Source: a virus. From it: 64,000 nt of DNA. Both the position numbers and the translations under genes were made by a program. Of this stretch, positions 1 through 64,000 are shown one piece after another. Position 1 is the stretch's first letter. The number at the start of each line of letters is the position of its first letter. Under the pieces are notes generated by a model. The model was not told where the DNA came from. It made no database searches and saw only the letters and a list, made by a program, of their open reading frames with translations. The stretch is taken from positions 124,001-188,000 of IMG/VR virus record IMGVR_UViG_3300028392_000029; one strand, given 5' to 3'.

Positions 1-3000
1 TATGATTCATATCCGGTGGGCGCACTTGTTACCTACAATGATGTACAGTATCGTGCTATACTTCCAACTTTTGGTAACACAACTGTCATTATTACAGCAA
101 TAGACGGATTTACTGGACGATTAACAACAACATCGACAGCAAGTCTTGAGCCCGGACGACTTTTAAAATTTGAAAGCACTGGAGCATTTGGAGGAATTAT
201 CCCAACACAAAACTATTATGTGTTAAGCATAGATAATAGCACTCAATTTACAATTACTGATACGTACAACGGCACTAATTTTGTTTTATTAACATCGGGT
301 AAAGGTCGCATGACGGTTACACAAGAGGCCCCTAGTGCCCCATCCGCTGGTGTATCATCATGGACAAGAGTAAAAGATCAAATTGGACCTTCAGCACACG
401 GAGTAGTGTCTTTATATTCTAAAGACACAAATAATATCTATACATTAGTTGATACAATTATCAGCCCTAACATCACAGCTAACGAGCAATTTGGATCAAC
501 TATTACATTTGGTAATAACAACTTGTTCATTGGAGCTGTTGGAAACAATAACAATACAGGCGCAGTTTATGGCTTAGTCTATACAGAGTTTTTAGAAGCT
601 ACTACAGGCTACAATCCAGTTGGTAGTAGTTTTAGTACAATTGTTGTAAGTTCAACAGTGGGAATCCGAGAAGGTATGTATGTTCGAGGAATTGGATTTA
701 CCGGAGACCAGCAAGTTGAAGCTGTTATTAATTCAGTAACTTTAGTGCTAACTGGTAGTCCTAATTCTACACCTAGCGGCACACTAAACTTTATTTCTAT
801 AGGTTGGAGATACCAACCCGTACTGCCGATTACTGGAACAGTTGCAGGTAGCAACTTTGGAAGCAGTATTGCAGTTAGCGGGGACAACTCGGTACTGGCT
901 ATTGCGGCAGCAGGCGGCACAGTTGGCGGCTCAGTAACTGTATTTTTTAATATAAATGAAGTTGCAGGGTCTCAGCAATTAATCAGTAATTCCGACATAA
1001 ATTTTGGACAAAGTATTTCTTTGTCTGACTCTTCAGAATATTTGATTATCTCAGATGACAGTGCTAGTAAAATATTACGTCCGCAAATTGGAAATGTATA
1101 CATTTACAAATTTAATGGTATTAATTACGGAACTACTCCGTACCAGACATTAGTTGATCACCACCCTGAACCAAATGGCAGGTTTGGAAATAAAGTTTCG
1201 TTCATGAATGATTACAAAACTATAGTCGTTTATAGTTTATATGGCGATACCGCTAATGCTATGACATTTAATACAGGAGGTGTTACGACATTTGACAAAA
1301 ATTCAACGACTTTCTCAACTAAAAATTCTGATAGCGGTAGAATAGATATCTATGACAATTATTTTACTAAATGGGTGTTTAGTGAAAGTTTAGCCACAAC
1401 AAATCAGTCATCTGACGGATTTGGAACAGGATTTGCTGTAGGTAACGATCATGTGTTTGTTAGCGCACCAAATGCTGTAGATTATGATAATTTACAACAA
1501 CCATATATTTCTGGCAGAGTATATTATTATGGTAAACAGCCTAATACTCATACTTGGGAAACATACAAACAAGAAATTGAAAAACCTAATATTAGCAGAG
1601 TTAAAAAAGCATTTTTGTATAACAGAACTACGAACCAACTAATCAGATATTTAGATGTAGTTGACCCTGCCCAGGGCAAAATTCCCGGGCCAGCTGAAGA
1701 AGAAATTAAATTTAAAACATTTTATGATCCAGCCCATTATTCAGTTGGAGATGATAGAGTCAATATAGATGCAAGATCTGCCTGGTCAAAAGACCAAGTA
1801 GGTACATTATGGTGGGACTTGCGGACTGCAAAGTTTATTGATAGTTACTCAAGCGATGTTGTATACAGAAATAGTACTTGGAATTCTTTAGCAATTGGAG
1901 CCAGTATTGATATCTACGAGTGGGTATCGACTACTAATTTGCCATCTGCCTGGGACAAAATAGCTGATACTGGTGCCGGAGTGGCCTTAGGTATCAGCGG
2001 AAAGTCTTTATATGGAGATAGTTGTTATTCAACTAGACAAGTATATGATAATGTTAGTAAAAAATTTAAAACTACTTATTTTTATTGGGTAAAAAATAAA
2101 AAAATAACTCCGGATATTCCGGGCAGAAATAAGTCTGCATTAGATGTATCTAAATTAATTGGTAATCCTAGAGGAGAAGGATATACATTTTTAGCACTAA
2201 CTGGGCTAAATTCGTTCAGTCTAATAAATGCTAAACAATATTTAAGCAACACTGATGTAGTGTTAAGTGTCGAATACTGGACAGTTGACAAGACTGATCA
2301 AAATATACACAGCCAATGGAAGATGATTAGCAACGATTCTGCAGTCACATTACCAAGTGTCATCGAGAAAAAATTATTTGATAGTTTATGCGGTCGTGAT
2401 GAAGCTGGTAGACTGGTTCCGGATCCTACATTACCAATTAAATTAAAATACGGAATTGAGAATAGACCTCGACAAGGCATGTTTGTTAATAGATTTGAGG
2501 CTCTTAAACAGTATATAGAGCATGCAAATAGTATTATGTTATCTGAGCAAATTGTCAGTAATTGTGACATAAGTGCTTTAAAATCATACGATCCTGAGCC
2601 AAATATGGATAAGGGTTTATATGATGTTGTGTTTGATACTGACTTAGAATTAAGATTTGCAAATATTGTAAACTTTGTAAGAGCATCTGCAAGTCCTGTG
2701 ATATCAAACGGCAAAATAGTCGGAGTCACAATTACTAATCCAGGTAAAGGATACCTAATTGCCCCATATATTTCTATAGTTGGAACCGGAGCAAATGCAA
2801 TAGTTAGATCAATAGTTAATAATCTAGGACAAATTACCGGCACTGAAATTATCAATGGCGGCTCCGGCTATTCTGATGCAACAGTTTGTTTGATTAGAGA
2901 TTACTCAGCACTGGTTCATAGCGATAGCCAGGCAAGTAATAACTGGAGTATATATTCATATGACGGATATAATCAAGTATGGTCGCGTATTATTACCCAG

Positions 3001-6000
3001 GCATACGATGTTAGGAATTTTTGGACGTATGCAGACTGGTATGCTCTAGGCTACAGCCAATTTAGTGCGGTTGACTACTCTGTATCGACTCTGGCAGATC
3101 TGAATAGTATCACAGTTCTTATTGGCCAAGTTGTTAAAGTTAGAACAACAAATTCTGGTGGTTGGGAGTTATTATTAAAATATAATGAATCAACATCAGT
3201 TGATTGGACGTTATCTTATAAAGTAGTTGGTATTCAAAACGGTACTATACAATTTAGTTCTACACTTTATGAATTTGTTGATACTGGAATAGGATACGAT
3301 GGATCTACATTTGACGGTAGTTCGTTTGATATTGTAGCCGCAGTTGAATTACGTATCATTTTAAAAACTATAAAAAACAAGATTTTTATTAATACATTAA
3401 AACAAGAATATTTAAATTTATTTTTTACCGCGGTACGATATACACATAGCGAACAATCTTATATTGATTGGATATTTAAGACTAGCTTTATACGAGCTGA
3501 ACACAATGTTGGTACGTTAAATCAACCAGTAACATATACACCAGACAATCTAGGTAATTTTGAAGATTATATCGCAGAAGTGAAACCTTATAGAACGAAG
3601 ATCCGAGAGTACATAAGCAATTATGATAATATCGATAACGGTAGTTTAGCTGTTACTGACTTTGATCTGCAACCAGTATACGAAAATAATCAAATTTCGT
3701 TAATTAATACCTATGTCGCAGATGGAGTAATCCAAGCCTCAGATCCCTTAATAAGATCGTATCCTTGGAAATTTTGGTTAGATAATGTTGGATATATTGT
3801 AACTGAATTGCGGATAGTGTCTGGCGGCAGTGGATATGTAACTGAACCTACAGTTGTTATTACAAGTAATAGCGGCAAAGGAGCTACAGCTAAGGCATTA
3901 TATACTAACGGCGTGATCAATAGAGTAATACTGTTAACACCTGGTTCTGGATACTTGTCAGCCCCAACAGTAACAGTAAACGGCGGACTATCAGCCACCG
4001 GGGTACCGGCAGTTGTAGTAGCGGTCATTGGCGATAGTCCTGTTCGATCAACGCTAGTTAAAATAAAATTTGATAGATTAACACAAACTTATTATATTAA
4101 TCAGTTAGAAAACACTGAAACATTTACCGGATCAGGAGCCAAGTTACAATACAAACTACAATGGGCTCCCGATATTCGAATTGGAAAATCTAAAGTAATT
4201 ATAAATGGTGTGCCTGTGTTGCGTGAATTATATAAATTTGCCACTGTAACATCTAAGACTAAGGGGTATACAACATATGCAGGGTCTATAACATTTACAA
4301 CACCCCCGGCAATCGGGGCCGTTATAGAAGTTTCTTATATAAAAAATTGGGATCTTCTAAATGCGGCAGACCGTGTGCAGTATTATTATAATTCTTCGTC
4401 TGGTAATCTAGGTAAAGACCTTGCACAGTTAATGACAGGAATTGATTATGGTGGTGTGATCGTAACCGGGCTAGGATTTGATTTAAGTTCTGGATGGGAT
4501 GCTCTACCGTATTTTTCAGACAAGTGGGATAGTGTTGATCCAACATTTGACGATTATATAGTAACAGCATCTGCCAATCAAAAGGTATTCACATTACCGT
4601 ATAATCCACCTGCTGGCACACAAATCAATGTGTATCATTTACAAAGTCATATAGATTCGTATGTTTCTGACGGTGCAAAATTAGAATATATTTACAGCGT
4701 GTTGTCAGAATTGCCAGTGGTGACGGTAGTTCGCACAGTATCTAGTGCAACACAATCGTTGTTAGTTAATAGCGCAGGGCTCCCTACGCTTACTATTGCA
4801 AGTACAGTCGGATTAAAAATTGGCGATGTAGTTACATGTAGCTCAACGGCAGCATTTAGCTATAACACAAAAATAACAGCAATACCATCGGCAACAACAG
4901 TTAGTCTGAGTCAAATTATATTTGTTGATGTCCCATCAGCTAGTTCAATAGTATTTACTAGAACATTAGTATCACCGATTGATGTTACTATAAACAAGAA
5001 TGGATCTATCATCCTGGTAAATCCAATTGCTGCCGGCAGTACTATAAAAATATCTGGCAGCTTGGCTCCGGTTAGAATTGATGATCCGGCATACAGCACC
5101 CTTCAACAAAAAAATCTCGATGCTGTGATGTATACTCCTATAGTAGGAAGTCCGGGACAGACTATTACTCCACTTGATAACGGAACTGCAAGCGTTGTAA
5201 CTCCGAGCCAGATATATGATGCTGGACAAGCATCAACAGTATATACCTCCTCGGATACTACCGTTGATGGTGAAATAATTAACAATAGTATTTCTAATAT
5301 TATTGAACTACCTCCAGAGTATTCAGTACTAGCAGGCGATAGATTTATATTCCGTAAGAGTACAAGTGATGGTGCAATAGTTCCACAGAATGTTGATTAC
5401 GATACTGCCATCACCGGCGGAACAACTGCACACGATCTTAGCGGAGCGTTCACCACAGCAACTGGATTTGCAGCCGACGATATAATTATGGATGGAGATG
5501 GATTAGTAACACCTACGTCTAGCCCAGCTCCTGAAGAAGTCGTACCTGGACAGATTGTAGATACCTTAGCAATAAAAGTGTACGATCAATTTAGTTCGGG
5601 TAGTGCAAGGTTCAAAGTAGATAGGTACTTTAGTGACGGAGTAACATCATCATACTCGATATCACAGCAGCCTAATAGCCCACAAGCAGTGGTTGTAAAA
5701 TTAGGAAATGTAATAGAAACTCAGGTTGATAATTATACTGTTGATTATCGTAATAAATTAATTAAATTCAACACTGTACCGCCCGCCGGACAAGAAATTG
5801 GAATATTCAGTGTAGGATTTAATGGTAATAATATTTTAGATATTGACTATTTTGTTGGAGATGGAGTAACGCAAGAATTTGTCACTAGAGCAACCTGGTT
5901 AGATACTATTACCACATTAGTTTATATCGACGGAGTTGTTGCTAATGCAGAGTTGTTTAAGACTGATTCTAGCTATTCGTTTACTAATGCAGTTGGCATT

Positions 6001-7863
6001 AGATTTATTACACCTCCGGTAGCAGGCGCTCTAATAAATTTTGTTATTGTTAGCGGAAATCAACATACATTCTCAATTACTAAAGCTGAGCGTATTACAC
6101 CTAATGGGAGTTCTACATCGTTTATACTAGCAAATCCTATAGGTACAAGTATCCCGAACGAATCTAATATTATTGTTAGAGTTGGATCTAATATTCTTCG
6201 AGCACCAACTAATAGTTACTTTACTATAGGCGGTAACAGATTAAACTATACAATCGATGCTACTAAGTTTAGACCATATGAACTTACGATTGACAACATA
6301 CAAGTTATCGCTGATGGTAAACTACTAGTGCTGGGTAACGATTATATTGTTGACATTGGCGGGATCGCTATTAAATTGAGTAGACCTACTTATAAATTTT
6401 ATGCCGGTAAACAACTAGTTGTTAGTGTAAATGTAGGAGCAGATTATTCGTATAATCCTCTTAACAATACAATTACATTTAATACAGCTCCTGCACTTAA
6501 CAGTGTAGTAGAAGTGATCAGTAGTTATCAGCATAACATTTTAGATGTTGAAAGAACCACAACAACTATTTCTTCAGATTTAAGTATAACACCTGATACT
6601 TTAGAATTTTATACGTATACTGCCCTGAGTACTGGTCGTATAGAGCTAGACAGACCGGTCATAGATGACAATTATGTTTGGGTAATGAAGAACAACACAT
6701 TACTGATTCCAAGTTCTGATTATAAAGTCAATGATGATAAAATCAGTATTCAGTTGGCAGCAATACCAACAGATGCTGATAATATATCAGTAATGCTTTT
6801 CAGTAGCAGAATAATAACATCTAGCATTTCTTATATGCAATTTAAAGATATGTTAAATCGTGTAATATACAAACGACTAAGTCTTAACAAACAAACATCG
6901 TTAGTTAATGATTTGCTTTGGAACGATACTATAATCACTGTCAAAGATGCTAGTAATTTTGATATTCCTAATCCATCACAAAATAAACCCGGTATCATTG
7001 AAATCCGAGGCGAACGAATCGAATATTTCGCTCTTACTGGAAATGTGTTAAGTAGATTACGTCGGGGTACTTTAGGAACAGGAACTCCGGAAATCCATAT
7101 AATTGGATCAAAAGTTCAAGATATCGGTCGATCAGAAACAATTCCATACAGTGATAAATTAACAGTTGACCAAATATTGTCAGATGGTACAAATATTGTA
7201 AATCTAGGGTTTACACCAATGACCAGTGTGGTTGCTACTGGAAAGTACACAAGCACATCAGAATGGACATATGCTACAGGATACACATCTTCAATCCCAG
7301 TAGGGTATGTACAAGCAGACGACATTGAAGTATTTGTCGGTGGATATGATTCTAGCTTATCATGGGCCGCAGGAGTTGTCTATAATGTTGGAACAGTAGT
7401 AACTGTGGGTAGTTATACCTACAGATGTATTACACAGCATACTAGTAGCTCCAAATTTAGCACAGACAGTAGTAATTGGACTTTCTTTATTGGAAATATT
7501 CGACTAAAGAAAACTCCTTATAAAGTACACAATGTTAATATTGCTCCTTACAGCCCCGAAGGTGATGTGCAACTAGATGCAGATTTTGCAGTTAACGGTA
7601 CTTTATCTAGTATTCGTCTTACTAATAAATTAGCAGTAGGAACTCAAGTTACAGTTGTTAGACGTACTGGCACAGCTTGGGACGGTTCTATTAATATTCT
7701 AAATGACGATGGCGATATCTCTAGATTCTTAAAAGCTACTCCTGGAGTATGGTATACTGATTACAATAAATATTTGCAACAAACAACAACATCCAATTCT
7801 ACATTTGATTCAACAATTGGAACATTTGATGCAACAAACACTACATTTGACCAAGGAAACTAA
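1..7863 (+). CDS. Giant tail/adhesin structural protein, 5' end outside window
   Basis: The frame is open from the first base, so the true start lies upstream and at least 2620 residues are visible. Near the start is a YPVGALVTYNDVQYRA motif and near the end AAGVVYNVGTVVTVGSYTYR; both resemble the small aromatic-rich chitin/carbohydrate-binding modules of phage fibres. Residues of roughly 150-510 carry five FG-GAP-like repeats (for example NFGSSIAVSGDNSVLAIAA and DGFGTGFAVGNDHVFVSAP), suggesting a beta-propeller. Later there are paired GSGY-type beta repeats (about 890-960 and 1260-1330), then several GDGVTQEF / FxTPPxAG repeats typical of phage baseplate or fibre proteins. It heads a run of fibre genes with a 2-nt gap to the next. 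Role inferred: a long tail or host-recognition fibre. It cannot be assigned to a single T4 counterpart. Confidence 0.8.
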   Translation, partial: YDSYPVGALVTYNDVQYRAILPTFGNTTVIITAIDGFTGRLTTTSTASLEPGRLLKFESTGAFGGIIPTQNYYVLSIDNSTQFTITDTYNGTNFVLLTSGKGRMTVTQEAPSAPSAGVSSWTRVKDQIGPSAHGVVSLYSKDTNNIYTLVDTIISPNITANEQFGSTITFGNNNLFIGAVGNNNNTGAVYGLVYTEFLEATTGYNPVGSSFSTIVVSSTVGIREGMYVRGIGFTGDQQVEAVINSVTLVLTGSPNSTPSGTLNFISIGWRYQPVLPITGTVAGSNFGSSIAVSGDNSVLAIAAAGGTVGGSVTVFFNINEVAGSQQLISNSDINFGQSISLSDSSEYLIISDDSASKILRPQIGNVYIYKFNGINYGTTPYQTLVDHHPEPNGRFGNKVSFMNDYKTIVVYSLYGDTANAMTFNTGGVTTFDKNSTTFSTKNSDSGRIDIYDNYFTKWVFSESLATTNQSSDGFGTGFAVGNDHVFVSAPNAVDYDNLQQPYISGRVYYYGKQPNTHTWETYKQEIEKPNISRVKKAFLYNRTTNQLIRYLDVVDPAQGKIPGPAEEEIKFKTFYDPAHYSVGDDRVNIDARSAWSKDQVGTLWWDLRTAKFIDSYSSDVVYRNSTWNSLAIGASIDIYEWVSTTNLPSAWDKIADTGAGVALGISGKSLYGDSCYSTRQVYDNVSKKFKTTYFYWVKNKKITPDIPGRNKSALDVSKLIGNPRGEGYTFLALTGLNSFSLINAKQYLSNTDVVLSVEYWTVDKTDQNIHSQWKMISNDSAVTLPSVIEKKLFDSLCGRDEAGRLVPDPTLPIKLKYGIENRPRQGMFVNRFEALKQYIEHANSIMLSEQIVSNCDISALKSYDPEPNMDKGLYDVVFDTDLELRFANIVNFVRASASPVISNGKIVGVTITNPGKGYLIAPYISIVGTGANAIVRSIVNNLGQITGTEIINGGSGYSDATVCLIRDYSALVHSDSQASNNWSIYSYDGYNQVWSRIITQAYDVRNFWTYADWYALGYSQFSAVDYSVSTLADLNSITVLIGQVVKVRTTNSGGWELLLKYNESTSVDWTLSYKVVGIQNGTIQFSSTLYEFVDTGIGYDGSTFDGSSFDIVAAVELRIILKTIKNKIFINTLKQEYLNLFFTAVRYTHSEQSYIDWIFKTSFIRAEHNVGTLNQPVTYTPDNLGNFEDYIAEVKPYRTKIREYISNYDNIDNGSLAVTDFDLQPVYENNQISLINTYVADGVIQASDPLIRSYPWKFWLDNVGYIVTELRIVSGGSGYVTEPTVVITSNSGKGATAKALYTNGVINRVILLTPGSGYLSAPTVTVNGGLSATGVPAVVVAVIGDSPVRSTLVKIKFDRLTQTYYINQLENTETFTGSGAKLQYKLQWAPDIRIGKSKVIINGVPVLRELYKFATVTSKTKGYTTYAGSITFTTPPAIGAVIEVSYIKNWDLLNAADRVQYYYNSSSGNLGKDLAQLMTGIDYGGVIVTGLGFDLSSGWDALPYFSDKWDSVDPTFDDYIVTASANQKVFTLPYNPPAGTQINVYHLQSHIDSYVSDGAKLEYIYSVLSELPVVTVVRTVSSATQSLLVNSAGLPTLTIASTVGLKIGDVVTCSSTAAFSYNTKITAIPSATTVSLSQIIFVDVPSASSIVFTRTLVSPIDVTINKNGSIILVNPIAAGSTIKISGSLAPVRIDDPAYSTLQQKNLDAVMYTPIVGSPGQTITPLDNGTASVVTPSQIYDAGQASTVYTSSDTTVDGEIINNSISNIIELPPEYSVLAGDRFIFRKSTSDGAIVPQNVDYDTAITGGTTAHDLSGAFTTATGFAADDIIMDGDGLVTPTSSPAPEEVVPGQIVDTLAIKVYDQFSSGSARFKVDRYFSDGVTSSYSISQQPNSPQAVVVKLGNVIETQVDNYTVDYRNKLIKFNTVPPAGQEIGIFSVGFNGNNILDIDYFVGDGVTQEFVTRATWLDTITTLVYIDGVVANAELFKTDSSYSFTNAVGIRFITPPVAGALINFVIVSGNQHTFSITKAERITPNGSSTSFILANPIGTSIPNESNIIVRVGSNILRAPTNSYFTIGGNRLNYTIDATKFRPYELTIDNIQVIADGKLLVLGNDYIVDIGGIAIKLSRPTYKFYAGKQLVVSVNVGADYSYNPLNNTITFNTAPALNSVVEVISSYQHNILDVERTTTTISSDLSITPDTLEFYTYTALSTGRIELDRPVIDDNYVWVMKNNTLLIPSSDYKVNDDKISIQLAAIPTDADNISVMLFSSRIITSSISYMQFKDMLNRVIYKRLSLNKQTSLVNDLLWNDTIITVKDASNFDIPNPSQNKPGIIEIRGERIEYFALTGNVLSRLRRGTLGTGTPEIHIIGSKVQDIGRSETIPYSDKLTVDQILSDGTNIVNLGFTPMTSVVATGKYTSTSEWTYATGYTSSIPVGYVQADDIEVFVGGYDSSLSWAAGVVYNVGTVVTVGSYTYRCITQHTSSSKFSTDSSNWTFFIGNIRLKKTPYKVHNVNIAPYSPEGDVQLDADFAVNGTLSSIRLTNKLAVGTQVTVVRRTGTAWDGSINILNDDGDISRFLKATPGVWYTDYNKYLQQTTTSNSTFDSTIGTFDATNTTFDQGN

Positions 7864-7865
7864 CA

Positions 7866-8732
7866 ATGTCACAGCAACTTATTAATTTAGGATCAGCACC
7901 TAACGATCATTCGGGCGATTCATTGCGTACCGGTGCCCAAAAAATAAATGCTAATTTTACTGAATTGTATACTAGTACAGTAATTCCCTCGCAAGTTGGA
8001 AGTGCTGGCTTGTTTTTAAGTACCAACGGTACAAATTTATCTTGGCAAGCCCCTACAATCAATAATGTAGTGTTAACAACTAATTCTTATGCAGATCCCA
8101 CATGGATTACCAGTCTAAGTTACGCTAAAATAAATGGAGCTCCCGCACAATATACATTGCCAACCGCTAGTACAAGTGTATTAGGTGGCGTTAAAGTTGA
8201 CGGTATATCGGTGGTAATTAGTGGTGCAGGAGTTATCAGTTCTCCAGCACAGGTTATTCCTACTGCAAGTGCTAGTACATTAGGCGCAGTAAAGATTGAC
8301 GGCGTTACGGTTACCTTAAACGGTAGCAGCCAGTTAGTTGCCGCACAAACAACTATAGTAAGAACTACTGTGTCTGGAACAACACAAACAATTGCCGCAG
8401 GCTCCTTTGACATTATTACTATTACTGGTTTTAAAAGTTATGCATTGCTATCTATAACAACCAGCGCGGCAGCCTGGGTATCAGTATATACCTCCACAGC
8501 AACGCAGGCAGCAGATGCAAGCAGATCAATAACAACAGATCCAGTTCCGGGCAACGGAATCGTAGCTGAGATGATTTCAACTACTGCAAAAACACAAAAA
8601 TTTACCCCAATGGTTATGGGATTTAATGACGAAGTGGTTCCAAATAACAACATACAATTGAAAGTATACAATAATGGTGTTGCATCTGCCGCTATAACAG
8701 TAACTCTTGCTCTAATCCAGCTAGAACGTTGA
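7866..8732 (+). CDS. Tail fibre-like structural protein
   Basis: 288 residues. The N-terminus (NLGSAPNDHSGDSLRTGAQK, then INANFTELY) is a motif common at the start of fibre proteins of marine T4-like phages. The middle has two near-identical repeats of the form LPTASTSVLGGVKVDG / IPTASASTLGAVKIDG, the pattern of a trimeric fibre shaft. The C-terminal about 110 residues are Thr/Ser/Ala-rich beta sequence. It starts 2 nt after the giant protein and probably shares its transcript. Fibre or decoration role is inferred from sequence style and position. Confidence 0.7.
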   Translation: MSQQLINLGSAPNDHSGDSLRTGAQKINANFTELYTSTVIPSQVGSAGLFLSTNGTNLSWQAPTINNVVLTTNSYADPTWITSLSYAKINGAPAQYTLPTASTSVLGGVKVDGISVVISGAGVISSPAQVIPTASASTLGAVKIDGVTVTLNGSSQLVAAQTTIVRTTVSGTTQTIAAGSFDIITITGFKSYALLSITTSAAAWVSVYTSTATQAADASRSITTDPVPGNGIVAEMISTTAKTQKFTPMVMGFNDEVVPNNNIQLKVYNNGVASAAITVTLALIQLER

Positions 8733-8761
8733 TAACATTAAACTAGCACATTATAAACATT

Positions 8762-8769
8762 GATAAATA
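8762..8769 (+). promoter_or_regulatory. T4-late-like promoter box (GATAAATA)
   Basis: GATAAATA lies 20 nt before the next ATG in the only sizeable gap of this part of the fibre cluster. T4 late promoters consist of a TATAAATA -10 box without a -35. The same box recurs upstream of other late-type genes here, which supports the call. Confidence 0.55.
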
Positions 8770-8789
8770 CCATATAAAGAGAGACCATT

Positions 8790-9398
8790 ATGCAGAGTAA
8801 AGACGTAACTGGAATACATATAGAAGGGCATATTAAGATATATAACCCTGAATCCAAAGAAATTTATGTTAACAAACGTAATGCAATCCATTACGAAAAC
8901 ATTAGTATTGCTCTAGCACAAAGCATGGCTAACAGCGGACAAGGGTTTGTCTATCAAATGGCGTTTGGCAATGGCGGTACAGCTATCGATCCTACAGGAA
9001 TTATCACGTATCTAAGCCCAAATAGTTCAGGATCAAACGCTAGTTTATACAATCAAACTTATTCTAAAATAGTTGACGGGCGTTCAAGCAATAATATTGA
9101 TCCAACCCGCAATTATATTGAAACTCGACATGTGACCGGTACAAATTATACTGATATATTTGTAACTTGTTTATTAGATTACGGCGAACCTGGTTCACAG
9201 AGTGCGTATGATACAACGTCTGATGGCGCTAATGCATTTTTATTTGATGAGTTAGGATTACAAAGTTATAGCCCAACTGGTCAAAGTTTATTGTTAACAC
9301 ATGTTATTTTCCATCCTGTACAAAAAAGTTTAAACAGATTGATTCAGATCGATTATACTGTGCGTATACAAAGTTTGACTGGCCTGGTAGGAGTTTAA
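8790..9398 (+). CDS. Conserved phage structural protein
   Basis: 202 residues, beginning MQSKDVTGIHIEGHIKIY. Its position between fibre genes and its resemblance to short proteins next to fibre genes in T4-like phages suggest a virion component. No catalytic motif is visible. The start has an AGAGAG purine stretch 6-12 nt upstream and a late-type promoter box 20 nt upstream. It ends 3 nt before the next gene. Confidence 0.6.
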   Translation: MQSKDVTGIHIEGHIKIYNPESKEIYVNKRNAIHYENISIALAQSMANSGQGFVYQMAFGNGGTAIDPTGIITYLSPNSSGSNASLYNQTYSKIVDGRSSNNIDPTRNYIETRHVTGTNYTDIFVTCLLDYGEPGSQSAYDTTSDGANAFLFDELGLQSYSPTGQSLLLTHVIFHPVQKSLNRLIQIDYTVRIQSLTGLVGV

Positions 9399-9401
9399 TA
9401 A

Positions 9402-11504
9402 ATGACGTATCAAGTAACCTACTCTGAGCCGAACAATCCTGCTAAAGCTCCAATTGTTGTAGCCGATCAAACCCTCAACACTCAAACTAGTATTACGTTT
9501 GTTGGTAAAAATTATGCAGGATACGGCCCAGTAATTGCAACAGACTTATTGCATCTATTAGAAAATTTTGCTAATAGTTCGCCACCCTCAAACCCAGTTC
9601 AAGGCCAGTTGTGGTATGATACCGCAGGCAGCATTAATACACTTAAAGTCTATGATGGTACTACTTGGGGCGCCGCTGGTTCGTTAAAAAAATCAGCGAC
9701 AGCTCCCGATGTTGCCAACAGCAGTCCTGGTGATTTGTGGTCTAACACAGATACAAGCCAATTATATCTATTTTCTGGATCAAACTGGTTATTAGTTGGC
9801 CCTCAATTCTCAACAGGAACTTTAACCGGTCCGATTGTTGATGAAATTATCGATGTGAACAATGAAACTTATTCGGTAATTTCTTTATATGCTAACAATT
9901 ATAGAATTGCTATAATCAGTAAAGATACATTTATACCTAAAGCATATATCGCAGGTTTTGCTAATATTAATCAGGGTATTAATTTAAGTACTACTGATAC
10001 AACAAGTTCTACATCTTTGTCAAGAATTTGGGGTACAGCAAGTTCTGCAGATGCATTACTAGTTAATAATACTGTAGTTCCGTCTTCTAGCTTCTTACGT
10101 AATGACCAAGTTAGCTTAACGAGTAACGCTATTAATATCAAGACTGACGCCGGTATCAGTCTAGGTAATAGTTTAAATTTTAATATTGGAGTTAACGGCA
10201 ATTCAACGGTATTTTATTCTAAGGGTAGTTCAAATAGTATCGAGTTTAATTTAAATAGTTCAATTTTAATTCATGTATCGCCTCTTGGAAAAATAGGAAT
10301 TGGTTTAAACAACATATCTCCAGCTTCTACACTTGATGTAGATGGCACTATAACAACCAGTGCCGGTTTAAATGATTTAGGAACTTCGGATATTAGCGAT
10401 ATAGCCGGCGCAAGCATAAAAACTTTAGGCGGACTGTCGGTATCTAAATCAACAAGTCTAGGTGATGATACTACAATAAGCGGCCAACTATATCTAAATT
10501 GGTTGCATGAAGGTCAGCCAGTAACTGGCCCAGCCCTACTTCCTTCAACAACTGGCATATATGATATTGGTTCAGCTAGTGCAACATTTAGAAATATCTA
10601 TGCACAATCGTTTGTTGGTAACTTTAATGGTGTGTTTACTGGACAGCTTACTGGGAGTATTAGCGGCGCCGCTGCCAAATTACAAAGCCCAACAAATTTT
10701 AGATTAACCGGTGACGTTTCTGCACCGGATGTGAGCTTTGATGGACAAACTCAGACTGGAGTTGCACTGTTTAATACATCTATTAGTCCTGGTATTATCA
10801 CATCTAAGGCTGCCGCCGATGATTCATCACTAACCGATCAATTTTTAGTTTATAGAGCTGGATCTGGTTTGTTAAGCATGACTAAACAAACTTTATTAAA
10901 TCACGTTGCTACTGTTCCTGTGGGCACATTATTTCCGTTTGCAGGTACAACCATACCCGACGGGTACTTGCTATGCGATGGCAGTGAGGTAAGGGTTTCA
11001 GAATATACCTTATTATTCCAAGTTATTGGGTATGTGTACAAACCTGCACAGCTATTGCAAGGTCTAGGAACATTTGGATTACCTGATATGAGAGGCAGAT
11101 TTGCATTGGGTCGTGACAACATGGATAATGGTATTACTGTACCTAGTAAAGATGGATCCGGAACACAAATTCAAACTGGCGGCGGATCAGCTAACAGAGT
11201 AACAGACATTACAGCAGACACGATTGGTACAGGCTTAGGAAGTCAAACTCAAACACTAGCATTAAACAATCTTCCGGATCACTTTCATAATTTAAGTAGT
11301 GGAAATGCCCAATATTATGCAGCCGGACTACCGGGCGCAGGCCCCGATCCAAATGCAGTTCCGGGACTAGGCTTGCCAACTACTAGTTCTGGGTCAGGAT
11401 ACCCCAGCAGTGGATCAGTTATAGCAAACTCATTGGGTGAAGGATTTTCAACAATGAACCCTTATGCAACAATTAATTACATAATCTTTACTGGTGCTTT
11501 ATAA
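9402..11504 (+). CDS. Tail fibre with C-terminal phage tail collar domain
   Basis: 700 residues. The N-terminal about 145 residues form a domain shared with the next two fibre genes; its core reads FVGKNYAGYG, then LLENFANS, then GQLWYDT. The middle is fibre-like beta sequence, with a TLDVDGTITTSAG motif also seen in the next gene. Around residues 505-570, VPVGTLFPFAG, then IPDGYLLCDGSEV and LPDMRGRFALGRD match the phage tail collar domain of T4 gp12 and many fibres, followed by LPDHFHNL. That domain normally sits at the receptor-binding tip. The stop overlaps the next start (TAATG). Confidence 0.85.
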   Translation: MTYQVTYSEPNNPAKAPIVVADQTLNTQTSITFVGKNYAGYGPVIATDLLHLLENFANSSPPSNPVQGQLWYDTAGSINTLKVYDGTTWGAAGSLKKSATAPDVANSSPGDLWSNTDTSQLYLFSGSNWLLVGPQFSTGTLTGPIVDEIIDVNNETYSVISLYANNYRIAIISKDTFIPKAYIAGFANINQGINLSTTDTTSSTSLSRIWGTASSADALLVNNTVVPSSSFLRNDQVSLTSNAINIKTDAGISLGNSLNFNIGVNGNSTVFYSKGSSNSIEFNLNSSILIHVSPLGKIGIGLNNISPASTLDVDGTITTSAGLNDLGTSDISDIAGASIKTLGGLSVSKSTSLGDDTTISGQLYLNWLHEGQPVTGPALLPSTTGIYDIGSASATFRNIYAQSFVGNFNGVFTGQLTGSISGAAAKLQSPTNFRLTGDVSAPDVSFDGQTQTGVALFNTSISPGIITSKAAADDSSLTDQFLVYRAGSGLLSMTKQTLLNHVATVPVGTLFPFAGTTIPDGYLLCDGSEVRVSEYTLLFQVIGYVYKPAQLLQGLGTFGLPDMRGRFALGRDNMDNGITVPSKDGSGTQIQTGGGSANRVTDITADTIGTGLGSQTQTLALNNLPDHFHNLSSGNAQYYAAGLPGAGPDPNAVPGLGLPTTSSGSGYPSSGSVIANSLGEGFSTMNPYATINYIIFTGAL

Positions 11505-13318
11505 TGAGTTACAATATATTAAAAACCAACGGCACAACATTAACTCAATTGATTGATGGTACGATTGACCAAACAACGACTGACTTAACTTTAATAGCAA
11601 AAAATGCTACAGGTTACGGAGTTTTTTTTAATGATAACTTTGTACATCTACTAGAAAATTTTGCTAATACTAGCCAACCAAACTATCCTATAACCGGACA
11701 ACTTTGGTTTGATACTAATGATAATCGATTAAAAATATACGACGGAGTACAGTTTAAAGTCACCGGCGGAACAACAGTATCTCCGACAGCTCCCAGTAGT
11801 CTAACAACCGGGGATATCTGGATAGATAGTTTACGCCAGCAACTGTATTTTAATGACGGTAACTCGACAAAATTAGCAGGCCCTATATACACTAATGCTC
11901 AGGGACAAACAGGATTTATTGTTGAAGATATAGTAGACACTAATAAAGTTAGCCATACAATCTGTTATCTCAAAGTTGCTAGTACGATACTTGGTATTTT
12001 TAGTAAAGACAGTTTTACACCACTTACAGCAATTACTGGATTTTCCGGAGCAATTACTTCTGGATTTAATGTCGGCAACAAGCCTGGAATATCGTTTAAT
12101 GTTCCAGTAAGTTCTTCAAGTGCATTAATCAGCCCAACTGGCACACTATTATCATCGTCAAATTTTGTAACAACAGTTGGTGATTCTTCAACCGTAGGCT
12201 CATTGACAATACAAAATAGTACGCCGTTGGTATTAGGACAAGCATCTAGTACTGAAATAAATGTTAACTACTCGTTATTTGAAATTAAATCAAATTCTAC
12301 AAATCAGAATTTTTCGCTTAACATGCTAAATTCAACGAGCCAAACTTCGGCATTATATGTTAATGCGTCTGGCAAGTATGTTGGTATATATACAACGGTC
12401 CCAACAGCAACTTTAGATGTAAATGGTAGTGTTAGAGTTCGTGGAGATTTAACGATTGAAGGCACCACTACTACTATTAATTCTGCAATAATTAATGTTA
12501 GTGATAAAACTATTATTCTAGCTAAGACAGCAAGCCCGTCAAATACTAGTGCTAACGGCGGCGGCTTAGAAATTGCTGCCGGTACAGATGTTAATAAAAC
12601 ATTTCTTTGGTATTCAGCTAATACTGCGTGGACAAGTTCAGAAAATCTAAGCCTAGCTTCGGGTAAAAGTTACAAAATTAACGGTATAGATGTTGTAACA
12701 GCAAATTCACTAGGCACAGCAATTACCAGTGCGCCTGGACTAACTAGTATTGGAACTCAAATATCATTCCAAGCTGGGTATATATCTCTCACTGGGTCAA
12801 CAATTTCATATCTAAATGCATCGGTTGCAAATGCTAATTTAACTTTGACACCAAAAGGAACTGGATCAGTTGACGTAAGTAATTCTAAAATAACCAGTGT
12901 TGCAACTCCTACAGTTAGCACTGATGCCGCATCTAAAGGATATGTCGATACTGCAATACAAAGTTCTCCGCTTGCAATATCGTTGACCACTACTGGTTTT
13001 ACAAATTTACAAATATCATCAGGTATTTTACCAAAGATTTTTCCAGCCAGTGAGCATCAAAATAACACAATAGCTAGAGTAGTATGTATAGATGCGGGTG
13101 CTACACAAAGTATCCCCGCAGGATCATTTGTGACCGGCGCAATATATACTGTTGCGGCACCGGGAACTACAAATTTTACAGCAATTGGAGCAGGAAATAA
13201 TACTAGCGGAACAGTATTTGTGGCATCAGGCCCGGGAGCCGGAAGCGGAACAGCAAACCCGTATGTCCGACAATTTCAGCTATCAGCTGGAATATGGACT
13301 TACCAGTCATATTCTTAA
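11504..13318 (+). CDS. Tail fibre paralogue
   Basis: 604 residues. The N-terminal domain is a paralogue of the genes on either side (LIAKNATGYGVFFNDNF, LLENFANTSQP, GQLWFDT). Around residues 295-320 ATLDVNGSVRVRGDLTIEG resembles the N-terminal part of chaperone-dependent fibre repeats in cyanophage-like fibres, followed by SDKTIILAKTASPS. There is no collar domain; the C-terminus is a Gly/Thr-rich beta segment ending in FQLSAGIWTYQSYS. A trimeric fibre is inferred. The start codon shares one base with the preceding stop. Confidence 0.75.
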   Translation: MSYNILKTNGTTLTQLIDGTIDQTTTDLTLIAKNATGYGVFFNDNFVHLLENFANTSQPNYPITGQLWFDTNDNRLKIYDGVQFKVTGGTTVSPTAPSSLTTGDIWIDSLRQQLYFNDGNSTKLAGPIYTNAQGQTGFIVEDIVDTNKVSHTICYLKVASTILGIFSKDSFTPLTAITGFSGAITSGFNVGNKPGISFNVPVSSSSALISPTGTLLSSSNFVTTVGDSSTVGSLTIQNSTPLVLGQASSTEINVNYSLFEIKSNSTNQNFSLNMLNSTSQTSALYVNASGKYVGIYTTVPTATLDVNGSVRVRGDLTIEGTTTTINSAIINVSDKTIILAKTASPSNTSANGGGLEIAAGTDVNKTFLWYSANTAWTSSENLSLASGKSYKINGIDVVTANSLGTAITSAPGLTSIGTQISFQAGYISLTGSTISYLNASVANANLTLTPKGTGSVDVSNSKITSVATPTVSTDAASKGYVDTAIQSSPLAISLTTTGFTNLQISSGILPKIFPASEHQNNTIARVVCIDAGATQSIPAGSFVTGAIYTVAAPGTTNFTAIGAGNNTSGTVFVASGPGAGSGTANPYVRQFQLSAGIWTYQSYS

Positions 13319-13329
13319 ACCAAAACTAG

Positions 13330-13337
13330 CATAAATA
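13330..13337 (+). promoter_or_regulatory. T4-late-like promoter box (CATAAATA)
   Basis: CATAAATA sits 22 nt before the ATG at 13360, inside a 41-nt gap. Spacing and sequence match the box upstream of 8790. An AAGGAACGAG ribosome-binding site follows it. Confidence 0.55.
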
Positions 13338-13359
13338 CTACGAATAAGGAACGAGCCAG

Positions 13360-14838
13360 ATGTCATATACAATAACAAGATATAACGGTAATCAAATTGC
13401 TGTTATTGCCGACGGCACAATAGATGCTACTCTTGATCTGAAATTAATCGGCAAAAATTATGCTGGATACGGATCAATTCAGAATGAAAATTTTGTATAT
13501 CTATTAGAAAATTTTGCTAATACTACACAGCCTCCTAAGCCATTACCAGGACAAATTTGGTTTGACAGCGGAAAAAGCAAGTTAAAATTTTACGACGGCA
13601 CAAAATTCCGTACAACAGGTGGTGCAGAAATTGGCGGAACTGCTCCTTCAGGATTAACACAGGGTGATTTTTGGTACGATACTAATAATAATCAGTTATA
13701 TGCGTGGAACGGCACTACATTTACATTGATTGGTCCTCAAGGTGTTGCAGGCGCAGGTACAACACAAATGCGCTCTATCAGTCTAAAAGACAGTTTCGGT
13801 GTGTCTCATCCAGTAATCCAGGGTGTTGATAACGGCCAGGTTATATTTACAATTAGTGCAGATAGTGATTTTATTTTAGATAACACTCAAAACGCAATCA
13901 CAGGCTTTACTACAATTCACCAAGGTATTACATTAGTTTATACTAACAATAATGCGGCTCCGGGTGTAACATCAAGTGCTCACAGATTTTACGGAACAGC
14001 TACAAATGCTGACCAATTAGGCGGATTGCCAGTATCAGCATTTGTACAAACAGGTAGCGCGGCATTTAGTACACAGGTTAACTTTGCCGATGTAGGATAT
14101 ACCGTTGGTAATCCTATTGCTAGGTTAGTTGTTTTTAACCAGTCAGCAACAACTCCTACTATTAGAAATCAATCAAACAACACAATTGTATTTCAAACTA
14201 CCGTTTCAGCGGCAACAAAAACTCCACTTCAATTAGTAGGCAGTGACATGTTACCGGGTACAACACTGACAAACAATATAGGAAGTCCGTCTTTACAGTG
14301 GAATCAAATTTATGCTAGTTATATTAACGGCACATCATCTCAAGCAGATGCGCTTAATGTAGGTGGAGTTTATAGAACAGCTAGTATTGCTTCAAGCCCT
14401 AATACTGTTGTAGCTCGTGACGGCAGCTCAAATATTGCCGCAAACTTATTTCAAGGAATTGCATCTAGTGCTAACTACGCTGACTTGGCAGAGAAATATT
14501 TAACCGATGTTGAATTAACACCGGGTACAGTGGTAAAAGTTGGTGGCTCAGCTGAAGTATCAACAGCCACTCTTGGTGATCGAGCAATAGGTGTGATATC
14601 TACAAATCCAGCTTACATGATGAATAGTGAATTAGAAGGTGGCACATATGTTGCACTAAAAGGTCGAGTACCTTGCAAGGTAGTTGGGCCTGTCGCCAAA
14701 GGCGATCGATTAATAGCATACGGACAAGGGCGTGCAGTTACCTCGATACAGGCGAACGGGGATGTATTTGCAATAGCTCTTGAGGACTTTGATACTGTAA
14801 GGGGTGTTGAAGGTGTAATTGAAGTTGTAGTACTATAA
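13360..14838 (+). CDS. Tail fibre paralogue with C-terminal ADLAEKY domain
   Basis: 492 residues. It has the same N-terminal domain as the two preceding fibres (LIGKNYAGYG, LLENFANTTQPPKPLPGQIW). The C-terminal about 120 residues start with SANYADLAEKYLTDVEL and continue through GDRAIGVISTNPAYMMNSEL and KGRVPCKVVGPVAKGDRLIA. This module recurs at the ends of fibres from T4-like marine phages and resembles self-processing or intramolecular-chaperone domains; that is family knowledge, and I cannot see a defined protease active site. It has its own late-type promoter box and a good ribosome-binding site. Confidence 0.8.
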   Translation: MSYTITRYNGNQIAVIADGTIDATLDLKLIGKNYAGYGSIQNENFVYLLENFANTTQPPKPLPGQIWFDSGKSKLKFYDGTKFRTTGGAEIGGTAPSGLTQGDFWYDTNNNQLYAWNGTTFTLIGPQGVAGAGTTQMRSISLKDSFGVSHPVIQGVDNGQVIFTISADSDFILDNTQNAITGFTTIHQGITLVYTNNNAAPGVTSSAHRFYGTATNADQLGGLPVSAFVQTGSAAFSTQVNFADVGYTVGNPIARLVVFNQSATTPTIRNQSNNTIVFQTTVSAATKTPLQLVGSDMLPGTTLTNNIGSPSLQWNQIYASYINGTSSQADALNVGGVYRTASIASSPNTVVARDGSSNIAANLFQGIASSANYADLAEKYLTDVELTPGTVVKVGGSAEVSTATLGDRAIGVISTNPAYMMNSELEGGTYVALKGRVPCKVVGPVAKGDRLIAYGQGRAVTSIQANGDVFAIALEDFDTVRGVEGVIEVVVL

Positions 14839-14847
14839 GGAATAACA

Positions 14848-15750
14848 ATGTCTGGTCAAAATACATCAATCCTAGCCACTGATTATAATACTATACAGTC
14901 AAAAATTGCTACGGTTCTAGGAGTTGGTTCCGGCACTAGCGGATACGGTCAACCAGTCACTAGTATCCAAGTAACACAAGGTACTCCGATCCTAGTAAGT
15001 CAGTGGACTGCATTGCGAAATGATTTGCTAAAGGCACGTAATCATCAAACAACAACAGACCAAAGCGGACAACTTACTGTTATTACAAATACTACCCAGG
15101 TAAAAGAGTCAGACAGAGCCGCTTACGATTCAATGGCTGAGCTAATTATTGTAAACAAGCTGATAACTCCACCGAGCGGGCAAGGCACATTAGCTGATGT
15201 TGCTACCAGCAGTAGAACTAGTGCATGGAACGGTACTATTAGTCATGTAGTAACTGCAACCTTTCCTAATTATGATTCCGCAAGGGCATTTTTTAACAGC
15301 GGCGGCAATTTTCAATTCTCCGGTAGCCAAAGCGGCGGATCAAATACTGCAATCGGCAGTAAAAATGACTCGTGGAATAAAATGCTGTCTAACATGGGTA
15401 CTATTACCTTTGACTACGGCAGTACTTCTGATGCAGGAACTACTCCGGGAACAGTGGCCAGTAGTATCGGGTACTATCAGCTGACCACAGTAAACCAATT
15501 GATTTTTACAAAAAGCACTGAGAATAGTTCATACTCTCCAAATCAGTACGATATTTCTGCTAAAATAAATGCGGCAGGATCAGTGATAACTTTTACCATA
15601 CATTTTGCAGACCTATCCGGACAACCAAATGCACCGTATGGTACCGACGAAAACGTTGACGGAACTTTGATCAGCCAAGTCCAGGCATACTATGCTACTG
15701 GAACCAATGTAGCAGTTTCTTTACCTGCTGTATCGTCAGTTGGTCCTTAA
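14848..15750 (+). CDS. Conserved phage virion-like protein
   Basis: 300 residues, beginning MSGQNTSILATDYNTIQSKI, followed by a Gly/Ser-rich YGQPV segment. It resembles structural proteins that close fibre clusters in T4-like environmental phages. No enzymatic motif. An AAGGAA site lies 5 nt upstream. It is the last gene of the fibre run, ending 70 nt before the next. Confidence 0.6.
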   Translation: MSGQNTSILATDYNTIQSKIATVLGVGSGTSGYGQPVTSIQVTQGTPILVSQWTALRNDLLKARNHQTTTDQSGQLTVITNTTQVKESDRAAYDSMAELIIVNKLITPPSGQGTLADVATSSRTSAWNGTISHVVTATFPNYDSARAFFNSGGNFQFSGSQSGGSNTAIGSKNDSWNKMLSNMGTITFDYGSTSDAGTTPGTVASSIGYYQLTTVNQLIFTKSTENSSYSPNQYDISAKINAAGSVITFTIHFADLSGQPNAPYGTDENVDGTLISQVQAYYATGTNVAVSLPAVSSVGP

Positions 15751-15790
15751 TCAGGACTGCACTCCACGCTTCACTCAACATGATAACTAA

Positions 15791-15811
15791 CATAGTGTAC
15801 AATACACTATG
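15791..15811 (+). repeat. Perfect 9-bp inverted repeat before the glycosyltransferase block
   Basis: CATAGTGTA-CAA-TACACTATG is a perfect 9-bp stem with a 3-nt spacer, ending at the first base of the GGAG ribosome-binding site of the next gene. There is no T-run, so it is not a typical terminator. It contains TACAAT, a possible weak -10, without a clear -35. It may be an operator, or an RNA hairpin affecting access to the GGAG. Confidence 0.5.
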
Positions 15812-15820
15812 GAGTCGTCT

Positions 15821-16171
15821 ATGGATGAAAGAATCGAAAAAGCATTTAACGTTGCTAATTATATGGCAACTCTGTCTAATCAGCGCAAGGTCGCATTAGA
15901 AGAATTTAATCAAAAATTATTGTTTTACATAAATGGTGCAACATTTTTAATTACACTAGAGTTAATTAATTTTACAAAAATGTCACTAGATCTCGGACGT
16001 AATAGTGATGTTCCGTTTTTGGACATAAACAATTTACCTGTTAATATCGTTGATGTTACAGAATTTTTTACAACTATCACTGATCAGTATTTTGAAGCGT
16101 TAAACGAGTATTCAGTTAAGTTTAACGAAATTAAATCTAAAAGAAAAATTTCGGATATCGTTGAACTATGA
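15821..16171 (+). CDS. Hypothetical protein
   Basis: 116 residues from the ATG at 15821. That start is chosen because GGAG at 15811-15814 sits 6 nt before it, whereas the ATG at 15809 has no ribosome-binding site. The sequence is acidic/hydrophobic and probably mostly helical (MDERIEKAFNVANYMATLS). Not recognised. Its stop overlaps the next start by 4 nt (ATGA), so it is probably translated together with the glycosyltransferases. Confidence 0.55.
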   Translation: MDERIEKAFNVANYMATLSNQRKVALEEFNQKLLFYINGATFLITLELINFTKMSLDLGRNSDVPFLDINNLPVNIVDVTEFFTTITDQYFEALNEYSVKFNEIKSKRKISDIVEL

Positions 16172-17013
16172 AAGGTGCAGTAATATTTGCTCAAAATAAT
16201 AGCAAAATTGATTACATCAAAATGGCAGTATATTCTGCTTCTAAAGTTATTGAACATTTAGATATTCCGGTATCAGTTGTAACTGACGACAAAAACTTTT
16301 TGCTATCTAAATATCCGGATAATCCTTTTGATCAAATTATTGAAATTCCTAAAGATAGTTCGACCCAGGTAAAAAAATTCAGCGACGGAGCACTAGCATC
16401 GACTATGCTAGAATGGAAAAATTCCTCAAGAGGACAAATTTATAATTTATCTCCGTATGAAAAAACTCTAGTAATCGACAGCGATTATATTATAAATTCT
16501 AGCATACTAAAACCTGCTCTTGACAACGATCAAGATTTACAATTATATAAAAGTTCCTTCGACTTAGCTGGATGGAAACGTTCAAATGAATTTGATAGAA
16601 TAACACAATACAGTATTCCTTTTTACTGGGCTACGGTATTTGTATTTCAAAAAAACGTATTTACAGAAGCATTCTTTAATATTGTTGCGTATATAAAATC
16701 AAATTGGCATTACTATAGAATGTTGTACAATATTGAATCTAATAATTTTAGAAATGATTTTGCATTTAGTATTGCAATCCATATTATGAATGGAAGCACA
16801 AATGGTACATTTGCAACTAATCTTCCGGGAACAATGGTATACACTTTGGATAAAGATGTGCTAGTTAGCACTGATGCAAATAAGATGAAATTTTTAGTTG
16901 AAAAGAAAAATCATCTTGGAGAATATACACTTGTTAAAACTCATGGCCTTGATGTCCATGTAATGAATAAATCAAGTCTAACTAGATTTATTGATGGAGG
17001 TTCTGGTGTCTAA
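16168..17013 (+). CDS. Putative GT-A glycosyltransferase
   Basis: 281 residues. The N-terminus MKGAVIFAQNNSKIDYIKMA and the following VSVVTDD resemble the nucleotide-binding start of GT-A enzymes, and VIDSDYI (residues about 108-114) is a DxD-type metal-binding motif. It is a paralogue of the next gene. Probably transfers sugar from a nucleotide-sugar donor; the acceptor (fibre protein, DNA or host glycan) is unknown. It overlaps the next start by 8 nt. Confidence 0.6.
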   Translation: MKGAVIFAQNNSKIDYIKMAVYSASKVIEHLDIPVSVVTDDKNFLLSKYPDNPFDQIIEIPKDSSTQVKKFSDGALASTMLEWKNSSRGQIYNLSPYEKTLVIDSDYIINSSILKPALDNDQDLQLYKSSFDLAGWKRSNEFDRITQYSIPFYWATVFVFQKNVFTEAFFNIVAYIKSNWHYYRMLYNIESNNFRNDFAFSIAIHIMNGSTNGTFATNLPGTMVYTLDKDVLVSTDANKMKFLVEKKNHLGEYTLVKTHGLDVHVMNKSSLTRFIDGGSGV

Positions 17014-17845
17014 GGGATTTTTAGTACTAGCTCAAAATACTGATACTGTTGACTATGTACAACAGGCTTACGCATTGGCCCTATCAATTAAGTATAGTCA
17101 AACAGATATAACGGCAATATCAATTGCAACCAACGATCCAGTTCCTAAAAAATATCAAAAAGTATTTGATCAAATAATCCCAATACCTTGGGTAGATGAT
17201 ACTGCTACTAGATTTCGAAGTGAAAACCGTTGGAAACTGTTTCATATAAGTCCCTATGAAGAAACAATTGTATTAGATACTGACATGCTACTATTAGGCG
17301 ATATTAAATCCTGGTGGGATTTTTGCAGTAATTTTGACTTACAGTTTTGTTCACAAATAACTAATTACAAACTAGATACAGTAGTTGATACTTATCACAG
17401 GAAAGCGTTCATTGCCAATGGATTGCCTAGTCCATATTTTGCGTTACATTATTTTAAAAAAACAGAACTAGCATTAAATTTTTATAAAACATTAGAATTT
17501 GTAGTGAATAATTGGGAACTATGCTATGGCAAATTTGCTCCTAAGGAATACCAAAATTGGTTAAGCATGGATCTAGCTTCAGCAATTGCCATTGATATGC
17601 TTGGCATATCTGAACAAGTAATTAATAATAAAAACCCAATGGAGTTTGCACATATGAAAACACCAATACAGGGAATAATACCTATACCTAAAAGTTGGCA
17701 GGACGTTGTTACATGTTATTTAAATAATAACGGTGAGCTAATTGTTGGAAACATCAAACAAAATAAATTGTTTCATTATGTAGAAAAAGACTTTATTGAT
17801 AATCGCATGTTATCTAAATTATCGGGATTAGTGTATGGTTCGTAA
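17006..17845 (+). CDS. Putative GT-A glycosyltransferase (paralogue)
   Basis: 279 residues from a GTG at 17006. That start is preferred because GGAGG lies 5 nt upstream and the resulting N-terminus (MSKGFLVLAQNTDTVDYVQQ) aligns with the preceding paralogue; an in-frame TTG/ATG pair at 16991-16996 lacks a site. VLDTDMLLL is the DxD motif. RSENRWKLFHISPYEETIVL aligns with the neighbour's NLSPYEKTLVI segment. Donor and acceptor unknown. Confidence 0.65.
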   Translation: MSKGFLVLAQNTDTVDYVQQAYALALSIKYSQTDITAISIATNDPVPKKYQKVFDQIIPIPWVDDTATRFRSENRWKLFHISPYEETIVLDTDMLLLGDIKSWWDFCSNFDLQFCSQITNYKLDTVVDTYHRKAFIANGLPSPYFALHYFKKTELALNFYKTLEFVVNNWELCYGKFAPKEYQNWLSMDLASAIAIDMLGISEQVINNKNPMEFAHMKTPIQGIIPIPKSWQDVVTCYLNNNGELIVGNIKQNKLFHYVEKDFIDNRMLSKLSGLVYGS

Positions 17846-18410
17846 GTACAAAGCTCCTGTGCCTAAATTTTACTTGCATTATGATAAATCTACCGGCAGG
17901 ATTTTTTCAGCGTCAAACGAAAAACAAAATGAGAATTTCCTTGAAGTACCTCAAGCCGAATATAACGATTTTATAACAGGTAAGAAAAAGTTTTTTGACT
18001 ATATTATTGGCAATATAAAAGTTCCAGGCAAGCGAGCTTACACTGGATTAATACCAAAAGCTGATCATACTGTTGTATCTAGAAACAGTGTATTAGAATG
18101 GATTATAGATGCTCCTAATAAATCAACTGATTTAACAGTAACATGGGATAAAAATCGTTGGGGATTTAGTTTATCGGACAAGTGTAAAAAATCTATAGGA
18201 ACTGATCCGATTGCTAATTTAGTTTTTTTTGTTATGTTAGAAAACAATTTTAATTTTTTAATTAGAACTATTGTATTAGATTCTAAACAATTATTAGAAC
18301 AGCCTATAGTAAATATTGCATTTGACACTAAATTTGAAAATGATATAAAACTGATTACGATTGCATCAAAGGCAGTCTTTGATTCGTATGGATTATTAAT
18401 TAATGATTAA
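17835..18410 (+). CDS. Hypothetical protein in glycosyltransferase operon
   Basis: 191 residues, no recognised domain. Start MVRKYKAPVPKFYLHYDKST; Lys-rich, with a beta-like C-terminal half. It overlaps the previous gene by 11 nt and the next by 8 nt, so it belongs to the same translation unit as the four glycosyltransferase-like genes. Confidence 0.55.
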   Translation: MVRKYKAPVPKFYLHYDKSTGRIFSASNEKQNENFLEVPQAEYNDFITGKKKFFDYIIGNIKVPGKRAYTGLIPKADHTVVSRNSVLEWIIDAPNKSTDLTVTWDKNRWGFSLSDKCKKSIGTDPIANLVFFVMLENNFNFLIRTIVLDSKQLLEQPIVNIAFDTKFENDIKLITIASKAVFDSYGLLIND

Positions 18411-19293
18411 AATTATAGAACAAGATATTATTTTTCTCAGCTATGATGAACCTAATGCTGAAAAAAACTATGCCGATTTGTTGACCAAAGCACCTTGGGC
18501 AAAGCGTGTACACGGAGTAAAAGGCAGTGATGCCGCACACAAAGCCTGCGCCGCGTTGAGTGAGACTGAATACTTTGTTACTGTAGATGCAGATAATATA
18601 ATAGATCCTAAGTTTTTAGAAGTTGAAATTGATTTAGAAAAGTTAGGATTAACTAATAAAAATGTGTTTAGCTGGTGCGGGCGAGTTCATGTTAACGGAC
18701 TTATGTACGGCAATGGCGGGCTTAAATTATGGACACGTGAGTTTGTCAATAATATGCGCACACACGAAAATAGTGATCCTACTGATGTCAAGGGATTAGT
18801 TGAATTCTGCTTTGATGACTTGTATGTACAATTTAATGAAAACTACAGCGAGAGTTTTACTAATGCCACTCCGTTCCAGGCATGGAGAGCAGGATTCAGA
18901 GAAGGTGTAAAAATGTGCTTATTGCAGGGTGCAAAAGCTAACCATTTAAAAGACATCTGGTGGCAAAATTATCACAGATTATTAATTTGGTGTAATGTAG
19001 GCGCTGATGTAAAAAATGGGCTGTGGAGTATGTACGGTGCTAGAGAAGGATGCTATCGTACCATGTGTACTGATTGGGATTATGCTAATGTTAGAGATTT
19101 CGAGTGGCTCACATCTGAGTGGGAAACTACGTACAGTAAAATTACCGACAAAATGTTGCCTTATGAAATAATGGGAATTGGCGAAACTTTAAAACATGAA
19201 TACAATTTAGAAATGTCTGATTTAGATAGCGACAGCAGTAAATTTTTTAAATTAGTTTACAGCAACATCCCAAGGAACTTAAGGCGACTATAA
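18403..19293 (+). CDS. Putative glycosyltransferase of T4-like phages
   Basis: 296 residues. DIIFLSYDEPNAEKNYADL at the start and FVTVDADNIID (DxD-type, about residues 58-68) fit a GT-A fold; NGLMYGNGGLKLWTRE and TPFQAWRAGFREGVKM are conserved with the next gene. Proteins of this kind occur in T4-like environmental phages. The C-terminal part contains several Trp/Cys residues. Acceptor unknown. Confidence 0.6.
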   Translation: MIKIIEQDIIFLSYDEPNAEKNYADLLTKAPWAKRVHGVKGSDAAHKACAALSETEYFVTVDADNIIDPKFLEVEIDLEKLGLTNKNVFSWCGRVHVNGLMYGNGGLKLWTREFVNNMRTHENSDPTDVKGLVEFCFDDLYVQFNENYSESFTNATPFQAWRAGFREGVKMCLLQGAKANHLKDIWWQNYHRLLIWCNVGADVKNGLWSMYGAREGCYRTMCTDWDYANVRDFEWLTSEWETTYSKITDKMLPYEIMGIGETLKHEYNLEMSDLDSDSSKFFKLVYSNIPRNLRRL

Positions 19294-19985
19294 TGTACGA
19301 TATTATTTTTATTTCATACAATGAACCAGATGCAGATGCCAACTTTAATGCACTAAAAGAACGATTTCCTTTAGTCAAGCGTGTTAATGGTATTAAGGGT
19401 ATACATCAAGCTCATATTGCCGCTGCCAAAAAAAGTTTTACTAAAATGATGTGGGTAGTAGATGCAGATGCAGTTGTATTGAATTCTTTTAAATTTGATT
19501 ATCTAGTACCAGAGTGGGAAACAGATGTAGTACATGTTTGGCATAGTATTAATCCTATCAACAGTTTATCATATGGATATGGTGGGATAAAGCTATTGCC
19601 GAGATCGTTAACAGCAAGAATGAATGTTAACAATCCAGATATGACTATGAGTATAAGTAAGAAATTTAAAGTAATGAAAGAAGTTAGCAATATTACTGCA
19701 TTCAATACTGACGAGTTTACCACTTGGCGATCGGCATTTCGCGAGTGCGCAAAATTAGCATCTATTAAGGATTCTGAAGCTACTGAACGTTTAGACACAT
19801 GGTGTAATGTTAGTAATGGACATTACGGAATCTATGCAATTGCAGGTGCAGTTGCAGGTAGAAAATACGGTGAAAAAAATGCTGGCAATATACCAGCATT
19901 AAGTAAAATCAATGACTTTAAATGGCTAGCTGATCAATTCAAGAGTCATAGGGAAAATATCAGCAATAACCTTAGCACAGGCTAA
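19293..19985 (+). CDS. Putative glycosyltransferase (short paralogue)
   Basis: 230 residues, a shorter paralogue of the preceding gene: DIIFISYNEPDADANFNALK, WVVDADAVV (DxD-type), SYGYGGIKLLPRS, TWRSAFRECAKL. It lacks the longer C-terminal part of its neighbour. The start shares a base with the preceding stop (TAATG). Its last 60 nt are antisense to the end of thyX. Confidence 0.6.
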   Translation: MYDIIFISYNEPDADANFNALKERFPLVKRVNGIKGIHQAHIAAAKKSFTKMMWVVDADAVVLNSFKFDYLVPEWETDVVHVWHSINPINSLSYGYGGIKLLPRSLTARMNVNNPDMTMSISKKFKVMKEVSNITAFNTDEFTTWRSAFRECAKLASIKDSEATERLDTWCNVSNGHYGIYAIAGAVAGRKYGEKNAGNIPALSKINDFKWLADQFKSHRENISNNLSTG

Positions 19986-20591
19986 TGCTACTTCTTGATG
20001 CTCTTTTTGTGTACCATTAGCACTGCGTAGTTCAATAAAATGAATCCAACTGCGTAGTGTACCATTCATATAAATTCTGCTTTCTATAAGACCTTCTGGC
20101 AATACTGCTCGAGCTTGTTCTTTGGCAATGCCACGCTCTATTGCTTCTTGGTAGATCAAACGGCTATGTTCAATGATGAACTTTTGCTTGGCATCCCACC
20201 ATGCTTGTAACTCTGTATCGCTTGTGGAAATACTGTTCTGTCTATTTTTTGTATCTTGGAGTCGTGCTTCTCGCAGTACAAACGACAGGTCTCGAGTAGG
20301 ATCAGCATATCGCTGACTGAATTCTTGAAAGCTGAAGCTACGATGTCTGAGGATCTGTCGTGCAATATCTCTTGTTGTGGAGATTTCAATACAGGCTGAG
20401 ACCATTTCGAGTGGTGACCAGTGCTGGTGTTTGATGAGGTATCGGATGAGTTTTTCGGATGTTTCTGTATTGAGTTGATTGGAGGGATTAGACACACGGG
20501 CGCAATACGCAATGAGTTCCTGCGCATCTGTGAGGCCCAAATCTCTAAATTCCGGTGTAGGTTGGGAGTAACTGAGTAGTTGAACATGCAT
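19926..20591 (-). CDS. thyX: Flavin-dependent thymidylate synthase ThyX
   Basis: 221 residues. ThyX makes dTMP from dUMP using methylene-tetrahydrofolate and FAD/NADPH. The signature RHRSFSFQEFSQR (RHRxxSxxxxSxR) is complete and lies near residue 80. HQHWSPLEMVSACIEIST and the C-terminal RSWIHFIELR are the usual substrate and flavin contacts. Length is normal. It overlaps the convergent glycosyltransferase by 60 nt and lies 3 nt downstream of the next - strand gene. Confidence 0.93.
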   Translation of the reverse strand: MHVQLLSYSQPTPEFRDLGLTDAQELIAYCARVSNPSNQLNTETSEKLIRYLIKHQHWSPLEMVSACIEISTTRDIARQILRHRSFSFQEFSQRYADPTRDLSFVLREARLQDTKNRQNSISTSDTELQAWWDAKQKFIIEHSRLIYQEAIERGIAKEQARAVLPEGLIESRIYMNGTLRSWIHFIELRSANGTQKEHQEVALACAKVIADIFPMTLELIS

Positions 20592-20594
20592 TAT

Positions 20595-20915
20595 TTATAA
20601 CTTCTTTTTTTTAAGGAATTTTTGAGTACTACGTTCAATATCTCTTCTAACTTTAACGGTATCTAGTTTAAAATCGACGTTATCTACTTTATCTTCATAA
20701 TTAACAACTAGTTCAGATAAATTCTTTTCAAAAGCAGGCCACCCATCACGTTTAATTTCTGGGGTGATTCTTATCTCCCAAGTCTTACCATCTTTAAAAT
20801 TGACCAGAACGGCATGGAGATACCTAAGAGGTAACACATTAAGTTTTACCTCACTGAATACTTCTGGCCAATTTTCTATAAGATCTTTAGAAAGTGATTT
20901 ACCTAAGTTAGACAA
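20595..20915 (-). CDS. Conserved T4-like phage protein, TTG start
   Basis: 106 residues. The likely start is a TTG (MSNLGKSLSKDLIENWPEVF), which overlaps the upstream gene by 8 nt; there is no better ATG before conserved sequence. RRDIERSTQKFLKKKKL at the end is strongly basic. It resembles short proteins of T4-like environmental phages of unknown function. Confidence 0.6.
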   Translation of the reverse strand: MSNLGKSLSKDLIENWPEVFSEVKLNVLPLRYLHAVLVNFKDGKTWEIRITPEIKRDGWPAFEKNLSELVVNYEDKVDNVDFKLDTVKVRRDIERSTQKFLKKKKL

Positions 20916-21552
20916 TTTTTTTCTTAGTCGGCGATAGTTCTTCAGCTCGTCGTCTCATTGCAGCCGCTTCTTTGGCTAACTTATCTGCTTGGCTACGATA
21001 AAACTTTGCTTCAGCATCTGGACTATCAAACGATGTTGGTGTAGCTGTAACAGCTTCAACTTCATTTACACTTGCCGACGTAGTCTTGGCAGCACTATTA
21101 TCTTTAACTGTCTCAGTAGACTTTGCGACAGTTTTAGCTGCCTCAGATTCCTGTTCGTCAAATTGTGGCTTGAGAGCAAGATCGTCAACTGACACTCCGC
21201 GCTGTTCAGCAATAATTTGATTTAATTCACTCAGTTGTATAGTGACACCAGGACTTGGATTCATCTCGATAGAGCTAGTACCCATCTTGAGAAGACGTCC
21301 ATTTGCATGTAACCATTTAAGCATATTGTTACCATCGCTGAATGTTGTACGCATCAGTATGTCAGCAAATTCATAAGAATCTTGTCCAGCATGTCCTTCG
21401 ACTAAATTGATAATACTATTATGATAACTATCATTTAATGTATCTGTAGGGATAACCAAGCAACTGCTAGATTCGCCGGGTAGTGTACGATATGCTACTA
21501 AACAACGCTGTTTAGTTGATATTACACGACCTACGTGTTTAAGTTCAGCCAT
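20908..21552 (-). CDS. Conserved phage protein with C-terminal coiled coil
   Basis: 214 residues from the ATG at 21552, chosen because AGGAG lies just upstream; an open extension to 21603 has no site. The N-terminal half (MAELKHVGRVISTKQRCLVA ... DSYEFADILMRTTFSDG) is probably globular. It is followed by a Thr/Ser/Ala/Glu linker and a charged helix (AEAKFYRSQADKLAKEAAAM) ending in a basic tail. Function unknown. It starts 1 nt after the preceding gene's stop. Confidence 0.65.
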   Translation of the reverse strand: MAELKHVGRVISTKQRCLVAYRTLPGESSSCLVIPTDTLNDSYHNSIINLVEGHAGQDSYEFADILMRTTFSDGNNMLKWLHANGRLLKMGTSSIEMNPSPGVTIQLSELNQIIAEQRGVSVDDLALKPQFDEQESEAAKTVAKSTETVKDNSAAKTTSASVNEVEAVTATPTSFDSPDAEAKFYRSQADKLAKEAAAMRRRAEELSPTKKKIV

Positions 21553-21553
21553 A

Positions 21554-21799
21554 TTATGCTCCTGTTGGTGCGGCAGCTTTCTGTGCTTCTGCTTGTTTAG
21601 CAACTGTTGCTAAAAATGATTCTAGCTTGGTGTATGTTTGCCCAACAGCTACCATTTCATTTGGTTTAAATGCACCACGTGAACTAGCAATATCGATAAT
21701 GATTTTCATGGCATTAAGGTCATTAATTGTTAGTTCATTTGAATTTTCTCCGCCTTGAGCTTGTGATTGCTCTTGCGTATCTTGTACTGTATCAGTCAT
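21554..21799 (-). CDS. Small conserved phage protein
   Basis: 81 residues from the ATG at 21799, which has AAGGAG 7 nt upstream; a longer frame to 21895 would start inside the promoter-like motif and has no site. The core NDLNAMKIIIDIASSRGAFK followed by NEMVAVGQTYTKLESFL is a segment conserved in T4-like environmental phages. Gln/Ser-rich N-terminus and Ala-rich C-terminus. Function unknown. Confidence 0.7.
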   Translation of the reverse strand: MTDTVQDTQEQSQAQGGENSNELTINDLNAMKIIIDIASSRGAFKPNEMVAVGQTYTKLESFLATVAKQAEAQKAAAPTGA

Positions 21800-21811
21800 A
21801 ATATCTCCTTT

Positions 21812-21833
21812 GAATGTACGTATATAATTATCT
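21812..21833 (-). promoter_or_regulatory. Late-promoter-like site, diverged third copy of a 22-bp element
   Basis: On the - strand this reads AGATAATTATATACGTACAT plus TC. It differs at only three positions from two identical 22-bp elements at 25255-25276 and 26024-26045, and lies about 13 nt upstream of the ATG at 21799. The box is GATAATTA rather than GATAAATA, so strength may differ. Confidence 0.45.
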
Positions 21834-22115
21834 CTGTTGCAAATACGGACATGCGATTGTGAAGAAACTGAGTTCTTTCTCTGACTCAAATCCAATATGC
21901 GTATTATAGACTATTGTGTTAGTATTGTCTAGGGCAATACCTTGCCCTATATAATACCTGTTGTTTAGATTGGATATAATCCAATGGTCGATCTTTTTAA
22001 TCAACCCTGGATTATATCTGTCTAAGTTTGTATATTTAAAATGCGGGCAGGCAAAATCAACCCTTCTTAAATTAAAATAATTTAAGGGATTTGGCTTACC
22101 ATTTTTTAAACTCAT
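21828..22115 (-). CDS. Hypothetical protein
   Basis: 95 residues (MSLKNGKPNPLNYFNLRRVD). Basic and aromatic-rich; not recognised. The start overlaps the upstream gene's stop in an ATGA, which supports translation. Its 3' end covers the 22-bp promoter-like element. Confidence 0.55.
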   Translation of the reverse strand: MSLKNGKPNPLNYFNLRRVDFACPHFKYTNLDRYNPGLIKKIDHWIISNLNNRYYIGQGIALDNTNTIVYNTHIGFESEKELSFFTIACPYLQQR

Positions 22116-23287
22116 GCGGTTTCTACCGCTTCTTCATAATATGCATGTTCGCCCCAAGGCGGCACGATTTTATCATTGCCGTGGATGATGAACACTGTAT
22201 CACAGTAATTTTCATCTCCCCAACTACTATAAGGATAACCATCTGTAAACATGATAAACTTTTTAGGGTTAATATCGTGTTCCTTCATATAATTCCAATT
22301 GGCATCAAAATCGGTACCACCGCCACCCATCACTTCGTAGTCATCGAACTCGTCCATTGAGTAGCCGTCAAAATCTGCTTCGTTGTACACACGGGTATCA
22401 AAGCACCAAACTTTAATTTTAAAGTCTTTGTATTCTTGCATAATACCTTTGATCTCTGACAAGAAATCTTTTGCCTGCTCGTCTCCAATTGAACCTGACA
22501 TATCAATTGCAATACAAATATCAATAGTTTCTTCGTAGTTAGTTCCAGGCAAAATTGCACTCATGTGCCATCCCTTACGGTTAGGGCGCATAAATGTGTA
22601 GTCATTCTTAATTGTACTTTGGATTTGTTGACGCAGAATCTCACGCCAGTTCATTTTTGCTTCTGTAAGTTCTTTAATCATGCGCTGTACACTAGCCGGA
22701 GTATTTCCCGCACCCGCTGCCTGTGCCGCTTGCATAGTTGCTTCGCGAACCTCGTCACGAATCTGCTTCATTTCTTCTTTAGTGTACTTTGGCTGTCCGT
22801 CTTTACCTTTAGGTCCAGTCCAATCAATGTGATCATCTAGCAATTGACCAATATCAATCTTATCAGCATTATCATACAACTCGTCGTAGATTTCTTCAGC
22901 ACCTTTGCCGTAGTATTTTGGATCGTTGTAGATATTAATCTCTGGAGGTTGTTCTCCAATACGATCTCGAGTCAATTGTCCGTTTACGCAATAGTCAGCC
23001 GCGGCATTCCAAATCTTACGGTCTCTATTTTCCACACGACCCATGTGATCAAAAACATTATGAAGAATCTCGTGTGCAATAACGAACTCTACTTGCTTAG
23101 TAGTCATTGGTGCAAAAAAATCACGATTAAAATAGATAGTACGGCCATCTGTTGCCGCAGTCATACACCACTCGGTGGCTTCTTCAATTTTAAGACGTGT
23201 AGCCATATTGCCAAAGAACGGATGACGAAGTAGCAAACCTACTCGTGCTACAATAATTTTATCGATGATTGGATCTACATGTGACAT
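22112..23287 (-). CDS. Metallopeptidase-like / VWA domain protein, MoxR partner
   Basis: 391 residues. N-terminal half: FVIAHEILHNVFDHMGR contains a zinc-metallopeptidase HExxH with a further His, followed by NAAADYCVN, as in the DUF2201-type putative metallopeptidase family. C-terminal half: DICIAIDMSGSIGDEQ is a MIDAS DxSxS motif, with TDGYPY near the end, defining a VWA-like domain. Family knowledge: such proteins work with MoxR AAA+ ATPases. The ATPase is the next gene upstream (74-nt gap). Substrate unknown. It has its own sigma70 promoter at 23318-23346. Confidence 0.8.
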   Translation of the reverse strand: MSHVDPIIDKIIVARVGLLLRHPFFGNMATRLKIEEATEWCMTAATDGRTIYFNRDFFAPMTTKQVEFVIAHEILHNVFDHMGRVENRDRKIWNAAADYCVNGQLTRDRIGEQPPEINIYNDPKYYGKGAEEIYDELYDNADKIDIGQLLDDHIDWTGPKGKDGQPKYTKEEMKQIRDEVREATMQAAQAAGAGNTPASVQRMIKELTEAKMNWREILRQQIQSTIKNDYTFMRPNRKGWHMSAILPGTNYEETIDICIAIDMSGSIGDEQAKDFLSEIKGIMQEYKDFKIKVWCFDTRVYNEADFDGYSMDEFDDYEVMGGGGTDFDANWNYMKEHDINPKKFIMFTDGYPYSSWGDENYCDTVFIIHGNDKIVPPWGEHAYYEEAVETA

Positions 23288-23317
23288 ATCTGCTCCTAAA
23301 TGTTTTACTATGTATAT

Positions 23318-23346
23318 AGTATAACACCTCCCGAAGGAGGTGTCAA
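23318..23346 (-). promoter_or_regulatory. Sigma70 promoter, TTGACA-17-TATACT
   Basis: On the - strand, TTGACA (23341-23346) and TATACT (23318-23323) are separated by exactly 17 nt, about 30 nt upstream of the VWA gene's ATG at 23287. The spacer is almost entirely a perfect hairpin (see next entry). Confidence 0.75.
23324..23343 (-). terminator. Hairpin with UUCG tetraloop inside promoter spacer
   Basis: ACACCTCC-TTCG-GGAGGTGT on the - strand: a perfect 8-bp stem closed by C(UUCG)G, an extra-stable tetraloop. It lies 19 nt downstream of the MoxR gene stop. There is no following T-run, so it may be a weak terminator, a 3' end stabiliser for the MoxR message, or an operator, since it also fills the -35/-10 spacer of the next promoter. 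Confidence 0.6.
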
Positions 23347-23361
23347 ATACAGCTAACTCGA

Positions 23362-24453
23362 TTACTTCTCAGTAGCGGCGCTAATGTACTTACCAAACTT
23401 GGCGTGGAATGCATCAAAACATTTGATCTCGTCTGGATCCAGTGGCAATTTGTAAGTGCTCAATGCCAATTTGGTACCCATAATAACCAATTCTGTTTCA
23501 AAGTTATTCATCATAAATTCGAAGAAGTTATTAACTTGATTATTCCAATTCTTTGCGTTTTTGTCGCAAGCATCTTTGAGCTCGTAGCACAACGAAATTG
23601 TCAAAGAATACATAGCTGAAATTTCTTTGGATTCCATTTTCTTAACAGAACCTGCCAAAATATCTGTAGGGTTAGGCATCTTGCTAGAAATTTTGCGGTG
23701 TGCCATAAAGCTAACAGCAAGTCCTTCACCTACCGAACCACTGATCAAATCAGTCAACGTATCAGCATCGCAGTCGTCGTCTGTGAGCAATTCGCTGACA
23801 AAAGACCAAGAGCGTGGAGTAGCAAACGCACGTGAGCTAGACTTTGGATCAAAGTCGTACAAGCTCTTCTTACTGAAGCTCAAGAAGCCGACTACATCTT
23901 GATGAATCTTGTTTTCAACAGCCCACTCAAAGTAGTCATCCCACTCAACAGTCATTTCCAAGTGAACAAAACGGTTAGCCAACGGAGCAGGCATACGGAA
24001 TGTAACACCCTTGTCAGTTTCACGGTTACCAGCCGCAACCATTACAACATTGTCAGGCAGTTTGTAAGTACCAACACGGCGATTCAAAATAAGCTGATAT
24101 GCCGCAGCCTGTACAGCAGGCGCCGCACTATTCATTTCATCTAAGAACAGTACAATCTTCTTGTGCTGTTTTGCCATCTCATCATCAGGCAATTCCGAAG
24201 GAGGAGCCCAAACCATTTTATTTGTGTTTGAGTCAAAATATGGAATACCTTTGATATCAGTAGGTTCCCACAAGCTCAAACGAACGTCAATTACATGAGC
24301 GTCGAGTTCTGTGCCCAACTGTTTAATAATGTCGGACTTACCAATTCCGGGAGGACCCCACAAGAAGATTGGACGCTTGTTTTTAAATGCTTTACGCAGG
24401 GATTTTTTAGCACCTTTAGGGCCAACTGTACGAGTAATTAGTTCCGAAGCCAT
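23362..24453 (-). CDS. MoxR-type AAA+ ATPase
   Basis: 363 residues. GPPGIGKS (about 33-40) is Walker A, VLFLDEMN (about 102-109) Walker B, and VVMVAAGN sensor 1. ETDKGVTFRMPAPLANRFVH is the arginine-finger region typical of the MoxR/RavA clade. Family role: chaperone-like remodelling together with a VWA-domain partner, which here is the downstream gene. Preceded by a consensus sigma70 promoter. Confidence 0.85.
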   Translation of the reverse strand: MASELITRTVGPKGAKKSLRKAFKNKRPIFLWGPPGIGKSDIIKQLGTELDAHVIDVRLSLWEPTDIKGIPYFDSNTNKMVWAPPSELPDDEMAKQHKKIVLFLDEMNSAAPAVQAAAYQLILNRRVGTYKLPDNVVMVAAGNRETDKGVTFRMPAPLANRFVHLEMTVEWDDYFEWAVENKIHQDVVGFLSFSKKSLYDFDPKSSSRAFATPRSWSFVSELLTDDDCDADTLTDLISGSVGEGLAVSFMAHRKISSKMPNPTDILAGSVKKMESKEISAMYSLTISLCYELKDACDKNAKNWNNQVNNFFEFMMNNFETELVIMGTKLALSTYKLPLDPDEIKCFDAFHAKFGKYISAATEK

Positions 24454-24508
24454 TTTATTTCCAATCTTAGTTAAAAAGTGTTGTTGAGTTAACGCTGTCT
24501 ATGTATGT

Positions 24509-24537
24509 ATTATACAGGGCTCTTTGCTGGTTGTCAA
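24509..24537 (-). promoter_or_regulatory. Consensus sigma70 promoter, TTGACA-17-TATAAT
   Basis: TTGACA (24532-24537) and TATAAT (24509-24514) on the - strand with a 17-nt spacer, i.e. full consensus. It lies 56 nt upstream of the MoxR-like gene, leaving a leader of about 50 nt. Confidence 0.8.
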
Positions 24538-24545
24538 CAGTATTT

Positions 24546-24956
24546 TTACAAATTATTGGTTATTTTGGCTAGATCTTTTTCTCTTTCTGTCATGGCTTTG
24601 ATCAGTCCAAATTTTCGAATATCGTCCGAAAACAAATAGAGCTCAAAACTTTTACGTTCTGAAAAAACGGAAATACTTTGGTTTGTAAGATAGTAAGGAC
24701 AGTCAATATATCTTTCCAAAAAGATAATTGTTTGGGGACTTAGCTCAATCGGCTCAGTGAAAGGTACTTCATACATTTTGATTTCTAACGTAGTAGTTAG
24801 GAATTCAAATCCATTTTCAGTTAATCGAAAAGCATTTGGTTTGTTAACTCTATTAGATTGCCACCAGATCCTATTGTACAGTTCTACATTTGCATCATCT
24901 GTACTTTTGCCCCATTCTTGTAAGAATATTTTGGTTAGGCAATCTCTGGTTATCAT
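24546..24956 (-). CDS. Conserved phage hypothetical protein
   Basis: 136 residues, MITRDCLTKIFLQEWGKSTD onward; FRLTENGFEFL resembles segments found in small proteins of T4-like phages. No domain recognised. It overlaps the upstream gene by 4 nt and ends just before the MoxR promoter. Confidence 0.6.
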   Translation of the reverse strand: MITRDCLTKIFLQEWGKSTDDANVELYNRIWWQSNRVNKPNAFRLTENGFEFLTTTLEIKMYEVPFTEPIELSPQTIIFLERYIDCPYYLTNQSISVFSERKSFELYLFSDDIRKFGLIKAMTEREKDLAKITNNL

Positions 24957-25237
24957 TTTACAACAGTACCTTGAGTTAATTTTATTACTTGGAAATCTTC
25001 ACAACTAAATGTAAGATTTAATTTTTTAGCTAAGTTATGCGCATGCCCGGGATTACTAAAACTTACTTTCTTATATTTAGGTCCAGGATAACTTGTTAGG
25101 CTATTAAAACTTTTCAAATTGAATGGCTCGTTTTTATAAAAGACAGCCCAAATAGCTTCGGCTTCTAGGATTTGTTCTGCTTTATAAGTTTTCTTGTTAA
25201 CATGTTCTAATAAAACTGCTGGTTTTGGTCTTGACAT
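24953..25237 (-). CDS. Conserved phage hypothetical protein
   Basis: 94 residues (MSRPKPAVLLEHVNKKTYKA). Basic, with a GPKYKKVSFSNPGHAHNLAK segment. Function unknown. Located 18-38 nt downstream of a late-promoter-like element and overlapping the following gene by ATGA. Confidence 0.6.
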   Translation of the reverse strand: MSRPKPAVLLEHVNKKTYKAEQILEAEAIWAVFYKNEPFNLKSFNSLTSYPGPKYKKVSFSNPGHAHNLAKKLNLTFSCEDFQVIKLTQGTVVK

Positions 25238-25254
25238 AATATGCGCACCTTCAA

Positions 25255-25276
25255 TAATGTACGCATATATTTATCT
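25255..25276 (-). promoter_or_regulatory. Late-promoter-like 22-bp element, copy 1
   Basis: The - strand reads AGATAAATATATGCGTACAT plus TA, containing GATAAATA. It is identical over 22 bp to the element at 26024-26045 and lies 18 nt upstream of the ATG at 25237, overlapping the end region of the upstream gene. Confidence 0.6.
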
Positions 25277-25522
25277 CTATTTGTCTGCAAAACCGCCGCC
25301 GTCCATGGTCACAGTTACTACTTCGTTGTTAGTGCTATTTTTGATAGCATTAAACATGGTCTCGTAGTCTTGTAGCAGTTTATCTTGGATTTCAATTAAT
25401 GCTAAGTTAAGCAATCTAGCCTGCTGAATAGGTAATTTAACTTCCTTTTGCTGGCTTAATTCTGCCGCTCTTAGCGTGTGCGAAAATTGAGTAATGGGAG
25501 TTAGATTAATCTGATTTTGCAT
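25277..25522 (-). CDS. Small phage protein, helical
   Basis: 81 residues (MQNQINLTPITQFSHTLRAA). Probably helical (LPIQQARLLNLALIEIQDKL), with a Gly-rich end. Not recognised. It overlaps the upstream gene by 17 nt. Confidence 0.55.
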   Translation of the reverse strand: MQNQINLTPITQFSHTLRAAELSQQKEVKLPIQQARLLNLALIEIQDKLLQDYETMFNAIKNSTNNEVVTVTMDGGGFADK

Positions 25523-25985
25523 TTGCTAATATCATTTTCATTTCTAGTTCGGATTTAAAAGGACCCTTGCTTGGGTAGCGTTCAATTGTAATTGCTTTGG
25601 GACAAAATGATTTAACCCAACCCTTGTCAAATTTAATTACATAGTATCCTGCACAATATAAACTTTTGCTAGCATTGCTTTTAGTAAACAACGGCAACTT
25701 TCTACGAACGTCGTACATGGCATTAAACGGACTACATGACGTAGGATATCCGTGACATTCGTGCTCTTCTAATTGTGTAACCTTTACTTTGGTATTATTT
25801 AAAAAGAATCCTTCCCCAAATTGTTTTGTTAGATCCTGTTTTTTATTAAACATCACCTCACCGTTTGTACTGCTTAGTACAAATCGATTGTTTTCTTTTT
25901 TGTGTAGTGTAGCAATCTTAGTACCGTCTTGTTCGACGATCCAAAATTTTCCATCGACGATGGGTTTAGCGTGTATTTCTGTCAT
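25506..25985 (-). CDS. Conserved phage hypothetical protein
   Basis: 159 residues (MTEIHAKPIVDGKFWIVEQD). Beta-rich start, then a Cys/His-containing stretch EEHECHGYPTSCSPFNAMYD that might bind metal. Similar short proteins occur in T4-like environmental phages; function unknown. A copy of the 22-bp late-type element lies 39-60 nt upstream. Confidence 0.6.
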   Translation of the reverse strand: MTEIHAKPIVDGKFWIVEQDGTKIATLHKKENNRFVLSSTNGEVMFNKKQDLTKQFGEGFFLNNTKVKVTQLEEHECHGYPTSCSPFNAMYDVRRKLPLFTKSNASKSLYCAGYYVIKFDKGWVKSFCPKAITIERYPSKGPFKSELEMKMILANAKSD

Positions 25986-26023
25986 TTTTAGTCCCCTTTA
26001 TAAGAGCCCCTAAGGCACTCTAT

Positions 26024-26045
26024 TAATGTACGCATATATTTATCT
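26024..26045 (-). promoter_or_regulatory. Late-promoter-like 22-bp element, copy 2
   Basis: Same 22-bp sequence as at 25255-25276, containing GATAAATA at 26037-26044. It overlaps the stop codon of the small zinc-ribbon gene and serves the gene starting at 25985. Confidence 0.6.
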
Positions 26046-26186
26046 TTTAAAAACACTCTTAATCCACTGGGCTAGATTAAGGTATCTAAAATGATACTCT
26101 GTTAGCATTGGAGTTAGATGCGGGCACCGTCCTTGATTCCAATTGCAATTTCCAATAATTTCTTGATTACAACCATTACACTTCAT
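26040..26186 (-). CDS. Small Cys-rich (zinc-binding-like) protein, 48 aa
   Basis: Read directly from the - strand: MKCNGCNQEIIGNCNWNQGR, then CPHLTPMLTEY and a basic end. Four Cys and a His in CxxC-x7-C-x6-CPH suggest a small zinc ribbon. Proteins with NWNQGRCPH are common in T4-like phages. A GAGGAAG site lies 5-11 nt before the ATG. The gene fills the gap between the putative nuclease and the late-type element. Confidence 0.65.
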   Translation of the reverse strand: MKCNGCNQEIIGNCNWNQGRCPHLTPMLTEYHFRYLNLAQWIKSVFKR

Positions 26187-26195
26187 TATTCTTCC

Positions 26196-26879
26196 TCAAA
26201 ATTTATAAATTTCTATTGTGTATGCAGGATCTTTAAATATTTTTTCTTTGATTCTAATTTCTAATCTTGTCTTTCCACTATAGACTTTAACATTGGCTAA
26301 AGTAGGGTCGATGATTGATGTTACTACCATTGATTTATTTTGTTTACTAAATGTACATGCAGTATCTAAATACCTTAGTGCAGTATTACTAATTTTAAAT
26401 CCTGCTAGCGAACAATTCAATGTATTTGAATCTCTAAAAATAGACAACAAATAGTATTCTTTAATAGCCGATACTTTTTTCATCCAACCATTAACATACA
26501 GATTCCACACTTGCTGTTTATCTTTATTTTTAAAATACTCTGATGACAGTTCTGTTTCCGATAATGGTTGATACATACTTGCCTCGGTAGTAGCAGTTTT
26601 CAGAGTTTGTACACTCTTAACGTCAATGCCAATATTACTACCAACACTTACATCGGCAATACCTTTGCCAGCACCGCACCATTTACCCCCGGCGATACTA
26701 TCTGCAACTGCATATTCCCATAATTCTTTACCCATGCTAGCAGGCCGACCTAATGCAATATGTTTACGTAACGGCTGTATAACAGGATCAATTTCTTTTT
26801 GAAACTGTGCTATAAAATCCTTACCGACTAATATTTTTAATTCGGAAGCCAGCATAGGAGTAAGACAGTAGTTGCTCAA
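26196..26879 (-). CDS. Putative PD-(D/E)xK-like nuclease
   Basis: 227 residues. KELWEYAVADSIAGGKW followed by GIADVSVGSNIGIDVKSVQ has the order expected of a restriction-endonuclease-like active site (E ... D ... DxK, about residues 52 to 91). No standard family name can be given. It overlaps the FEN-type nuclease gene by ATGA, which supports a DNA-metabolism role. It could instead be a Holliday-junction or anti-host nuclease. Confidence 0.45.
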   Translation of the reverse strand: MSNYCLTPMLASELKILVGKDFIAQFQKEIDPVIQPLRKHIALGRPASMGKELWEYAVADSIAGGKWCGAGKGIADVSVGSNIGIDVKSVQTLKTATTEASMYQPLSETELSSEYFKNKDKQQVWNLYVNGWMKKVSAIKEYYLLSIFRDSNTLNCSLAGFKISNTALRYLDTACTFSKQNKSMVVTSIIDPTLANVKVYSGKTRLEIRIKEKIFKDPAYTIEIYKF

Positions 26880-27895
26880 TTAACATCCTTAAATAAATTT
26901 AGGGCCGCTTTAGTGGTTGGATATTTTGCTTGGAATGGCTCGGCGTACGATTGTATATTGTCTGCAATTTTCTTCATATCCCAAGCATTGCAGAATTTTA
27001 GCATACGAATACCTACTTGATCTACTGTCTTAGGTACAGAGTTGGCTTTAATAGTTTCTGTAATCTTTACTTTAACATCTGCCGGTTGTGCTGTTAAGTC
27101 GCATAGTTGTACATTACGCTGATAGTCTTCTAAAACTCTGTGTTCTTGTCCATTATGGTCGACCCATCTCTGCAACATGAGATTGTTCCACGCATATCCG
27201 CGGCTTTTACGATCTTCGAATGCTTCAGTAAGACCCACTTTGTTTTTTGTACCTTTAGTACGCACACCTGGATACGCCGAGAAGACATTATCACTGGTAT
27301 CACCGCGCATACATTTCTCGAACAGCATCCACTCTGGATCTTGTGCTGGCTTTGGCTCTCCCGTCTTTTTGTCTTTAACAGGTTTGCCCTTGGCATCAAA
27401 GATACCGTTGTGTGTGATATGTAAATCACCTACACCGTTATACTGGCTAACGGTAGGACTTACGAGCTGTGCAAAATCTCCGTCTGTTGAAATAATAACA
27501 TGTTTTGCTTCTGGATGGCTTTGAATCCAGCCAGCAATCAAATCATCAGCTTCTAAGTTAGGATGTTGCATTACAGTAGCATTGGTCTTTTCTGTAATAA
27601 AATCTTTAAACTGATCAAACGCTTCCCAGAACAATTTGTCTTCTTCTTGTTCTCGAACAGTCATAGCACTACGAGTTTCTTGTCTATTAGCCTTGTAAGG
27701 CTTGTAATAGTCCTTACGCCAGCTTCGACCCTCGAGGCAGAATACTACATGGGTGCCTCCGAAGTCGTTCCATGCTTTTTTGATACTGTTAAGTGTAATA
27801 TGAAATGCCATGCCCAATTTAATATCGGCAGAGCCTTGAACCACGTGTCTAGCACGAAAGAATGTATTTGCAGTGTCGACAATGATATATGTCAT
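26876..27895 (-). CDS. RNase H / 5'-3' exonuclease (FEN/PIN type)
   Basis: 339 residues. MTYIIVDTANTFFRARHVVQ is the N-terminal metal-binding start of FEN-type nucleases; HPNLEADDLIAGWIQ holds the acidic LEADD motif, IISTDGDFAQLV the STDxDFxQL motif, and MRGDTSDNVFSAYPGV the GDxSDN helix-hairpin-helix region. Family role: removal of Okazaki RNA primers, as T4 rnh. Length matches T4 RNase H (about 305 aa). Confidence 0.88.
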   Translation of the reverse strand: MTYIIVDTANTFFRARHVVQGSADIKLGMAFHITLNSIKKAWNDFGGTHVVFCLEGRSWRKDYYKPYKANRQETRSAMTVREQEEDKLFWEAFDQFKDFITEKTNATVMQHPNLEADDLIAGWIQSHPEAKHVIISTDGDFAQLVSPTVSQYNGVGDLHITHNGIFDAKGKPVKDKKTGEPKPAQDPEWMLFEKCMRGDTSDNVFSAYPGVRTKGTKNKVGLTEAFEDRKSRGYAWNNLMLQRWVDHNGQEHRVLEDYQRNVQLCDLTAQPADVKVKITETIKANSVPKTVDQVGIRMLKFCNAWDMKKIADNIQSYAEPFQAKYPTTKAALNLFKDVN

Positions 27896-28584
27896 TTTAG
27901 ATTTTCTGTTATAGTATTAAAAATAGATTGATCCATGAATGGCACAGATTTTGTTATGCTAACATAGTTGTTTACTTTTGGTCTAAGATCAAATGCTATG
28001 CTAACTCGAGGAGTGTCGCCTTGATATGCGTCACTCCAATGTGGAACACAACTAGGAAATAGTGTAATGTCGCCTTTGTTATTTCCAATAACAACATTTG
28101 ATGTAGAATCAAATGGTGACTTATATGTATTTGTGGTGTTGTATGTATCTAAGTGCATATTACCACTTAGATAGGATTCTGGATCTGCACCATGCCCGTG
28201 TTCGCCGATAGACTCCCCAGCTCTTGCAATGTTAAACCAAGAATACAGTTGAAGTTCTCGCCAATTACCATCTTGACTAGCCATGAATTTTAGGTATGCA
28301 ATTCTAATAAAATTTAACATGTCATCTAACTCTGGACATTCTTTGTTAAACTGAAACAGATTATATTTGCCATGCCTTGCGGTCACACTTGCGTCTCCAA
28401 GACCAGTTCCGCCATCGTGATGTACGGGATACCTGTTTATAAAAACTTGTTCTTGTGAAATAAGCCAATTGCGAATGGTATCAATTTTATCATGATCAGC
28501 CCACGTATCCATTCCTATTGGAAAATTCCATGTTGGTGCAAATTCAGTTTTTGCATCGGGACTTTTTATCTTAGCAATTCTCAT
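27892..28584 (-). CDS. 2OG-Fe(II) oxygenase-like protein
   Basis: 230 residues. SWFNIARAGESIGEHGHGAD, then SGNMHL, GDITLFPSCVPHWSDAYQGD and TPRVSIAFDL match the putative 2OG-Fe(II) oxygenase family common in marine phages. H (in EHGH), H (in VPHW) and R (in PRVSIAF) are candidate iron and 2-oxoglutarate ligands; the family's second metal ligand is less clear. Substrate unknown. It lies in the FolE-QueE operon with 4-nt overlaps on both sides. Confidence 0.65.
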   Translation of the reverse strand: MRIAKIKSPDAKTEFAPTWNFPIGMDTWADHDKIDTIRNWLISQEQVFINRYPVHHDGGTGLGDASVTARHGKYNLFQFNKECPELDDMLNFIRIAYLKFMASQDGNWRELQLYSWFNIARAGESIGEHGHGADPESYLSGNMHLDTYNTTNTYKSPFDSTSNVVIGNNKGDITLFPSCVPHWSDAYQGDTPRVSIAFDLRPKVNNYVSITKSVPFMDQSIFNTITENLK

Positions 28585-29015
28585 TTAACTTCGGCTTTGC
28601 CGCCACCTATTTTACTTACATTAATATACCCAGCACTAGCTCTTCCCGGGTCTTGTCCAGCCTCAGCCAACATATTTGATGCTAGATCTCTGAACCAACG
28701 ATCTACTATTTGTTCTTCTGGATCACCATCAAATCCGTAGCCTGCTTGCTTCAATTGTACTATAAATTCCTGATTCCAGTCAAGTTCAAAAAAGCCATTT
28801 CGAATATTATCTTTATTCACATGCGTATCCAAAACACTAACCCAAGGTTCACCTCGTGCAGTAGCACGTTCCTTAGGAGTAGCTTTGGCTTGTTCTTCTG
28901 CTTTTTGTGCTAGTACTGTCTCTGCAACTGCCTTGTCTCTAACAATTTGAAGTGCATCTTTTTCAGCTTGTAGTTTATCGATGCCAAGCCATTTTCTAAA
29001 TAAATTTTTAATCAT
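28581..29015 (-). CDS. Conserved phage hypothetical protein
   Basis: 144 residues from the ATG at 29015 (MIKNLFRKWLGIDKLQAEKD), which overlaps the QueE stop as TAATG; a GTG twelve bases upstream is less likely. A charged Ala-rich helix is followed by a conserved core (RGEPWVSVLDTHVNKDNIRN, GFFELDWNQEFIVQLKQAGY). This core recurs in T4-like phages; function unknown. Confidence 0.65.
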   Translation of the reverse strand: MIKNLFRKWLGIDKLQAEKDALQIVRDKAVAETVLAQKAEEQAKATPKERATARGEPWVSVLDTHVNKDNIRNGFFELDWNQEFIVQLKQAGYGFDGDPEEQIVDRWFRDLASNMLAEAGQDPGRASAGYINVSKIGGGKAEVK

Positions 29016-29860
29016 TAAGTTCCCCACTCGTTTTTAAAGAGTGGAACTTGTAAACGATCGCTATAGCGCCACCCACGTTTCATAGCCGATAGTGCTACAT
29101 TTTTTGCGTTCAATGTATAAACACTTTCCACACCGCCTACTGGCATTAGATAAACATGTCCTTTAAATCCTGCCGACTTAAATTCTGTTACTGCACGTTC
29201 TGCATCTAAAATGTCATCCTCTGTTGCCACAACAAATTTAAGATATGCAGTACCAACTTGTTCATATTCACGAACTACTTCTGGAAGAATTGCTTCTTCC
29301 CACTTTTCACCACTTGCTGGTAATTTGGCACTGACGCTAAACGTAAGTTCTTTACCAACTTCGCTATTCCATTTAGCTAGATAGCTTTTAAATTCTGGAG
29401 TAAGTTTTTGAGTACCATTTGTTTCAAATGTAATTTCTTTCAATGCTTTCATTTTGGGATTGTTAAGCAAATCTGGATAAGCACGTTGCCAACCTAACAA
29501 AGGCTCACCGCCTGTGATAACCAAGTGTTCATCTTGCCATTCATTATGTGGAATAATTTCCATAATACGATCTGTAATTGCTTCGCTTGTAAGCATTGGA
29601 CTTAGATCTTTAAAACTTGGATGCCAACTGGCATAGCTATCACACCCGGTGCTTACTAACGGCAAGTGTTCGTATTTTTCAAACATATGAGCAACCGTTG
29701 CAATCTCTTCAGCTTCTTCGCTGAACATGCCTCGACTCATGCCAAATCCAGCACATTTAAAGTTGCAACCAAATGTACGCAAGAAAACAGACGGTACACC
29801 CATGTAACGTCCTTCGCCTTGAATTGAATAAAATAATTCTGCTATTTTAATTTTGCTCAT
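29015..29860 (-). CDS. queE: 7-carboxy-7-deazaguanine synthase QueE (phage type)
   Basis: 281 residues. Radical-SAM enzyme that converts 6-carboxy-tetrahydropterin to 7-carboxy-7-deazaguanine. AELFYSIQGEGRYMGVPSVF and RTFGCNFKCAGFGM give the first two cluster cysteines (C32, C36). The third appears displaced by about 37 residues, to C73 in STGCDSYASWH, which matches the usual CDSxYAxW end of the motif. HLVITGGEPLL (about 112-122) binds SAM; ITFETNGT follows. The insertion appears typical of phage QueE, not damage. In one operon with FolE. Confidence 0.82.
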   Translation of the reverse strand: MSKIKIAELFYSIQGEGRYMGVPSVFLRTFGCNFKCAGFGMSRGMFSEEAEEIATVAHMFEKYEHLPLVSTGCDSYASWHPSFKDLSPMLTSEAITDRIMEIIPHNEWQDEHLVITGGEPLLGWQRAYPDLLNNPKMKALKEITFETNGTQKLTPEFKSYLAKWNSEVGKELTFSVSAKLPASGEKWEEAILPEVVREYEQVGTAYLKFVVATEDDILDAERAVTEFKSAGFKGHVYLMPVGGVESVYTLNAKNVALSAMKRGWRYSDRLQVPLFKNEWGT

Positions 29861-30083
29861 CTTCGCCTCTTTCTAAAAATTGTGATACTTGGTGTTCGGC
29901 ATCTTGAATACTTTCGGCCCATATCTCAAACGTAGCAATGCCGTTACTAGCATGAATATCAAAAGGCACAGTACCTCTAGGTAACCAGTTAGGCCCAACT
30001 TCTCGTTTAATCTCAAACTTATTTAGGTCCGTGGTTTTCATACGGTAAATTAATTCGTCAGTTAGTTGTTTAGCGTTTGTCAT
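29847..30083 (-). CDS. Small hypothetical protein
   Basis: 78 residues (MTNAKQLTDELIYRMKTTDL). FEIKREVGPNWLPRGTVPFD suggests a small beta domain; acidic C-terminus. Not recognised. It overlaps queE by 14 nt and the upstream gene by 14 nt, so it is embedded in the FolE-QueE operon. Confidence 0.55.
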   Translation of the reverse strand: MTNAKQLTDELIYRMKTTDLNKFEIKREVGPNWLPRGTVPFDIHASNGIATFEIWAESIQDAEHQVSQFLERGEDEQN

Positions 30084-30414
30084 CTTGCTGTTTCCTAAAC
30101 TCTTCTACATCTATTATAGCACTCTTTAATGTTTCTGCATAGTTCAAAGCACCTTGCGATTTCAAACAAACAGTTGATTGGGTATCTATATAACCTTTAG
30201 TAAGCAAGGTCCAAATATGATACCATCGTGTTTGAGTCCAAAAATTAGTTCTAACTGTAGTATAGATAGTTACTTCAACGCCAGTATCGTCTGCTTCTAC
30301 CCATACGTTATGATCGCATTCAGAACTACCACATTCACATGTAACGCGATAAACTTTTGAGTCTCCCCAATCGTTATGCTTTAAAATGCCTTCCGCCGGC
30401 GCCTGAACTTTCAT
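30070..30414 (-). CDS. Conserved phage protein with zinc-knuckle-like motif
   Basis: 114 residues. RVTCECGSSECDHNVWVEAD has CxCxxxxCxH spacing that could bind zinc, followed by a beta/aromatic region (FWTQTRWYHIWTLLTKGYID) seen in T4-like phage proteins. Function unknown. Start overlaps the small gene upstream as ATGA. Confidence 0.6.
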   Translation of the reverse strand: MKVQAPAEGILKHNDWGDSKVYRVTCECGSSECDHNVWVEADDTGVEVTIYTTVRTNFWTQTRWYHIWTLLTKGYIDTQSTVCLKSQGALNYAETLKSAIIDVEEFRKQQDDKR

Positions 30415-30584
30415 AGTGCCATTATCCTTGCAATAACTTGTTTAGCTTCTGTGCAATCGTTACGTTCTACTTGTGCTTCAATCGCACGTTCAACAGCCTC
30501 ATGCAATTGACGTAGGTAAGGACGCTCGTTAATAGTTGAATAGGGTTGTGTCCAGCGTAAGGTATACAAGTGTCGAGAGTTCAT
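30411..30584 (-). CDS. Small hypothetical protein, 57 aa
   Basis: Read directly: MNSRHLYTLRWTQPYSTINE, then helical RLHEAVERAIEAQ-like sequence, ending IARIMAL. It exactly bridges folE and the next gene with ATGA overlaps at both ends, which strongly supports a real coding sequence. Function unknown. Confidence 0.65.
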   Translation of the reverse strand: MNSRHLYTLRWTQPYSTINERPYLRQLHEAVERAIEAQVERNDCTEAKQVIARIMAL

Positions 30585-31318
30585 TTTGAAGCATACTCCT
30601 GTTGCATTTTGATATTGTCAAAAAATTCTTTCTTTGTACTCTGGTCGTCTTTAAACGCACCTTTCAACACTGTGGTCTGTGTTAGACTAGAGTGTGCCAT
30701 AATGCCACGATTTTCACAGCAACCATGTGTAGCTTGAATGTATACACCTAAGTTTTCTGCTCCAGTTGCTTTTTGGATTTCTCTAGCAATGTCGTTGCAA
30801 AGTTCTTCCTGGAGAGTCCCGCGACGAGCACACCACTGAGCAATACGAGTGTACTTGCTAAGACCAATAAGTTTTTCTGCGGCGATGATGCCAATGTAAG
30901 CGACACCGCTAACGGGCTGATGATGATGACTGCACATAGAGCGCAACTCGCTACGTACCACCAACATACCTTCGTAACGGTCCGCTGAATCGTTTGGAAA
31001 TGCTGTTGCGTCTGGTGCTTGTTCATATCTTCCTGCCATAACTTCATTAAAATACATTTTAGCCAATCGCTTGGCTGTGCCTTTGCTGTTAGGATCAGTT
31101 TCACGATCGATTAGCAGTGTGTCTAATACTTTTTCAAAAGCTTCTGTAGCTTCATTGATTAAGATTTCCTTGTCACCTTCGTGTAGGTAATCGCTAATGT
31201 TATCTCCAGCCCAGAAACGTTTGTTATCACGTTTCATTTTAAAGCGGATAGCATCTGCAAGGTTACATTCCTCGTAGCCTTTGTCGTCAATATTTTTGTA
31301 TGTTACGGATTCAGTCAT
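30581..31318 (-). CDS. folE: GTP cyclohydrolase I FolE
   Basis: 245 residues. Converts GTP to dihydroneopterin triphosphate, the first step to 7-deazaguanines (and folate). The zinc site is complete: C129 and H131/H132 in RSMCSHHHQPVSG, and C200 in THGCCENRG. NSKGTAKRLAKMYFNEVMAG is the usual N-terminal helix. Slightly longer than bacterial FolE (about 220). First gene of a tight operon with queE, behind a sigma70 promoter. In this context it most likely feeds DNA modification. Confidence 0.9.
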   Translation of the reverse strand: MTESVTYKNIDDKGYEECNLADAIRFKMKRDNKRFWAGDNISDYLHEGDKEILINEATEAFEKVLDTLLIDRETDPNSKGTAKRLAKMYFNEVMAGRYEQAPDATAFPNDSADRYEGMLVVRSELRSMCSHHHQPVSGVAYIGIIAAEKLIGLSKYTRIAQWCARRGTLQEELCNDIAREIQKATGAENLGVYIQATHGCCENRGIMAHSSLTQTTVLKGAFKDDQSTKKEFFDNIKMQQEYASK

Positions 31319-31336
31319 TATTACTCCTATGTTAGT

Positions 31337-31365
31337 ATTATATAGGTTTATTTAGGTTTTTGCAA
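31337..31365 (-). promoter_or_regulatory. Sigma70 promoter, TTGCAA-17-TATAAT
   Basis: TTGCAA (31360-31365) and TATAAT (31337-31342) on the - strand, 17-nt spacer; the spacer contains AAACCTAAATAAACCTA. It lies 18 nt upstream of the folE ATG, with AGGAG between. Confidence 0.75.
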
Positions 31366-31376
31366 ATTTTTCGAGT

Positions 31377-31478
31377 TTATTTTGTTAGTTGGGGTACTAT
31401 AATAAATCCTAGTCCAAACCAAAAAATTAGATATTCAATCCAATATTTTTCTATCAATTCTGTAATTTGTTTTTTCAT
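31377..31478 (-). CDS. Single-span membrane peptide, 33 aa
   Basis: Read directly: MKKQITELIEKYWIEYLIFW, then FGLGFIIVPQLTK. One hydrophobic helix after a charged N-terminus. The start overlaps the stop of the preceding membrane gene as ATGA. Function unknown. Confidence 0.55.
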   Translation of the reverse strand: MKKQITELIEKYWIEYLIFWFGLGFIIVPQLTK

Positions 31479-31681
31479 TTTATTTTATCTGCTCGAAGTT
31501 TGCGACAGCCTTCTTTGACCGCAATAGGATAATCGGGACTTATTTCGGCAATTGAGCAATCGTATTTTACAGTAATATGAGGATGCTCGATTACATAAAA
31601 TACAGTGTAAGCACAGGCTATCAACGCACAAACTAAAGCAGTGATTACATCGTAATTTTGTCTGATAGTAGAATTTTGCAT
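31475..31681 (-). CDS. Small membrane protein
   Basis: 68 residues with one transmembrane segment (VITALVCALIACAYTVFYVI) and a C-terminal part with two Cys (KYDCSIAEISPDYPIAVKEG, then CRKL). Topology and function unknown. Overlaps both neighbours. Confidence 0.55.
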   Translation of the reverse strand: MQNSTIRQNYDVITALVCALIACAYTVFYVIEHPHITVKYDCSIAEISPDYPIAVKEGCRKLRADKIK

Positions 31682-31848
31682 AATTGATAATCTTTTTTTG
31701 ATTTAAAATTAAACGACATATCTTCGAAGCTCGGATGATATGTATATCGTTCTCCAGGCAATCCAAATACTTCTACTACATCTGCGCACATTTGATTCCA
31801 CCAATTATTATCTTGGTCGTGCCAGGGAATTACAATTTTATAATCCAT
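31645..31848 (-). CDS. Small hypothetical protein
   Basis: 67 residues from the ATG at 31848 (MDYKIVIPWHDQDNNWWNQM); this start overlaps the HIT gene stop by 11 nt and is preferred to a longer frame to 31893 lying wholly inside the HIT gene. GERYTYHPSFEDMSFNFKSK suggests a small alpha/beta protein. Not recognised. Confidence 0.55.
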   Translation of the reverse strand: MDYKIVIPWHDQDNNWWNQMCADVVEVFGLPGERYTYHPSFEDMSFNFKSKKDYQLCKILLSDKITM

Positions 31849-32215
31849 TACGATAATTGCCCTTGCTGGGAATGACATGACGAACTCCTCCACGTGGATC
31901 TGGCATATCTCCTTGACGTCTTGGGATCATATGCACATGTGGATACATTACTGTTTGTCCAGCAACTTCGCCGACATTTTGCCCAATGTTGAATCCTGCC
32001 CATTTTTCCGATTCAACCCCGTCGTAACCAAATTGGTATGCGGCTTTGAAGCAGTCATATAAGTTTTCAGCTCTTTTGTAGGTAGGCACAAATAACAAAT
32101 GCCCTTCGGTAACTGGATATGCATCTTTAAACACCCAAAAAGTTTTTGTTCTATATTCAATTTCAGTCCACGGTGCAGACTTGTCAGCTAATTCACGTTC
32201 AAGATCTGTTAGCAT
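31838..32215 (-). CDS. HIT-family nucleotide hydrolase/transferase
   Basis: 125 residues. YPHVHMIPRRQGDMPDPRGG holds the histidine-triad core (HxHxxPR), and GHLLFVPTYKRAENL is the usual upstream strand. HIT proteins hydrolyse or transfer nucleoside monophosphates. Length typical. Found in several T4-like phages; substrate unknown. Overlaps both neighbours. Confidence 0.75.
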   Translation of the reverse strand: MLTDLERELADKSAPWTEIEYRTKTFWVFKDAYPVTEGHLLFVPTYKRAENLYDCFKAAYQFGYDGVESEKWAGFNIGQNVGEVAGQTVMYPHVHMIPRRQGDMPDPRGGVRHVIPSKGNYRNGL

Positions 32216-32393
32216 TTTCTAAATTTTTTAATTCGTCTATTAAATAATCTTTATACTCAGCTAACAAGGTACTTTTGCGGTCATTGCCGGCTTCACCTTG
32301 CAATTTTATGATGTCAGCCTCTACCATAGCAATCTTATCTTTCAAATCTTGCATAGATAATGGCTGATTATTTAATTGGTCTACTTGTCTCAT
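32199..32393 (-). CDS. Small coiled-coil protein
   Basis: 64 residues (MRQVDQLNNQPLSMQDLKDK); nearly all helical with heptad-like charge pattern (IAMVEADIIKLQGEAG, YKDYLIDELKNLENA). Overlaps the HIT gene by 17 nt and the membrane gene upstream by 4. Function unknown. Confidence 0.55.
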   Translation of the reverse strand: MRQVDQLNNQPLSMQDLKDKIAMVEADIIKLQGEAGNDRKSTLLAEYKDYLIDELKNLENANRS

Positions 32394-32590
32394 GATCTGC
32401 GTGATCCAAAACTTAATCCACTAGCACCGCCTAGCAGGATTGCAAATGCCGCCCAAGTTTCCCAAGTCAACGGAATGTGTAGCACTGGAAACAGTGTGTT
32501 CAAAGCCCATATACCTAGTATGGGTCCGAGTGCAATGGCAATTACAATTAGAGTAAGGCCAAATATTAATTTAATTAATGCTGATGTCAT
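32390..32590 (-). CDS. Small two-span membrane protein
   Basis: 66 residues from the ATG at 32590, chosen because it forms ATGA with the stop of the phosphoribosyltransferase gene. Two hydrophobic helices (IKLIFGLTLIVIAIALGPIL; TWAAFAILLGGASGL-like) and a short basic tail. Not recognised. Confidence 0.55.
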   Translation of the reverse strand: MTSALIKLIFGLTLIVIAIALGPILGIWALNTLFPVLHIPLTWETWAAFAILLGGASGLSFGSRRS

Positions 32591-33078
32591 AACCAAAATT
32601 CCTCCCAAGGATAAACTAACCAGCAGTCTTCCTCTGCCTTATTTACAGTCCAGACATAGTAATCTGGATCTTTAAACTGACTTGACTGATTGTGTGTCAA
32701 TACTGCAAAGCGAACTGAGTCTCCCCAAATAGTTTTCCAATTAGGATGACCTGGTAATGCACTTGACTCCCAGTCTTGCTTGATCCAAGCAACAGTGGAT
32801 CCTTGATCGTTAATATCATCAACGATCAGTATCTTTTTACCTTCAAATGCATCTTCTGCCATGCCACAGTTACTTACACAATCTCCGCCGTCACGTAGAC
32901 TAACATCTAAACTTAGCATTTTAATGCCAGTATATTGACTAAGAAGATTGGCAGGAACAAGCCCGCCCCGGGTAATGCCCACAATGTAGTCAGGTCGCCA
33001 ATTGTGTGCTGACATCTGTCGAGCAATATCTAAACAAGCACCTTCTACTTGAGACCAAGTATAATAAACTTTTTTCAC
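32587..33078 (-). CDS. Phosphoribosyltransferase-family protein
   Basis: 163 residues, GTG start (33078). KKILIVDDINDQGSTVAWIK is the PRPP-binding signature; VGITRGGLVPANLLSQY and KMLSLDVSLRDGG match xanthine/guanine phosphoribosyltransferase-like proteins. It may salvage a purine base or handle a deazapurine base in the modification pathway; the latter is inference. GTGA overlap with the upstream gene. Confidence 0.8.
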   Translation of the reverse strand: MKKVYYTWSQVEGACLDIARQMSAHNWRPDYIVGITRGGLVPANLLSQYTGIKMLSLDVSLRDGGDCVSNCGMAEDAFEGKKILIVDDINDQGSTVAWIKQDWESSALPGHPNWKTIWGDSVRFAVLTHNQSSQFKDPDYYVWTVNKAEEDCWLVYPWEEFWL

Positions 33079-33305
33079 GCAACTAGTCCGTTTGCAAGTA
33101 CTTGCATCTCTTGCTTGGTCATAAAGAAGTTATATGTTTGCGAGTCAATAACATCACCGTCTTTTAATGACTCCTGTAACATGTTAATACTAAACAAACC
33201 TTTAGGGCTTAGTACTTCATGCTTTTTAAGCGTCAAACGAAATCCTTCGTTTTCTTTAATAACCATTTCTTTATAGGTATCTTTAACTGATTCATGTAGT
33301 TCCAT
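33075..33305 (-). CDS. Hypothetical protein
   Basis: 76 residues from the ATG at 33305, which has AAGGAG 6 nt upstream; an open extension to 33368 lies inside the next gene. MELHESVKDTYKEMVIKENE onward, Lys/Glu-rich; KGLFSINMLQESLKDGDVID. Function unknown. Confidence 0.6.
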   Translation of the reverse strand: MELHESVKDTYKEMVIKENEGFRLTLKKHEVLSPKGLFSINMLQESLKDGDVIDSQTYNFFMTKQEMQVLANGLVA

Positions 33306-33729
33306 CTTCATCTCCTTTAATTGCTTCAAATGTTCTATACTTACCCAATGCATTGATGTATTCATCATACAGTTTCTTTAGCTTTGGATGCTTCTTCTCT
33401 AGTTTAACATCTCGTTCTGGAATTTGCAACACCTTTTCGATTGTATCTAACCGTTCTTCCAAGTCACGGCCGTTGATAACCATTCGACCTTTGACTTCTA
33501 ATTCTGGTGGATTATTTTTGGCAACCAATACATTGTCGCCGGGAAAATTTCTCCAACTAGTTCCGTTACCAGTTGATGTTAAAAACTGTCCTGCGGATCC
33601 AGTATTATTAGTTGTATAAACTGTTCCAACTGTTAGTGGAGTTGCCGGCGGAACGGCATTACCGTACCCAATAGATACAGTGCTTCCAATCAAGCCATTA
33701 CTGACGGCGTTCTTCAAGATAGTTGTCAT
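33292..33729 (-). CDS. Conserved phage structural-like protein
   Basis: 145 residues. The N-terminal half (NTGSAGQFLTSTGNGTSWRN) is fibre-like. The C-terminal half (GRMVINGRDLEERLDTIEKV, LQIPERD) is a helical segment found in T4-like environmental phages. May be a small virion or neck/fibre accessory protein, although it lies in an early-type operon. Confidence 0.55.
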   Translation of the reverse strand: MTTILKNAVSNGLIGSTVSIGYGNAVPPATPLTVGTVYTTNNTGSAGQFLTSTGNGTSWRNFPGDNVLVAKNNPPELEVKGRMVINGRDLEERLDTIEKVLQIPERDVKLEKKHPKLKKLYDEYINALGKYRTFEAIKGDEDGTT

Positions 33730-34168
33730 TGTGTATCCATTTGTTGTTTACCCAGAATCCCCATTCTTGCTGTTGCGGCCCAGGCATAAACAAGGTCCAA
33801 GGTGTAACACCGGGTTTCAATTCAATACGGTGATAGCTGTTGGCACTGCAAAATCTAAAATGCCCAGGCCCCCGCCAGTGTTTGGTTTCACTGACCATTT
33901 TGCCGTATTCAAAATTAGGGGTATATTCGTAATAGCCGCCTGCTAATATTAAAGTAAAATACGGCCACGGATGATCGTGTACATCTCCGGGATCACCTTT
34001 ATGGAATTTATGTAGGAACGCATTAAACGGAAATCTCTTACGATCTTTTAAAAACAGATAATAACGAGTTAGCAACGGCTCGTTACATTGACGATCCATA
34101 ATAATACGTTTGCGGTCATTCCGCTCTAGACAGTTAAGGCTTAGGTCTTTGATCTTCTGGAGTATCAT
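33698..34168 (-). CDS. Cupin-like conserved phage protein
   Basis: 156 residues. GDPGDVHDHPWPYFTLILAG and SYHRIELKPGVTPWTLFMPG have the two His-containing motifs of a cupin barrel (HxH ... H). Family cupins bind metal or sugar. Function here unknown. N-terminal about 20 residues overlap the neighbour, and a start at MDRQCNEPLL is an alternative. Confidence 0.6.
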   Translation of the reverse strand: MILQKIKDLSLNCLERNDRKRIIMDRQCNEPLLTRYYLFLKDRKRFPFNAFLHKFHKGDPGDVHDHPWPYFTLILAGGYYEYTPNFEYGKMVSETKHWRGPGHFRFCSANSYHRIELKPGVTPWTLFMPGPQQQEWGFWVNNKWIHNDNYLEERRQ

Positions 34169-34520
34169 AGTGATTTTTTACAAGTAGGTAAGTTGTTTTA
34201 AATTTTTCAAAAGCTATTGCTAGACCTGGATATTCTTTACACATTTTCTGTATCCGATTCCAATCCGGGAATGTGTCAGCCCATTCTTCTGTAGAAGGAT
34301 TAAATGTAAATGCAGAAATGCTAGCAGAGGATAATGTCGAAATAGTTCCAGTAGTTAATCCGATACCAGTACCTAATGTAACTGTACCCATATTATTGCC
34401 ATAATAATATGAGCTACCGTTACCTATATTAGCCCCTATATTAGCAAATGTAGAAGTATCTATAGTAATAGTGTCATTTGATGTTATTGAGTAAGTTGTT
34501 GGCACTGAAGAATTGGTCAT
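34134..34520 (-). CDS. Conserved phage protein (N-term Ser/Thr/Gly-rich)
   Basis: 128 residues. Low-complexity beta N-terminus (TITIDTSTFANIGANIG), then a conserved core EEWADTFPDWNRIQKMCKEY, GLAIAFEKFKTTYLLVKNHY, DTPEDQRPKP seen in T4-like phages. AAAGGAT precedes the start. It overlaps the glycosyltransferase by 47 nt, which is long for this genome. Function unknown. Confidence 0.6.
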   Translation of the reverse strand: MTNSSVPTTYSITSNDTITIDTSTFANIGANIGNGSSYYYGNNMGTVTLGTGIGLTTGTISTLSSASISAFTFNPSTEEWADTFPDWNRIQKMCKEYPGLAIAFEKFKTTYLLVKNHYDTPEDQRPKP

Positions 34521-35571
34521 ATAAATCCTTTGCTTGTTTACGTATGGCAGGTATCCTTGTGGAATAATTGTCCATGTGTTCTATTATTGCACGGCATAGA
34601 TCTGGTCTATAAACAGTGTAAGTGTCATAGTCGTTGGTCCATACACTGGGATACTTGAATGTATCATAATACATCTCTGAGTAGCTGAGTCTATCTGGAA
34701 CCATAGGTATAGCATCGACTACCGCACCTTCATAACAACTGATACCTAGTGTTTCTTGTAAGTTGGCACTGAACACCATCTTCGCTTCGCCTAACAAGTT
34801 ATGATATTCATTTTTTGTTAGCTGTTGATCCTGACACACTACAAATTCATACTGCGGTAAATGTGCGGCCAAGTCTCGAAAGATATCTACCTGCTTCTCT
34901 GGTGCAATACGATGTGGGAACAAGATAAGATCACGCTTGGGCATATTCTTATACATGGTCAAGGTATCTTCCATATACTCCATGGGCCAACCGGTGCGTA
35001 CAAATCTAGGATCTTCGCCGGCAATAATGTCTGCCAGATCTTCTTCTAACCACGGATTTTCTGTAGGATAATCGTTTAGAAGATTAGTAACAAACATTCG
35101 GATATGAAAATCGGTGGCAAAGTAGTTGTGATCAAATGCGTGAAAGAAACTCTTCTCAGCATTTCTGACCCAGGGCTTATTGCCAACCAGTCGACCTAGA
35201 AAGTCTTGAGGATCATATGATCCAGCATGCCACAGGCCATGTGTAACTACTGGAATATTCAATAGCTCACTCATGTACTTTAAGTTGATGATGCCAGGGT
35301 GCCAAGCGTCAGTAAACAAAAAATGATCCCCAGGCTTAACTGCTCCGGAGCAAAATAAACGACCCATCTGCTCAACTTGACTAGCTTTATATATGTTAGT
35401 TCCACCAAAATTGAGAAAAGCGCCAGGGGTGGTAGCAGTCGGAATATCTGTAGGTCCGGAAATAATTTGAACATTGTGTCCTGCCTTTTTAAGTAACGCA
35501 GGTACATGAGTCTTCCATTGACCCGTGTACCTTGTCTCAACTGATTCTAAGTCGACTAAGAATACGTTCAT
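34474..35571 (-). CDS. GT-B glycosyltransferase-like protein
   Basis: 365 residues. Two-domain pattern: N-terminal MNVFLVDLESVETRYTGQWK and DHFLFTDAWHPG; C-terminal ILFPHRIAPEKQVDIFRDLA and SANLQETLGISCYEGAVVDA, the usual donor-binding E motif of GT-B enzymes. Similar genes occur in large T4-like phages. It might glycosylate modified DNA bases or a cell-surface acceptor. Same operon as the QueD-like gene; TAATG junction with the upstream gene. Confidence 0.65.
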   Translation of the reverse strand: MNVFLVDLESVETRYTGQWKTHVPALLKKAGHNVQIISGPTDIPTATTPGAFLNFGGTNIYKASQVEQMGRLFCSGAVKPGDHFLFTDAWHPGIINLKYMSELLNIPVVTHGLWHAGSYDPQDFLGRLVGNKPWVRNAEKSFFHAFDHNYFATDFHIRMFVTNLLNDYPTENPWLEEDLADIIAGEDPRFVRTGWPMEYMEDTLTMYKNMPKRDLILFPHRIAPEKQVDIFRDLAAHLPQYEFVVCQDQQLTKNEYHNLLGEAKMVFSANLQETLGISCYEGAVVDAIPMVPDRLSYSEMYYDTFKYPSVWTNDYDTYTVYRPDLCRAIIEHMDNYSTRIPAIRKQAKDLYDQFFSANNLLNNIK

Positions 35572-35822
35572 TATTCTACAGTAGCATACTTTGGATTTTT
35601 GCCCTGATATGGCTTGCGCTCACGAGAGCTGTCCAGACGTTTAGGTCTACGTGATTTTTCAAAGTTTCGCCATGCCCAACTTTCTCTGTTATAAAGATGG
35701 GACTCATCAAACGGAAACATTTCCAACCGACAGAAATTGTGATATGCTTCTAGATCATCAAAGATCTTAACAACATCAGGACGGTTTTCGAAGTAAGCGT
35801 AGTCTTTGTAATTTTTAGCCAT
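35571..35822 (-). CDS. Small conserved phage protein
   Basis: 83 residues from the ATG at 35822 (AAGGAAAG upstream); an open extension to 35930 lies inside the QueD-like gene. MAKNYKDYAYFENRPDVVKI ... a basic C-terminus (RRPKRLDSSRERKPYQGKNP). Possibly nucleic-acid binding; function unknown. Confidence 0.6.
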   Translation of the reverse strand: MAKNYKDYAYFENRPDVVKIFDDLEAYHNFCRLEMFPFDESHLYNRESWAWRNFEKSRRPKRLDSSRERKPYQGKNPKYATVE

Positions 35823-35841
35823 GATAGCTTTCCTTGTATTT

Positions 35842-36231
35842 TTAATACTTAATAAATGAACCATTTTCTCCGTCTTCGGAGACCTCAATCCAAACCTCAC
35901 GGCCTGGATACTTGCTGGAAATAGTATCAAACAAATCGCCTGACATCATCTCGCAACTCTTGTAGTCTAGTTGGAGTGTACCCTCTGCGTACAATTTTTC
36001 CAACCAGCGTTTAAACTGAATAAACTCAATATCGCGATCATCGTGGGTGACACTAATCCACACTTTGAAGTGGAATGTGTGGCGATGCGGATAGCCTAGA
36101 AAACTTACATCATATTCATCACCTGTAGCAAGTGCTGTATCTGTAAGTGCGGCTGGATATTTGTGAATACCTTCTTTCTGAAAGGTAACCCAAATCATTT
36201 TGTTAGGACGAATGTCTTGTTTAATAATCAT
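35842..36231 (-). CDS. QueD-like 6-carboxy-tetrahydropterin synthase (T-fold)
   Basis: 129 residues. FQKEGIHKYPAAL and YPHRHTFHFKVWISVTHDDR resemble the QueD/PTPS pattern, with three candidate zinc His (H23, H49, H51). RDIEFIQFKRWLEKLY corresponds to the G-x-x-x-DF helix. EMMSGDLFDTISSKYPGREV, then WIEVSEDGENG fits the C-terminal half. The usual catalytic Cys before HGH is not obvious, so activity is uncertain. Expected role: dihydroneopterin triphosphate to 6-carboxy-tetrahydropterin, between FolE and QueE. Confidence 0.55.
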   Translation of the reverse strand: MIIKQDIRPNKMIWVTFQKEGIHKYPAALTDTALATGDEYDVSFLGYPHRHTFHFKVWISVTHDDRDIEFIQFKRWLEKLYAEGTLQLDYKSCEMMSGDLFDTISSKYPGREVWIEVSEDGENGSFIKY

Positions 36232-36803
36232 ACAGTTTCTTCAAAGAGTGAGGTATAAGTTGATATAGCCATGTTTTCAAGTGTTTTCATATCTTCATCA
36301 CTTAGTCTAAAAGAATAAGATTTAGACTTCGGTAAATGCACTTGTTCAAAATATCCGTAGAAACCTTCATAAGGTGTATACCCGATATTTTCATTCATTG
36401 TAATCAATGTTTTAGCATTGTTATATGCTTTTTCTATCAGTGCTTGAATGTGCGGAGCAGAAAAATCGTAAACTCTTGCTTCGATAATCACTCCGCCTTT
36501 AATTTTAATTCTTAACTGTTGTTGAAACTTTTTCCATACATGGGAATTCTTGTAGTCATTATTAATAATGTCTTCAGCATGCATATCTGCAATAGTTTGC
36601 GCACTAGTTGCATCAACATCTCGAGTTTTTACTTCAAGACCGTATACTAATATGTCTGCGCCATGACCTCGATTAATAGGAACACCCATAGATTCAAGTA
36701 ATGCTTCGACGGCTCTACCTGCATATCCGCCAGCACTTGCTGGTACTTTTTTGCCAATTAGTTGATCAGCAATTTTAAATACTTTTACTTTTGCCTTTAT
36801 CAT
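36228..36803 (-). CDS. Putative PD-(D/E)xK nuclease
   Basis: 191 residues. GRAVEALLESMGVPINRGHG, then ADILVYGLEVKTRD matches E ... D ... ExK of the PD-(D/E)xK superfamily (E near 34, D near 50, ExK near 57-59), followed by a Thr/Ser-rich loop and an Arg/Lys helix. MutH-like or restriction-like cleavage is possible. It overlaps the QueD-like gene by ATGA and lies upstream of it. Confidence 0.6.
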   Translation of the reverse strand: MIKAKVKVFKIADQLIGKKVPASAGGYAGRAVEALLESMGVPINRGHGADILVYGLEVKTRDVDATSAQTIADMHAEDIINNDYKNSHVWKKFQQQLRIKIKGGVIIEARVYDFSAPHIQALIEKAYNNAKTLITMNENIGYTPYEGFYGYFEQVHLPKSKSYSFRLSDEDMKTLENMAISTYTSLFEETV

Positions 36804-37324
36804 TTGATAACTTCATCGTTTTTATATTGAGACCAGTCTGTAAACTTACTTCTATCCATTAGCGTATGTAGACTGTGGGACCATACACCGGGATTAGTTG
36901 CCTTAAAATCTTTGTCATCTATTTTAAGCATTGTATTATAATTCCACAATTTAATGTAAGGAATTGGCACTCTTATTTGCGGAATAAAGTTGTTGTAGTC
37001 ATTCAATCCACCGTCATTAAACTCTTCTACAGCACTTAATGGAATATCTAGACTGCATATATAACCTTCTCCTAGGAAGTATTCAATCATTTCTTCCCAT
37101 TTTTTCCAACCAGCATAGTCGTTGAATACTGGATTAAAACTGTGATTTGCACCAAAGAAAATATGCTCGCAATCATTGTTCACTGCATGAAATGCAATTT
37201 GATCAATTTGTTGAATACCTGTAACAAACAAAGTTTTTAATCCGTATGCAGGAGTATGTTCAATTTCTGTGCCAACAAAAAATGTCACTTGCTCGCTTAC
37301 ACCAGTTGTATAATCACGTTTCAT
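36800..37324 (-). CDS. Conserved T4-like phage protein
   Basis: 174 residues. TFFVGTEIEHTPAYGLKTLF and SFNPVFNDYAGWKKWEEMIE are motifs I associate with conserved proteins of T4-like environmental phages; function unknown. CSLDIPLSAVEEFND and QIRVPIPYIKLWNYNT suggest an alpha/beta fold. Overlaps both neighbours (ATGA and 11 nt). Confidence 0.6.
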   Translation of the reverse strand: MKRDYTTGVSEQVTFFVGTEIEHTPAYGLKTLFVTGIQQIDQIAFHAVNNDCEHIFFGANHSFNPVFNDYAGWKKWEEMIEYFLGEGYICSLDIPLSAVEEFNDGGLNDYNNFIPQIRVPIPYIKLWNYNTMLKIDDKDFKATNPGVWSHSLHTLMDRSKFTDWSQYKNDEVIK

Positions 37325-37565
37325 TCTTTTCTGCCTTCGATCGTTCGTACACTTTAAACATTCTAGTTACATCTTCTATACGTTCAGCAAAATGCTCAGG
37401 AGCACCTCGAGCCGCCGCTTTCATATCATATTCTTCGGGATAGTGTCTTAAACAAGCTCGAGCACCGTCTTTGATTGCTTTTGGAACTCGAGGAGTAGTC
37501 AGGATCTCTAATAGAAATCTTTTAGTTTGTACTACTGCTCGATATCTTTCATCTGGTAACGTCAT
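37314..37565 (-). CDS. BPSL0761-like small protein
   Basis: 83 residues. MTLPDERYRAVVQTKRFLLE, then ILTTPRVPKAIKDGARACLR and HYPEEYD match the small BPSL0761-type proteins of Burkholderia and other Proteobacteria as I recall them. The role of that family is unknown. Likely acquired from a proteobacterial source. First gene of the QueD-containing operon, behind a sigma70 promoter. Confidence 0.55.
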   Translation of the reverse strand: MTLPDERYRAVVQTKRFLLEILTTPRVPKAIKDGARACLRHYPEEYDMKAAARGAPEHFAERIEDVTRMFKVYERSKAEKNET

Positions 37566-37571
37566 ATTTGT

Positions 37572-37599
37572 ATTATACAGTGATTGTAACTAAAATCAA
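37572..37599 (-). promoter_or_regulatory. Sigma70 promoter, TTGATT-16-TATAAT
   Basis: TTGATT (37594-37599) and TATAAT (37572-37577) on the - strand, 16-nt spacer, immediately upstream of the gene starting at 37565 and overlapping the stop of the halogenase-like gene. The -10 is close to the ATG, so the leader must be very short. Confidence 0.6.
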
Positions 37600-38816
37600 T
37601 CGTTTTGGCCAAGTTCGTCAAATATGAACGGCGAACCTTTAAAATAATTATATCCAAAAAACTCATCCATAATAGATAAACTATGTGCTGAAAACAATAT
37701 TGGGGGACCGTTTGCAGGTAATCCCATATCATATGCACGTTGGTTATAGGCCATTAGTTTTCTAAACTCGATATCTCCAGCTAGATTATCTTTTGAGTTT
37801 TGACTAGCTTGCCGCCAAAATTCTGTATCAAAATTACTACCACCGTGATAGATATAGTTAATAATACGTTCTAAAGTCTGTGCTAATCTAACTTGTTCAG
37901 CGTTGGCTTCTTCTTGATTCATTTGACCTGTAACATACTTAAAAATAATACCACATACGTTTGTATAGTGGTTAATCGATGTTGCACTAATTGGTTCAAA
38001 GAATATAGCACGATTGCCGTTCTTGATAACTCTGTTATCAACTAATTTAGTAGTATAATAGGGTTTGAATTTATACTCTTTAGTATCTAATTCGTCTATA
38101 GTTATTTTTAGCATTTCAGCCATGTCAGCTTTTGCATCTTCAACAGTAGTGATTGTGTCGTTAAACAAATAACCATATGTTTTTCTACTAGTTAACGGAA
38201 TTCCAAACATCCATCCATTCTTGGTAGCAAAGTGTTCTGTGTACTGAATAGGATCAAATCTTTCAAAGCTATGTACTAGACATCTGTTTAGAATACTGCA
38301 AGTACTCATATGATAGTCTTCAGAGTAGTCTGTAGGGAAACCTCTGCAATCTATAACATAATCAAATTCTTCATTGGTTCCATTTATTTCTACAATAGCT
38401 TTATCAGAATTATTAATAACATTAGTTACTGTGCCTTCAATTATGGAAAACTTTTGCGGCCAGCATAGAGCTAATCTTTCAAATACAAATTCTTTTAATT
38501 TAAAATTATTAAAATGTACAGCTACCCCGCCCTGTAGCAATGGGTTCAACCATTCCCACTTACGCCAGTTAATATACTTTGTTCCAAATTTAAGTGTGCT
38601 ATCTAATTTTGGAGTATCTTCAAGAGTTGTAAATCGTGTACCTTTTTCCAGTAAGCCAATAAATCCAGGATTAGTACTTTCGCCAATTCCTAAAATAGGA
38701 ATAGCTGGGTCATACAGTGAAACAATGTCCCATTCATTAGTAAGTGTTGAGCAAAGGTGCGACAATGTTAGCACCCCAGCACTACCTACTCCTAGTACAC
38801 CAATACGTTTCTTCAT
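37596..38816 (-). CDS. Flavin-dependent halogenase-like protein
   Basis: 406 residues. GVGSAG (9-14) is the FAD Rossmann motif; GIGESTNPG (43-51) is the GEST signature of tryptophan-halogenase-family enzymes; K76 in STLKFGTKYINWR aligns with the catalytic Lys that forms the haloamine/HOX relay; GWMFGIP (201-207) is a GWxWxIP with W to F; E274 in FFEPISATS aligns with the catalytic Glu. Shorter than bacterial tryptophan halogenases (about 510-540), closer to the viral halogenase VirX1 of a cyanophage. Overlaps dpdA by ATGA. Substrate unknown. Confidence 0.75.
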   Translation of the reverse strand: MKKRIGVLGVGSAGVLTLSHLCSTLTNEWDIVSLYDPAIPILGIGESTNPGFIGLLEKGTRFTTLEDTPKLDSTLKFGTKYINWRKWEWLNPLLQGGVAVHFNNFKLKEFVFERLALCWPQKFSIIEGTVTNVINNSDKAIVEINGTNEEFDYVIDCRGFPTDYSEDYHMSTCSILNRCLVHSFERFDPIQYTEHFATKNGWMFGIPLTSRKTYGYLFNDTITTVEDAKADMAEMLKITIDELDTKEYKFKPYYTTKLVDNRVIKNGNRAIFFEPISATSINHYTNVCGIIFKYVTGQMNQEEANAEQVRLAQTLERIINYIYHGGSNFDTEFWRQASQNSKDNLAGDIEFRKLMAYNQRAYDMGLPANGPPILFSAHSLSIMDEFFGYNYFKGSPFIFDELGQND

Positions 38817-40438
38817 TTAACTTCTCCCTCTAGCTCGTCTAGTTTAGACATTTGATCTTCAGAAAACTCTCCATCTTCTACTTCAATCTCTGCTGTGCTT
38901 GTTCCTACTTCTTCAAACAAATTAGTAAACATTGATTGTGAGTTTAGTGTTTTCTTACCTGTAGCACCTCGAGTTCCAATAATACTCATCCAGAATCTGC
39001 TGTATTCTTCTACCACAGCATCTGCGGTGCCCCGGTCACTAGTTGCAAAGATAGCTTCGATTACATCTTTAAAATATAATCTATCAAACTTTTCTTGTAC
39101 TAGCATATTAGGACAACTGCCTAAATCATATTGTCGATTAGCTTCTTGTACTGCGTTCACATGCATCCAAACATTATGACCCATCATAACAGCATAGGTA
39201 AAACTATCCCAACTTGTTCTATTACTGACTTTACCTAGTTTGTTAACGTCCGGCATTACTGTCCAGTGTGCGGGATTATACGGATCTAGGATTGTTCCGG
39301 GTGGAACATTTGGATTTGGAGTACCAGCGTTGTAGATACAAATTTCATTCATAAGAACACCGTCCATAATTGGACTAGTTGTAAACTTAGGAAATATTTT
39401 ATCCTGTATTACTGCGTCTTGGAAGAGTCTAGTATCTGTTGCGTATTTCTTGTCGTCAGCAGAAGCCTGCATACGGTAGACCCATTTTGTCCTATCGTCT
39501 GTTTCGACATTAGTATAGATTTGTCCGTTTGCTGTTGCAAGGAATGGACTTGCGCAGTCAAAAGAGATGGTAAAGTTTTCATTATGGTATTTCCTAACAG
39601 CACGTTGAATATCGGTTAAAAGAACTGCCCACTCTAACTTAGAGGTGCCTAGGAAGTGCATCCAATCATGTTGACCCTTTTCAAGGAGCCCATCGAATCG
39701 TAATGCCACTAATCTCTTTAGTACAAGGTGGATGTCACACATATTCTGCCCACCCATACCCCAACCGTTAAATGCACGATCGCCGTATTGCGAGCGATCA
39801 CAGTAACGTTTCATTCGTTGATACCAATCTTCGGCATCTGTATGCGTTTCACCTTGTAGTACGTTTAAGAACTTACAGTTACCATTGCGATTATTAACAA
39901 AGTAATCGTTATTGATATATGTGCCTTGCACAGCCTCTGCATATGAACTAATGCCAGTTGCCGCAACACCTGCTGGACTACGAGCAACCCAAGCTGGGAT
40001 ATCAAGACCCATGCCGTAGTCCATTAGTGTGTCCATCCAAGTAAGAACTTGCTGTCGCTTCTTCATAGCTTTAGGACAGTTAGGATCTTTCCAGTCGGCT
40101 GGCCAAACACCTTTACCAATCTGGAATCCGCCTGAGTCACCTAATACCCAACTAGTACTACGATTACGATTTCGGAACATGTCCTCGCTTTCATCTTGTT
40201 TATTCAAATCAAGATTAGCATGGCCTGCCGAATATAAACAGTGGTCATAATAAAATGCACCTTTATCTGGATCAAGATAGTTAAGACTTTCAACACCGTT
40301 TTTAAAACTTTTAGGAATACGTGTAGGATCTACGTAATTGCTATAGCGTTGTTTTCCGATAAAGGTGCTATAAAAGCCGCTAGTTGCTGGCAAGAATACA
40401 GCATAGTCGTTTTGTGTTGCGGTAAGATTTCTATTCAT
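38813..40438 (-). CDS. dpdA: DpdA-like 7-deazaguanine DNA transglycosylase
   Basis: 541 residues. VLGDSGGFQIGKG (98-110) has the first catalytic Asp of tRNA-guanine transglycosylases (D101); FLNVLQGET (190-198) and GWGMGG (225-230) are substrate-loop counterparts; ISFDCASPF (291-299) matches the FDCVxPT nucleophile motif (D294). The canonical C-terminal zinc motif (CxCxxC...H) is not visible. Family knowledge: DpdA exchanges guanine in DNA for a 7-deazaguanine. FolE, QueE and a QueD-like protein encoded nearby support DNA modification over tRNA. Acidic C-terminal tail. Confidence 0.8.
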   Translation of the reverse strand: MNRNLTATQNDYAVFLPATSGFYSTFIGKQRYSNYVDPTRIPKSFKNGVESLNYLDPDKGAFYYDHCLYSAGHANLDLNKQDESEDMFRNRNRSTSWVLGDSGGFQIGKGVWPADWKDPNCPKAMKKRQQVLTWMDTLMDYGMGLDIPAWVARSPAGVAATGISSYAEAVQGTYINNDYFVNNRNGNCKFLNVLQGETHTDAEDWYQRMKRYCDRSQYGDRAFNGWGMGGQNMCDIHLVLKRLVALRFDGLLEKGQHDWMHFLGTSKLEWAVLLTDIQRAVRKYHNENFTISFDCASPFLATANGQIYTNVETDDRTKWVYRMQASADDKKYATDTRLFQDAVIQDKIFPKFTTSPIMDGVLMNEICIYNAGTPNPNVPPGTILDPYNPAHWTVMPDVNKLGKVSNRTSWDSFTYAVMMGHNVWMHVNAVQEANRQYDLGSCPNMLVQEKFDRLYFKDVIEAIFATSDRGTADAVVEEYSRFWMSIIGTRGATGKKTLNSQSMFTNLFEEVGTSTAEIEVEDGEFSEDQMSKLDELEGEVK

Positions 40439-40789
40439 TTAGATCCAATGTTGTACTAGAACCATAAGACTTAACCAAGCCCACATGGTATTGAAACCGA
40501 CTAGCGTTGGTAATGACTTTTTACGACTAGCCCAAATAAGTGTTACACTAGTTAACAAGGTTAGGTAGTATAATTGCCAGATTTGAATTCCAAAGATTAA
40601 ACCTGGAATGATAATGATTGCCTTGGCCAGCCAACTGACAAATTCTACAGTATTGTAGCCAGTCCAATATTCTTTTGTAAACCACATCATATAGCAGTCA
40701 CGCATATTTGCCCAACCGCTATGTGAGTAGCAAATTACCATTAACACTAGCCATACACCTACAGCTAATAAAATTTGATCAGTAGTCAT
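40439..40789 (-). CDS. Three-span membrane protein
   Basis: 116 residues with at least three hydrophobic segments (ILLAVGVWLVLMVICYS; FVSWLAKAIIIIPGLIFGI; LYYLTLLTSVTLIWAS) and a possible fourth near the end. Function unknown. It sits between the sliding clamp and dpdA with no gaps (TAATG and 0 nt), so all are probably co-translated. Confidence 0.6.
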   Translation of the reverse strand: MTTDQILLAVGVWLVLMVICYSHSGWANMRDCYMMWFTKEYWTGYNTVEFVSWLAKAIIIIPGLIFGIQIWQLYYLTLLTSVTLIWASRKKSLPTLVGFNTMWAWLSLMVLVQHWI

Positions 40790-41520
40790 TATTTGCTTAG
40801 TGCAGGTAAAATATAATTGTATTCAGCAACACCGCTGTCTACAGTAATTTGCATGGCACCTGAGTCCGAAATCTTCATAGTCAAATCTCCTGGCAATGCT
40901 AAAATACTTTGTACTTGTTGTACAGGCCATGACAATGTCTGACGCATTTTTCCAGTAATTCCAGATTGGAAAGTAAATGATCCAGCATGTGTGCTTGCAT
41001 CGCCGAAACTAAACACTAGATCGCTGCCGTCAGTTTTAACTTGGAAACTAGATTCTTCAGTATGAGCTGCCGCCTGGTATTTTAATTTTTGGATCGATGC
41101 GACTGTAGGTTGTACTTCGACATCCCAGCTAACACCTTTGAATTTGACGGTTTTAAGTTTTTCATTAATAACTTCGTTATTCATAAAACGATAATCGTTT
41201 TCAAAGTCACCGGTCGCATTTTGAAAATGCAAGCCTGTTGGAACTTCTTCACCGTTACGTTGTTGTTTAACAACTTTAATACCGGCGCCTTCTTTGTACT
41301 CCGGGCATTTCAAATGCAAATCTAATTTATTAAGTTGTGGCATTCCAAACACACCTTCGAAATTATCAACTGGGTTATGTGTTTTTGCACTGAAAATAAC
41401 TGAACGGTCTTCAGCCATTGATTCAATTGCGGTTTCTTTGTCGCTGGCACTTACTTTAACTAAAGGCAGGAAGCCCAGGTTGTGTGTATGTGCTACTAGG
41501 TCTTGTAAAAAGTCTTTCAT
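40789..41520 (-). CDS. Sliding clamp, T4 gp45 type
   Basis: 243 residues from the ATG at 41520, chosen because GGAG lies 6 nt before it while the ATG at 41532 has no site. FEGVFGMPQLNKLDLHLKCP, then YKEGAGIKVV matches gp45-type processivity clamps, and the C-terminal VAEYNYILPALSK fits. Family role: trimeric ring tethering the polymerase and, in T4, activating late transcription. Its promoter also drives the membrane gene, dpdA and the halogenase. Confidence 0.85.
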   Translation of the reverse strand: MKDFLQDLVAHTHNLGFLPLVKVSASDKETAIESMAEDRSVIFSAKTHNPVDNFEGVFGMPQLNKLDLHLKCPEYKEGAGIKVVKQQRNGEEVPTGLHFQNATGDFENDYRFMNNEVINEKLKTVKFKGVSWDVEVQPTVASIQKLKYQAAAHTEESSFQVKTDGSDLVFSFGDASTHAGSFTFQSGITGKMRQTLSWPVQQVQSILALPGDLTMKISDSGAMQITVDSGVAEYNYILPALSK

Positions 41521-41540
41521 ATGATTCTCCATGTTTAATG

Positions 41541-41569
41541 ATTATACTTAGGTTTTTTGACTATGTCAA
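41541..41569 (-). promoter_or_regulatory. Consensus sigma70 promoter, TTGACA-17-TATAAT
   Basis: TTGACA (41564-41569) and TATAAT (41541-41546) with a 17-nt spacer on the - strand, full consensus, about 20 nt before the clamp start at 41520. It is the only promoter seen before the clamp, membrane, dpdA and halogenase block. Confidence 0.8.
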
Positions 41570-41572
41570 TGT

Positions 41573-42346
41573 TTATTTTCTTATTTTGTTGTTGTATTTC
41601 ACCACTTCTTCTACAACGGTTACAGGGGTATTTAGGTTTTTTGCATAATGTATGAAAGCATTTGTGTCTTTAGGAAAACACGCTCCGCCAAACCCAAACA
41701 ATCCATCGGATCCAGGCACGTTCATATGGCTTAATCCAATTCTAGTATCTGCAGAGACTAACTGTTTGACTAATTCATAGTCTGCACCGTTGGCCTGACA
41801 TACTTCATAAATTTGATTAAAAAACGCTACCTTTGTACTTAAAAAACTATTAATTGAATATTTGATCATACTAGCTTCCGTAATACTACACGGGAGAAAG
41901 AATTCGCATTTTTTAAGAACAGATGAAAATAAGTTTTCCCAGAAACTATTGAAATCTTCTCCGCCGATAATCATATATTCTTGATTTAAGAAATCTTCAT
42001 CAGCAGTTGCCGCACGTAGAAATTCTGGACTATAACAAATATGATGATTAGGATAATCGACTAATATTTGAGATAGCTGATCCGGGGGTATAGTTGACTT
42101 AATTAAAACTGGTAAATTATCCGGCGTATTTTCTAATACTGATCGTATCTGTGTGTCGTCACAACTACCGTTGGGCAAACTTGGTGTACCTACACATATG
42201 ATAACACCTTCTCCTGTTTTGTAATCAGATACACTACTAGTGTTGATCTTTGGATCAACAATGTGAATAGTATGCTCAGCCGCCAATGCTAGACCAACCG
42301 CCTTACCTACAAATCCATAACCTGCAATTATAATTTCTTTTTTCAT
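41573..42346 (-). CDS. UDP-glucose/GDP-mannose dehydrogenase-like, short
   Basis: 257 residues from the ATG at 42346, 1 nt after the polymerase stop; a frame extending to 42415 lies inside polymerase. GYGFVG (9-14) binds NAD; CVGTPSLPNG and LIKSTIPP are family motifs; GFGGACFPKD contains the catalytic Cys. The normal C-terminal UDP-sugar domain (about 120 residues) is absent, so it ends about 25 residues after the Cys. It may be a reduced enzyme oxidising a nucleotide sugar, or need a partner. Confidence 0.75.
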   Translation of the reverse strand: MKKEIIIAGYGFVGKAVGLALAAEHTIHIVDPKINTSSVSDYKTGEGVIICVGTPSLPNGSCDDTQIRSVLENTPDNLPVLIKSTIPPDQLSQILVDYPNHHICYSPEFLRAATADEDFLNQEYMIIGGEDFNSFWENLFSSVLKKCEFFLPCSITEASMIKYSINSFLSTKVAFFNQIYEVCQANGADYELVKQLVSADTRIGLSHMNVPGSDGLFGFGGACFPKDTNAFIHYAKNLNTPVTVVEEVVKYNNKIRK

Positions 42347-42347
42347 A

Positions 42348-45017
42348 TTAGAACTCAAATAAACTGTTAAATGTGTTTTTTTCTTCTGTACTACGGACAT
42401 CCCATTTAAGTACACCGATAAGATTTTCTAGTTTTTTATCTATAATGGCTTGTTCCATTTCAGTATGGTTAAAAGGCAAATCCTTAAACCATTGCGGCAA
42501 TCTGAGCTCATCTACTGGATAAGCTACGCTTGTGAATCCCAAAGGATTGTCTTTAAGTTTGCAGACGATAACTTTTGCACCATCTGTAATAGCCATGCTA
42601 TATTTGTCATCAAACATACGTTTAAGTGTGTTCCAATTAATGCTTGCACGAACATGCCCGGGCATATTAGCCTTACCAGCCTTTACTTCCTTAGCCTGAT
42701 ATTCTGTAATGTTATTGGCACGTTTAGGACTACCTTTCTCCCAACCGGGACGAACTTTAAAACGTGTTCGGAATTCAGTGATGTGGGCTAGTACAGTATT
42801 TTCGTCAGCACCGGTTAGCACCAACTCAAGAACATCACTTAAAAAGTTTTGAATAAACTCAGGTGTATCACTACGCTTGAGATCCAGCCCCATGGCTTTG
42901 ATCTTGCCAGGCTTGCCATCTACGTCTGCACGTTTGCCTTCTTTGTCATAATACAACACTGCATAGCGTTTCTTAGTAATAAACAGACCTTTAATTGCAA
43001 CAATCTCACGACCAGCTTTGATAACTTCACCGCGTGACTTTGGCACATGGAATGTATCTAACATGAACTGTGGAAAGGTAGTATTAACTTCTTCACCAAT
43101 CTGGTCATATAGCTGAACAACACTTTCTTTAGTCCAGGGAATAACTTTTGAATTGATATCTTTTTGCAGAGTTTTATAAGCACTAAAATAGCACGAGTCT
43201 GTATCACCGTAAATAATAGCCTTGCCCCTGTAGTCATACTCGCCGGCCACAATCTCATTGACCTTGCCAGCCATGTGCTTGACAATTTGTCTGCCTGTCA
43301 GTGTGGTTGACTGCCCGATACGCTTGTCAAAGAATCTACAGCCACTATTAAGAATAGCACCATACAAACTGTTCAAGTTAATCTTCTTGACCAACTGACG
43401 TTTGTCCCAATATTCTTCTTCAATCTTGTTGCCTGCCTTGATAGCATCTTTTAGTTTGGCCTGCATCTCCTTACGTTCGGCATACCAACGTTTGAGCAAG
43501 CCGGGGATAATGCCTTCTGTTTCGTGTGTAAAGATAGTACCATTAGCACTTAACATCCACGGCTGATTGCTTTCAAATATAAGTCTATAGACTTCCGCGG
43601 CACTGAGCACATCACTATCACCGTTTTGCCAATCAATAGTAATGTCTGTGCCAATTTGTTGTTCCATTACGGCTGTATATTCTAGTGATCCGAAGATACC
43701 TTCCCATGCCGCCGCAAATGATTTACCTTTTCCAATTTGCGCTTCAATATAATCGTCAGTTAATGTCTGACGTAATTGTCCAACAATAGTTTCCGGACCC
43801 ATATTCAATGCACGAATGGCTGATGGGTAAAGACTATTAATATCTAGGGAACCAATCCAATCATGAATACCTTCTTTAGGGACAGCGACATACGCACCTG
43901 CGGCTCCTTCATTATCTTCTCGATCATCCATCTTAGTTCGATTGGGTACTTGGAATCCTCTTCGATGGGCTTCGTTGATAATTGCTTGCTCAGTTACAGC
44001 TACCGCACCCATTGTGGTCTGTAGCAACACAGTACACTCATGTGCCAGTGTGTTGGCAAGATCCATAAACTTTAGTTTCTTGTCTAGATCGTCAAGCAGT
44101 TTACAGTCGTTACGGTTGTACTCAATGAACGTTTTAAAGTCATTGTTGTATAATTGGTCGAGCGTACCTTCATATTGTGTTTTACGTTGACCTAGTTCAT
44201 ATTCCGCGATGGCGTCAAGTCTATAACTGTGGCGTTCTTCATACGTATACTTACGGTACAGCTCAAGATAGTCTAAGTGAACGCGACCAATGTAGTCATA
44301 GGTTACACTATCACGACCAAACTTTTCATATTCTCTGCGTTTAGGAAATTGGTCAAATAAACAAAAACGTCGGGTATCTTCTTTGCTTAGTGCTTTAGTA
44401 ACACGATTAGTTGTGTAGGGAATATCAAAACCTTCACTATTCCACCCACTTAGTACATCAGCATCTTTAATCAAATCAAGAAAAACATCTAGCATTTCTG
44501 CTTCTGTTTTATAAAGCATTGTGTTAGGGAAGTCTTTAACTTGCTCTAACGCTTCTTCCATGGTAATAGTCTTTGGAGGAACTGCTAGACATACCATGGT
44601 TTCCATCCACTGTAGGTAGACAGCAATCGCAGTAATTGGCATGAACGCATCGTCTGGACTTGCATAGCCACGCTCTGGATCAAAGTCTACCTCAATATCG
44701 AAAAACGCTACGTTTAGTTTAGGAGCATCTTGATTAATGTAGTTTTCGCTTAGGCAAACAAAGATGGGATTAATATCTGCTTCAAATAATTGCTTACCTG
44801 AATTAATTGCTTGTTCTTTGCGTAGTTCTTTTGTATTTTTACAGATAACCCTGTTAAGTGGGTCGCCGTAGATTGATTGATATTTGCCCTTGGGGTCTTT
44901 GTAGTAAAACGTGTGTTTGACAGGTATGTCACGGAACTCACGCTCACCTTTCTTATTGCGTTCGACAACTTTAATAACATCGTTATTACGGTCAAACCAT
45001 GCATCTACATAGCTCAT
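42348..45017 (-). CDS. Family-B DNA polymerase, T4 gp43 type
   Basis: 889 residues. Exonuclease motifs: AFFDIEVDF (D107, E109), LSGWNSEGFDIPY and EYNRNDCKLLDDL. Polymerase motifs: SLDINSLYPSAIRALNMGPE (A), KKINLNSLYGAIL (B) and YGDTDSCYF (C). Length close to T4 gp43 (898). It replicates the phage genome with the clamp (40789-41520) and clamp loader (63468-64000). Likely transcribed from the dsbA promoter, plus a late-type box at 45092-45099. Confidence 0.95.
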   Translation of the reverse strand: MSYVDAWFDRNNDVIKVVERNKKGEREFRDIPVKHTFYYKDPKGKYQSIYGDPLNRVICKNTKELRKEQAINSGKQLFEADINPIFVCLSENYINQDAPKLNVAFFDIEVDFDPERGYASPDDAFMPITAIAVYLQWMETMVCLAVPPKTITMEEALEQVKDFPNTMLYKTEAEMLDVFLDLIKDADVLSGWNSEGFDIPYTTNRVTKALSKEDTRRFCLFDQFPKRREYEKFGRDSVTYDYIGRVHLDYLELYRKYTYEERHSYRLDAIAEYELGQRKTQYEGTLDQLYNNDFKTFIEYNRNDCKLLDDLDKKLKFMDLANTLAHECTVLLQTTMGAVAVTEQAIINEAHRRGFQVPNRTKMDDREDNEGAAGAYVAVPKEGIHDWIGSLDINSLYPSAIRALNMGPETIVGQLRQTLTDDYIEAQIGKGKSFAAAWEGIFGSLEYTAVMEQQIGTDITIDWQNGDSDVLSAAEVYRLIFESNQPWMLSANGTIFTHETEGIIPGLLKRWYAERKEMQAKLKDAIKAGNKIEEEYWDKRQLVKKINLNSLYGAILNSGCRFFDKRIGQSTTLTGRQIVKHMAGKVNEIVAGEYDYRGKAIIYGDTDSCYFSAYKTLQKDINSKVIPWTKESVVQLYDQIGEEVNTTFPQFMLDTFHVPKSRGEVIKAGREIVAIKGLFITKKRYAVLYYDKEGKRADVDGKPGKIKAMGLDLKRSDTPEFIQNFLSDVLELVLTGADENTVLAHITEFRTRFKVRPGWEKGSPKRANNITEYQAKEVKAGKANMPGHVRASINWNTLKRMFDDKYSMAITDGAKVIVCKLKDNPLGFTSVAYPVDELRLPQWFKDLPFNHTEMEQAIIDKKLENLIGVLKWDVRSTEEKNTFNSLFEF

Positions 45018-45091
45018 TAATTCTCCTTATGTCATTTTAGGCTGACAAATACCTAGTGTGCGGTTTATGGCCCGCCGACCCTCTATAGCAA

Positions 45092-45099
45092 TATTTATC
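45092..45099 (-). promoter_or_regulatory. Late-promoter-like box (GATAAATA)
   Basis: GATAAATA on the - strand overlapping the dsbA stop codon, 75 nt upstream of the DNA polymerase ATG. A usual distance here is 20-50 nt, so it may be a late promoter for polymerase or chance. Confidence 0.4.
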
Positions 45100-45355
45100 A
45101 GATACGCTTAGTGATATCCAAAATTGCTTCAATCTCTTCCCAATCTTCATTGTAAGCCGCCCAATCGCCTTTGTGTGCAATCTTGATAGCTTTGTTAATG
45201 ACACTTGGTTTGATCTGTAATTCTTCTGCTACTGCCTTAACTGTTTCTTTCAATCCTTCTTGCAAGTCTTCAACTTCGCGTAGTACTGTGCTACCTTCAC
45301 TAATCAAACGCTCGAGTTTTGCCTTTTCTTCTGCACCGTATGAACGACCACCCAT
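45098..45355 (-). CDS. dsbA: DsbA-like dsDNA-binding late-transcription protein
   Basis: 85 residues. LREVEDLQEGLKETVKAVAE and INKAIKIAHKGDWAAYNEDW resemble T4 DsbA and its relatives in T4-like phages, small helical proteins that bind double-stranded DNA near late promoters. Length matches T4 DsbA (89). Similarity judged by eye, so moderate confidence. Own sigma70 promoter. Confidence 0.6.
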   Translation of the reverse strand: MGGRSYGAEEKAKLERLISEGSTVLREVEDLQEGLKETVKAVAEELQIKPSVINKAIKIAHKGDWAAYNEDWEEIEAILDITKRI

Positions 45356-45380
45356 TGTAAATCTCCTAATGTATAAGCCT

Positions 45381-45409
45381 ATTATATACTAGTTATCCGG
45401 TAAATGCAA
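45381..45409 (-). promoter_or_regulatory. Sigma70 promoter, TTGCAT-17-TATAAT
   Basis: TTGCAT (45404-45409) and TATAAT (45381-45386) on the - strand with a 17-nt spacer, 26 nt upstream of the dsbA ATG, with AGGAG between. It starts the replication unit that includes DNA polymerase. Confidence 0.75.
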
Positions 45410-45431
45410 CCACTAAGAAATTTTAGAGGTG

Positions 45432-45458
45432 AAAATGGCAGAACTAGTCTGCCATTTT
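45432..45458 (-). terminator. Rho-independent-like terminator
   Basis: Perfect 11-bp stem AAAATGGCAGA / TCTGCCATTTT with a 5-nt loop, 14 nt after the stop of the head-protein gene ending at 45472. On the - strand it ends in TTTT. It separates the late head operon from the early dsbA promoter. Confidence 0.75.
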
Positions 45459-45471
45459 GTTGCATAACTAA

Positions 45472-47265
45472 TTACGGTGCTGGAGCCGGCGCCGCCTTTG
45501 GAAGTGAATCAATAGCAGTTTGTGCGGATTGTAATGCGGCGTTAATGCCGGCATCGTTGCCGTCATCTGGTAATTGAGCCATGATTTTTCTAATCTCGTC
45601 AACCATTGCTGTTTGTTCCGGTGTTGGTCCAACTGGCACTACAGGAGCTACTGGTTTGTTTGGATCTACTACTGGTTTATTTGGATCAACTGGTTTATTT
45701 GGATCAACTGGTTTATTTGGATCAACTGGTTTATTTGGATCAACTGATGGATCTGGACCTTGTCCTTTATTTGGAGTTAACGCAAGACCAGCGGCACCTC
45801 CTAATGCTGCCGCACCTAATGCAGTTTTAACTGGGTTCTTTGCAATTGCTGAACCTACGCCCATTCCTTTAAGTGCCGCATTTGAAGGAGCTCTTTCAGC
45901 GCCAGCTTTTGCCATTGCTTGCACCTGGGCAGGCGTATACTTTGCTACTTTGTTTGCTCCACGGCCAGTAGTTTGCGCCGCTAATTTGTCAGCTGACTTT
46001 TGAAAGGCAGCTTTGTCTACAGTATTAGCTAATCCTGGTTGGCCTTTCAACCCCTTCCAAGCCGCACTACCAAAGTCTGCTATATCACCAAAGATACCTT
46101 CATCTAGTGTTAATGGTTTGTTCTTTACACTTTCCCAGATGTGTTTTACTGTTGTAGTGTCTGTAACTAAGTCACCGTTGGTTCTATAAAAATTACCATC
46201 AGTGCCTAAGAAATATTCTTTGTCTAATGTTGACATAGCTTCTAACATTTCTAAACGATTGCGTAGACGAACAATAGACTCGGCAGCAGATTCTGCGGCA
46301 GGCATTGTGACTCCATATTGCTTCATAGCGGCTTGAGTCATCGGACCCATTTTGCCATCAGCTTTAATCTTAGCACCTTTCTTGATTAGTTCATTTTGTA
46401 CAGCAAATACTTTAGCATCTCCACCAGGTGGAACTGCAGGTTTACTATCAAACTCACCATGTTTGTAATCACGAGCTAAGTTGGCGGCATCTAATCCTAA
46501 TGATGCGGCAGTGCCAATTCCTGGAACTAAACTAGCTAGACCACTGGCACCAGCCATACCGGCACCTAACCAATCACCTTTCTTAGCGCGATTATACGCA
46601 TCGGCAGCACCGAATGCTAAACCAACACCAGGGATAGCTTTGCCTAACATTTTACCAACACCTTTAGCGCCAGCGTATGTTGCGCCACCGACGGCAGCTT
46701 GTTGTGCTAGGCTTGCTTCGCTTTCAGTTTGATAACCAAAACTCTCAATCAATCTACGCGAGTTAAAAGATTCCTTAACGGCTGCAGGAGTTTTTAATGA
46801 TGCTTGTAATTTTTGTACTAGATCTGCCAACTTAGTCATGTTGGCTTGATTTTGCTCGTTACTGTTTAGTGTAGCATTAGTTCTATCGCTTTGTGTTTGT
46901 ACATCCTTGTCGTACTTACCACCACTTACGCCAAACAGTCTACCAAGGAATGAACTCTTGTTTGCATTCTTAGGAACTAGACCTAAATTAGCTAATTTTT
47001 GGTCATCTTCTTTGCTAGCAGTAGTACTGATACGTGCTGTTGGCTGTCCGCCGTCGCTAGCCGGGTTTAATACAGCAGAAACATAGTTACCGCTTACTGG
47101 ATCATACAATCCTGGCAAGCCGTTTTTCTCAGCCATCTGTTGTAGTGTAAGTGAACGAGCTTGTTCATTACTAGCACCTTGTACGGCAGCTTCTACATCT
47201 CGCAATCTAATACCTTCGGATAGTTCGATTGCATCTAGTTTGTTCATTAATTCACGAATGTTCAT
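45472..47265 (-). CDS. Putative internal head protein with peptidoglycan-binding-like segment
   Basis: 597 residues from the ATG at 47265 (AAAGGAAA upstream). N-terminus MNIRELMNKLDAIELSEG has L-S-E before G18, like T4 capsid-targeting peptides cleaved by the prohead protease. KVFAVQNELIKKGAKIKADG, KMGPMTQAAMKQYGV resembles a peptidoglycan-binding domain. Two Ala/Gly-rich amphipathic regions (GVGKMLGKAIPGVGLAFGAA) could interact with membranes. A VDPNKP hexapeptide repeat precedes a Pro/Ala-rich end. Packaging and entry roles are inferred. Confidence 0.6.
   Translation of the reverse strand: MNIRELMNKLDAIELSEGIRLRDVEAAVQGASNEQARSLTLQQMAEKNGLPGLYDPVSGNYVSAVLNPASDGGQPTARISTTASKEDDQKLANLGLVPKNANKSSFLGRLFGVSGGKYDKDVQTQSDRTNATLNSNEQNQANMTKLADLVQKLQASLKTPAAVKESFNSRRLIESFGYQTESEASLAQQAAVGGATYAGAKGVGKMLGKAIPGVGLAFGAADAYNRAKKGDWLGAGMAGASGLASLVPGIGTAASLGLDAANLARDYKHGEFDSKPAVPPGGDAKVFAVQNELIKKGAKIKADGKMGPMTQAAMKQYGVTMPAAESAAESIVRLRNRLEMLEAMSTLDKEYFLGTDGNFYRTNGDLVTDTTTVKHIWESVKNKPLTLDEGIFGDIADFGSAAWKGLKGQPGLANTVDKAAFQKSADKLAAQTTGRGANKVAKYTPAQVQAMAKAGAERAPSNAALKGMGVGSAIAKNPVKTALGAAALGGAAGLALTPNKGQGPDPSVDPNKPVDPNKPVDPNKPVDPNKPVVDPNKPVAPVVPVGPTPEQTAMVDEIRKIMAQLPDDGNDAGINAALQSAQTAIDSLPKAAPAPAP
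45671..45742 (-). repeat. Four tandem 18-bp repeats (VDPNKP coding)
   Basis: Four identical copies of ACTGGTTTATTTGGATCA (+ strand), coding VDPNKP on the - strand, with flanking diverged copies. It is a coding minisatellite that can vary in copy number; it would form an extended Pro-rich linker. Confidence 0.9.
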
Positions 47266-47266
47266 T

Positions 47267-48346
47267 TTATTTTCCTTTATTTGGTACACAGTTAGGTACT
47301 GACTTGCTGCCTTTTTTCTTTGTACCAACCATTTTATAACCTTTCCAGCACGGATCATTCATCATTTCATCTATGCCAGCAGGTATGTTTCTGCTGTTTG
47401 AGCCGCCGGCTCGACGTTTAGCACCCAATTCTCCTAGACCATGACTAATTTGTTCAATATTCATAGCAAGTTCGGGGAACAGCTTAGTAATATGTTGCCA
47501 TATTCTAGGATCATCACTTTGAGCCTGTTCTGCTAGATCTTTTAATTGTCTACGAGCTCGCATAATGCGATACTCGATACTACCTGGATTCGCACCTTTA
47601 TGACTGTGAATAGTACTGGACATAGGGTTTTCACGATCAAAGTCTAATGGAGTTTCTGCCACATTACCTTGTAGACCAGGGCCGCCTGGCCCAGGTTTAA
47701 ATCCCATGTTGTCAGATAACCCTTCTTGCATGGTCTTTAACAGCTCTTGGGCTTTTTCAATGCTAATCATATAACGGCCGAGTCTGTTTGGATCAGCGGC
47801 TTTTTCTAACCACTCTTTACTATAACCAGTTGGTGCTGGAGTTGGAGCCGCCGACGGCACGACTGGTTGTTTACCTTGTTCTCTTGCTGTTAGTTCAGCC
47901 TGCGCATCAGCTACACTAACCATGTATCTTCCAAGTCTGTTTGGATCGGAGGCTTTGCGCAACCATTCTGTATCAAACCCACTTAAATCGGCACCTTCTT
48001 TTATACGTTGCGTCGACTCTCTCATTAAGACACGTTCAGCAATAGTCTGAGCGTATTGTTTATACATTGTATTTTTTTGTGTCAATCTTTTGGTAGCATC
48101 TGTTTCAGCTTGATCAAAATACTTTCTGATACTCGATTCACGAGTAATATTTGAAACAGGAGTAGTAATAGGTTGGCCAACAACAGGTTGCTGATAGTGT
48201 TGCATTGCCATTTGTACTGGCAATGTTACTTTGTGTGGATTGCTGCCTTCGTTGATAATAGAAAGAAACTTGGACATGCTATCAACGCCTTCCACAGGCT
48301 TCGAAGATGCCCCATCCATCGCCTGTAGAATACGTTTCATGTCCAT
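47267..48346 (-). CDS. Putative head-associated protein with internal duplication
   Basis: 359 residues. Residues about 126-150 and 184-208 are a duplication: EWLRKASDPNRLGRYMVSVA versus EWLEKAADPNRLGRYMISIE. The C-terminus DPCWKGYKMVGTKKKGSKSV, then PNCVPNKGK is a motif of T4-like phage structural proteins. IINEG near residue 33 could be a prohead protease site. Begins the same operon as the putative internal proteins; no enzymatic motif. Confidence 0.6.
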   Translation of the reverse strand: MDMKRILQAMDGASSKPVEGVDSMSKFLSIINEGSNPHKVTLPVQMAMQHYQQPVVGQPITTPVSNITRESSIRKYFDQAETDATKRLTQKNTMYKQYAQTIAERVLMRESTQRIKEGADLSGFDTEWLRKASDPNRLGRYMVSVADAQAELTAREQGKQPVVPSAAPTPAPTGYSKEWLEKAADPNRLGRYMISIEKAQELLKTMQEGLSDNMGFKPGPGGPGLQGNVAETPLDFDRENPMSSTIHSHKGANPGSIEYRIMRARRQLKDLAEQAQSDDPRIWQHITKLFPELAMNIEQISHGLGELGAKRRAGGSNSRNIPAGIDEMMNDPCWKGYKMVGTKKKGSKSVPNCVPNKGK

Positions 48347-48350
48347 TGTA

Positions 48351-49886
48351 TTAACCTAATAGACGCTTTGTTAATGCACGAATGCTAGCAACTTCACCTG
48401 ATTCAGCAACCATAGTTCGCTCGTTTTGATTTAAACGACCTGTTAGTTCGCGCATACGTGATAAGTCAGAGGATTCGTTAGTGCCAATTGGATCTTTTTT
48501 GCCTGCTGGTGCTGGCATCATTGCTCCTAACTTCTTGGCTTCTTCAGCATCCTTAGCACCTGATGGATTTGGAACAACGGTCAAATTCTCGTCTGTAATC
48601 TTTTCTTTCTTTTTCTTTTCAGCTAGATACGCTTGAGTTTCTTTGATGTTCTTCCACATAGCGGCAGCGGCAACCTTCTCACCTTTCTCACCGCCACCAG
48701 CAGCCTTGGCCACTTTGTCAAAACTCTTACCTGGCTTACCAATGTCGCCACCTGCTTTAGCTTTCTTAACTACAGCAGATTTTTTCTCTTTGCTTAGACC
48801 TGCGCTTGGTTTTGCGGCTTCCTTAACAGACTTTCCGCCTTTTTCATCTTTGCCAAGACGTCCGGCGATAACATCACCACGTGTTACTTTGTCGTATGGT
48901 TTAGCGTTGTTGGCCAAGTTGCCATCGCCTTTCTTTTTAGCTTCGTCTAATTCAACTTCTTTTTCTTTCTTTGGCTTAGCAGGTGCACCGTCACGATTGT
49001 CAAACTTCTCGCTATCCTTCATACCCCATGTCTTAGCACTTTTAGGAGACATCTTTTGTGCAGGAGCTTTTTCTTTTTTCTCTGCGGCCGACTGCGATTT
49101 AGCATGGGTCTTAATACCCTTACCTGATTTAGCGTTCGAAGAGATTTCGTCGCCGTCGTCGTGATACGTAGTATTGGTATGCTTCATACCGGTATCAGTT
49201 TTAGTTGCTACACCTGTGCGTGTTTTAAATGTATCACCAGTCTTTGATTTGTCGGTAAATTCTTCATCTAAGTCTTCTTCACTGTCAGGAATACCATTGT
49301 GATTTTTATCTAAACGCTTGTGAGCGGCATGCATAGCTTTAGTTTTGCGATCGTAATCACCAGCCATTTTCTTAACATGATCTGGAATTGGCATCGCTTC
49401 GACATATACCATACCAGTACCACCACACTCTGTACATTGTTGCTCACCACCGCGCAACGGACCTTCCATTACTTTTTTATCTTTGGCTTTTTCAGCTTGA
49501 GTCTTTTTAAGATCTTTCATCTTAGATTTAGCTTCTGAAAGCAATTCTTTAATTTTCATACGTTGTCCTTCGCTTAATGTATCGCTGTTATCTAAGTGTT
49601 TACCATATTCACTAAATTTCATCTCATATTCTAAGTAGTGGTATACTGATGCAATATAATCAGCGGCCTTAGTGATCTTAGCTTGCACCCATGCTTCTAA
49701 CTGATCATCGTCATGAACTTGTTTGAACAATTTCATGCTATAGTTAGCTAGTTTGTATAGATCAGCTTTGGCCATTGCGCCTTCGTGATCTAATTCATCA
49801 CTGTGCAAGCCTACTACTGCTGACTGTTCAGTTGGGCTACTTTGTGGTTCCATTTCTGGGTTCATTTGGTCTAAATCTGCTGGCAT
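48351..49886 (-). CDS. Lys-rich, possible head-core / internal protein
   Basis: 511 residues. The N-terminal domain (YKLANYSMKLFKQVHDDDQL, EAWVQAKITKAADYIASVYH) is conserved in T4-like phages. Then QCTECGGTGMVYVEA, a DnaJ-like CxxCxGxG; then DKNHNGIPDSEE, a full EF-hand loop; then about 250 residues of Lys/Ala/Asp low complexity. Several LxE before A sites (LLSEA, ELDEA) suggest prohead protease cleavage. May act as a DNA-binding core protein. Late-type promoter upstream. Confidence 0.6.
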   Translation of the reverse strand: MPADLDQMNPEMEPQSSPTEQSAVVGLHSDELDHEGAMAKADLYKLANYSMKLFKQVHDDDQLEAWVQAKITKAADYIASVYHYLEYEMKFSEYGKHLDNSDTLSEGQRMKIKELLSEAKSKMKDLKKTQAEKAKDKKVMEGPLRGGEQQCTECGGTGMVYVEAMPIPDHVKKMAGDYDRKTKAMHAAHKRLDKNHNGIPDSEEDLDEEFTDKSKTGDTFKTRTGVATKTDTGMKHTNTTYHDDGDEISSNAKSGKGIKTHAKSQSAAEKKEKAPAQKMSPKSAKTWGMKDSEKFDNRDGAPAKPKKEKEVELDEAKKKGDGNLANNAKPYDKVTRGDVIAGRLGKDEKGGKSVKEAAKPSAGLSKEKKSAVVKKAKAGGDIGKPGKSFDKVAKAAGGGEKGEKVAAAAMWKNIKETQAYLAEKKKKEKITDENLTVVPNPSGAKDAEEAKKLGAMMPAPAGKKDPIGTNESSDLSRMRELTGRLNQNERTMVAESGEVASIRALTKRLLG

Positions 49887-49909
49887 GAGTATACTCCGTT
49901 ATCTTTATA

Positions 49910-49917
49910 TATTTATC
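49910..49917 (-). promoter_or_regulatory. Late-promoter-like box (GATAAATA)
   Basis: GATAAATATATAA on the - strand, 24 nt upstream of the ATG at 49886 and overlapping the stop of the preceding gene. Same box and spacing as other late-type sites. Confidence 0.6.
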
Positions 49918-50389
49918 GTTTGATGCTTCCGCCAGTCATTAGATTCACATCTATATCTAGGGCGTTTTTAGCTGTGCCGTCTTTGTTTTTAGGCTGTTTT
50001 ACTGGTTTATTCTTATATACCGGGCCTACTGATACATTAGCGGCACTGGTTGCTCCAGCGGTTGCTGATTCTGACACATCTTCGGGTTTACCAAACGGAT
50101 GTACTTCAATCCACTTGCCGCCTTCATTTTTAATCCATTTTTCCTGATGAAACTTACTTTTGACAATGCCGTGCATTTTTAATGCCTGTTCAGGACTATC
50201 TCTAAATCCCTGTTGGCGAGCTTCATGTTCGCGATGGTTACTGATCATAGCTTGATGTAACCTACCATCTTTAAAAATGTATAATAGATTTGATTCGTCT
50301 TCTGCAGGATTGCGGCGCTGACTACTAAATCCTGTGCGATTGTTATCGTAATTGTTATAGTGACCTTCGTCAAGTTCGTGCATTTTCAT
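49913..50389 (-). CDS. Putative internal head protein
   Basis: 158 residues. MKMHELDEG gives L-D-E before G9, the same layout as four neighbours. The rest is polar and basic (HYNNYDNNRTGFSSQRRNPA; KPVKQPKNKDGTAKNALDID). No catalytic motif. Capsid targeting is inferred from the shared N-terminal pattern. Confidence 0.55.
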   Translation of the reverse strand: MKMHELDEGHYNNYDNNRTGFSSQRRNPAEDESNLLYIFKDGRLHQAMISNHREHEARQQGFRDSPEQALKMHGIVKSKFHQEKWIKNEGGKWIEVHPFGKPEDVSESATAGATSAANVSVGPVYKNKPVKQPKNKDGTAKNALDIDVNLMTGGSIKR

Positions 50390-50390
50390 T

Positions 50391-50684
50391 TTATTTTCCT
50401 ACAGGTTTTTCGCCAGTTAAGTACGGCTTACTAAACCACAGTTGAAACCATTCTGGGGTTCCGGGACGAATATGATGCTTACGCTCTAGCTCTTGTTTGC
50501 TCATACCAGTAACACTGATATTACTGCCTTGATTAGCACGGTATTCGTGTAGTCTAGCTTCGCCACCTAACCCGCCTAGTCCTGCTAGTGCTTTCATTTC
50601 GTGTATAGGATCACTCGGATCTAAATAGCAGTCATCTGAACTATCTTGATTTAAATCCTGCGTAGTAATTCTATACTGTTTCAT
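50391..50684 (-). CDS. Conserved phage structural-like protein
   Basis: 97 residues from the ATG at 50684, forming ATGA with the Dps stop. SDDCYLDPSDPIHEMKALAG and GLGGLGGEARLHEYRAN match short segments common in T4-like phage virion genes; KHHIRPGTPEWFQLWFSKPY follows. Function unknown. Confidence 0.6.
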   Translation of the reverse strand: MKQYRITTQDLNQDSSDDCYLDPSDPIHEMKALAGLGGLGGEARLHEYRANQGSNISVTGMSKQELERKHHIRPGTPEWFQLWFSKPYLTGEKPVGK

Positions 50685-51121
50685 TTTAAACTTGACCTCA
50701 GCATCCAACTGTGCTTCTTATGTGCATCCTGTCGATCAGCTAAGAAATTACTCAGCCCGTGGTCACCATGCGCTTCAGCCATATCAAACGTAATGCGAAA
50801 TATCTCAGCCATTCTGTCACTATCTGTTAATAATTCTTTTAGCATACCGCTCCAATCTGGTACATGATTTTCATCTTCTACCACAGTCAGCATACTGAAT
50901 TTTTGTAAACTAGCCGGTGTATAAATCTGTAGAGCACGTAGATGTTCCGCAAACGGATCAATTGCACCATATACTTCCTCGTATATGGTTTGAAACAGTT
51001 CGTGTAACTGACCAAACAACGGTCCTTCTACATTCCAGTGAAAGTTATGCGCTTTTAGATAAAAACTAAATTCACTAGCAAAAGCTGTTTTTAATGATAA
51101 GTGATATTTGTCGTGTTCCAT
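50681..51121 (-). CDS. Dps-family ferritin-like protein
   Basis: 146 residues. KAHNFHWNVEGPLFGQLHEL, then FQTIYEEVYGAIDPFAEHLR carries the Dps ferroxidase residues (H, H, D, E) in the usual order. Length close to bacterial Dps. Dps dodecamers bind DNA and oxidise iron. In the late head operon it might protect phage DNA or host DNA; no capsid-targeting-like N-terminus. TAATG and ATGA junctions. Confidence 0.85.
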   Translation of the reverse strand: MEHDKYHLSLKTAFASEFSFYLKAHNFHWNVEGPLFGQLHELFQTIYEEVYGAIDPFAEHLRALQIYTPASLQKFSMLTVVEDENHVPDWSGMLKELLTDSDRMAEIFRITFDMAEAHGDHGLSNFLADRQDAHKKHSWMLRSSLK

Positions 51122-52416
51122 TATATACCGTATTTGTTTCTTTTGGCTTTATTTACAGGGCTAGTTTTGTTAGTGTCAGCGGGCTCTTCGCTCTTGCTAA
51201 ACTTGCTAATTGTTTTTCCATCAGTGGGGACAGTTTTCATAGCCGATCGAATCTTATTATCGTCTTCTTTGGTGTAAGGATGATGTGTATTATACTTTTC
51301 AGCCCAGGTATCTTGCGGACTGTCTACAGCTTTTATACTCTCGCCGTCGGCCATGGCCATGGCCATCATCATGCGATTCATGTGATAGATACGATCGTAC
51401 CCGCCGATATCGCGTGTTCGAATTACGCCCAGGCTGGCGGCATCGTGGTGGGGGTGTCGATGACTAGTTTTACCTTCGCGTACAAATTCGTTAGCTTTCA
51501 TTTCTCTTAATACCCTGTTAGCTTCTTTAATCAAATTAAAGGCTTTTAAATTCTTTTTTGGTGTACTACTATTTACATCAACTGTACTATTCTGTTTTGT
51601 AATAGTGCCGACCCCGGCAGCTTCTTCGTCAGTTTTAGTATATACTTGTTGCGGTTTTTTATGCCCCTCACCTCGTTCCATTTTATCAGGATCTTTGGAT
51701 TTTTCTTTTTCAAAGTACTTGCGCATTTCTTCTGCACTGGTCGTTGGCTTAGCTTTAACAGGTTTAGTCATGAATCCCATTAAGCCTTCATCAGTTACTG
51801 GTTCTGCTACAGGTTTTTCTTTTTTAGCTCGTTTTACTTTTTCAGGATGTTGGCCTACTGCGGCTACTACTGTATCAAAATAGTGTTGACCATTTACTTC
51901 TAGATTAGGATCTGTACCAGCGGCTCGATAAAATGCGTCCATGTTACCAGCACGAGCCGCATTGCGTAGATCAGTTGCTGAGCTTACTCTGGGACTTGGT
52001 ATATGGATGATTTTAGCAAAGTTAAAATAACCATGTGTACTTTCCTTGCCATTGTATTGATTTAATAATTTTCCAGCCCATGCCCAGTCAGTTGCATCAG
52101 TTATATAAGCTACAGTTGCACCATCTCCAACTTCTGCATAAATCTTAGAGGCCAGTGTGATAACTGTAGATTCACCTAACACATGTCCTTCAATGCTGGG
52201 ATCAATTGCAGACATCCATGCTGCCTTAACATCAAACGGCAACGGATCGTTGGTGCCGGTTGTACTAGGATTAGTACCTATGTACCATTGATGACCTGCA
52301 TGTTTAACAGCTTCCCAAACTTTGGCATGCCCTTGATGCGGTGGATTGAACCGACCAAAGCAGAATGCCGCAGTTACCTTAGTATGAGTTGATTCAAAAA
52401 GTTCACGTAAATTCAT
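51121..52416 (-). CDS. Cytidylyltransferase-like protein with capsid-targeting-like N-terminus
   Basis: 431 residues. MNLRELFES gives L-F-E before S9. Then AFCFGRFNPPHQGHAKVWEA, a nucleotidyltransferase HxGH motif (H27-H30), and SSATDLRNA, the ISSTxIR counterpart near residue 150. The remainder is Lys/Pro-rich with two Asn/Lys segments. Family reaction: transfer of a nucleotide to a phosphate, as in NMN or pantetheine-phosphate adenylyltransferases; the substrate is unknown. Could be packaged and injected (inference). Confidence 0.65.
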   Translation of the reverse strand: MNLRELFESTHTKVTAAFCFGRFNPPHQGHAKVWEAVKHAGHQWYIGTNPSTTGTNDPLPFDVKAAWMSAIDPSIEGHVLGESTVITLASKIYAEVGDGATVAYITDATDWAWAGKLLNQYNGKESTHGYFNFAKIIHIPSPRVSSATDLRNAARAGNMDAFYRAAGTDPNLEVNGQHYFDTVVAAVGQHPEKVKRAKKEKPVAEPVTDEGLMGFMTKPVKAKPTTSAEEMRKYFEKEKSKDPDKMERGEGHKKPQQVYTKTDEEAAGVGTITKQNSTVDVNSSTPKKNLKAFNLIKEANRVLREMKANEFVREGKTSHRHPHHDAASLGVIRTRDIGGYDRIYHMNRMMMAMAMADGESIKAVDSPQDTWAEKYNTHHPYTKEDDNKIRSAMKTVPTDGKTISKFSKSEEPADTNKTSPVNKAKRNKYGI

Positions 52417-53609
52417 TATGGTGTCCAGGCTGGTATAGTTCCAGACGGAGTTTCGATACTACTACGCGGAACTAGTTTAATATGATCATCACCTTTTTTA
52501 TCGTAGTGTACCCAGCCCTCTGGGTTGGTTACTTTAATCTCACCGGGATCTTTATCTAATTGTGCAATTACACTGTTCTTCAATTGCATAATATCGTCAA
52601 ACAAATTAAACATTGCAGGTAGTGCTCCTGGGAACATCTTTGCACGTTCTTGTACCTTAGCCAACTGTGTTGGACTTACAATTGTTGGATTAGATTCCAT
52701 CCACATCATAAAATTATGACCGACATTGTGTAATTGTCCTTGCTTACTCATAGTATTAACATATCTGTAAACAATATTTTTAAATCCACTTACTCCGGGT
52801 AGTGGTGATAAGAATTGATCAATTTCAGCTGAATGTTTTTTAATTTCTGCTTCAACAATAGATATAGCTTGAGAATCAACTTCCGGCTGCATCTGGGTAT
52901 AGTATGGACCTAGTACGATCAGTTGAGATGTTGAATTAAACTCTTCAAAACTGTCTTTGGGTTGTTGCGTATGGTCGGCGTCTCCGAATGTTTCAAATAT
53001 GCCATGACCAACAACCATTGCATGCGCTGTAGAAATTTGTTGTCCTAGATCAGTATCCTGTGCAATATGATAAACTGTTCCGCTTTTTGGATTTGGATGT
53101 AAATTATATATTCCATCAGCATCTGGGGTTGGTTGCCCTAAGAATAACCCATCGGCGTAGACAAATCCTCTAAAATCTTCAGGGGTAGCTTTTTCAAACA
53201 CTGGATGTAAGAAACTAAATTCTCTAGCAAACTCTTTACGTTGCTCTTGTTCTTCGGGGGTCTTTGGATTACCACTCTTGTTAAGAATAAAATTATAAAT
53301 TCCTTGCTGTGTGGTAAACTCGTCTAATGTACTTGTACCAGTGCCGCCACGCAACCAACCATTGTGGTTAGTCAATATAAATGTACCATTCTCATCTCTG
53401 CCCCAATACACTTGCGGAGCACCGTCCCACTTGTATCGAACACCCTTGGCATTTTTGCCTATGGCTTTGATATGTTCCAGCGCCTTAATTGCACCAGCAC
53501 TGCCATTTAAAAATGTTAGATCCTCTGGATGATTGAATGCCCTACCTACTTTTTTCTTAACTTCTTCAGCGGCTGGGGCTTCTCTTAAAAATAATTCTCT
53601 TAGTAACAC
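52416..53609 (-). CDS. Ligase-superfamily-like protein (DUF6267-like) with capsid-targeting-like N-terminus
   Basis: 397 residues, GTG start with AAGGAC upstream. MLLRELFLREA gives L-R-E before A11. VRYKWDGAPQVYWGRDENGT carries KWDG (60-63), the lysine nucleotidyl-transfer motif of DNA/RNA ligases; FVYADGLFLG may be motif III; NPEGWVHYDKKGDDHIKLV (362-380) fits motifs IV and V. It looks like a phage DUF6267-type protein. RNA or DNA sealing or capping-like chemistry is possible; not proven. Confidence 0.6.
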   Translation of the reverse strand: MLLRELFLREAPAAEEVKKKVGRAFNHPEDLTFLNGSAGAIKALEHIKAIGKNAKGVRYKWDGAPQVYWGRDENGTFILTNHNGWLRGGTGTSTLDEFTTQQGIYNFILNKSGNPKTPEEQEQRKEFAREFSFLHPVFEKATPEDFRGFVYADGLFLGQPTPDADGIYNLHPNPKSGTVYHIAQDTDLGQQISTAHAMVVGHGIFETFGDADHTQQPKDSFEEFNSTSQLIVLGPYYTQMQPEVDSQAISIVEAEIKKHSAEIDQFLSPLPGVSGFKNIVYRYVNTMSKQGQLHNVGHNFMMWMESNPTIVSPTQLAKVQERAKMFPGALPAMFNLFDDIMQLKNSVIAQLDKDPGEIKVTNPEGWVHYDKKGDDHIKLVPRSSIETPSGTIPAWTP

Positions 53610-53611
53610 GA

Positions 53612-53983
53612 TTAGTCCTTATACTTGCCATCGGCAACGTGCTTACAAGTTTCATCGTGTATTTTTTTACATACTTTACTGCAAAGTTCCTCATCTAATT
53701 CGTCTGGTAGTTCGCGAATCGGAAATTTTTTAATGTACAATTTATAGCTAGCCTGTACAGGCACCTTAAACATATTTGGATGTGTTGCACGATCAGCTTT
53801 CAAACGGTCTATGCACTTGGAAATAACTGGATGGACATGACGTCGATACGATCTGTCATCGTTATGCATAAAATGAATTAAATCATCCGGAAGGTCGTAG
53901 TTAATCTCTCTGCCGTCATTCTTTGGCGAGACAAAGTCTAAATCTTTGAAGATGGTGCCTTCTAATAGCTCATTTATGCGCAT
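53612..53983 (-). CDS. Conserved phage protein with capsid-targeting-like N-terminus
   Basis: 123 residues. MRINELLEG gives L-L-E before G9. RSYRRHVHPVISKCIDRLKA and CSKVCKKIHDETCKHVADGK (several Cys/His) form the core, possibly metal-binding. Similar proteins occur in T4-like phages. First gene of the head-associated block, behind a late-type box. Confidence 0.6.
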   Translation of the reverse strand: MRINELLEGTIFKDLDFVSPKNDGREINYDLPDDLIHFMHNDDRSYRRHVHPVISKCIDRLKADRATHPNMFKVPVQASYKLYIKKFPIRELPDELDEELCSKVCKKIHDETCKHVADGKYKD

Positions 53984-54029
53984 TGTTAAATCCGTTTTTA
54001 TAGACCAGCAGAATAAACTACGGTTAGAG

Positions 54030-54037
54030 TATTTATC
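54030..54037 (-). promoter_or_regulatory. Late-promoter-like box (GATAAATA)
   Basis: CGATAAATACTC on the - strand, 47 nt upstream of the ATG at 53983, in a 72-nt gap between the chaperone operon and the head-associated genes. Confidence 0.55.
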
Positions 54038-54055
54038 GATTTTGGAATCAACACC

Positions 54056-54685
54056 CTATGCTTTAACGATACGTTCAATCTTTGTTATTACGCCACCGAG
54101 ATGCATTTTAGTCAACAGTAGTGTATTGTCGCCTGTTACATAGAAGTGTGTTCCGCCCCAACTTCTTGATTTTCCTAGCTCTTTTTTGCAACTTTTAGTC
54201 AGTTTTAGTTTGTCACGGCCAGCCGCCCATTCAACAAACGCTTGATAATCTTGGTTAGTTTTACCTAAAGTCACTCGATAATCGTAATTTGTTTTAGGCA
54301 TTATTATAGTATTAGCCGCTAGAGGTGAATCTTTTGGTGGCTCAGATATATATTTCACATTGCTACTATCTAATTTAGACAGCAGAGTAACATAATCAAG
54401 GTTGTTAGTATATACGCTGACCCACGGAGATTCTACCCTAATTTCTATATCCTTCATTTTCTTCAAGGCAGTTGCAAGTCTAATAGCATAATCTAGCTGA
54501 TCTTGAGTTTTGATATTATTAATACGCCACACATCGTCGGGCTTTTGAAGTAAAGAAGTTTTACTTAGTAGTTTTAATGCAGTTTCCATATCACCGCTTC
54601 TAAACGAACTAGCGCCAGAACATATCAACACAATTTTGTATTGATATGTTCCTTTAAATAAACTTCTAGTTGTTTTGTACAACAT
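54056..54685 (-). CDS. Conserved phage hypothetical protein
   Basis: 209 residues. TTRSLFKGTYQYKIVLICSG, then ASSFRSGD is a motif of T4-like phage proteins; HFYVTGDNTLLLTKMHLGGV at the C-terminus is likewise conserved. Overlaps the clpA-like gene by 20 nt. Function unknown; ends the proteostasis operon. Confidence 0.6.
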   Translation of the reverse strand: MLYKTTRSLFKGTYQYKIVLICSGASSFRSGDMETALKLLSKTSLLQKPDDVWRINNIKTQDQLDYAIRLATALKKMKDIEIRVESPWVSVYTNNLDYVTLLSKLDSSNVKYISEPPKDSPLAANTIIMPKTNYDYRVTLGKTNQDYQAFVEWAAGRDKLKLTKSCKKELGKSRSWGGTHFYVTGDNTLLLTKMHLGGVITKIERIVKA

Positions 54686-56939
54686 CTTCTAAGTTGCTCT
54701 CAATAGCCAGTAATGCAATTTTAGATACTTTTGGTTTAGCAATTAACGAAATTGCATCGCCATCAACACTAATAGTGACCCAGCCGCCATTTTTAAGATC
54801 TCCAAACAACATCAATCGAGCAAGGTCGCGTTTAATTTCCTTGTCAATAACACGCTGTAACGGACGAGCACCCATCTTAGGATCAAAGCCTTTTTCGATG
54901 AGCCAATTAACTGCTTCCTTATCGATCTTAACTCGGATACCTTTATCTTTAACTTGGTCTTTAAGTTGATCTATAAACTTATTAACAATTTTTATCATTG
55001 TTTCTTTTCCAAGTTTATTAAATGTAACAACACCATCTAAACGATTGCGGAACTCCGGAGTTAAGAATTTCTTCAAATCAGCATCGCTATAGTCTTTATC
55101 TTGCTTACCAAATCCAATAGCATTTTTGTCTGCTGATTGTGCTCCGGCATTAGTAGTAAGGATAAGAACAATATTACGGCAGTCAGCTTTTTTGCCATTT
55201 GATCCGGTAATAAATCCGTTATCCATAAGCTGTAGCAATACAGTTATTACATCTGGATGCGCTTTTTCAATCTCATCTAGCAACAGTACAGCATTAGGTG
55301 CTTCTTGAATACTGGTAATTAGTTGACCCGCATTTTCTTCAAATCCAACATAACCGGGAGGGCTGCCGATCAACTTACTGATACTGTGTTTTTCTTGATA
55401 TTCACTCATATCAAAGCGCAGTAACTTAACACCCAAGTTTTTAGCAAGTGACTTAGCAGTTTCGGTTTTACCAGTACCAGTCGGCCCCATGAATACAAAC
55501 GATCCAACGGGTTTATTTTCTGTTTTAAGTCCAGCCTGTGCAACAACAATCTTATCAACGATTTCGGTGATAGCAAGTTCTTGCCCATACACTTCTGTTT
55601 CAAGTTTAGTTTGTAAACTAATTAAATTAACACTTTCAGTTTCTGAAACTTGCTCTTCCGGCATATTGACCATCTTAGCTAGTTCGAATTGAATTTCACG
55701 CTCGCCGATAATGCGCTCATCAGCTAGTTTGAGATTGAAGCGTGAGCAAGCTACATCAATTAAATCAATGGCCTTGTCCGGAAGTTTTTTATCTGTTTGA
55801 TACTTAACTGACAATTTAATTGCCGCATCAATTGCATCGTCCTTGATCTTAACATTATGGAATCCTTCGTAGTATTTCTTAATACCTTTAAGGATCTGTT
55901 TAGTAACTTCTGTTGTAGGCTCGTCAACAGTAATGCGTTGGAAACGACGCATGAGCGCACGATCCTTTTCGAAGTGCTTACGATATTCTTCCCAGGTAGT
56001 CGATGCTACAACTTTAATATTGCCTTTGCTTAGTGCAGGCTTCATCATGTTGGCAAGATCGTTCGCTGAATTGCTTGCCGACCCAGCACCACTAATCATG
56101 TGTGCTTCGTCAATAAACAAGACAGTCTTACCTTTCTTTTGTAGGGCTTTAATAACATGCTTAAAGCGTTCTTCAAAGTCTCCGCGATATTTAGAGCCAG
56201 CTAACATAGCACTGATGTCTAGATTATAAACTGTATACTCTTTCAAGAAATCAGGAACAGCACCATTTACAATATTATGAGCCATGCCCTCGGCGATCGC
56301 AGTCTTACCTACACCAGGGTCACCAACTAAGATCACGTTGTTTTTGCTACGACGACCTAGTGCTAACGCAATATTTTCTAATTCGTCAACTCTGCCAATA
56401 ACTGGATCGATTTTGTTTTTCTTAACTTCTTGATTCAGATTAGTAGTAAATGCCTGAAGGGCTTTATCACTATGCGAATCAGCTGGGCTATCGTCCGGAC
56501 CATTTTCCATATTATTATTTAAATATTCAGCAAATTTATCTTTATCGATATTAGCTTGTGCAACAAAAAAGTGCGCCCAACTACGTTTCTCGCCCATCAT
56601 AGCCAAGAATACATCCGTTGGTTCAATACGCTGTCGCCCGTTGAATAGGACTTGAGTAAACGCCCTATTAAGTACACGCTCTACACTTTGAGTTTTCTTA
56701 GGTTTAACCACTACATCTGGTACTGTAATTTCACTACATTTATTATGTAGATAATCTTGTAGGTTTGTTTTAAGGGAATTAGCATCAGCGCCGAATCCTT
56801 GAATACAGTTAGTAAACCCATCTTCTGCAAGCATAGCAAACAACAGATGTTCTATTGTTAGATATTCGTGATGAAGTTTTTTAGAAGTTTCTATAGCTCT
56901 TTCAAAGACTGCTTGAAGATTATCGCTAGGTTCGACCAT
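54666..56939 (-). CDS. clpA: ClpA-like AAA+ unfoldase
   Basis: 757 residues. Clp N domain (LQAVFERAIETSKKLHHEYL, TIEHLLFAML); D1 with GDPGVGKT, VLFIDEAH and arginine finger region; D2 with GPTGTGKT and LLLDEIEKAHPDV. There is no ClpB-type middle coiled-coil insertion. KNAIGFGKQDKDYSDADLKK contains IGF where ClpA has its ClpP-binding IGL loop, so it could dock on host ClpP. Length equals ClpA (758). In an operon with DnaJ and peptide deformylase. Confidence 0.88.
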   Translation of the reverse strand: MVEPSDNLQAVFERAIETSKKLHHEYLTIEHLLFAMLAEDGFTNCIQGFGADANSLKTNLQDYLHNKCSEITVPDVVVKPKKTQSVERVLNRAFTQVLFNGRQRIEPTDVFLAMMGEKRSWAHFFVAQANIDKDKFAEYLNNNMENGPDDSPADSHSDKALQAFTTNLNQEVKKNKIDPVIGRVDELENIALALGRRSKNNVILVGDPGVGKTAIAEGMAHNIVNGAVPDFLKEYTVYNLDISAMLAGSKYRGDFEERFKHVIKALQKKGKTVLFIDEAHMISGAGSASNSANDLANMMKPALSKGNIKVVASTTWEEYRKHFEKDRALMRRFQRITVDEPTTEVTKQILKGIKKYYEGFHNVKIKDDAIDAAIKLSVKYQTDKKLPDKAIDLIDVACSRFNLKLADERIIGEREIQFELAKMVNMPEEQVSETESVNLISLQTKLETEVYGQELAITEIVDKIVVAQAGLKTENKPVGSFVFMGPTGTGKTETAKSLAKNLGVKLLRFDMSEYQEKHSISKLIGSPPGYVGFEENAGQLITSIQEAPNAVLLLDEIEKAHPDVITVLLQLMDNGFITGSNGKKADCRNIVLILTTNAGAQSADKNAIGFGKQDKDYSDADLKKFLTPEFRNRLDGVVTFNKLGKETMIKIVNKFIDQLKDQVKDKGIRVKIDKEAVNWLIEKGFDPKMGARPLQRVIDKEIKRDLARLMLFGDLKNGGWVTISVDGDAISLIAKPKVSKIALLAIESNLEDVVQNN

Positions 56940-57424
56940 TATTTAAATTTCCTTTGTTTTTTCTGTGCCATTTTTAATTTCAAATCACTTACATATTCTG
57001 TAAATGTTATTCCATCTAAGTGATCTAATTCGTGTTGAAAACAACGAGAGTCGATTCCTTCAAGTTCTATTATACATTGTTTTCCTGCGCTGTCAAGATA
57101 CATGGCAGTAATTTTGTCACTTCTTTTGACTTTAAGCCAGAGATTTGGAAAACTTAAACACCCTTCGTCAGCTTGTACATCTGCGTTGTCGCCGACTAGA
57201 ATAGTAGGATTGAAAACCCCAAGTTCTCTACCGTCTTGTAGTTTCATCACAAATACTCTACGCAACAACCCAACTTGATTGCCAGCAAGTCCGATACCGT
57301 TATGTGCTCGCATGAGTTCAAGCATTTCTCTTTCTATAACATCCGCATTAACATGGTTTTTAAAATCCCAACGTTCTGCTTTTTGTTTAAGAATTGGATC
57401 AGGATCTTGAATTAATTTCAACAT
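56939..57424 (-). CDS. def: Peptide deformylase
   Basis: 161 residues. HNGIGLAGNQVGLLRRVFVM is motif 1 (GxGLAAxQ with A to G), ADEGCLSFP is motif 2 with the metal Cys, and RCFQHELDHLDGITF is motif 3 (HExDH). All three metal ligands are present. Removes formyl from nascent proteins, co-translationally. Overlaps dnaJ by 26 nt and clpA by 1 nt. Confidence 0.93.
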   Translation of the reverse strand: MLKLIQDPDPILKQKAERWDFKNHVNADVIEREMLELMRAHNGIGLAGNQVGLLRRVFVMKLQDGRELGVFNPTILVGDNADVQADEGCLSFPNLWLKVKRSDKITAMYLDSAGKQCIIELEGIDSRCFQHELDHLDGITFTEYVSDLKLKMAQKKQRKFK

Positions 57425-58256
57425 CTAGTGCTTTAAGTTTTTCTATTAATGATGGATCTGTAATTGCCGGTGTTTTAATATTTACAACAATTACTAGCCG
57501 ACCTTTCTGACCAGTATTAATATTAGGGAATCCGTGCCCAGAGCTTGCAAATTCAGATCCAGCTTCAATACCTGGACGAATATCAAGATCTATTTTTTGG
57601 CCGGTTATAGTTTTAACACCTTTACTACAACCGATCATAGCCTCGATCGGTGTTATGTACACTGTAGTATACATATCGTCTCCGGCACGCCTAAAGTTGC
57701 TATCAGGAAGCACAATAATAGTTACATTTAAATTTCCTCTCGGAGCATTAGGAACACTATCGTCACCTAATCCATTATATCGTATAGTTTCACCATGACT
57801 TATTCCAGCCGGAACATTAATAACTACAGTCTGCGTTTGCCCGCTCGGCATTTTATAATTTGCTTCTAGTTGTTTTCCTAGATAGCTGTCTAATATTGAA
57901 ACTTGACATTGGATGTTTAGATCTCGATTTCTGCGCATCTGCGCATGTCCGCCGCCGAACATGCTAGTAAATGGGTGCCCTTGCGGGAATCCTTGTCCAA
58001 ACATCGCGCCAAATGGATCAAATCCATCTGTAGTAAATCTTACTTGCGGGCCACCTCCGAACATACGTTGTTGGTCGTATTCAGCTTTCTTTTGTGGGTC
58101 GCTTAGGTTATCGTATGCAACGCTAATATCTTTGAATTTGGCTTGATCACCACCCTTGTCCGGGTGATGTTTATTAGCCAAGCTTCGGTATGCTTTTTTA
58201 ATTTCATCTGGGCTAGCGTTTTCGCCAACACCTAGTGTTTGGTAATAATCTGTCAT
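57399..58256 (-). CDS. DnaJ/CbpA-like J-domain co-chaperone
   Basis: 285 residues. MTDYYQTLGVGENASPDEIK, then KAYRSLANKHHPDKGGDQAK is a J domain with HPD (residues about 32-35). A Gly/Phe-rich region follows (FGGGPQVRFTTDGFDPFGAM), then two C-terminal beta domains without the zinc-finger domain, so class B (CbpA-like). Stimulates DnaK; no phage DnaK is visible here, so it would use the host's. First gene of the proteostasis operon. Confidence 0.88.
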   Translation of the reverse strand: MTDYYQTLGVGENASPDEIKKAYRSLANKHHPDKGGDQAKFKDISVAYDNLSDPQKKAEYDQQRMFGGGPQVRFTTDGFDPFGAMFGQGFPQGHPFTSMFGGGHAQMRRNRDLNIQCQVSILDSYLGKQLEANYKMPSGQTQTVVINVPAGISHGETIRYNGLGDDSVPNAPRGNLNVTIIVLPDSNFRRAGDDMYTTVYITPIEAMIGCSKGVKTITGQKIDLDIRPGIEAGSEFASSGHGFPNINTGQKGRLVIVVNIKTPAITDPSLIEKLKALDVEINSRS

Positions 58257-58262
58257 AGTCGT

Positions 58263-58310
58263 AAAAAAGGCTCCAGTAATAGCATTAATTATACTATCTT
58301 AACTGAAGCC
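58263..58310 (-). terminator. Rho-independent terminator of the lysis operon, overlaid on a promoter
   Basis: Reading on the - strand: GGCTTCAGT, a 24-nt loop, ACTGGAGCC (one G-U pair), then TTTTTT at 58263-58268. It lies just downstream of the secreted-peptide gene. The sigma70 -10 of the dnaJ promoter lies inside the loop, so only read-through RNA can form the hairpin. Confidence 0.7.
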
Positions 58311-58316
58311 TGTCAA
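58288..58316 (-). promoter_or_regulatory. Consensus sigma70 promoter, TTGACA-17-TATAAT
   Basis: TTGACA (58311-58316) and TATAAT (58288-58293) on the - strand with a 17-nt spacer, 32 nt upstream of the dnaJ ATG. It starts inside the loop of the terminator hairpin. Confidence 0.8.
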
Positions 58317-58324
58317 GTTTTTGA

Positions 58325-58504
58325 TTACTTCTTCTTGCTGTCTGGAACTTTATCGCCCTCGACTTTTTTGTGAACTTTGATAGTTTTGCAAACTTCTTTC
58401 TTTGTTTTTGGATCAGTGTTGCAAACCTTCTTTGATTCACCGCCGGCAAATGCTGGGCTAGATAATGCTAAACATAGTCCTGCTACAAATATATAATTTT
58501 TCAT
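58325..58504 (-). CDS. Small secreted (periplasmic) peptide
   Basis: 59 residues from the ATG at 58504 (AAGGAAG upstream). MKNYIFVAGLCLALSSPAFA is a signal peptide with an AFA cleavage site before GG; the mature part is about 39 residues with two Cys (VCNTDPKTKKEVCKTIK) and a Lys-rich tail. Not recognised. Last gene of the lysis operon. Confidence 0.65.
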   Translation of the reverse strand: MKNYIFVAGLCLALSSPAFAGGESKKVCNTDPKTKKEVCKTIKVHKKVEGDKVPDSKKK

Positions 58505-58514
58505 TTTAACTTCC

Positions 58515-59093
58515 TTAAATTGCTGGTTGACCAAAATCTGGTACAATCTTTTTACCGCTTGCAGTTGTGCCTACTGTTGGGGTTGATCCCCAGCTTGCTG
58601 GCGGTGTGAAACTGCTTGAGCTGTTGCCGCCGAGTGGTACTGAACCAAAACCTGTGCTGGGGGCACCGAAGCTGCCTGTTTGAGGTACGCTAGGTGCTGT
58701 TGACCCACTCGCAAATCCTGTTGTTGGTGCTGTTGTTGTGCCATTTCCAAATCCTCCGCTGACCGGTGGTGTATATGTTGTACCTGAGCCTAAGCTAAGA
58801 CCTCCATTGTTTGCGCCGCCCAGCTTTTCTTGTGTACGCCCATATGCTGAAATACCAATAACAGCACCCATCGCAATGTGGAATAATCCAGCACCTTGCA
58901 AGGTTAATGGTTGCCATTGTGTATTGACTGATCCATGACTTAGGGATTGTAATAAACTCCATAGGATTGGGAATCCTACAAAGTCCATAGTACACACCAG
59001 CATATACATCCAACCCATCATGGGACGCCATTTGCTGTTCATCCAATCTTCTTTCTTTAGTTCGCTTGCGCTCTTGACTTCTTCGTCTGCCAT
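58515..59093 (-). CDS. Holin (3-span, GTA-holin-like)
   Basis: 192 residues. KWRPMMGWMYMLVCTMDFVG, then FPILWSLL and GLFHIAMGAVIGISAYGRTQ match the three-transmembrane holin family with its WRP motif. The C-terminal about 100 residues are Gly/Ser/Thr/Pro-rich low complexity, longer than usual. Forms the membrane hole that releases the endolysin. Own late-type promoter box. Confidence 0.75.
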   Translation of the reverse strand: MADEEVKSASELKKEDWMNSKWRPMMGWMYMLVCTMDFVGFPILWSLLQSLSHGSVNTQWQPLTLQGAGLFHIAMGAVIGISAYGRTQEKLGGANNGGLSLGSGTTYTPPVSGGFGNGTTTAPTTGFASGSTAPSVPQTGSFGAPSTGFGSVPLGGNSSSSFTPPASWGSTPTVGTTASGKKIVPDFGQPAI

Positions 59094-59120
59094 GGTTCGC
59101 TCCTGTTGGCTTAATAGTAG

Positions 59121-59128
59121 TATTTATT
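59121..59128 (-). promoter_or_regulatory. Late-promoter-like box (AATAAATA)
   Basis: AATAAATACTAC on the - strand, 28 nt upstream of the holin ATG; overlaps the start region of the intergenic gap after the lipoprotein gene. Confidence 0.5.
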
Positions 59129-59396
59129 TGATACTGTCAAATATTTTCTTTTGCTCAATATACCACTCTATCCATGCGTTATATCGCTCACGTAATTCGT
59201 AATATTTGCCAGCATTTTCGTTGGCATTTTCTATAATATCGCTTAATTCTATTTTTTTACTAGTATCCAACGGTGATAATTTTCCAGCAGGTACTTTAAG
59301 TGCTTCTGGTACTTCTGGGAATTTTATTACTACCGGAGCAGTTGTACTACATGCAGTTAGTGCAGAAATGAAAATAATTAGTAATAGTCTTTTCAT
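59124..59396 (-). CDS. Outer-membrane lipoprotein, o-spanin-like
   Basis: 90 residues. MKRLLLIIFISALTACSTTA is a lipoprotein signal with a LTAC lipobox. The mature part has a Pro-rich start and helical end (YELRERYNAWIEWYIEQKKI). Size and position after an inner-membrane coiled-coil protein and endolysin fit an o-spanin. Overlaps that gene by ATGA. Confidence 0.7.
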   Translation of the reverse strand: MKRLLLIIFISALTACSTTAPVVIKFPEVPEALKVPAGKLSPLDTSKKIELSDIIENANENAGKYYELRERYNAWIEWYIEQKKIFDSIK

Positions 59397-59851
59397 TTGT
59401 TAACCTCGGTTGGATCGCTTACTGCTTTATTATAAAGTTCTATGGCAATGTCATTTATTTTACATTCAGCATTAATAACTTCTCGTTGAATTTCTATTTC
59501 TTTTTTAACAACTTCGACCTTCTTCTCTACAATTTTAACACGTTCTACAACCTTAGTTTGTATTACAGTATTAGCTTCTTGTGATTTAGTTTCGGCTGCT
59601 TTAACTTTAGCTTCTAATTCGGCTACACGTTCTAGCCAGGCTTTTTGAACACCATGCCCACCATAAAAATATGCACCGACTACTAGTAATATAACTCCGA
59701 TGATTTCTGAAGGAAATTTGTATTGCCCCATCATGGGGATCCATTTTACTAGTTTGCTAGCAATATACAATACGATACCTGCTGTCAGCATGATATAGTA
59801 TATTAGTATAAAAATACTATCAGGTACAAGGCTTAAAACCCAACCAAACAT
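59393..59851 (-). CDS. Inner-membrane coiled-coil protein, i-spanin-like
   Basis: 152 residues. Two hydrophobic segments (SIFILIYYIMLTAGIVLYIA; EIIGVILLVVGAYFYGG) then a long coiled coil (VAELEAKVKAAETKSQEANT ... VEKKVEVVKKEIEIQREVIN). Classical i-spanins have one span, so this is a variant. Pairs with the lipoprotein to fuse the inner and outer membranes. Confidence 0.65.
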   Translation of the reverse strand: MFGWVLSLVPDSIFILIYYIMLTAGIVLYIASKLVKWIPMMGQYKFPSEIIGVILLVVGAYFYGGHGVQKAWLERVAELEAKVKAAETKSQEANTVIQTKVVERVKIVEKKVEVVKKEIEIQREVINAECKINDIAIELYNKAVSDPTEVNK

Positions 59852-59852
59852 A

Positions 59853-60479
59853 TCAGCCTCCTAGGACTTGTAGTGCGTGTTGATAATGCTTTTGACGATC
59901 TTCAAGGCCTAGTGTGCCACCGTTAATACGTTTGGTCATGGTTAGGATGTCACCTGAATCTGCATACTGATTTAGGTTATTAGCTTCCCAGAACCAAGCC
60001 GCTGATTGTACACAACCCTCAAAAGTTGACAGATGTTCGCTGGCTTCGTCTAAACTTTGTTCGGTTGCTTGTGCATAACGGGTATAGTTATCTTTACCAG
60101 TTAACTGGATAAGTCCGCGTCCGCAAAACTTCCAACCGTCGCCTGATGCTTCGTTACCGTTGCCCATGCGGTTAGCATAAGCTCGATTGGCAATTTTTTC
60201 TGGTTGATGAGCATAGTCATTGGCATTGCCTGCATTAAAATATTTAGGCCATACTTTGCATAGACTTTCTGCTTTGTAATTTAGATTTTCTTTGATTGCA
60301 GTATATCCGCCTGATTCGTGTGCTGTCTGTGCTAGAAAGGCTGCAACACGTTCCACAGTATCAATATCATAGTCTGGAAGTGTTTCACTCAATGCTTCGA
60401 ACCAATGATCGGCATAAGGATTATTACCAATAATTGCTTTGAATTTCTCTAATGTAAAATCAAATTTAAAGTCGCTCAT
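59853..60479 (-). CDS. GH19 chitinase-like endolysin
   Basis: 208 residues. TAHESGGYTAIKENLNY contains the catalytic Glu of the GH19 family; ANRMGNGNEASGDGWKFCGR and GLIQLTGKDNY are family motifs. Cleaves peptidoglycan glycan strands; no signal peptide, so holin-dependent release. 1-nt gaps to both neighbours. Confidence 0.9.
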   Translation of the reverse strand: MSDFKFDFTLEKFKAIIGNNPYADHWFEALSETLPDYDIDTVERVAAFLAQTAHESGGYTAIKENLNYKAESLCKVWPKYFNAGNANDYAHQPEKIANRAYANRMGNGNEASGDGWKFCGRGLIQLTGKDNYTRYAQATEQSLDEASEHLSTFEGCVQSAAWFWEANNLNQYADSGDILTMTKRINGGTLGLEDRQKHYQHALQVLGG

Positions 60480-60480
60480 C

Positions 60481-61215
60481 TTATTTCCTTTCTAGTGCAA
60501 CGGCCCAGCCGTTGTTTTCAAATATAAATTTGTTACTAATCTTAGTAATATTATAGTTACCGATTATTTTAGTTAAGAATAATACTTCTGAAATATCTTT
60601 ACCTTCTAGCATAATAGGACCACTGATACTATTATAAACTTCTGCCCTAGGTCCACTATTAACTATATTAAACTTAATTTGTTCACCGTAGACTCTTTTA
60701 AATGTAATAGACTCGTCTATTAATTTTAATTCTTCTGCATAACTATTTTTAAAAAACTCACTAAAGTTATTTAATTTATGCTCTTCGGTTGCGATTGCAT
60801 ATGCATTTCTATCAGTGGGAACCACTGCTGATATATTTTCTTCGTTAGCAACTTCACTTTTAAAACTTTTAAAATATCTAAATCGCATGTATTCTAAACC
60901 AGTTAGTAATATTATGCCATCTACGATTTCCATTATTTGTCTAGCCACATGCCGATTGCGTTCAAGTTCTACGTATACACGATAGTTGCCATCGTCAGTC
61001 TCACCTGGAGTAGCATCGGCATCTAGAACAAATTCATAGCCCATCTCGATAAAGTTTTCTAAATCTTTAGCGGCATCTTCTTGATCTACAGTAAAACTCA
61101 ACACAACAATATCTTCATCGTCGCCAGTTTTACTTTTAAATGAATCAATCTCAAACACTTTTTTAACTAAGTGTTCTAAATCACCTGCTCTAAGATTTTC
61201 TGTAATGTATGTCAT
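60481..61215 (-). CDS. Conserved T4-like phage protein
   Basis: 244 residues from the ATG at 61215; an open extension upstream is an Arg/His-rich out-of-frame shadow of the neighbouring Ala/Pro-rich tail. NLRAGDLEHLVKKVFEIDSF, then KSKTGDDEDIVVLSF is strongly conserved in T4-like environmental phages. Probably structural or DNA-related; function unknown. Confidence 0.75.
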   Translation of the reverse strand: MTYITENLRAGDLEHLVKKVFEIDSFKSKTGDDEDIVVLSFTVDQEDAAKDLENFIEMGYEFVLDADATPGETDDGNYRVYVELERNRHVARQIMEIVDGIILLTGLEYMRFRYFKSFKSEVANEENISAVVPTDRNAYAIATEEHKLNNFSEFFKNSYAEELKLIDESITFKRVYGEQIKFNIVNSGPRAEVYNSISGPIMLEGKDISEVLFLTKIIGNYNITKISNKFIFENNGWAVALERK

Positions 61216-61216
61216 A

Positions 61217-61777
61217 TTATGCTGCCGGTGTAGGTGCCGCTCCTGCCGCCGGTGCGCCGGCTGCCGGTGCCGCCGCTGGTGCTCCTGCCGGTGCTCCACC
61301 CGGAGGCGGCGCCGCTGTACTTGGAGATTGTGATTCTTTATATTCGTTCTTCATCTTGTCCATGTAACCTTTGTATACATCAAATGCTAGTTTTTTTGGC
61401 ATTTTAATTTCTACAATCCAAATAGGATGGCGATCTAATTTACCTTTTTTACTATTGGGTCTTAGATCTTCTTTCGTTCGTATTTTACGGGGCTCTACTA
61501 AGAAATTCTTTTGATAGGAAATTTTACATCCTAAATCAGTTAATCGCTTGCCACCGATGGGATCGGGCATCTTTTCTTCAGGCCACATGAATCCCACGGT
61601 AATCCAATGACGATCTACTTCAGGCCCATAGGCCAATTCGCCTTCTTCCCAGTTTTTGTAAACATACACATCTAGTTCGTCCAACACCCGTTCGAAATCT
61701 TTCAAAACAGCTAAACTACTGTTGTTTTCGTATAGATCCTGTATATTTTGTATAACGTCTAATATGTCGTGGTGCAT
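61217..61777 (-). CDS. Conserved phage protein with Ala/Pro/Gly tail
   Basis: 186 residues. FERVLDELDVYVYKNWEEGE, LAYGPEVDRHWITVGFMWPE is conserved in T4-like environmental phages. The last 35 residues are Ala/Pro/Gly-only repeats (APAGAPAAAPAAGAPAAG). Function unknown. 1-nt gap to the next gene; CTAAATAA promoter-like box upstream. Confidence 0.7.
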   Translation of the reverse strand: MHHDILDVIQNIQDLYENNSSLAVLKDFERVLDELDVYVYKNWEEGELAYGPEVDRHWITVGFMWPEEKMPDPIGGKRLTDLGCKISYQKNFLVEPRKIRTKEDLRPNSKKGKLDRHPIWIVEIKMPKKLAFDVYKGYMDKMKNEYKESQSPSTAAPPPGGAPAGAPAAAPAAGAPAAGAAPTPAA

Positions 61778-61802
61778 GAGTTGATCCTAGAGTCTTCTAC
61801 AC

Positions 61803-61810
61803 TTATTTAG
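61803..61810 (-). promoter_or_regulatory. Late-promoter-like box (CTAAATAA)
   Basis: CTAAATAA on the - strand, 26 nt upstream of the ATG at 61777, at the divergent gap with phoH. CTAAATA is close to the late box of other T4-like phages. Confidence 0.45.
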
Positions 61811-61867
61811 CTGGTTTAAATCCATAACGTATCAGTTTATAATTCTGTAGATCCGTTAAATAATAGT

Positions 61868-61911
61868 GTAGGACCTCTGTAGTTATCAAGGCCGGTCACT
61901 ACAAGTTCTAC
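61868..61911 (+). other. Imperfect inverted repeats in the phoH leader
   Basis: GTAGGAC pairs with GTTCTAC (one G-U) and TGTAGT with ACTACA inside it, with a 14-nt loop; upstream of the ATG at 61944. TTAAATAATAG at 61856-61866 may be a promoter element. The RNA could be structured; no clear function. Confidence 0.35.
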
Positions 61912-61943
61912 TTTTATTACAGTAAGAGTAGGAGCACAACTAG

Positions 61944-62663
61944 ATGAGTAAACAACGAGTGAAAAAGCGTTTTACATCAGAAGTTAACATAATTGACTTT
62001 CAACCATATCTTCCTCAAAAGAAACAGCGTGTGAGTCTACATGCACGAAATCCAAATCAAAAAGTATACCTTGACAAGCTACAAGATGAAACTAAAAGTA
62101 TCATTTTAGCTATCGGGCCAGCAGGCACGGGTAAAACTATGTTGGCAGTGCAAGTAGGAGTTAAGCTGTATCAAGAAGGTATTGTTGATAAGATAATTGT
62201 AACAAGACCCGCCGTCAGTGTAGATGAAGATTTAGGATTTTTACCAGGTACGCTAAATGAAAAAATGGCACCTTGGACTCGTCCTATATTCGACGTTCTA
62301 GGAGAGTATTACCAGCAAAAAGACATAGCTAAAATGCTAGAGGATGGAACCATTGAAATAAGCCCACTCGCGTACATGCGTGGACGCACATTTAAAAACG
62401 CATACATTGTTGCAGATGAATGCCAGAACACCACAGTCAATCAAATGAAAATGTTACTAACTCGTTTAGGCGATGGTAGTAAGATGGTTGTTACGGGTGA
62501 CTTGGCTCAGGCTGATCGTGTTAGTGATAATGGTTTAATAGATTTTTGTAACTTACTCTCATCTAAACCTGCTCTAAAACATATCGACATAGTACAATTT
62601 GAAGCTAAAGACATTGAACGCCATAATGCCGTGAAGGAGGTGTTAGCGGTTTATGGAGACTAA
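61944..62663 (+). CDS. phoH: PhoH-like P-loop ATPase
   Basis: 239 residues. ILAIGPAGTGKTMLAVQVGV is Walker A, YIVADECQN Walker B, and KMVVTGDLAQADR the PhoH DNA/RNA-helicase-like motif; TRPAVSVDEDLGFLPGTLNE is the family signature. Common in marine phages; role in RNA or phosphate stress is unproven. The only + strand gene after 19985. Confidence 0.92.
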   Translation: MSKQRVKKRFTSEVNIIDFQPYLPQKKQRVSLHARNPNQKVYLDKLQDETKSIILAIGPAGTGKTMLAVQVGVKLYQEGIVDKIIVTRPAVSVDEDLGFLPGTLNEKMAPWTRPIFDVLGEYYQQKDIAKMLEDGTIEISPLAYMRGRTFKNAYIVADECQNTTVNQMKMLLTRLGDGSKMVVTGDLAQADRVSDNGLIDFCNLLSSKPALKHIDIVQFEAKDIERHNAVKEVLAVYGD

Positions 62664-62664
62664 A

Positions 62665-62690
62665 AAATAGGAGCATGGACGCTCCTATTT
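62665..62690. terminator. Bidirectional terminator between convergent genes
   Basis: Perfect 10-bp stem AAATAGGAGC / GCTCCTATTT with a 6-nt loop, 2 nt after the phoH stop and 20 nt from the stop of the convergent gene. The T-run (TTTTTT) is on the - strand side; the + side has TTT. Confidence 0.8.
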
Positions 62691-62709
62691 AGAATGTTAT
62701 AGCAATTTG

Positions 62710-63465
62710 TTACTTGATGGGAAGTTCTATATCGTGGACATCAACGGTATAGGACTTCTTCTCTCTTATGTGACGTACCCAACTAGTAAAAGACATTTCT
62801 TTAAGATAAGACAGTGAGTTATGTCGTTTGATCATGGATTGTGTAAGCTCGCCTGAAAATGCAGTAATCTCTTCTCGTTTAAGAGGGATAACTTGTACTA
62901 ACGGTTCGCCCATCTTGATGACAGTTGTTTTAGGTTGCTTCAACATAATATTAATAGGTTGAATCAATGGTACCTTATCATGATCAATGATCCCGGGAAT
63001 AGCTTCCCAGTTACGTGAGTCGTCATAATAATACATAGGTTGCCAAAACAAACTGTAACCCTTTGCCGCCCACACAGTCCATGGATTATCAAGTTTAACT
63101 GGAGTGCCAAACTTAAATTTATTACCCATGAATCCCTGTAGGGCATCTTTAGGTTGAGCACCTTCTTTATATTTAGGATGGCTATAGCGGGTAACTACTC
63201 TGCCATTCGGACCCGGTTCAATTTCAATATCACACCATGCAGGAATAACAAATCCAGTACTACAGTAATCAATAATTCCAGGGCACGATTTAACAGTTTT
63301 ATCACTGTCAATGGGCTTTGCAGATTTCTTGTAGTACAGCGCCATGTCCTTAAATGCAGGCGGTAAAAACTCGCTTGCTGGACGGATTGGTGCATGGTGT
63401 CTAATAGCCCACTCGTCGCAGGCAAAGTAAATCTGATGCTCAAGTTTTTTCTTAAATGGCCACAT
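62710..63465 (-). CDS. Conserved phage protein (DUF6065-like)
   Basis: 251 residues. SCPGIIDYCSTGFVIPAWCD and FKFGTPVKLDNPWTVWAAKG are conserved in T4-like phages; the first resembles DUF6065. KKSAKPIDSDKTVKSCPGII is N-terminal to it. Function unknown. Starts 2 nt after the clamp-loader stop. Confidence 0.65.
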   Translation of the reverse strand: MWPFKKKLEHQIYFACDEWAIRHHAPIRPASEFLPPAFKDMALYYKKSAKPIDSDKTVKSCPGIIDYCSTGFVIPAWCDIEIEPGPNGRVVTRYSHPKYKEGAQPKDALQGFMGNKFKFGTPVKLDNPWTVWAAKGYSLFWQPMYYYDDSRNWEAIPGIIDHDKVPLIQPINIMLKQPKTTVIKMGEPLVQVIPLKREEITAFSGELTQSMIKRHNSLSYLKEMSFTSWVRHIREKKSYTVDVHDIELPIK

Positions 63466-63467
63466 GA

Positions 63468-64000
63468 TTACAGATGTCCGAGTCTAATTAGTGTTGCGGC
63501 TAGGTTAATCTCTGGATCCATGACTAGTGTATGATCCACAAGACCTTGCTTGATAATGAGAATAGCTTTATCTTGCTTATCTTCTGCACCAAAGATTTCT
63601 ACATTGTCATACAGCCAGCGATAAATTTCTTCCATTTCTTCTGGACGAGCTTGACTGCATACAAGTTTACGTGCTTCAGCAATTTTTCCTGCGGTAAACA
63701 ATGCTACCATTTCGACCCGATAATCAGTACTGTCAGCCGCTGTTTCTACAATCTTTAGTCTACCGTCCATACTGTTCATCTGAGCATTATTGATTGTTTT
63801 ACGCAGGTCTGGATAAGTTGCTTTAACATAGATGTCTAATGTATCTAGATCAAATTCTACATTCTCTTCTACAAGGATTGTAGCAACACGAGCTGTAAAC
63901 TCAGTCAAGTCAGTTTTTTCAATATGCATCTTCTGGCACCTGCTGTGCAACGCCGGAAGTATCTTATTAGGATAGTTGCAAGTTAGGATAAATCTAACAG
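63468..64000 (-). CDS. Clamp loader ATPase subunit, T4 gp44 type (5' end outside window)
   Basis: The frame is open to the window edge: VRFILTCNYPNKILPALHSR, then CQ at the right end is the sensor-1/arginine region of clamp-loader AAA+ proteins, followed by ATILVEENVEFDLDTLDIYV, ATYPDLRKTINNAQ, the C-terminal collar domain of gp44. An internal TTG or ATG within this stretch is not the start. It loads the gp45-type clamp. ATPase motifs lie upstream of the window. Confidence 0.85.
   Translation of the reverse strand, partial: VRFILTCNYPNKILPALHSRCQKMHIEKTDLTEFTARVATILVEENVEFDLDTLDIYVKATYPDLRKTINNAQMNSMDGRLKIVETAADSTDYRVEMVALFTAGKIAEARKLVCSQARPEEMEEIYRWLYDNVEIFGAEDKQDKAILIIKQGLVDHTLVMDPEINLAATLIRLGHL

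Follow-up and report, generated by a model that had tools for sequence, protein, structure and literature searches.

The window analysed here is a stretch of 64,000 nucleotides (G+C, 38.5%) that corresponds to positions 124001-188000 of a virus record of 223,176 bp, IMGVR_UViG_3300028392_000029. Because this record encodes a tail sheath, a portal, a major head protein, and a large terminase, its source is taken to be a contractile-tailed phage; megablast of window positions 20000-44000 against the phage collection returned no near DNA match. On the minus strand lie two genes, first that of a MoxR-class ATPase and then that of a partner protein that combines a zincin-like domain with a VWA domain (Table 1). 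A first-pass annotation, made from the sequence alone, had placed a MoxR ATPase and a metallopeptidase/VWA partner at 22112-24453 and had described their Walker, HExxH, and MIDAS motifs as intact; the open reading frames and the Pfam matches bear out the two genes, and the motifs are not only intact but near-invariant in relatives. Comparison with 4 or 5 relatives per gene (80-95% identity) gives dN/dS values of 0.03-0.10 for both genes, indicating that both are under strong purifying selection. A search of positions 21800-25300 against Rfam returned no RNA family.

Table 1. Features of the ATPase/partner locus (window coordinates)
Feature	Position	Strand	Basis or conservation
σ70 consensus promoter of the ATPase gene, TTGACA-17-TATAAT	24509-24537	minus	conserved in 38/38 upstream regions of related IMG/VR contigs
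MoxR-class AAA+ ATPase, 363 aa; PHROG 1297 ("ATPase"), N4 gp24 family	23362-24453	minus	ORF, Pfam, PHROG, tblastn, model, PDB matches
Walker A GPPGIGKS, residues 33-40	24334-24357	minus	sequence; K39 fully conserved in alignments A2 and A5
Walker B LFLDE, residues 102-106	24136-24150	minus	E106 invariant, D105 nearly so (A2, A5)
Promoter of the partner gene, TTGACA-17-TATACT, extended -10 TG, spacer wholly hairpin	23318-23346	minus	conserved in 47/47 distinct intergenics of related IMG/VR contigs
Hairpin ACACCTCC-TTCG-GGAGGTGT between -35 and -10, 18 nt downstream of the stop codon of the ATPase gene	23324-23343	minus	RNA fold, covariation
Shine-Dalgarno AGGAG of the partner gene	23293-23297	minus	sequence
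Partner protein of 391 aa, with a DUF2201_N zincin-like domain at the N-terminus, a linker, and a VWA domain at the C-terminus; PHROG 1314, N4 gp25 family	22112-23287	minus	
HExxH (HEILH, residues 72-76) on helix 63-78	23060-23074	minus	invariant in alignment A4
D98, the proposed third metal ligand, on the following helix (90-107)	22994-22996	minus	invariant in A4; AlphaFold2 helix
MIDAS DxSxS (DMSGS, residues 262-266) + T325 + D349	22490-22504 (DxSxS)	minus	invariant in reference phages and A4

The ATPase matches the Pfam families AAA (2.5e-8) and AAA_3, the MoxR family (6e-7), and has motifs of a MoxR AAA+ protein: K39 of Walker A, D105 and E106 of Walker B, the sensor-1 residue N143, and the Arg finger residues R161 and R214. 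Walker A, Walker B, and N143 are near-invariant across relatives. When the AlphaFold2 model (pLDDT 90.7) is compared with solved structures, the top folds are NorQ, on its own and in complex with the VWA domain of NorD, and CbbQ, and thus MoxR proteins that partner VWA proteins head the list; the best PDB profile match is Midasin (3.2e-20).

The partner matches DUF2201_N (2.1e-37) and DUF2201/VWA (6.2e-16). (The label of PHROG 1314, "HNH endonuclease", was rejected, since there is no HNH Pfam match and DUF2201_N and VWA span the protein; this misnomer for DUF2201-VWA proteins is widespread in RefSeq phage annotation.) In the C-terminal half, all of the residues of a VWA/MIDAS domain are there (D262-x-S264-x-S266, T325, and D349), and profile searches with this half match many VWA/I domains and MDN1-MIDAS, among others. 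For the N-terminal domain, the best PDB profile match is to MJ1213 (4qhf; E 1.7e-4), a minigluzincin; it spans residues 25-75 and so reaches as far as the HExxH helix. M48 peptidases give weak profile matches. MJ1213 is a stand-alone protein of 110 residues that lacks a VWA domain. The AlphaFold2 model of the partner (pLDDT 81.6) has a pTM of 0.54, so that the arrangement of its domains is uncertain; its layout is zincin-like, in that the active-site helix (residues 63-78) is followed by the helix (residues 90-107) that carries D98.

In the partners of 16 reference phages, H81, N102, Y134, and the MIDAS residues are invariant; H72, H76, and D98 are missing only in Agrobacterium phage OLIVR2, and E73 is missing in two phages, OLIVR2 and Atu_ph07 (which has Q instead). 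Across IMG/VR sequences, 55 of them close and 33 divergent, the metal-site residues are also invariant. HExxH counts in the set from the contig search are biased, given that the search patterns, which came from a four-row alignment, include the HExxH region. The OLIVR2 couple (locus L225) is degenerate: H72, E73, H76, and D98 have been lost together, as has the Walker B Asp of the ATPase, and the MIDAS is kept. Because D98 is lost jointly with the HExxH residues in OLIVR2, and because the model places it on the following helix, it is taken as the putative third metal ligand; the predicted ligands are then H72, H76, and, probably, D98.

The couple is found well beyond the window phage. A tblastn search of INPHARED finds the partner in 801 records and the ATPase in 830, and gp24 and gp25 of phage N4 are the same couple. 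A MoxR ATPase together with a metallopeptidase-vWA fusion has been described in jumbo phages by Iyer et al. (2021), who proposed a function in virion assembly with proteolysis (PMC7824862), and the window pair has the same composition, a MoxR gene and a gene whose product joins an N-terminal metallopeptidase-like domain to a vWA domain. The couple is already known, then, as a widespread phage family, of which the window pair is a further case. The ATPase is present in 208 of the 218 loci that carry the partner (VWA) ORF, at most a few kb away. The spacing of the two genes varies: in bacterial loci the start and stop often overlap, in PA5oct the genes are 3 kb apart, and in rV5-like phages they are separated by several genes. 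(The MoxR gene of rV5 lies a few kb from the VWA gene, on the opposite strand; the "anti-sigma factor" that adjoins the VWA gene in rV5 and GAP31 was considered as the ATPase and ruled out, as it is without Walker motifs.)

In trees of both proteins (FastTree; long branches present), the window proteins fall within a phage clade with 99-100% support. The pairwise distances of the ATPase and the partner correlate (r = 0.90; 0.83 among distant pairs), a relationship that shared descent alone is able to produce. From the conserved adjacency of the genes (208/218), this parallel divergence, and the solved NorQ-NorD complexes, we infer that the ATPase and the partner interact. The first-pass annotation had spoken of a bacterial-type two-gene remodelling system. 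The two-gene remodelling system is supported, but "bacterial-type" is misleading, given the roughly 800 phage records for each protein, N4 gp24/gp25, the phage clades, and the 2021 description; across the phage relatives both the motifs and the adjacency are conserved, and the couple is not a bacterial rarity in a phage.

The proposal that each gene has its own strong promoter also holds. Both sites have σ70 hexamers with a spacing within 16-18 nt, and each is conserved in every related sequence compared (Table 1). Exact matches to TTGACA-17-TATA[AC]T occur at 15 sites in the 223-kb record, compared with a total of 3 over 20 dinucleotide shuffles. Eight of the 15 are packed within 5.1 kb, at 1.5-6.6 kb (G000:C1:1500-6630), a stretch that is probably the early region; the stretch with the terminase, sheath, head, and portal genes has one exact consensus promoter. 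This clustering means that the couple has the promoter type of the probable early region, and the strength and host type of its promoters suggest that it is probably made from early or middle infection, although consensus promoters alone do not prove early expression. In N4, gp24 and gp25 are middle transcripts (PMC4193335), and in N4-like phages the pair neighbours the genes for RNA polymerase 2 and for nucleotide and replication functions. Among 30 divergent intergenics of the couple, 15 contain a promoter that matches at 11/12 positions or better (0.06 expected from shuffles, and none found in control stretches), which indicates that phages have widely retained separate transcription of the motor and the adaptor.

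Taken together, these results make it rather likely that the couple is a MoxR AAA+/VWA remodelling machine of the NorQD-CbbQO-Midasin type, with separately transcribed genes, a client that is perhaps cleaved, and early or middle action. The class of mechanism, ATP-driven remodelling, is well supported by homology; most likely, the couple uses ATP to remodel a client bound at the MIDAS, and perhaps cleaves it as well. In CbbQO, NorQD, and Rea1, the ring acts together with VWA adaptors (PMC4660213, PMC13036017). In NorQD, the VWA domain inserts a finger into the pore of the ring, the C-terminus touches the ring, and the complex drives the insertion of a metal, FeB (PMC13036017); in CbbQO, the MIDAS attaches to the client at an acidic residue (PMC4660213). 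The mechanism adopted for the phage couple is modelled on these pore and ring contacts of NorQD and on the MIDAS-client binding of CbbQO. The ATPase, judging from its family and fold, would form a hexameric ring. The VWA domain of the partner would dock on this ring, and its MIDAS metal would grip an acidic residue of the client, by analogy with CbbO, Rea1, and NorD. ATP hydrolysis would twist the client, and the N-terminal gluzincin-like domain, in which H72, H76, and probably D98 would be ligands and E73 the base, may cleave or mature it. The target would be a phage or host complex, acted on before or during assembly. Each gene would be transcribed alone: the ATPase transcript would meet a UNCG hairpin right after the stop codon, and the same 29 bp form the promoter of the partner gene. 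Separate transcription could allow unequal amounts of the two proteins, as a six-to-one motor needs.

Several features set the window couple apart from the systems that it resembles. It is like the couple of Iyer et al. and N4 gp24/gp25 in its protein families, gene order, and domain fusion, but it has a promoter-hairpin element between the genes. With NorQ-NorD it shares a MoxR motor, predicted to be a hexamer, and a VWA partner, and among solved folds NorQ is the nearest to the phage ATPase; however, the phage partner has a DUF2201_N metallopeptidase-like domain, and a nitric oxide reductase client was not seen. The rubisco activase CbbQ-CbbO likewise joins a MoxR motor to a VWA adaptor with a client-binding MIDAS (CbbO), but the N-terminal part of CbbO is without discernible homology to characterised proteins, and its client is rubisco. 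A viral MoxR-VWA couple is also represented by ATV p618/p892 (cited in PMC7824862), but that couple is without a peptidase domain and belongs to an archaeal virus whose tail develops outside the cell.

A different function, a virion-assembly chaperone with a maturation protease, follows from the proposal of Iyer et al. (PMC7824862): by analogy with ATV p618/p892, the couple would build the head, neck, or tail, and the metallopeptidase would trim a structural protein. The MoxR ATPase of phAPEC6, gp265c, has been found in purified virions (6 unique peptides, 19% coverage; PMC7247149), and the PA5oct homologue of the ATPase carries an ESI-MS/MS note; both observations fit virion assembly better than early action. 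In addition, the genes that precede the pair in phAPEC6 and GAP32 encode neck, tail, and virion proteins. However, the VWA partner of phAPEC6, gp264c, is missing from the same virion list, on which thymidylate synthase, RecA-like, and SSB proteins do appear (PMC7247149). With non-structural proteins listed and gp264c absent, the ATPase may have been carried over into the preparation. The middle expression of the N4-like pair and its position among RNA polymerase 2, nucleotide, and replication genes also speak against an assembly role, as do the host-type promoters of the couple in the window phage, which are distant from the genes for the head and sheath. We regard a function in virion assembly as possible but unlikely.

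The N-terminal site might also carry a metal rather than cut a protein, with the ring opening a client metalloenzyme for metal insertion, as NorQD does for FeB. Such a function would be in keeping with NorQ as the closest fold of the ATPase and with the metal insertion driven by NorQD (PMC13036017), as well as with the loss of the ligand set as a unit in OLIVR2, where the MIDAS is kept. On the other hand, an HExxH with its glutamate (E73 is present in all but two of the reference phages) and a downstream helix make up the layout of a peptidase, and a metalloenzyme neighbour shared among the phages was not seen in the annotated loci, leaving metal delivery an improbable function. For the remodelling machine with possible cleavage, which we prefer, the near-invariant metal site and MIDAS point to residues worth mutating. 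The occurrence of the couple in about 800 phage records, under a widely misapplied name for the partner, includes phage N4, whose couple is accessible in E. coli K-12.

Relatives of the couple are also present in bacteria, where a four-gene operon (L286, L289, L290, L295, L296, L297, L298, and others) encodes an RT protein, the product of an unknown gene, a MoxR protein, and a DUF2201-VWA protein. The RT protein has 950-1100 aa with a C-terminal reverse transcriptase (PADLOC assigns that of L290 to RT_XIII, 1e-81), and the second gene encodes about 310-350 aa with no Pfam match. This operon looks like a retron-like defence operon, and no description of it was found in the open-access literature. 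(Membership of the phage couple in a VMAP/ternary conflict system was ruled out, as there is only a sub-threshold bpMoxR match and the third component was not seen.) That the phage pair is a counter-defence decoy, which blocks or mimics this RT-bearing system, is very improbable: the four genes do occur together in at least 8 bacterial loci, but both phage genes are intact and evolve under strong purifying selection, phages with widely differing hosts carry the pair, and PADLOC returns no match for the partner and only weak AAA matches for the ATPase.

The hairpin that fills the spacer of the partner promoter has a predicted RNA folding energy of -16.5 kcal/mol (z -5.3). A promoter precedes the partner gene in 79 of 80 close loci, and the sole exception is cut by the contig end. 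In one of these loci, L011, about 600 bp (a gene) has been inserted between the pair; the hairpin promoter stays at the 3' end of the ATPase gene, and the promoter directly before the partner, which is the one counted in the 79, is a weaker site beside the inserted gene. All 20 distinct hairpin promoters have a 17-nt spacer, and in all 20 the eight base pairs, from the ACA of the -35 element through the TGT before the -10 element, can form (100% paired). Three of the pairs change on both sides (21 cells, compared with 5.9 in shuffles), and the covariation score, 0.384 versus 0.084, is destroyed by sliding the partner strand. Most of the sense-strand loops are UNCG. The hairpin is stable and GC-rich, like that of a terminator; no U-rich tract follows the stem, where the sequence is the U-poor UAUACUAU and a terminator scan that needs 5 T in 8 gives no hit. 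Other hairpins with UUCG or UCCG loops, some of them followed by T runs, are present in the same genome, and loops of this class thus appear to be the habit of this genome.

The fused promoter-hairpin occurs once in the record (exact-consensus scan), but it recurs among viral contigs. When three base pairs were left free, a scan of these contigs found at least 195 elements; among the matches listed, 167 are at this gene pair, 28 are elsewhere, and 183 have all eight pairs. A second scan, with a fixed loop and four free pairs, found 117 elements, 41 of them elsewhere, and 37 of these 41 have at least three of the four pairs (about 5% would be expected to by chance). The elements that are elsewhere, in unrelated phages, mostly start no more than about 25 nt from the stop codon of the preceding gene, and the genes that follow them include those for a clamp-loader-like ATPase and a small lipoprotein-like protein (named by eye). 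In divergent phages, many intergenics of the couple have a hairpin, often with a T run, ahead of the promoter, and L262 and L264 have no gap between the hairpin and the -35 element. The fused element looks like the most compact form of the separate transcription of motor and adaptor.

A tentative interpretation, which we find plausible though short of probable, is that the 29-bp element is a fused form of phage punctuation: a σ70 promoter whose spacer hairpin would end or protect the upstream RNA, with ACA and TGT at the base of the stem. It would have evolved from a hairpin followed by a promoter, such as divergent phages have between the genes of the couple, and it recurs before unrelated phage genes. 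If this is confirmed, a hairpin promoter stops one transcript and starts the next within 29 bp. A dyad between the -35 and -10 elements is a known position for a regulator, and instead of encoding an RNA hairpin the spacer dyad could be the operator of a dimeric phage regulator or act as a cruciform switch in the DNA; a dimer that co-evolves with its site would also give symmetric changes. However, the mostly UNCG loops of the sense strand are closed by C-G, and some stems have U-G or G-U pairs, features that fit RNA. Moreover, the same layout precedes unrelated genes, where it closely follows the stop codon of the gene upstream, and in L011 the element stays with the ATPase 3' end in spite of the insertion before the VWA gene. 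A DNA-level function is therefore doubtful, and the element is discussed here as an RNA hairpin. A search of the open-access literature for a hairpin within a phage promoter spacer found nothing relevant; within that literature, the promoter-hairpin is the part of the locus that was not found described, whereas the couple itself is known.

Three further observations concern the surroundings of the couple. A ThyX gene lies nearby in the window, at 19926-20591, and a thymidylate synthase gene is also near the couple in GAP32, S-TIM5, and Vibrio phage 2.275.O; in phAPEC6, the genes for the thymidylate synthase gp259c and the MoxR protein gp265c are near each other, and both products are in the virion proteome. 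A separate ATPase of 757 aa, encoded at 54666-56939 on the minus strand of the window, matches PHROG 4871, "ATP-dependent protease" (5.9e-248). Finally, an inverted repeat of eight base pairs, TAGGGCAA-GGTA-TTGCCCTA, is located at 21930-21949 of the window, inside a small ORF that follows the partner gene.

Follow-up and report, generated by a model that had tools for sequence, protein, structure and literature searches.

A flavin-dependent halogenase-like gene in a variable slot behind dpdA in a viral genome

Flavin-dependent halogenases of the PrnA, RebH and Thal type contain a GxGxxG FAD motif, a GE(S/A)T motif, a catalytic lysine (K79 in PrnA), an EP motif, a catalytic glutamate, and a WxWxIP motif. 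Related phage genes include the "tryptophan halogenase" genes (PHROG 2928, T4-GC 212) of S-SSM5, S-MS29, and S-ShM2, which encode proteins of 359 to 388 aa and stand behind gp33 or talC with a 4-nt overlap. We know of no natural substrate for the cyanophage halogenase-like genes. They are common, occurring in 20 of 153 cyanophage genomes according to the available text of one survey (PMC10452541). Halogenase activity has been demonstrated for VirX1 of cyanophage Syn10, as given in the accessible part of PMC8407142, whereas for the protein described here it is predicted only. Phage DpdA and DpdA2 have a TGT fold, and the main text of Hutinet et al. 2019 (PMC6884629) does not mention a halogenase, whereas the dpdA gene described here is followed by a halogenase-like gene. 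No report of a dpdA-halogenase pair was seen among the papers listed (15 of 89 in one search) from a mostly open-access literature, and searches for a halogenase acting with 7-deazaguanine (including Campylobacter) or dCDG listed nothing that looked to be on the topic.

The DNA analyzed, referred to here as the window, is a stretch of 64,000 nt (positions 124,001 to 188,000 of IMGVR_UViG_3300028392_000029), and all coordinates refer to it. Both ORFs of the original prediction are present on the minus strand, with dpdA, for a DpdA-like TGT-fold DNA deazaguanine transglycosylase, at 38813..40438 (-) (541 aa) and the halogenase-like gene at 37596..38816 (-) (406 aa), as is the 4-nt stop/start overlap between them at 38813..38816 (-). 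As a sign of coupling the overlap was rejected, since 11 of the 71 same-strand neighbor pairs in the window have one (this pair included, counting ORFs of at least 60 aa picked by length), the cyanophage genes behind gp33 and talC have it too, and other genes also overlap dpdA by 4 nt in many contigs without the halogenase-like gene.

The DpdA-like protein and deazaguanine pathway genes

The 541-aa protein had no match in Pfam, PHROG, NCBIfam, or PADLOC, and PDB sequence searches with the single sequence and with a profile gave chance-level matches only. With tblastn, it matched 13 phage records at 28 to 36% identity (best 36.3%). Relatives at 33 to 36% identity are encoded near a 7-carboxy-7-deazaguanine synthase in PA5oct and near a QueF-type, transporter, queuosine, and FolE cluster in Vibrio phage 2.275.O. 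The AF2 model (pLDDT 76.4) was most similar to TGTs, both in Foldseek (best match 2z1x, E 6.2e-5; top three rows all TGTs) and in the VIA structure comparison, where 50 of the 50 listed rows were TGT subunits (Z 17.6 to 18.8, best QTRT1 6h62 at Z 18.8). Residues D101-Q106, Q195-G196, G229-G230, and D294-C295 were invariant in a 26-row alignment and F293 was nearly so; these residues correspond to the active-site signatures of TGTs (DSGGFQ, QG, GG, and FDC). The tblastn relatives and the modeled fold agree with the earlier identification of dpdA, and the product is predicted to be a DpdA-like protein with the TGT fold also found in phage DpdA and DpdA2.

Genes of the preQ0 pathway were found as well. 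The window encodes FolE (GTP cyclohydrolase I; 30581..31318 (-); PF01227, 136.1 bits) and a QueE-like radical SAM protein (29015..29860 (-); TIGR03365, E 1.6e-16, 60.6 bits, which does not reach the curated cut-off of 206.1), and queD is located in the same virus at G000:216338-216721. QueC was not found in this record, which may be incomplete, with PF06508 (positive in 12 of 14 control genomes), TIGR00364 (14 of 14), or two phage QueC-like proteins as queries. Its absence is weak evidence, because the records could be fragmentary and 4 of 16 related records did give weak matches to QueC, two of them above the cut-off and one of the four in a record that carries the pair (G019).

Fold and active site of the halogenase-like protein

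The 406-aa protein belongs to PF04820 (Trp_halogenase; 105.5 bits, cut-off 21) and to PHROG 2928 (242.7 bits, E 1.8e-71), and is thus of the same family as the cyanophage "tryptophan halogenases", with the best tblastn match in S-MS29 (39.6% identity over 85%). Its AF2 model (pLDDT 94.2) has the halogenase fold: the 50 VIA matches listed are all halogenases by title (Z 27.6 to 40.2), with SttH (5hy5) at Z 40.2 and VirX1 (6qgm) at Z 30.0 over 377 residues, the latter also matching in sequence (E 1.7e-8). In length, it resembles the cyanophage proteins and is shorter than VirX1 (531 aa) and, by about 130 residues, than the PrnA chain (538 aa). Values of dN/dS against two close relatives were 0.052 and 0.071, which indicates purifying selection on what is probably a flavoenzyme.

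As originally proposed, the protein retains the FAD motif (G9, G11, and G14), GEST at residues 45 to 48, and the catalytic lysine. It also has the EP motif. Lys76 (codon at 38589..38591 (-)) aligns with the PrnA lysine and is a lysine in 69 of 69 distinct proteins, a set which includes the window protein and one that ends at a contig end (L143). The catalytic glutamate, also said to be kept, turned out to be replaced. The position of PrnA Glu346 is occupied by Ser277 (codon at 37986..37988 (-)), where the window protein reads EPISATS, in comparison to EPLESTG in wild-type PrnA (2apg) and EPLDSTG in 2jkc, in which this position is changed (E346D); the glutamate that is conserved, E274, lies three residues ahead. 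All six distinct dpdA-adjacent proteins have Ser at this position, the other 63 have E (34), S (15), F (7), Q (3), T (2), D (1), or V (1), and the S-SSM5, S-MS29, and S-ShM2 proteins all have Glu. The WxWxIP motif is incomplete, reading WMFGIP with Phe for the second Trp. The GWMFGIP variant pointed out earlier does occupy residues 201 to 207, but it does not set the window protein apart, as W202 is present in 69 of 69 distinct proteins, 67 of the 69 have Phe instead of the second Trp, and both GWMFGIP and the lysine are kept in S-SSM5 and S-MS29. The motif is typical of the phage subfamily.

With Ser at the position of the catalytic Glu and Phe at that of the second Trp, the protein could also be a flavin monooxygenase (hydroxylase) that has kept the halogenase fold but is no longer a halogenase, a reading that concerns chemistry only and is compatible with the other explanations considered here. 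In the accessible part of PMC8407142, the Trp motif is thought to hold the substrate off the flavin, thereby preventing monooxygenation, but the same text describes a number of flavin-dependent halogenases from which it is absent. Lys76 is invariant, all listed fold matches are halogenases, and the single match to a monooxygenase was weak (QhpG, 18.8 bits against a cut-off of 240), all of which makes a switch to hydroxylation rather unlikely.

Distribution and history of the pair

In a search of other genomes, as the original prediction had suggested, the dpdA/halogenase pair was recovered in 12 IMG/VR contigs encoding six distinct halogenase-like proteins; L004 and L005 encode exactly the protein of the window. 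The six form a subclade (at least 59% identity) located directly behind dpdA in every case (6 of 6 proteins, 12 of 12 contigs). Confinement of the pair to one near-identical lineage was considered and overturned by L116-L121, at 59 to 63% identity. The pair is genuine, and a few related viruses share it, but the majority of sampled viruses that carry this dpdA do not.

The slot behind dpdA is variable. From 143 dpdA contigs, 15 were too short, which left 128 assessable; the gene directly behind dpdA was PDERY-like in 75, MKRDY-like in 19, halogenase-like in 12, Gfo/Idh-like in 6, and of other kinds in 16, so that a halogenase-like gene was absent there in 116. The rate of 12 in 128 is biased, since the halogenase-driven scan alone supplied five of the pair contigs (L117-L121); in the dpdA-driven scans alone, the pair occurred in 7 of 123 assessable contigs. 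Samples were the best 80 of 148 halogenase relatives and the best 80 among no fewer than 599 stretches that matched dpdA, often with short flanks. Slot and DpdA-tree counts exclude partial loci (L001, L002, L090-L092, and L095-L097) and duplicates, and the slot and gain/loss counts also exclude L106 and L107, two distant phage DpdAs. In the window, the usual followers of dpdA stand behind the halogenase-like gene, first an 83-aa PDERY gene ("MTLPDERYR"; 37314..37565 (-)) and next a 174-aa MKRDY gene (36800..37324 (-)). Among 14 larger dpdA records without the pair, 12 had no PF04820 match, one had a match below the cut-off, and one (G011) was positive with four long PF04820 members far from dpdA, which indicates that members of the family occupy other places too.

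In the sequence examined, more distant halogenase relatives were not accompanied by dpdA. No DpdA-like ORF was present in the examined flanks of the other 63 of the 69 distinct relatives, and of 25 halogenase-bearing records searched whole, three encoded DpdA, all of them pair records; G042, which carries the gene at L111, had none. In a phage collection searched with the window proteins (E 1e-5), 61 records had a halogenase-like match and 13 a DpdA match, in different organism groups and with no record in both. Scanning contigs from genomes of bacteria and archaea yielded a single relative, in a MAG. Lack of conservation, which the original prediction named as evidence against a functional link, is thus what most dpdA contigs display, but not the halogenase subclade, seen only behind dpdA.

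The pair-borne halogenase-like proteins form one clade on the halogenase tree (68 rows, L143 left out), whereas the DpdAs of paired loci are spread over three places in the tree of DpdAs, from which sequences of less than 450 aa had been dropped. Both trees are "quick" searches with SH-aLRT support only. Chance placement is insufficient as an explanation, because the subclade is found only behind dpdA while its DpdA partners lie in three tree places, so that the adjacency was either renewed or kept. An ancestral pair lost many times, instead of repeated insertion, would account for the agreement in branching order of the paired lineages between the two trees and for the similar dN of both genes in close pairs (0.017 and 0.016; 0.066 and 0.066). 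A single gain would require 22 losses, however, compared to 3 changes otherwise, and at L119 dN is 0.358 in the halogenase-like gene versus 0.187 in dpdA. This history, which has no bearing on function, seems the less likely one, and since segments of DpdA look mosaic, the DpdA tree and its gain/loss test need to be viewed with caution. Windowed identities, compared by eye, gave no sign of a recombination event that the paired lineages would share at the dpdA 3' end.

Candidate substrates

The gene probably encodes an FAD enzyme of the phage branch of flavin-dependent halogenases, carried as cargo in the variable slot behind dpdA, with a substrate that is most likely not the DpdA base, given that dpdA is kept without a halogenase-like gene in most relatives sampled. 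The exclusive location of the subclade behind dpdA counts against this explanation. Recombination may have placed the gene between dpdA and its usual followers, where it would be translated together with dpdA. A flavin reductase of the host would provide FADH2 (PF01613 had no match in the record and was positive in 13 of 14 control genomes), a flavin hydroperoxide would form, and Lys76 would pass the oxidized halide on to an electron-rich aromatic compound inside the infected cell, Ser277 standing where the Glu normally is. A small metabolite of the host would be a likelier substrate, as would a protein or a component of a surface.

To our knowledge, no substrate has been established for any of the phage cassette enzymes related to this one, and the cassettes of some distant relatives may modify a component of the virion or host surface. 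With a profile built up from five seeds, of which one scored below the Pfam cut-off, a 2OG-Fe-oxygenase-like ORF was detected within 3 kb of 38 of the 63 distinct relatives that are not adjacent to dpdA. Some of these relatives also have a carbamoyltransferase gene, long halogenase-like ORFs, or genes of Gly-rich or fiber-like type nearby (assigned partly by eye), and a published survey (PMC7824862) describes a cyanophage cluster that combines carbamoyltransferases with a halogenase and 2OG enzymes. The 2OG enrichment is only modest, because 164 of 431 slots chosen at random within these loci are also near such an ORF, and it does not carry over to the dpdA-adjacent proteins, as none of the six has one within 3 kb. 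A virion or host-surface target for the window enzyme appears unlikely.

Halogenation of 7-deazaguanine, the central proposal of the original prediction, was not supported. Besides the 116 of 128 dpdA contigs with no halogenase-like gene behind dpdA, the distant relatives showed no such DpdA alongside in the sequence examined, the same overlap is found behind gp33 and talC, and the catalytic Glu is a Ser. A role in deazaguanine chemistry retains a small probability because the subclade has been seen only behind dpdA. Such an accessory of DpdA would oxidize or halogenate 7-deazaguanine as free base, as nucleotide, or in DNA. As C7 of preQ0 bears a nitrile, the reaction would most likely take place at an unsubstituted 7-deazaguanine or be a decarboxylative halogenation of 7-carboxy-7-deazaguanine. 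The position of the gene directly behind dpdA in all 12 subclade contigs, whose DpdAs are spread over three parts of the DpdA tree, would fit, as would the presence of folE, QueE-like, and queD genes with QueC not found; according to PMC8407142, phenol halogenases that act on electron-rich substrates lack the Glu, and one of its figure legends names a decarboxylative bromination by Bmp5. The frequent absence of the gene behind dpdA, the 22 losses that one gain would need, the lack of any halogenase-like match in the 13 DpdA phage records, and the weakness of the QueC argument all weigh against such an accessory, which we consider improbable. In its most specific form, the subclade would be a specialized DpdA partner: FolE, QueD, and QueE would yield 7-carboxy-7-deazaguanine, which would be oxidized or decarboxylatively halogenated before or after insertion by DpdA to give a halogenated 7-deazaguanine as genome base. 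This route is very improbable.

The restriction of the subclade to the position behind dpdA nevertheless provides a concrete hypothesis on the substrate that is cheap to pursue. We know of no enzymatic halogenation of a genome base, and if the enzyme acts on deazaguanine, it would be the first. If it does not, this region clearly illustrates the exchange of cargo genes at one fixed slot of a DNA-modification locus.

A halogenase-like gene directly behind dpdA

In the window (G000:C1:124001-188000, from a virus record of 223,176 bases), the open reading frames of dpdA (38813-40438, minus strand) and the halogenase-like gene (37596-38816, minus strand) overlap by 4 nt as the original prediction described, and the pair is real and was correctly spotted. 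The 541-aa dpdA product matched no Pfam, PHROG, NCBIfam or PADLOC model; despite this, at least 599 viral-contig stretches encode a relative. Relatives were found by tblastn in 13 phage records, with a best identity of 36.3%. The relative in PA5oct, a phage that PMC7824862 credits with a deazaguanine system, is encoded ~3 kb from 7-carboxy-7-deazaguanine synthase, and the one in Vibrio phage 2.275.O has a 7-cyano-7-deazaguanine reductase, a transporter, a queuosine protein, and FolE encoded nearby. The top Foldseek matches of the predicted structure (pLDDT 76.4) were TGTs, and all 50 listed VIA matches were TGT subunits (Z 17.6-18.8). We take this protein as DpdA. Genes for folE, a QueE-like protein, and queD are also present in the virus record. 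The searches found no QueC there. This carries little weight, as the record may be only a fragment and related records give just weak QueC matches (4 of 16, two of these over the cut-off); queD occurs in seven of the same 16.

Features of the halogenase-like protein

The halogenase-like protein matched PF04820 (105.5 bits, cut-off 21) and PHROG 2928, tryptophan halogenase (242.7 bits). Its AlphaFold2 model, built on a 44-row alignment, had a mean pLDDT of 94.2, and all 50 listed VIA matches were halogenases by title, from SttH as the best listed (Z 40.2, 3.0 A over 380) through VirX1 (Z 30.0) to Bmp2 as the lowest (Z 27.6). The GxGxxG, GEST, and catalytic lysine features claimed from the sequence are all present. 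The catalytic glutamate claimed with them is wrong: Ser277 occupies the position of PrnA Glu346, aligned with exactly the residue that differs between the PrnA E346D mutant and wild type. This position is Ser in all six distinct dpdA-adjacent proteins and, among the other 63 distinct relatives, Glu in 34 and Ser in 15. According to PMC8407142, phenol halogenases that act on electron-rich substrates lack this Glu, so the change speaks against an enzyme of the Trp type but leaves room for halogenation of such a substrate. Selection has maintained the protein: comparison with two close relatives gave dN/dS values of 0.052 and 0.071, whereas distant pairs approach saturation at synonymous sites. 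Two relatives (L126:10001-11956 and L131:6703-8664) carry a C-terminal extension to ~650 aa.

Distribution and history of the pair

The pair recurs in other viruses, where the original prediction had proposed to look for it, in 12 IMG/VR contigs encoding six distinct proteins across three scans. Scanning with the window DpdA gave a halogenase-like gene in 6 of 80 loci (the best 80 of at least 599 stretches), a DpdA from another lineage gave one more pair among 58 further contigs, and a family alignment of the halogenase-like protein retained the best 80 of 148 relatives. In the 128 assessable dpdA contigs, which extend 400 bases or more past dpdA, the following gene was PDERY-like (75), MKRDY-like (19), halogenase-like (12), Gfo/Idh-like (6), or other (16). 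The window's own PDERY (37314-37565, minus strand) and MKRDY (36800-37324, minus strand) genes follow the halogenase-like gene, which therefore occupies a slot elsewhere empty or filled by other genes. In L119, two genes just behind dpdA or its neighbor match Gfo/Idh/MocA and alcohol dehydrogenase, and a similar two near dpdA were likened to these by eye in L064, L065, L067-L069, L073, L075, and L081.

Among 17 larger dpdA records, PF04820 matched in the three pair records, in G011 (four long members, all distant from dpdA), and once, below the cut-off, in G005; the other 12 gave no match. The other 63 distinct halogenase-like relatives, many in short records, showed no DpdA-like ORF in their sampled flanks. 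Searches across the entire length of 25 halogenase-bearing records, many also short, found DpdA only in the three pair records.

The six paired proteins form one clade in the halogenase tree (SH-aLRT 99), and that this subclade was seen only in the pair speaks for a link with dpdA. On the DpdA tree the paired state needs at least three changes, a single gain implies 22 losses, and a single clade of paired DpdAs was rejected (p-AU 0.0065, to be read with caution as the DpdA genes look mosaic). Either the gene arrived in this slot repeatedly, possibly through exchange across conserved flanking regions, or the pair is old and has often been lost; both histories suggest that DpdA does not depend on the halogenase-like gene.

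Wider family and likely role

The phage collection held 61 records with a halogenase-like relative, mostly cyanophages, and 13 with window-type DpdA, with no overlap in organism groups. PMC10452541 reports halogenase genes in 20 of 153 cyanophages. In S-SSM5, S-MS29, and S-ShM2 the gene also starts with a 4-nt overlap, but behind gp33 or talC. Campylobacter phage CP21 encodes a distant relative (24%). Hutinet et al. (PMC6884629), citing another paper, describe Campylobacter phages of a DpdA-less group, which might include CP21, as highly modified with dADG. A 2OG-Fe-oxygenase-like ORF lay within 3 kb of 38 of the 63 other relatives versus 164 of 431 slots drawn at random from the same loci, and of none of the six paired genes or 105 unpaired distinct dpdA genes.

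L252 (G011:C1:8000-27500, from the dpdA-bearing record of L072) contains four long halogenase-family ORFs of 490-529 aa within ~11 kb, in which the Glu motif reads EPLEATS or EPLESTG. Their neighbors include a Gly-rich protein (PF21722), at least one 2OG-Fe oxygenase (one of three tested candidates matched Pfam), and, by eye, more oxygenase-like ORFs and a GroEL-like ORF; together they are possibly a cassette for modifying proteins or surfaces. Relatives also sit in cassettes with 2OG-Fe oxygenases and other genes in L124 (two oxygenases matching Pfam), L127, L126, L144 (a carbamoyltransferase), L157, L174, and L183, among which long halogenases and fiber-like genes were noted by eye. At L139:2529-4273, a relative directly precedes an apparent homolog of the 5'-3' exonuclease gene that the window carries at 26876-27895; in the window itself, the relative's place is taken by a 2OG-Fe oxygenase (27892-28584).

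Halogenation of the genome base itself seems very improbable, and any role in deazaguanine chemistry is unlikely, if somewhat less so. Most likely, the protein is a selected halogenase-family flavoenzyme, carried as cargo behind dpdA, whose substrate is not the base that DpdA handles.
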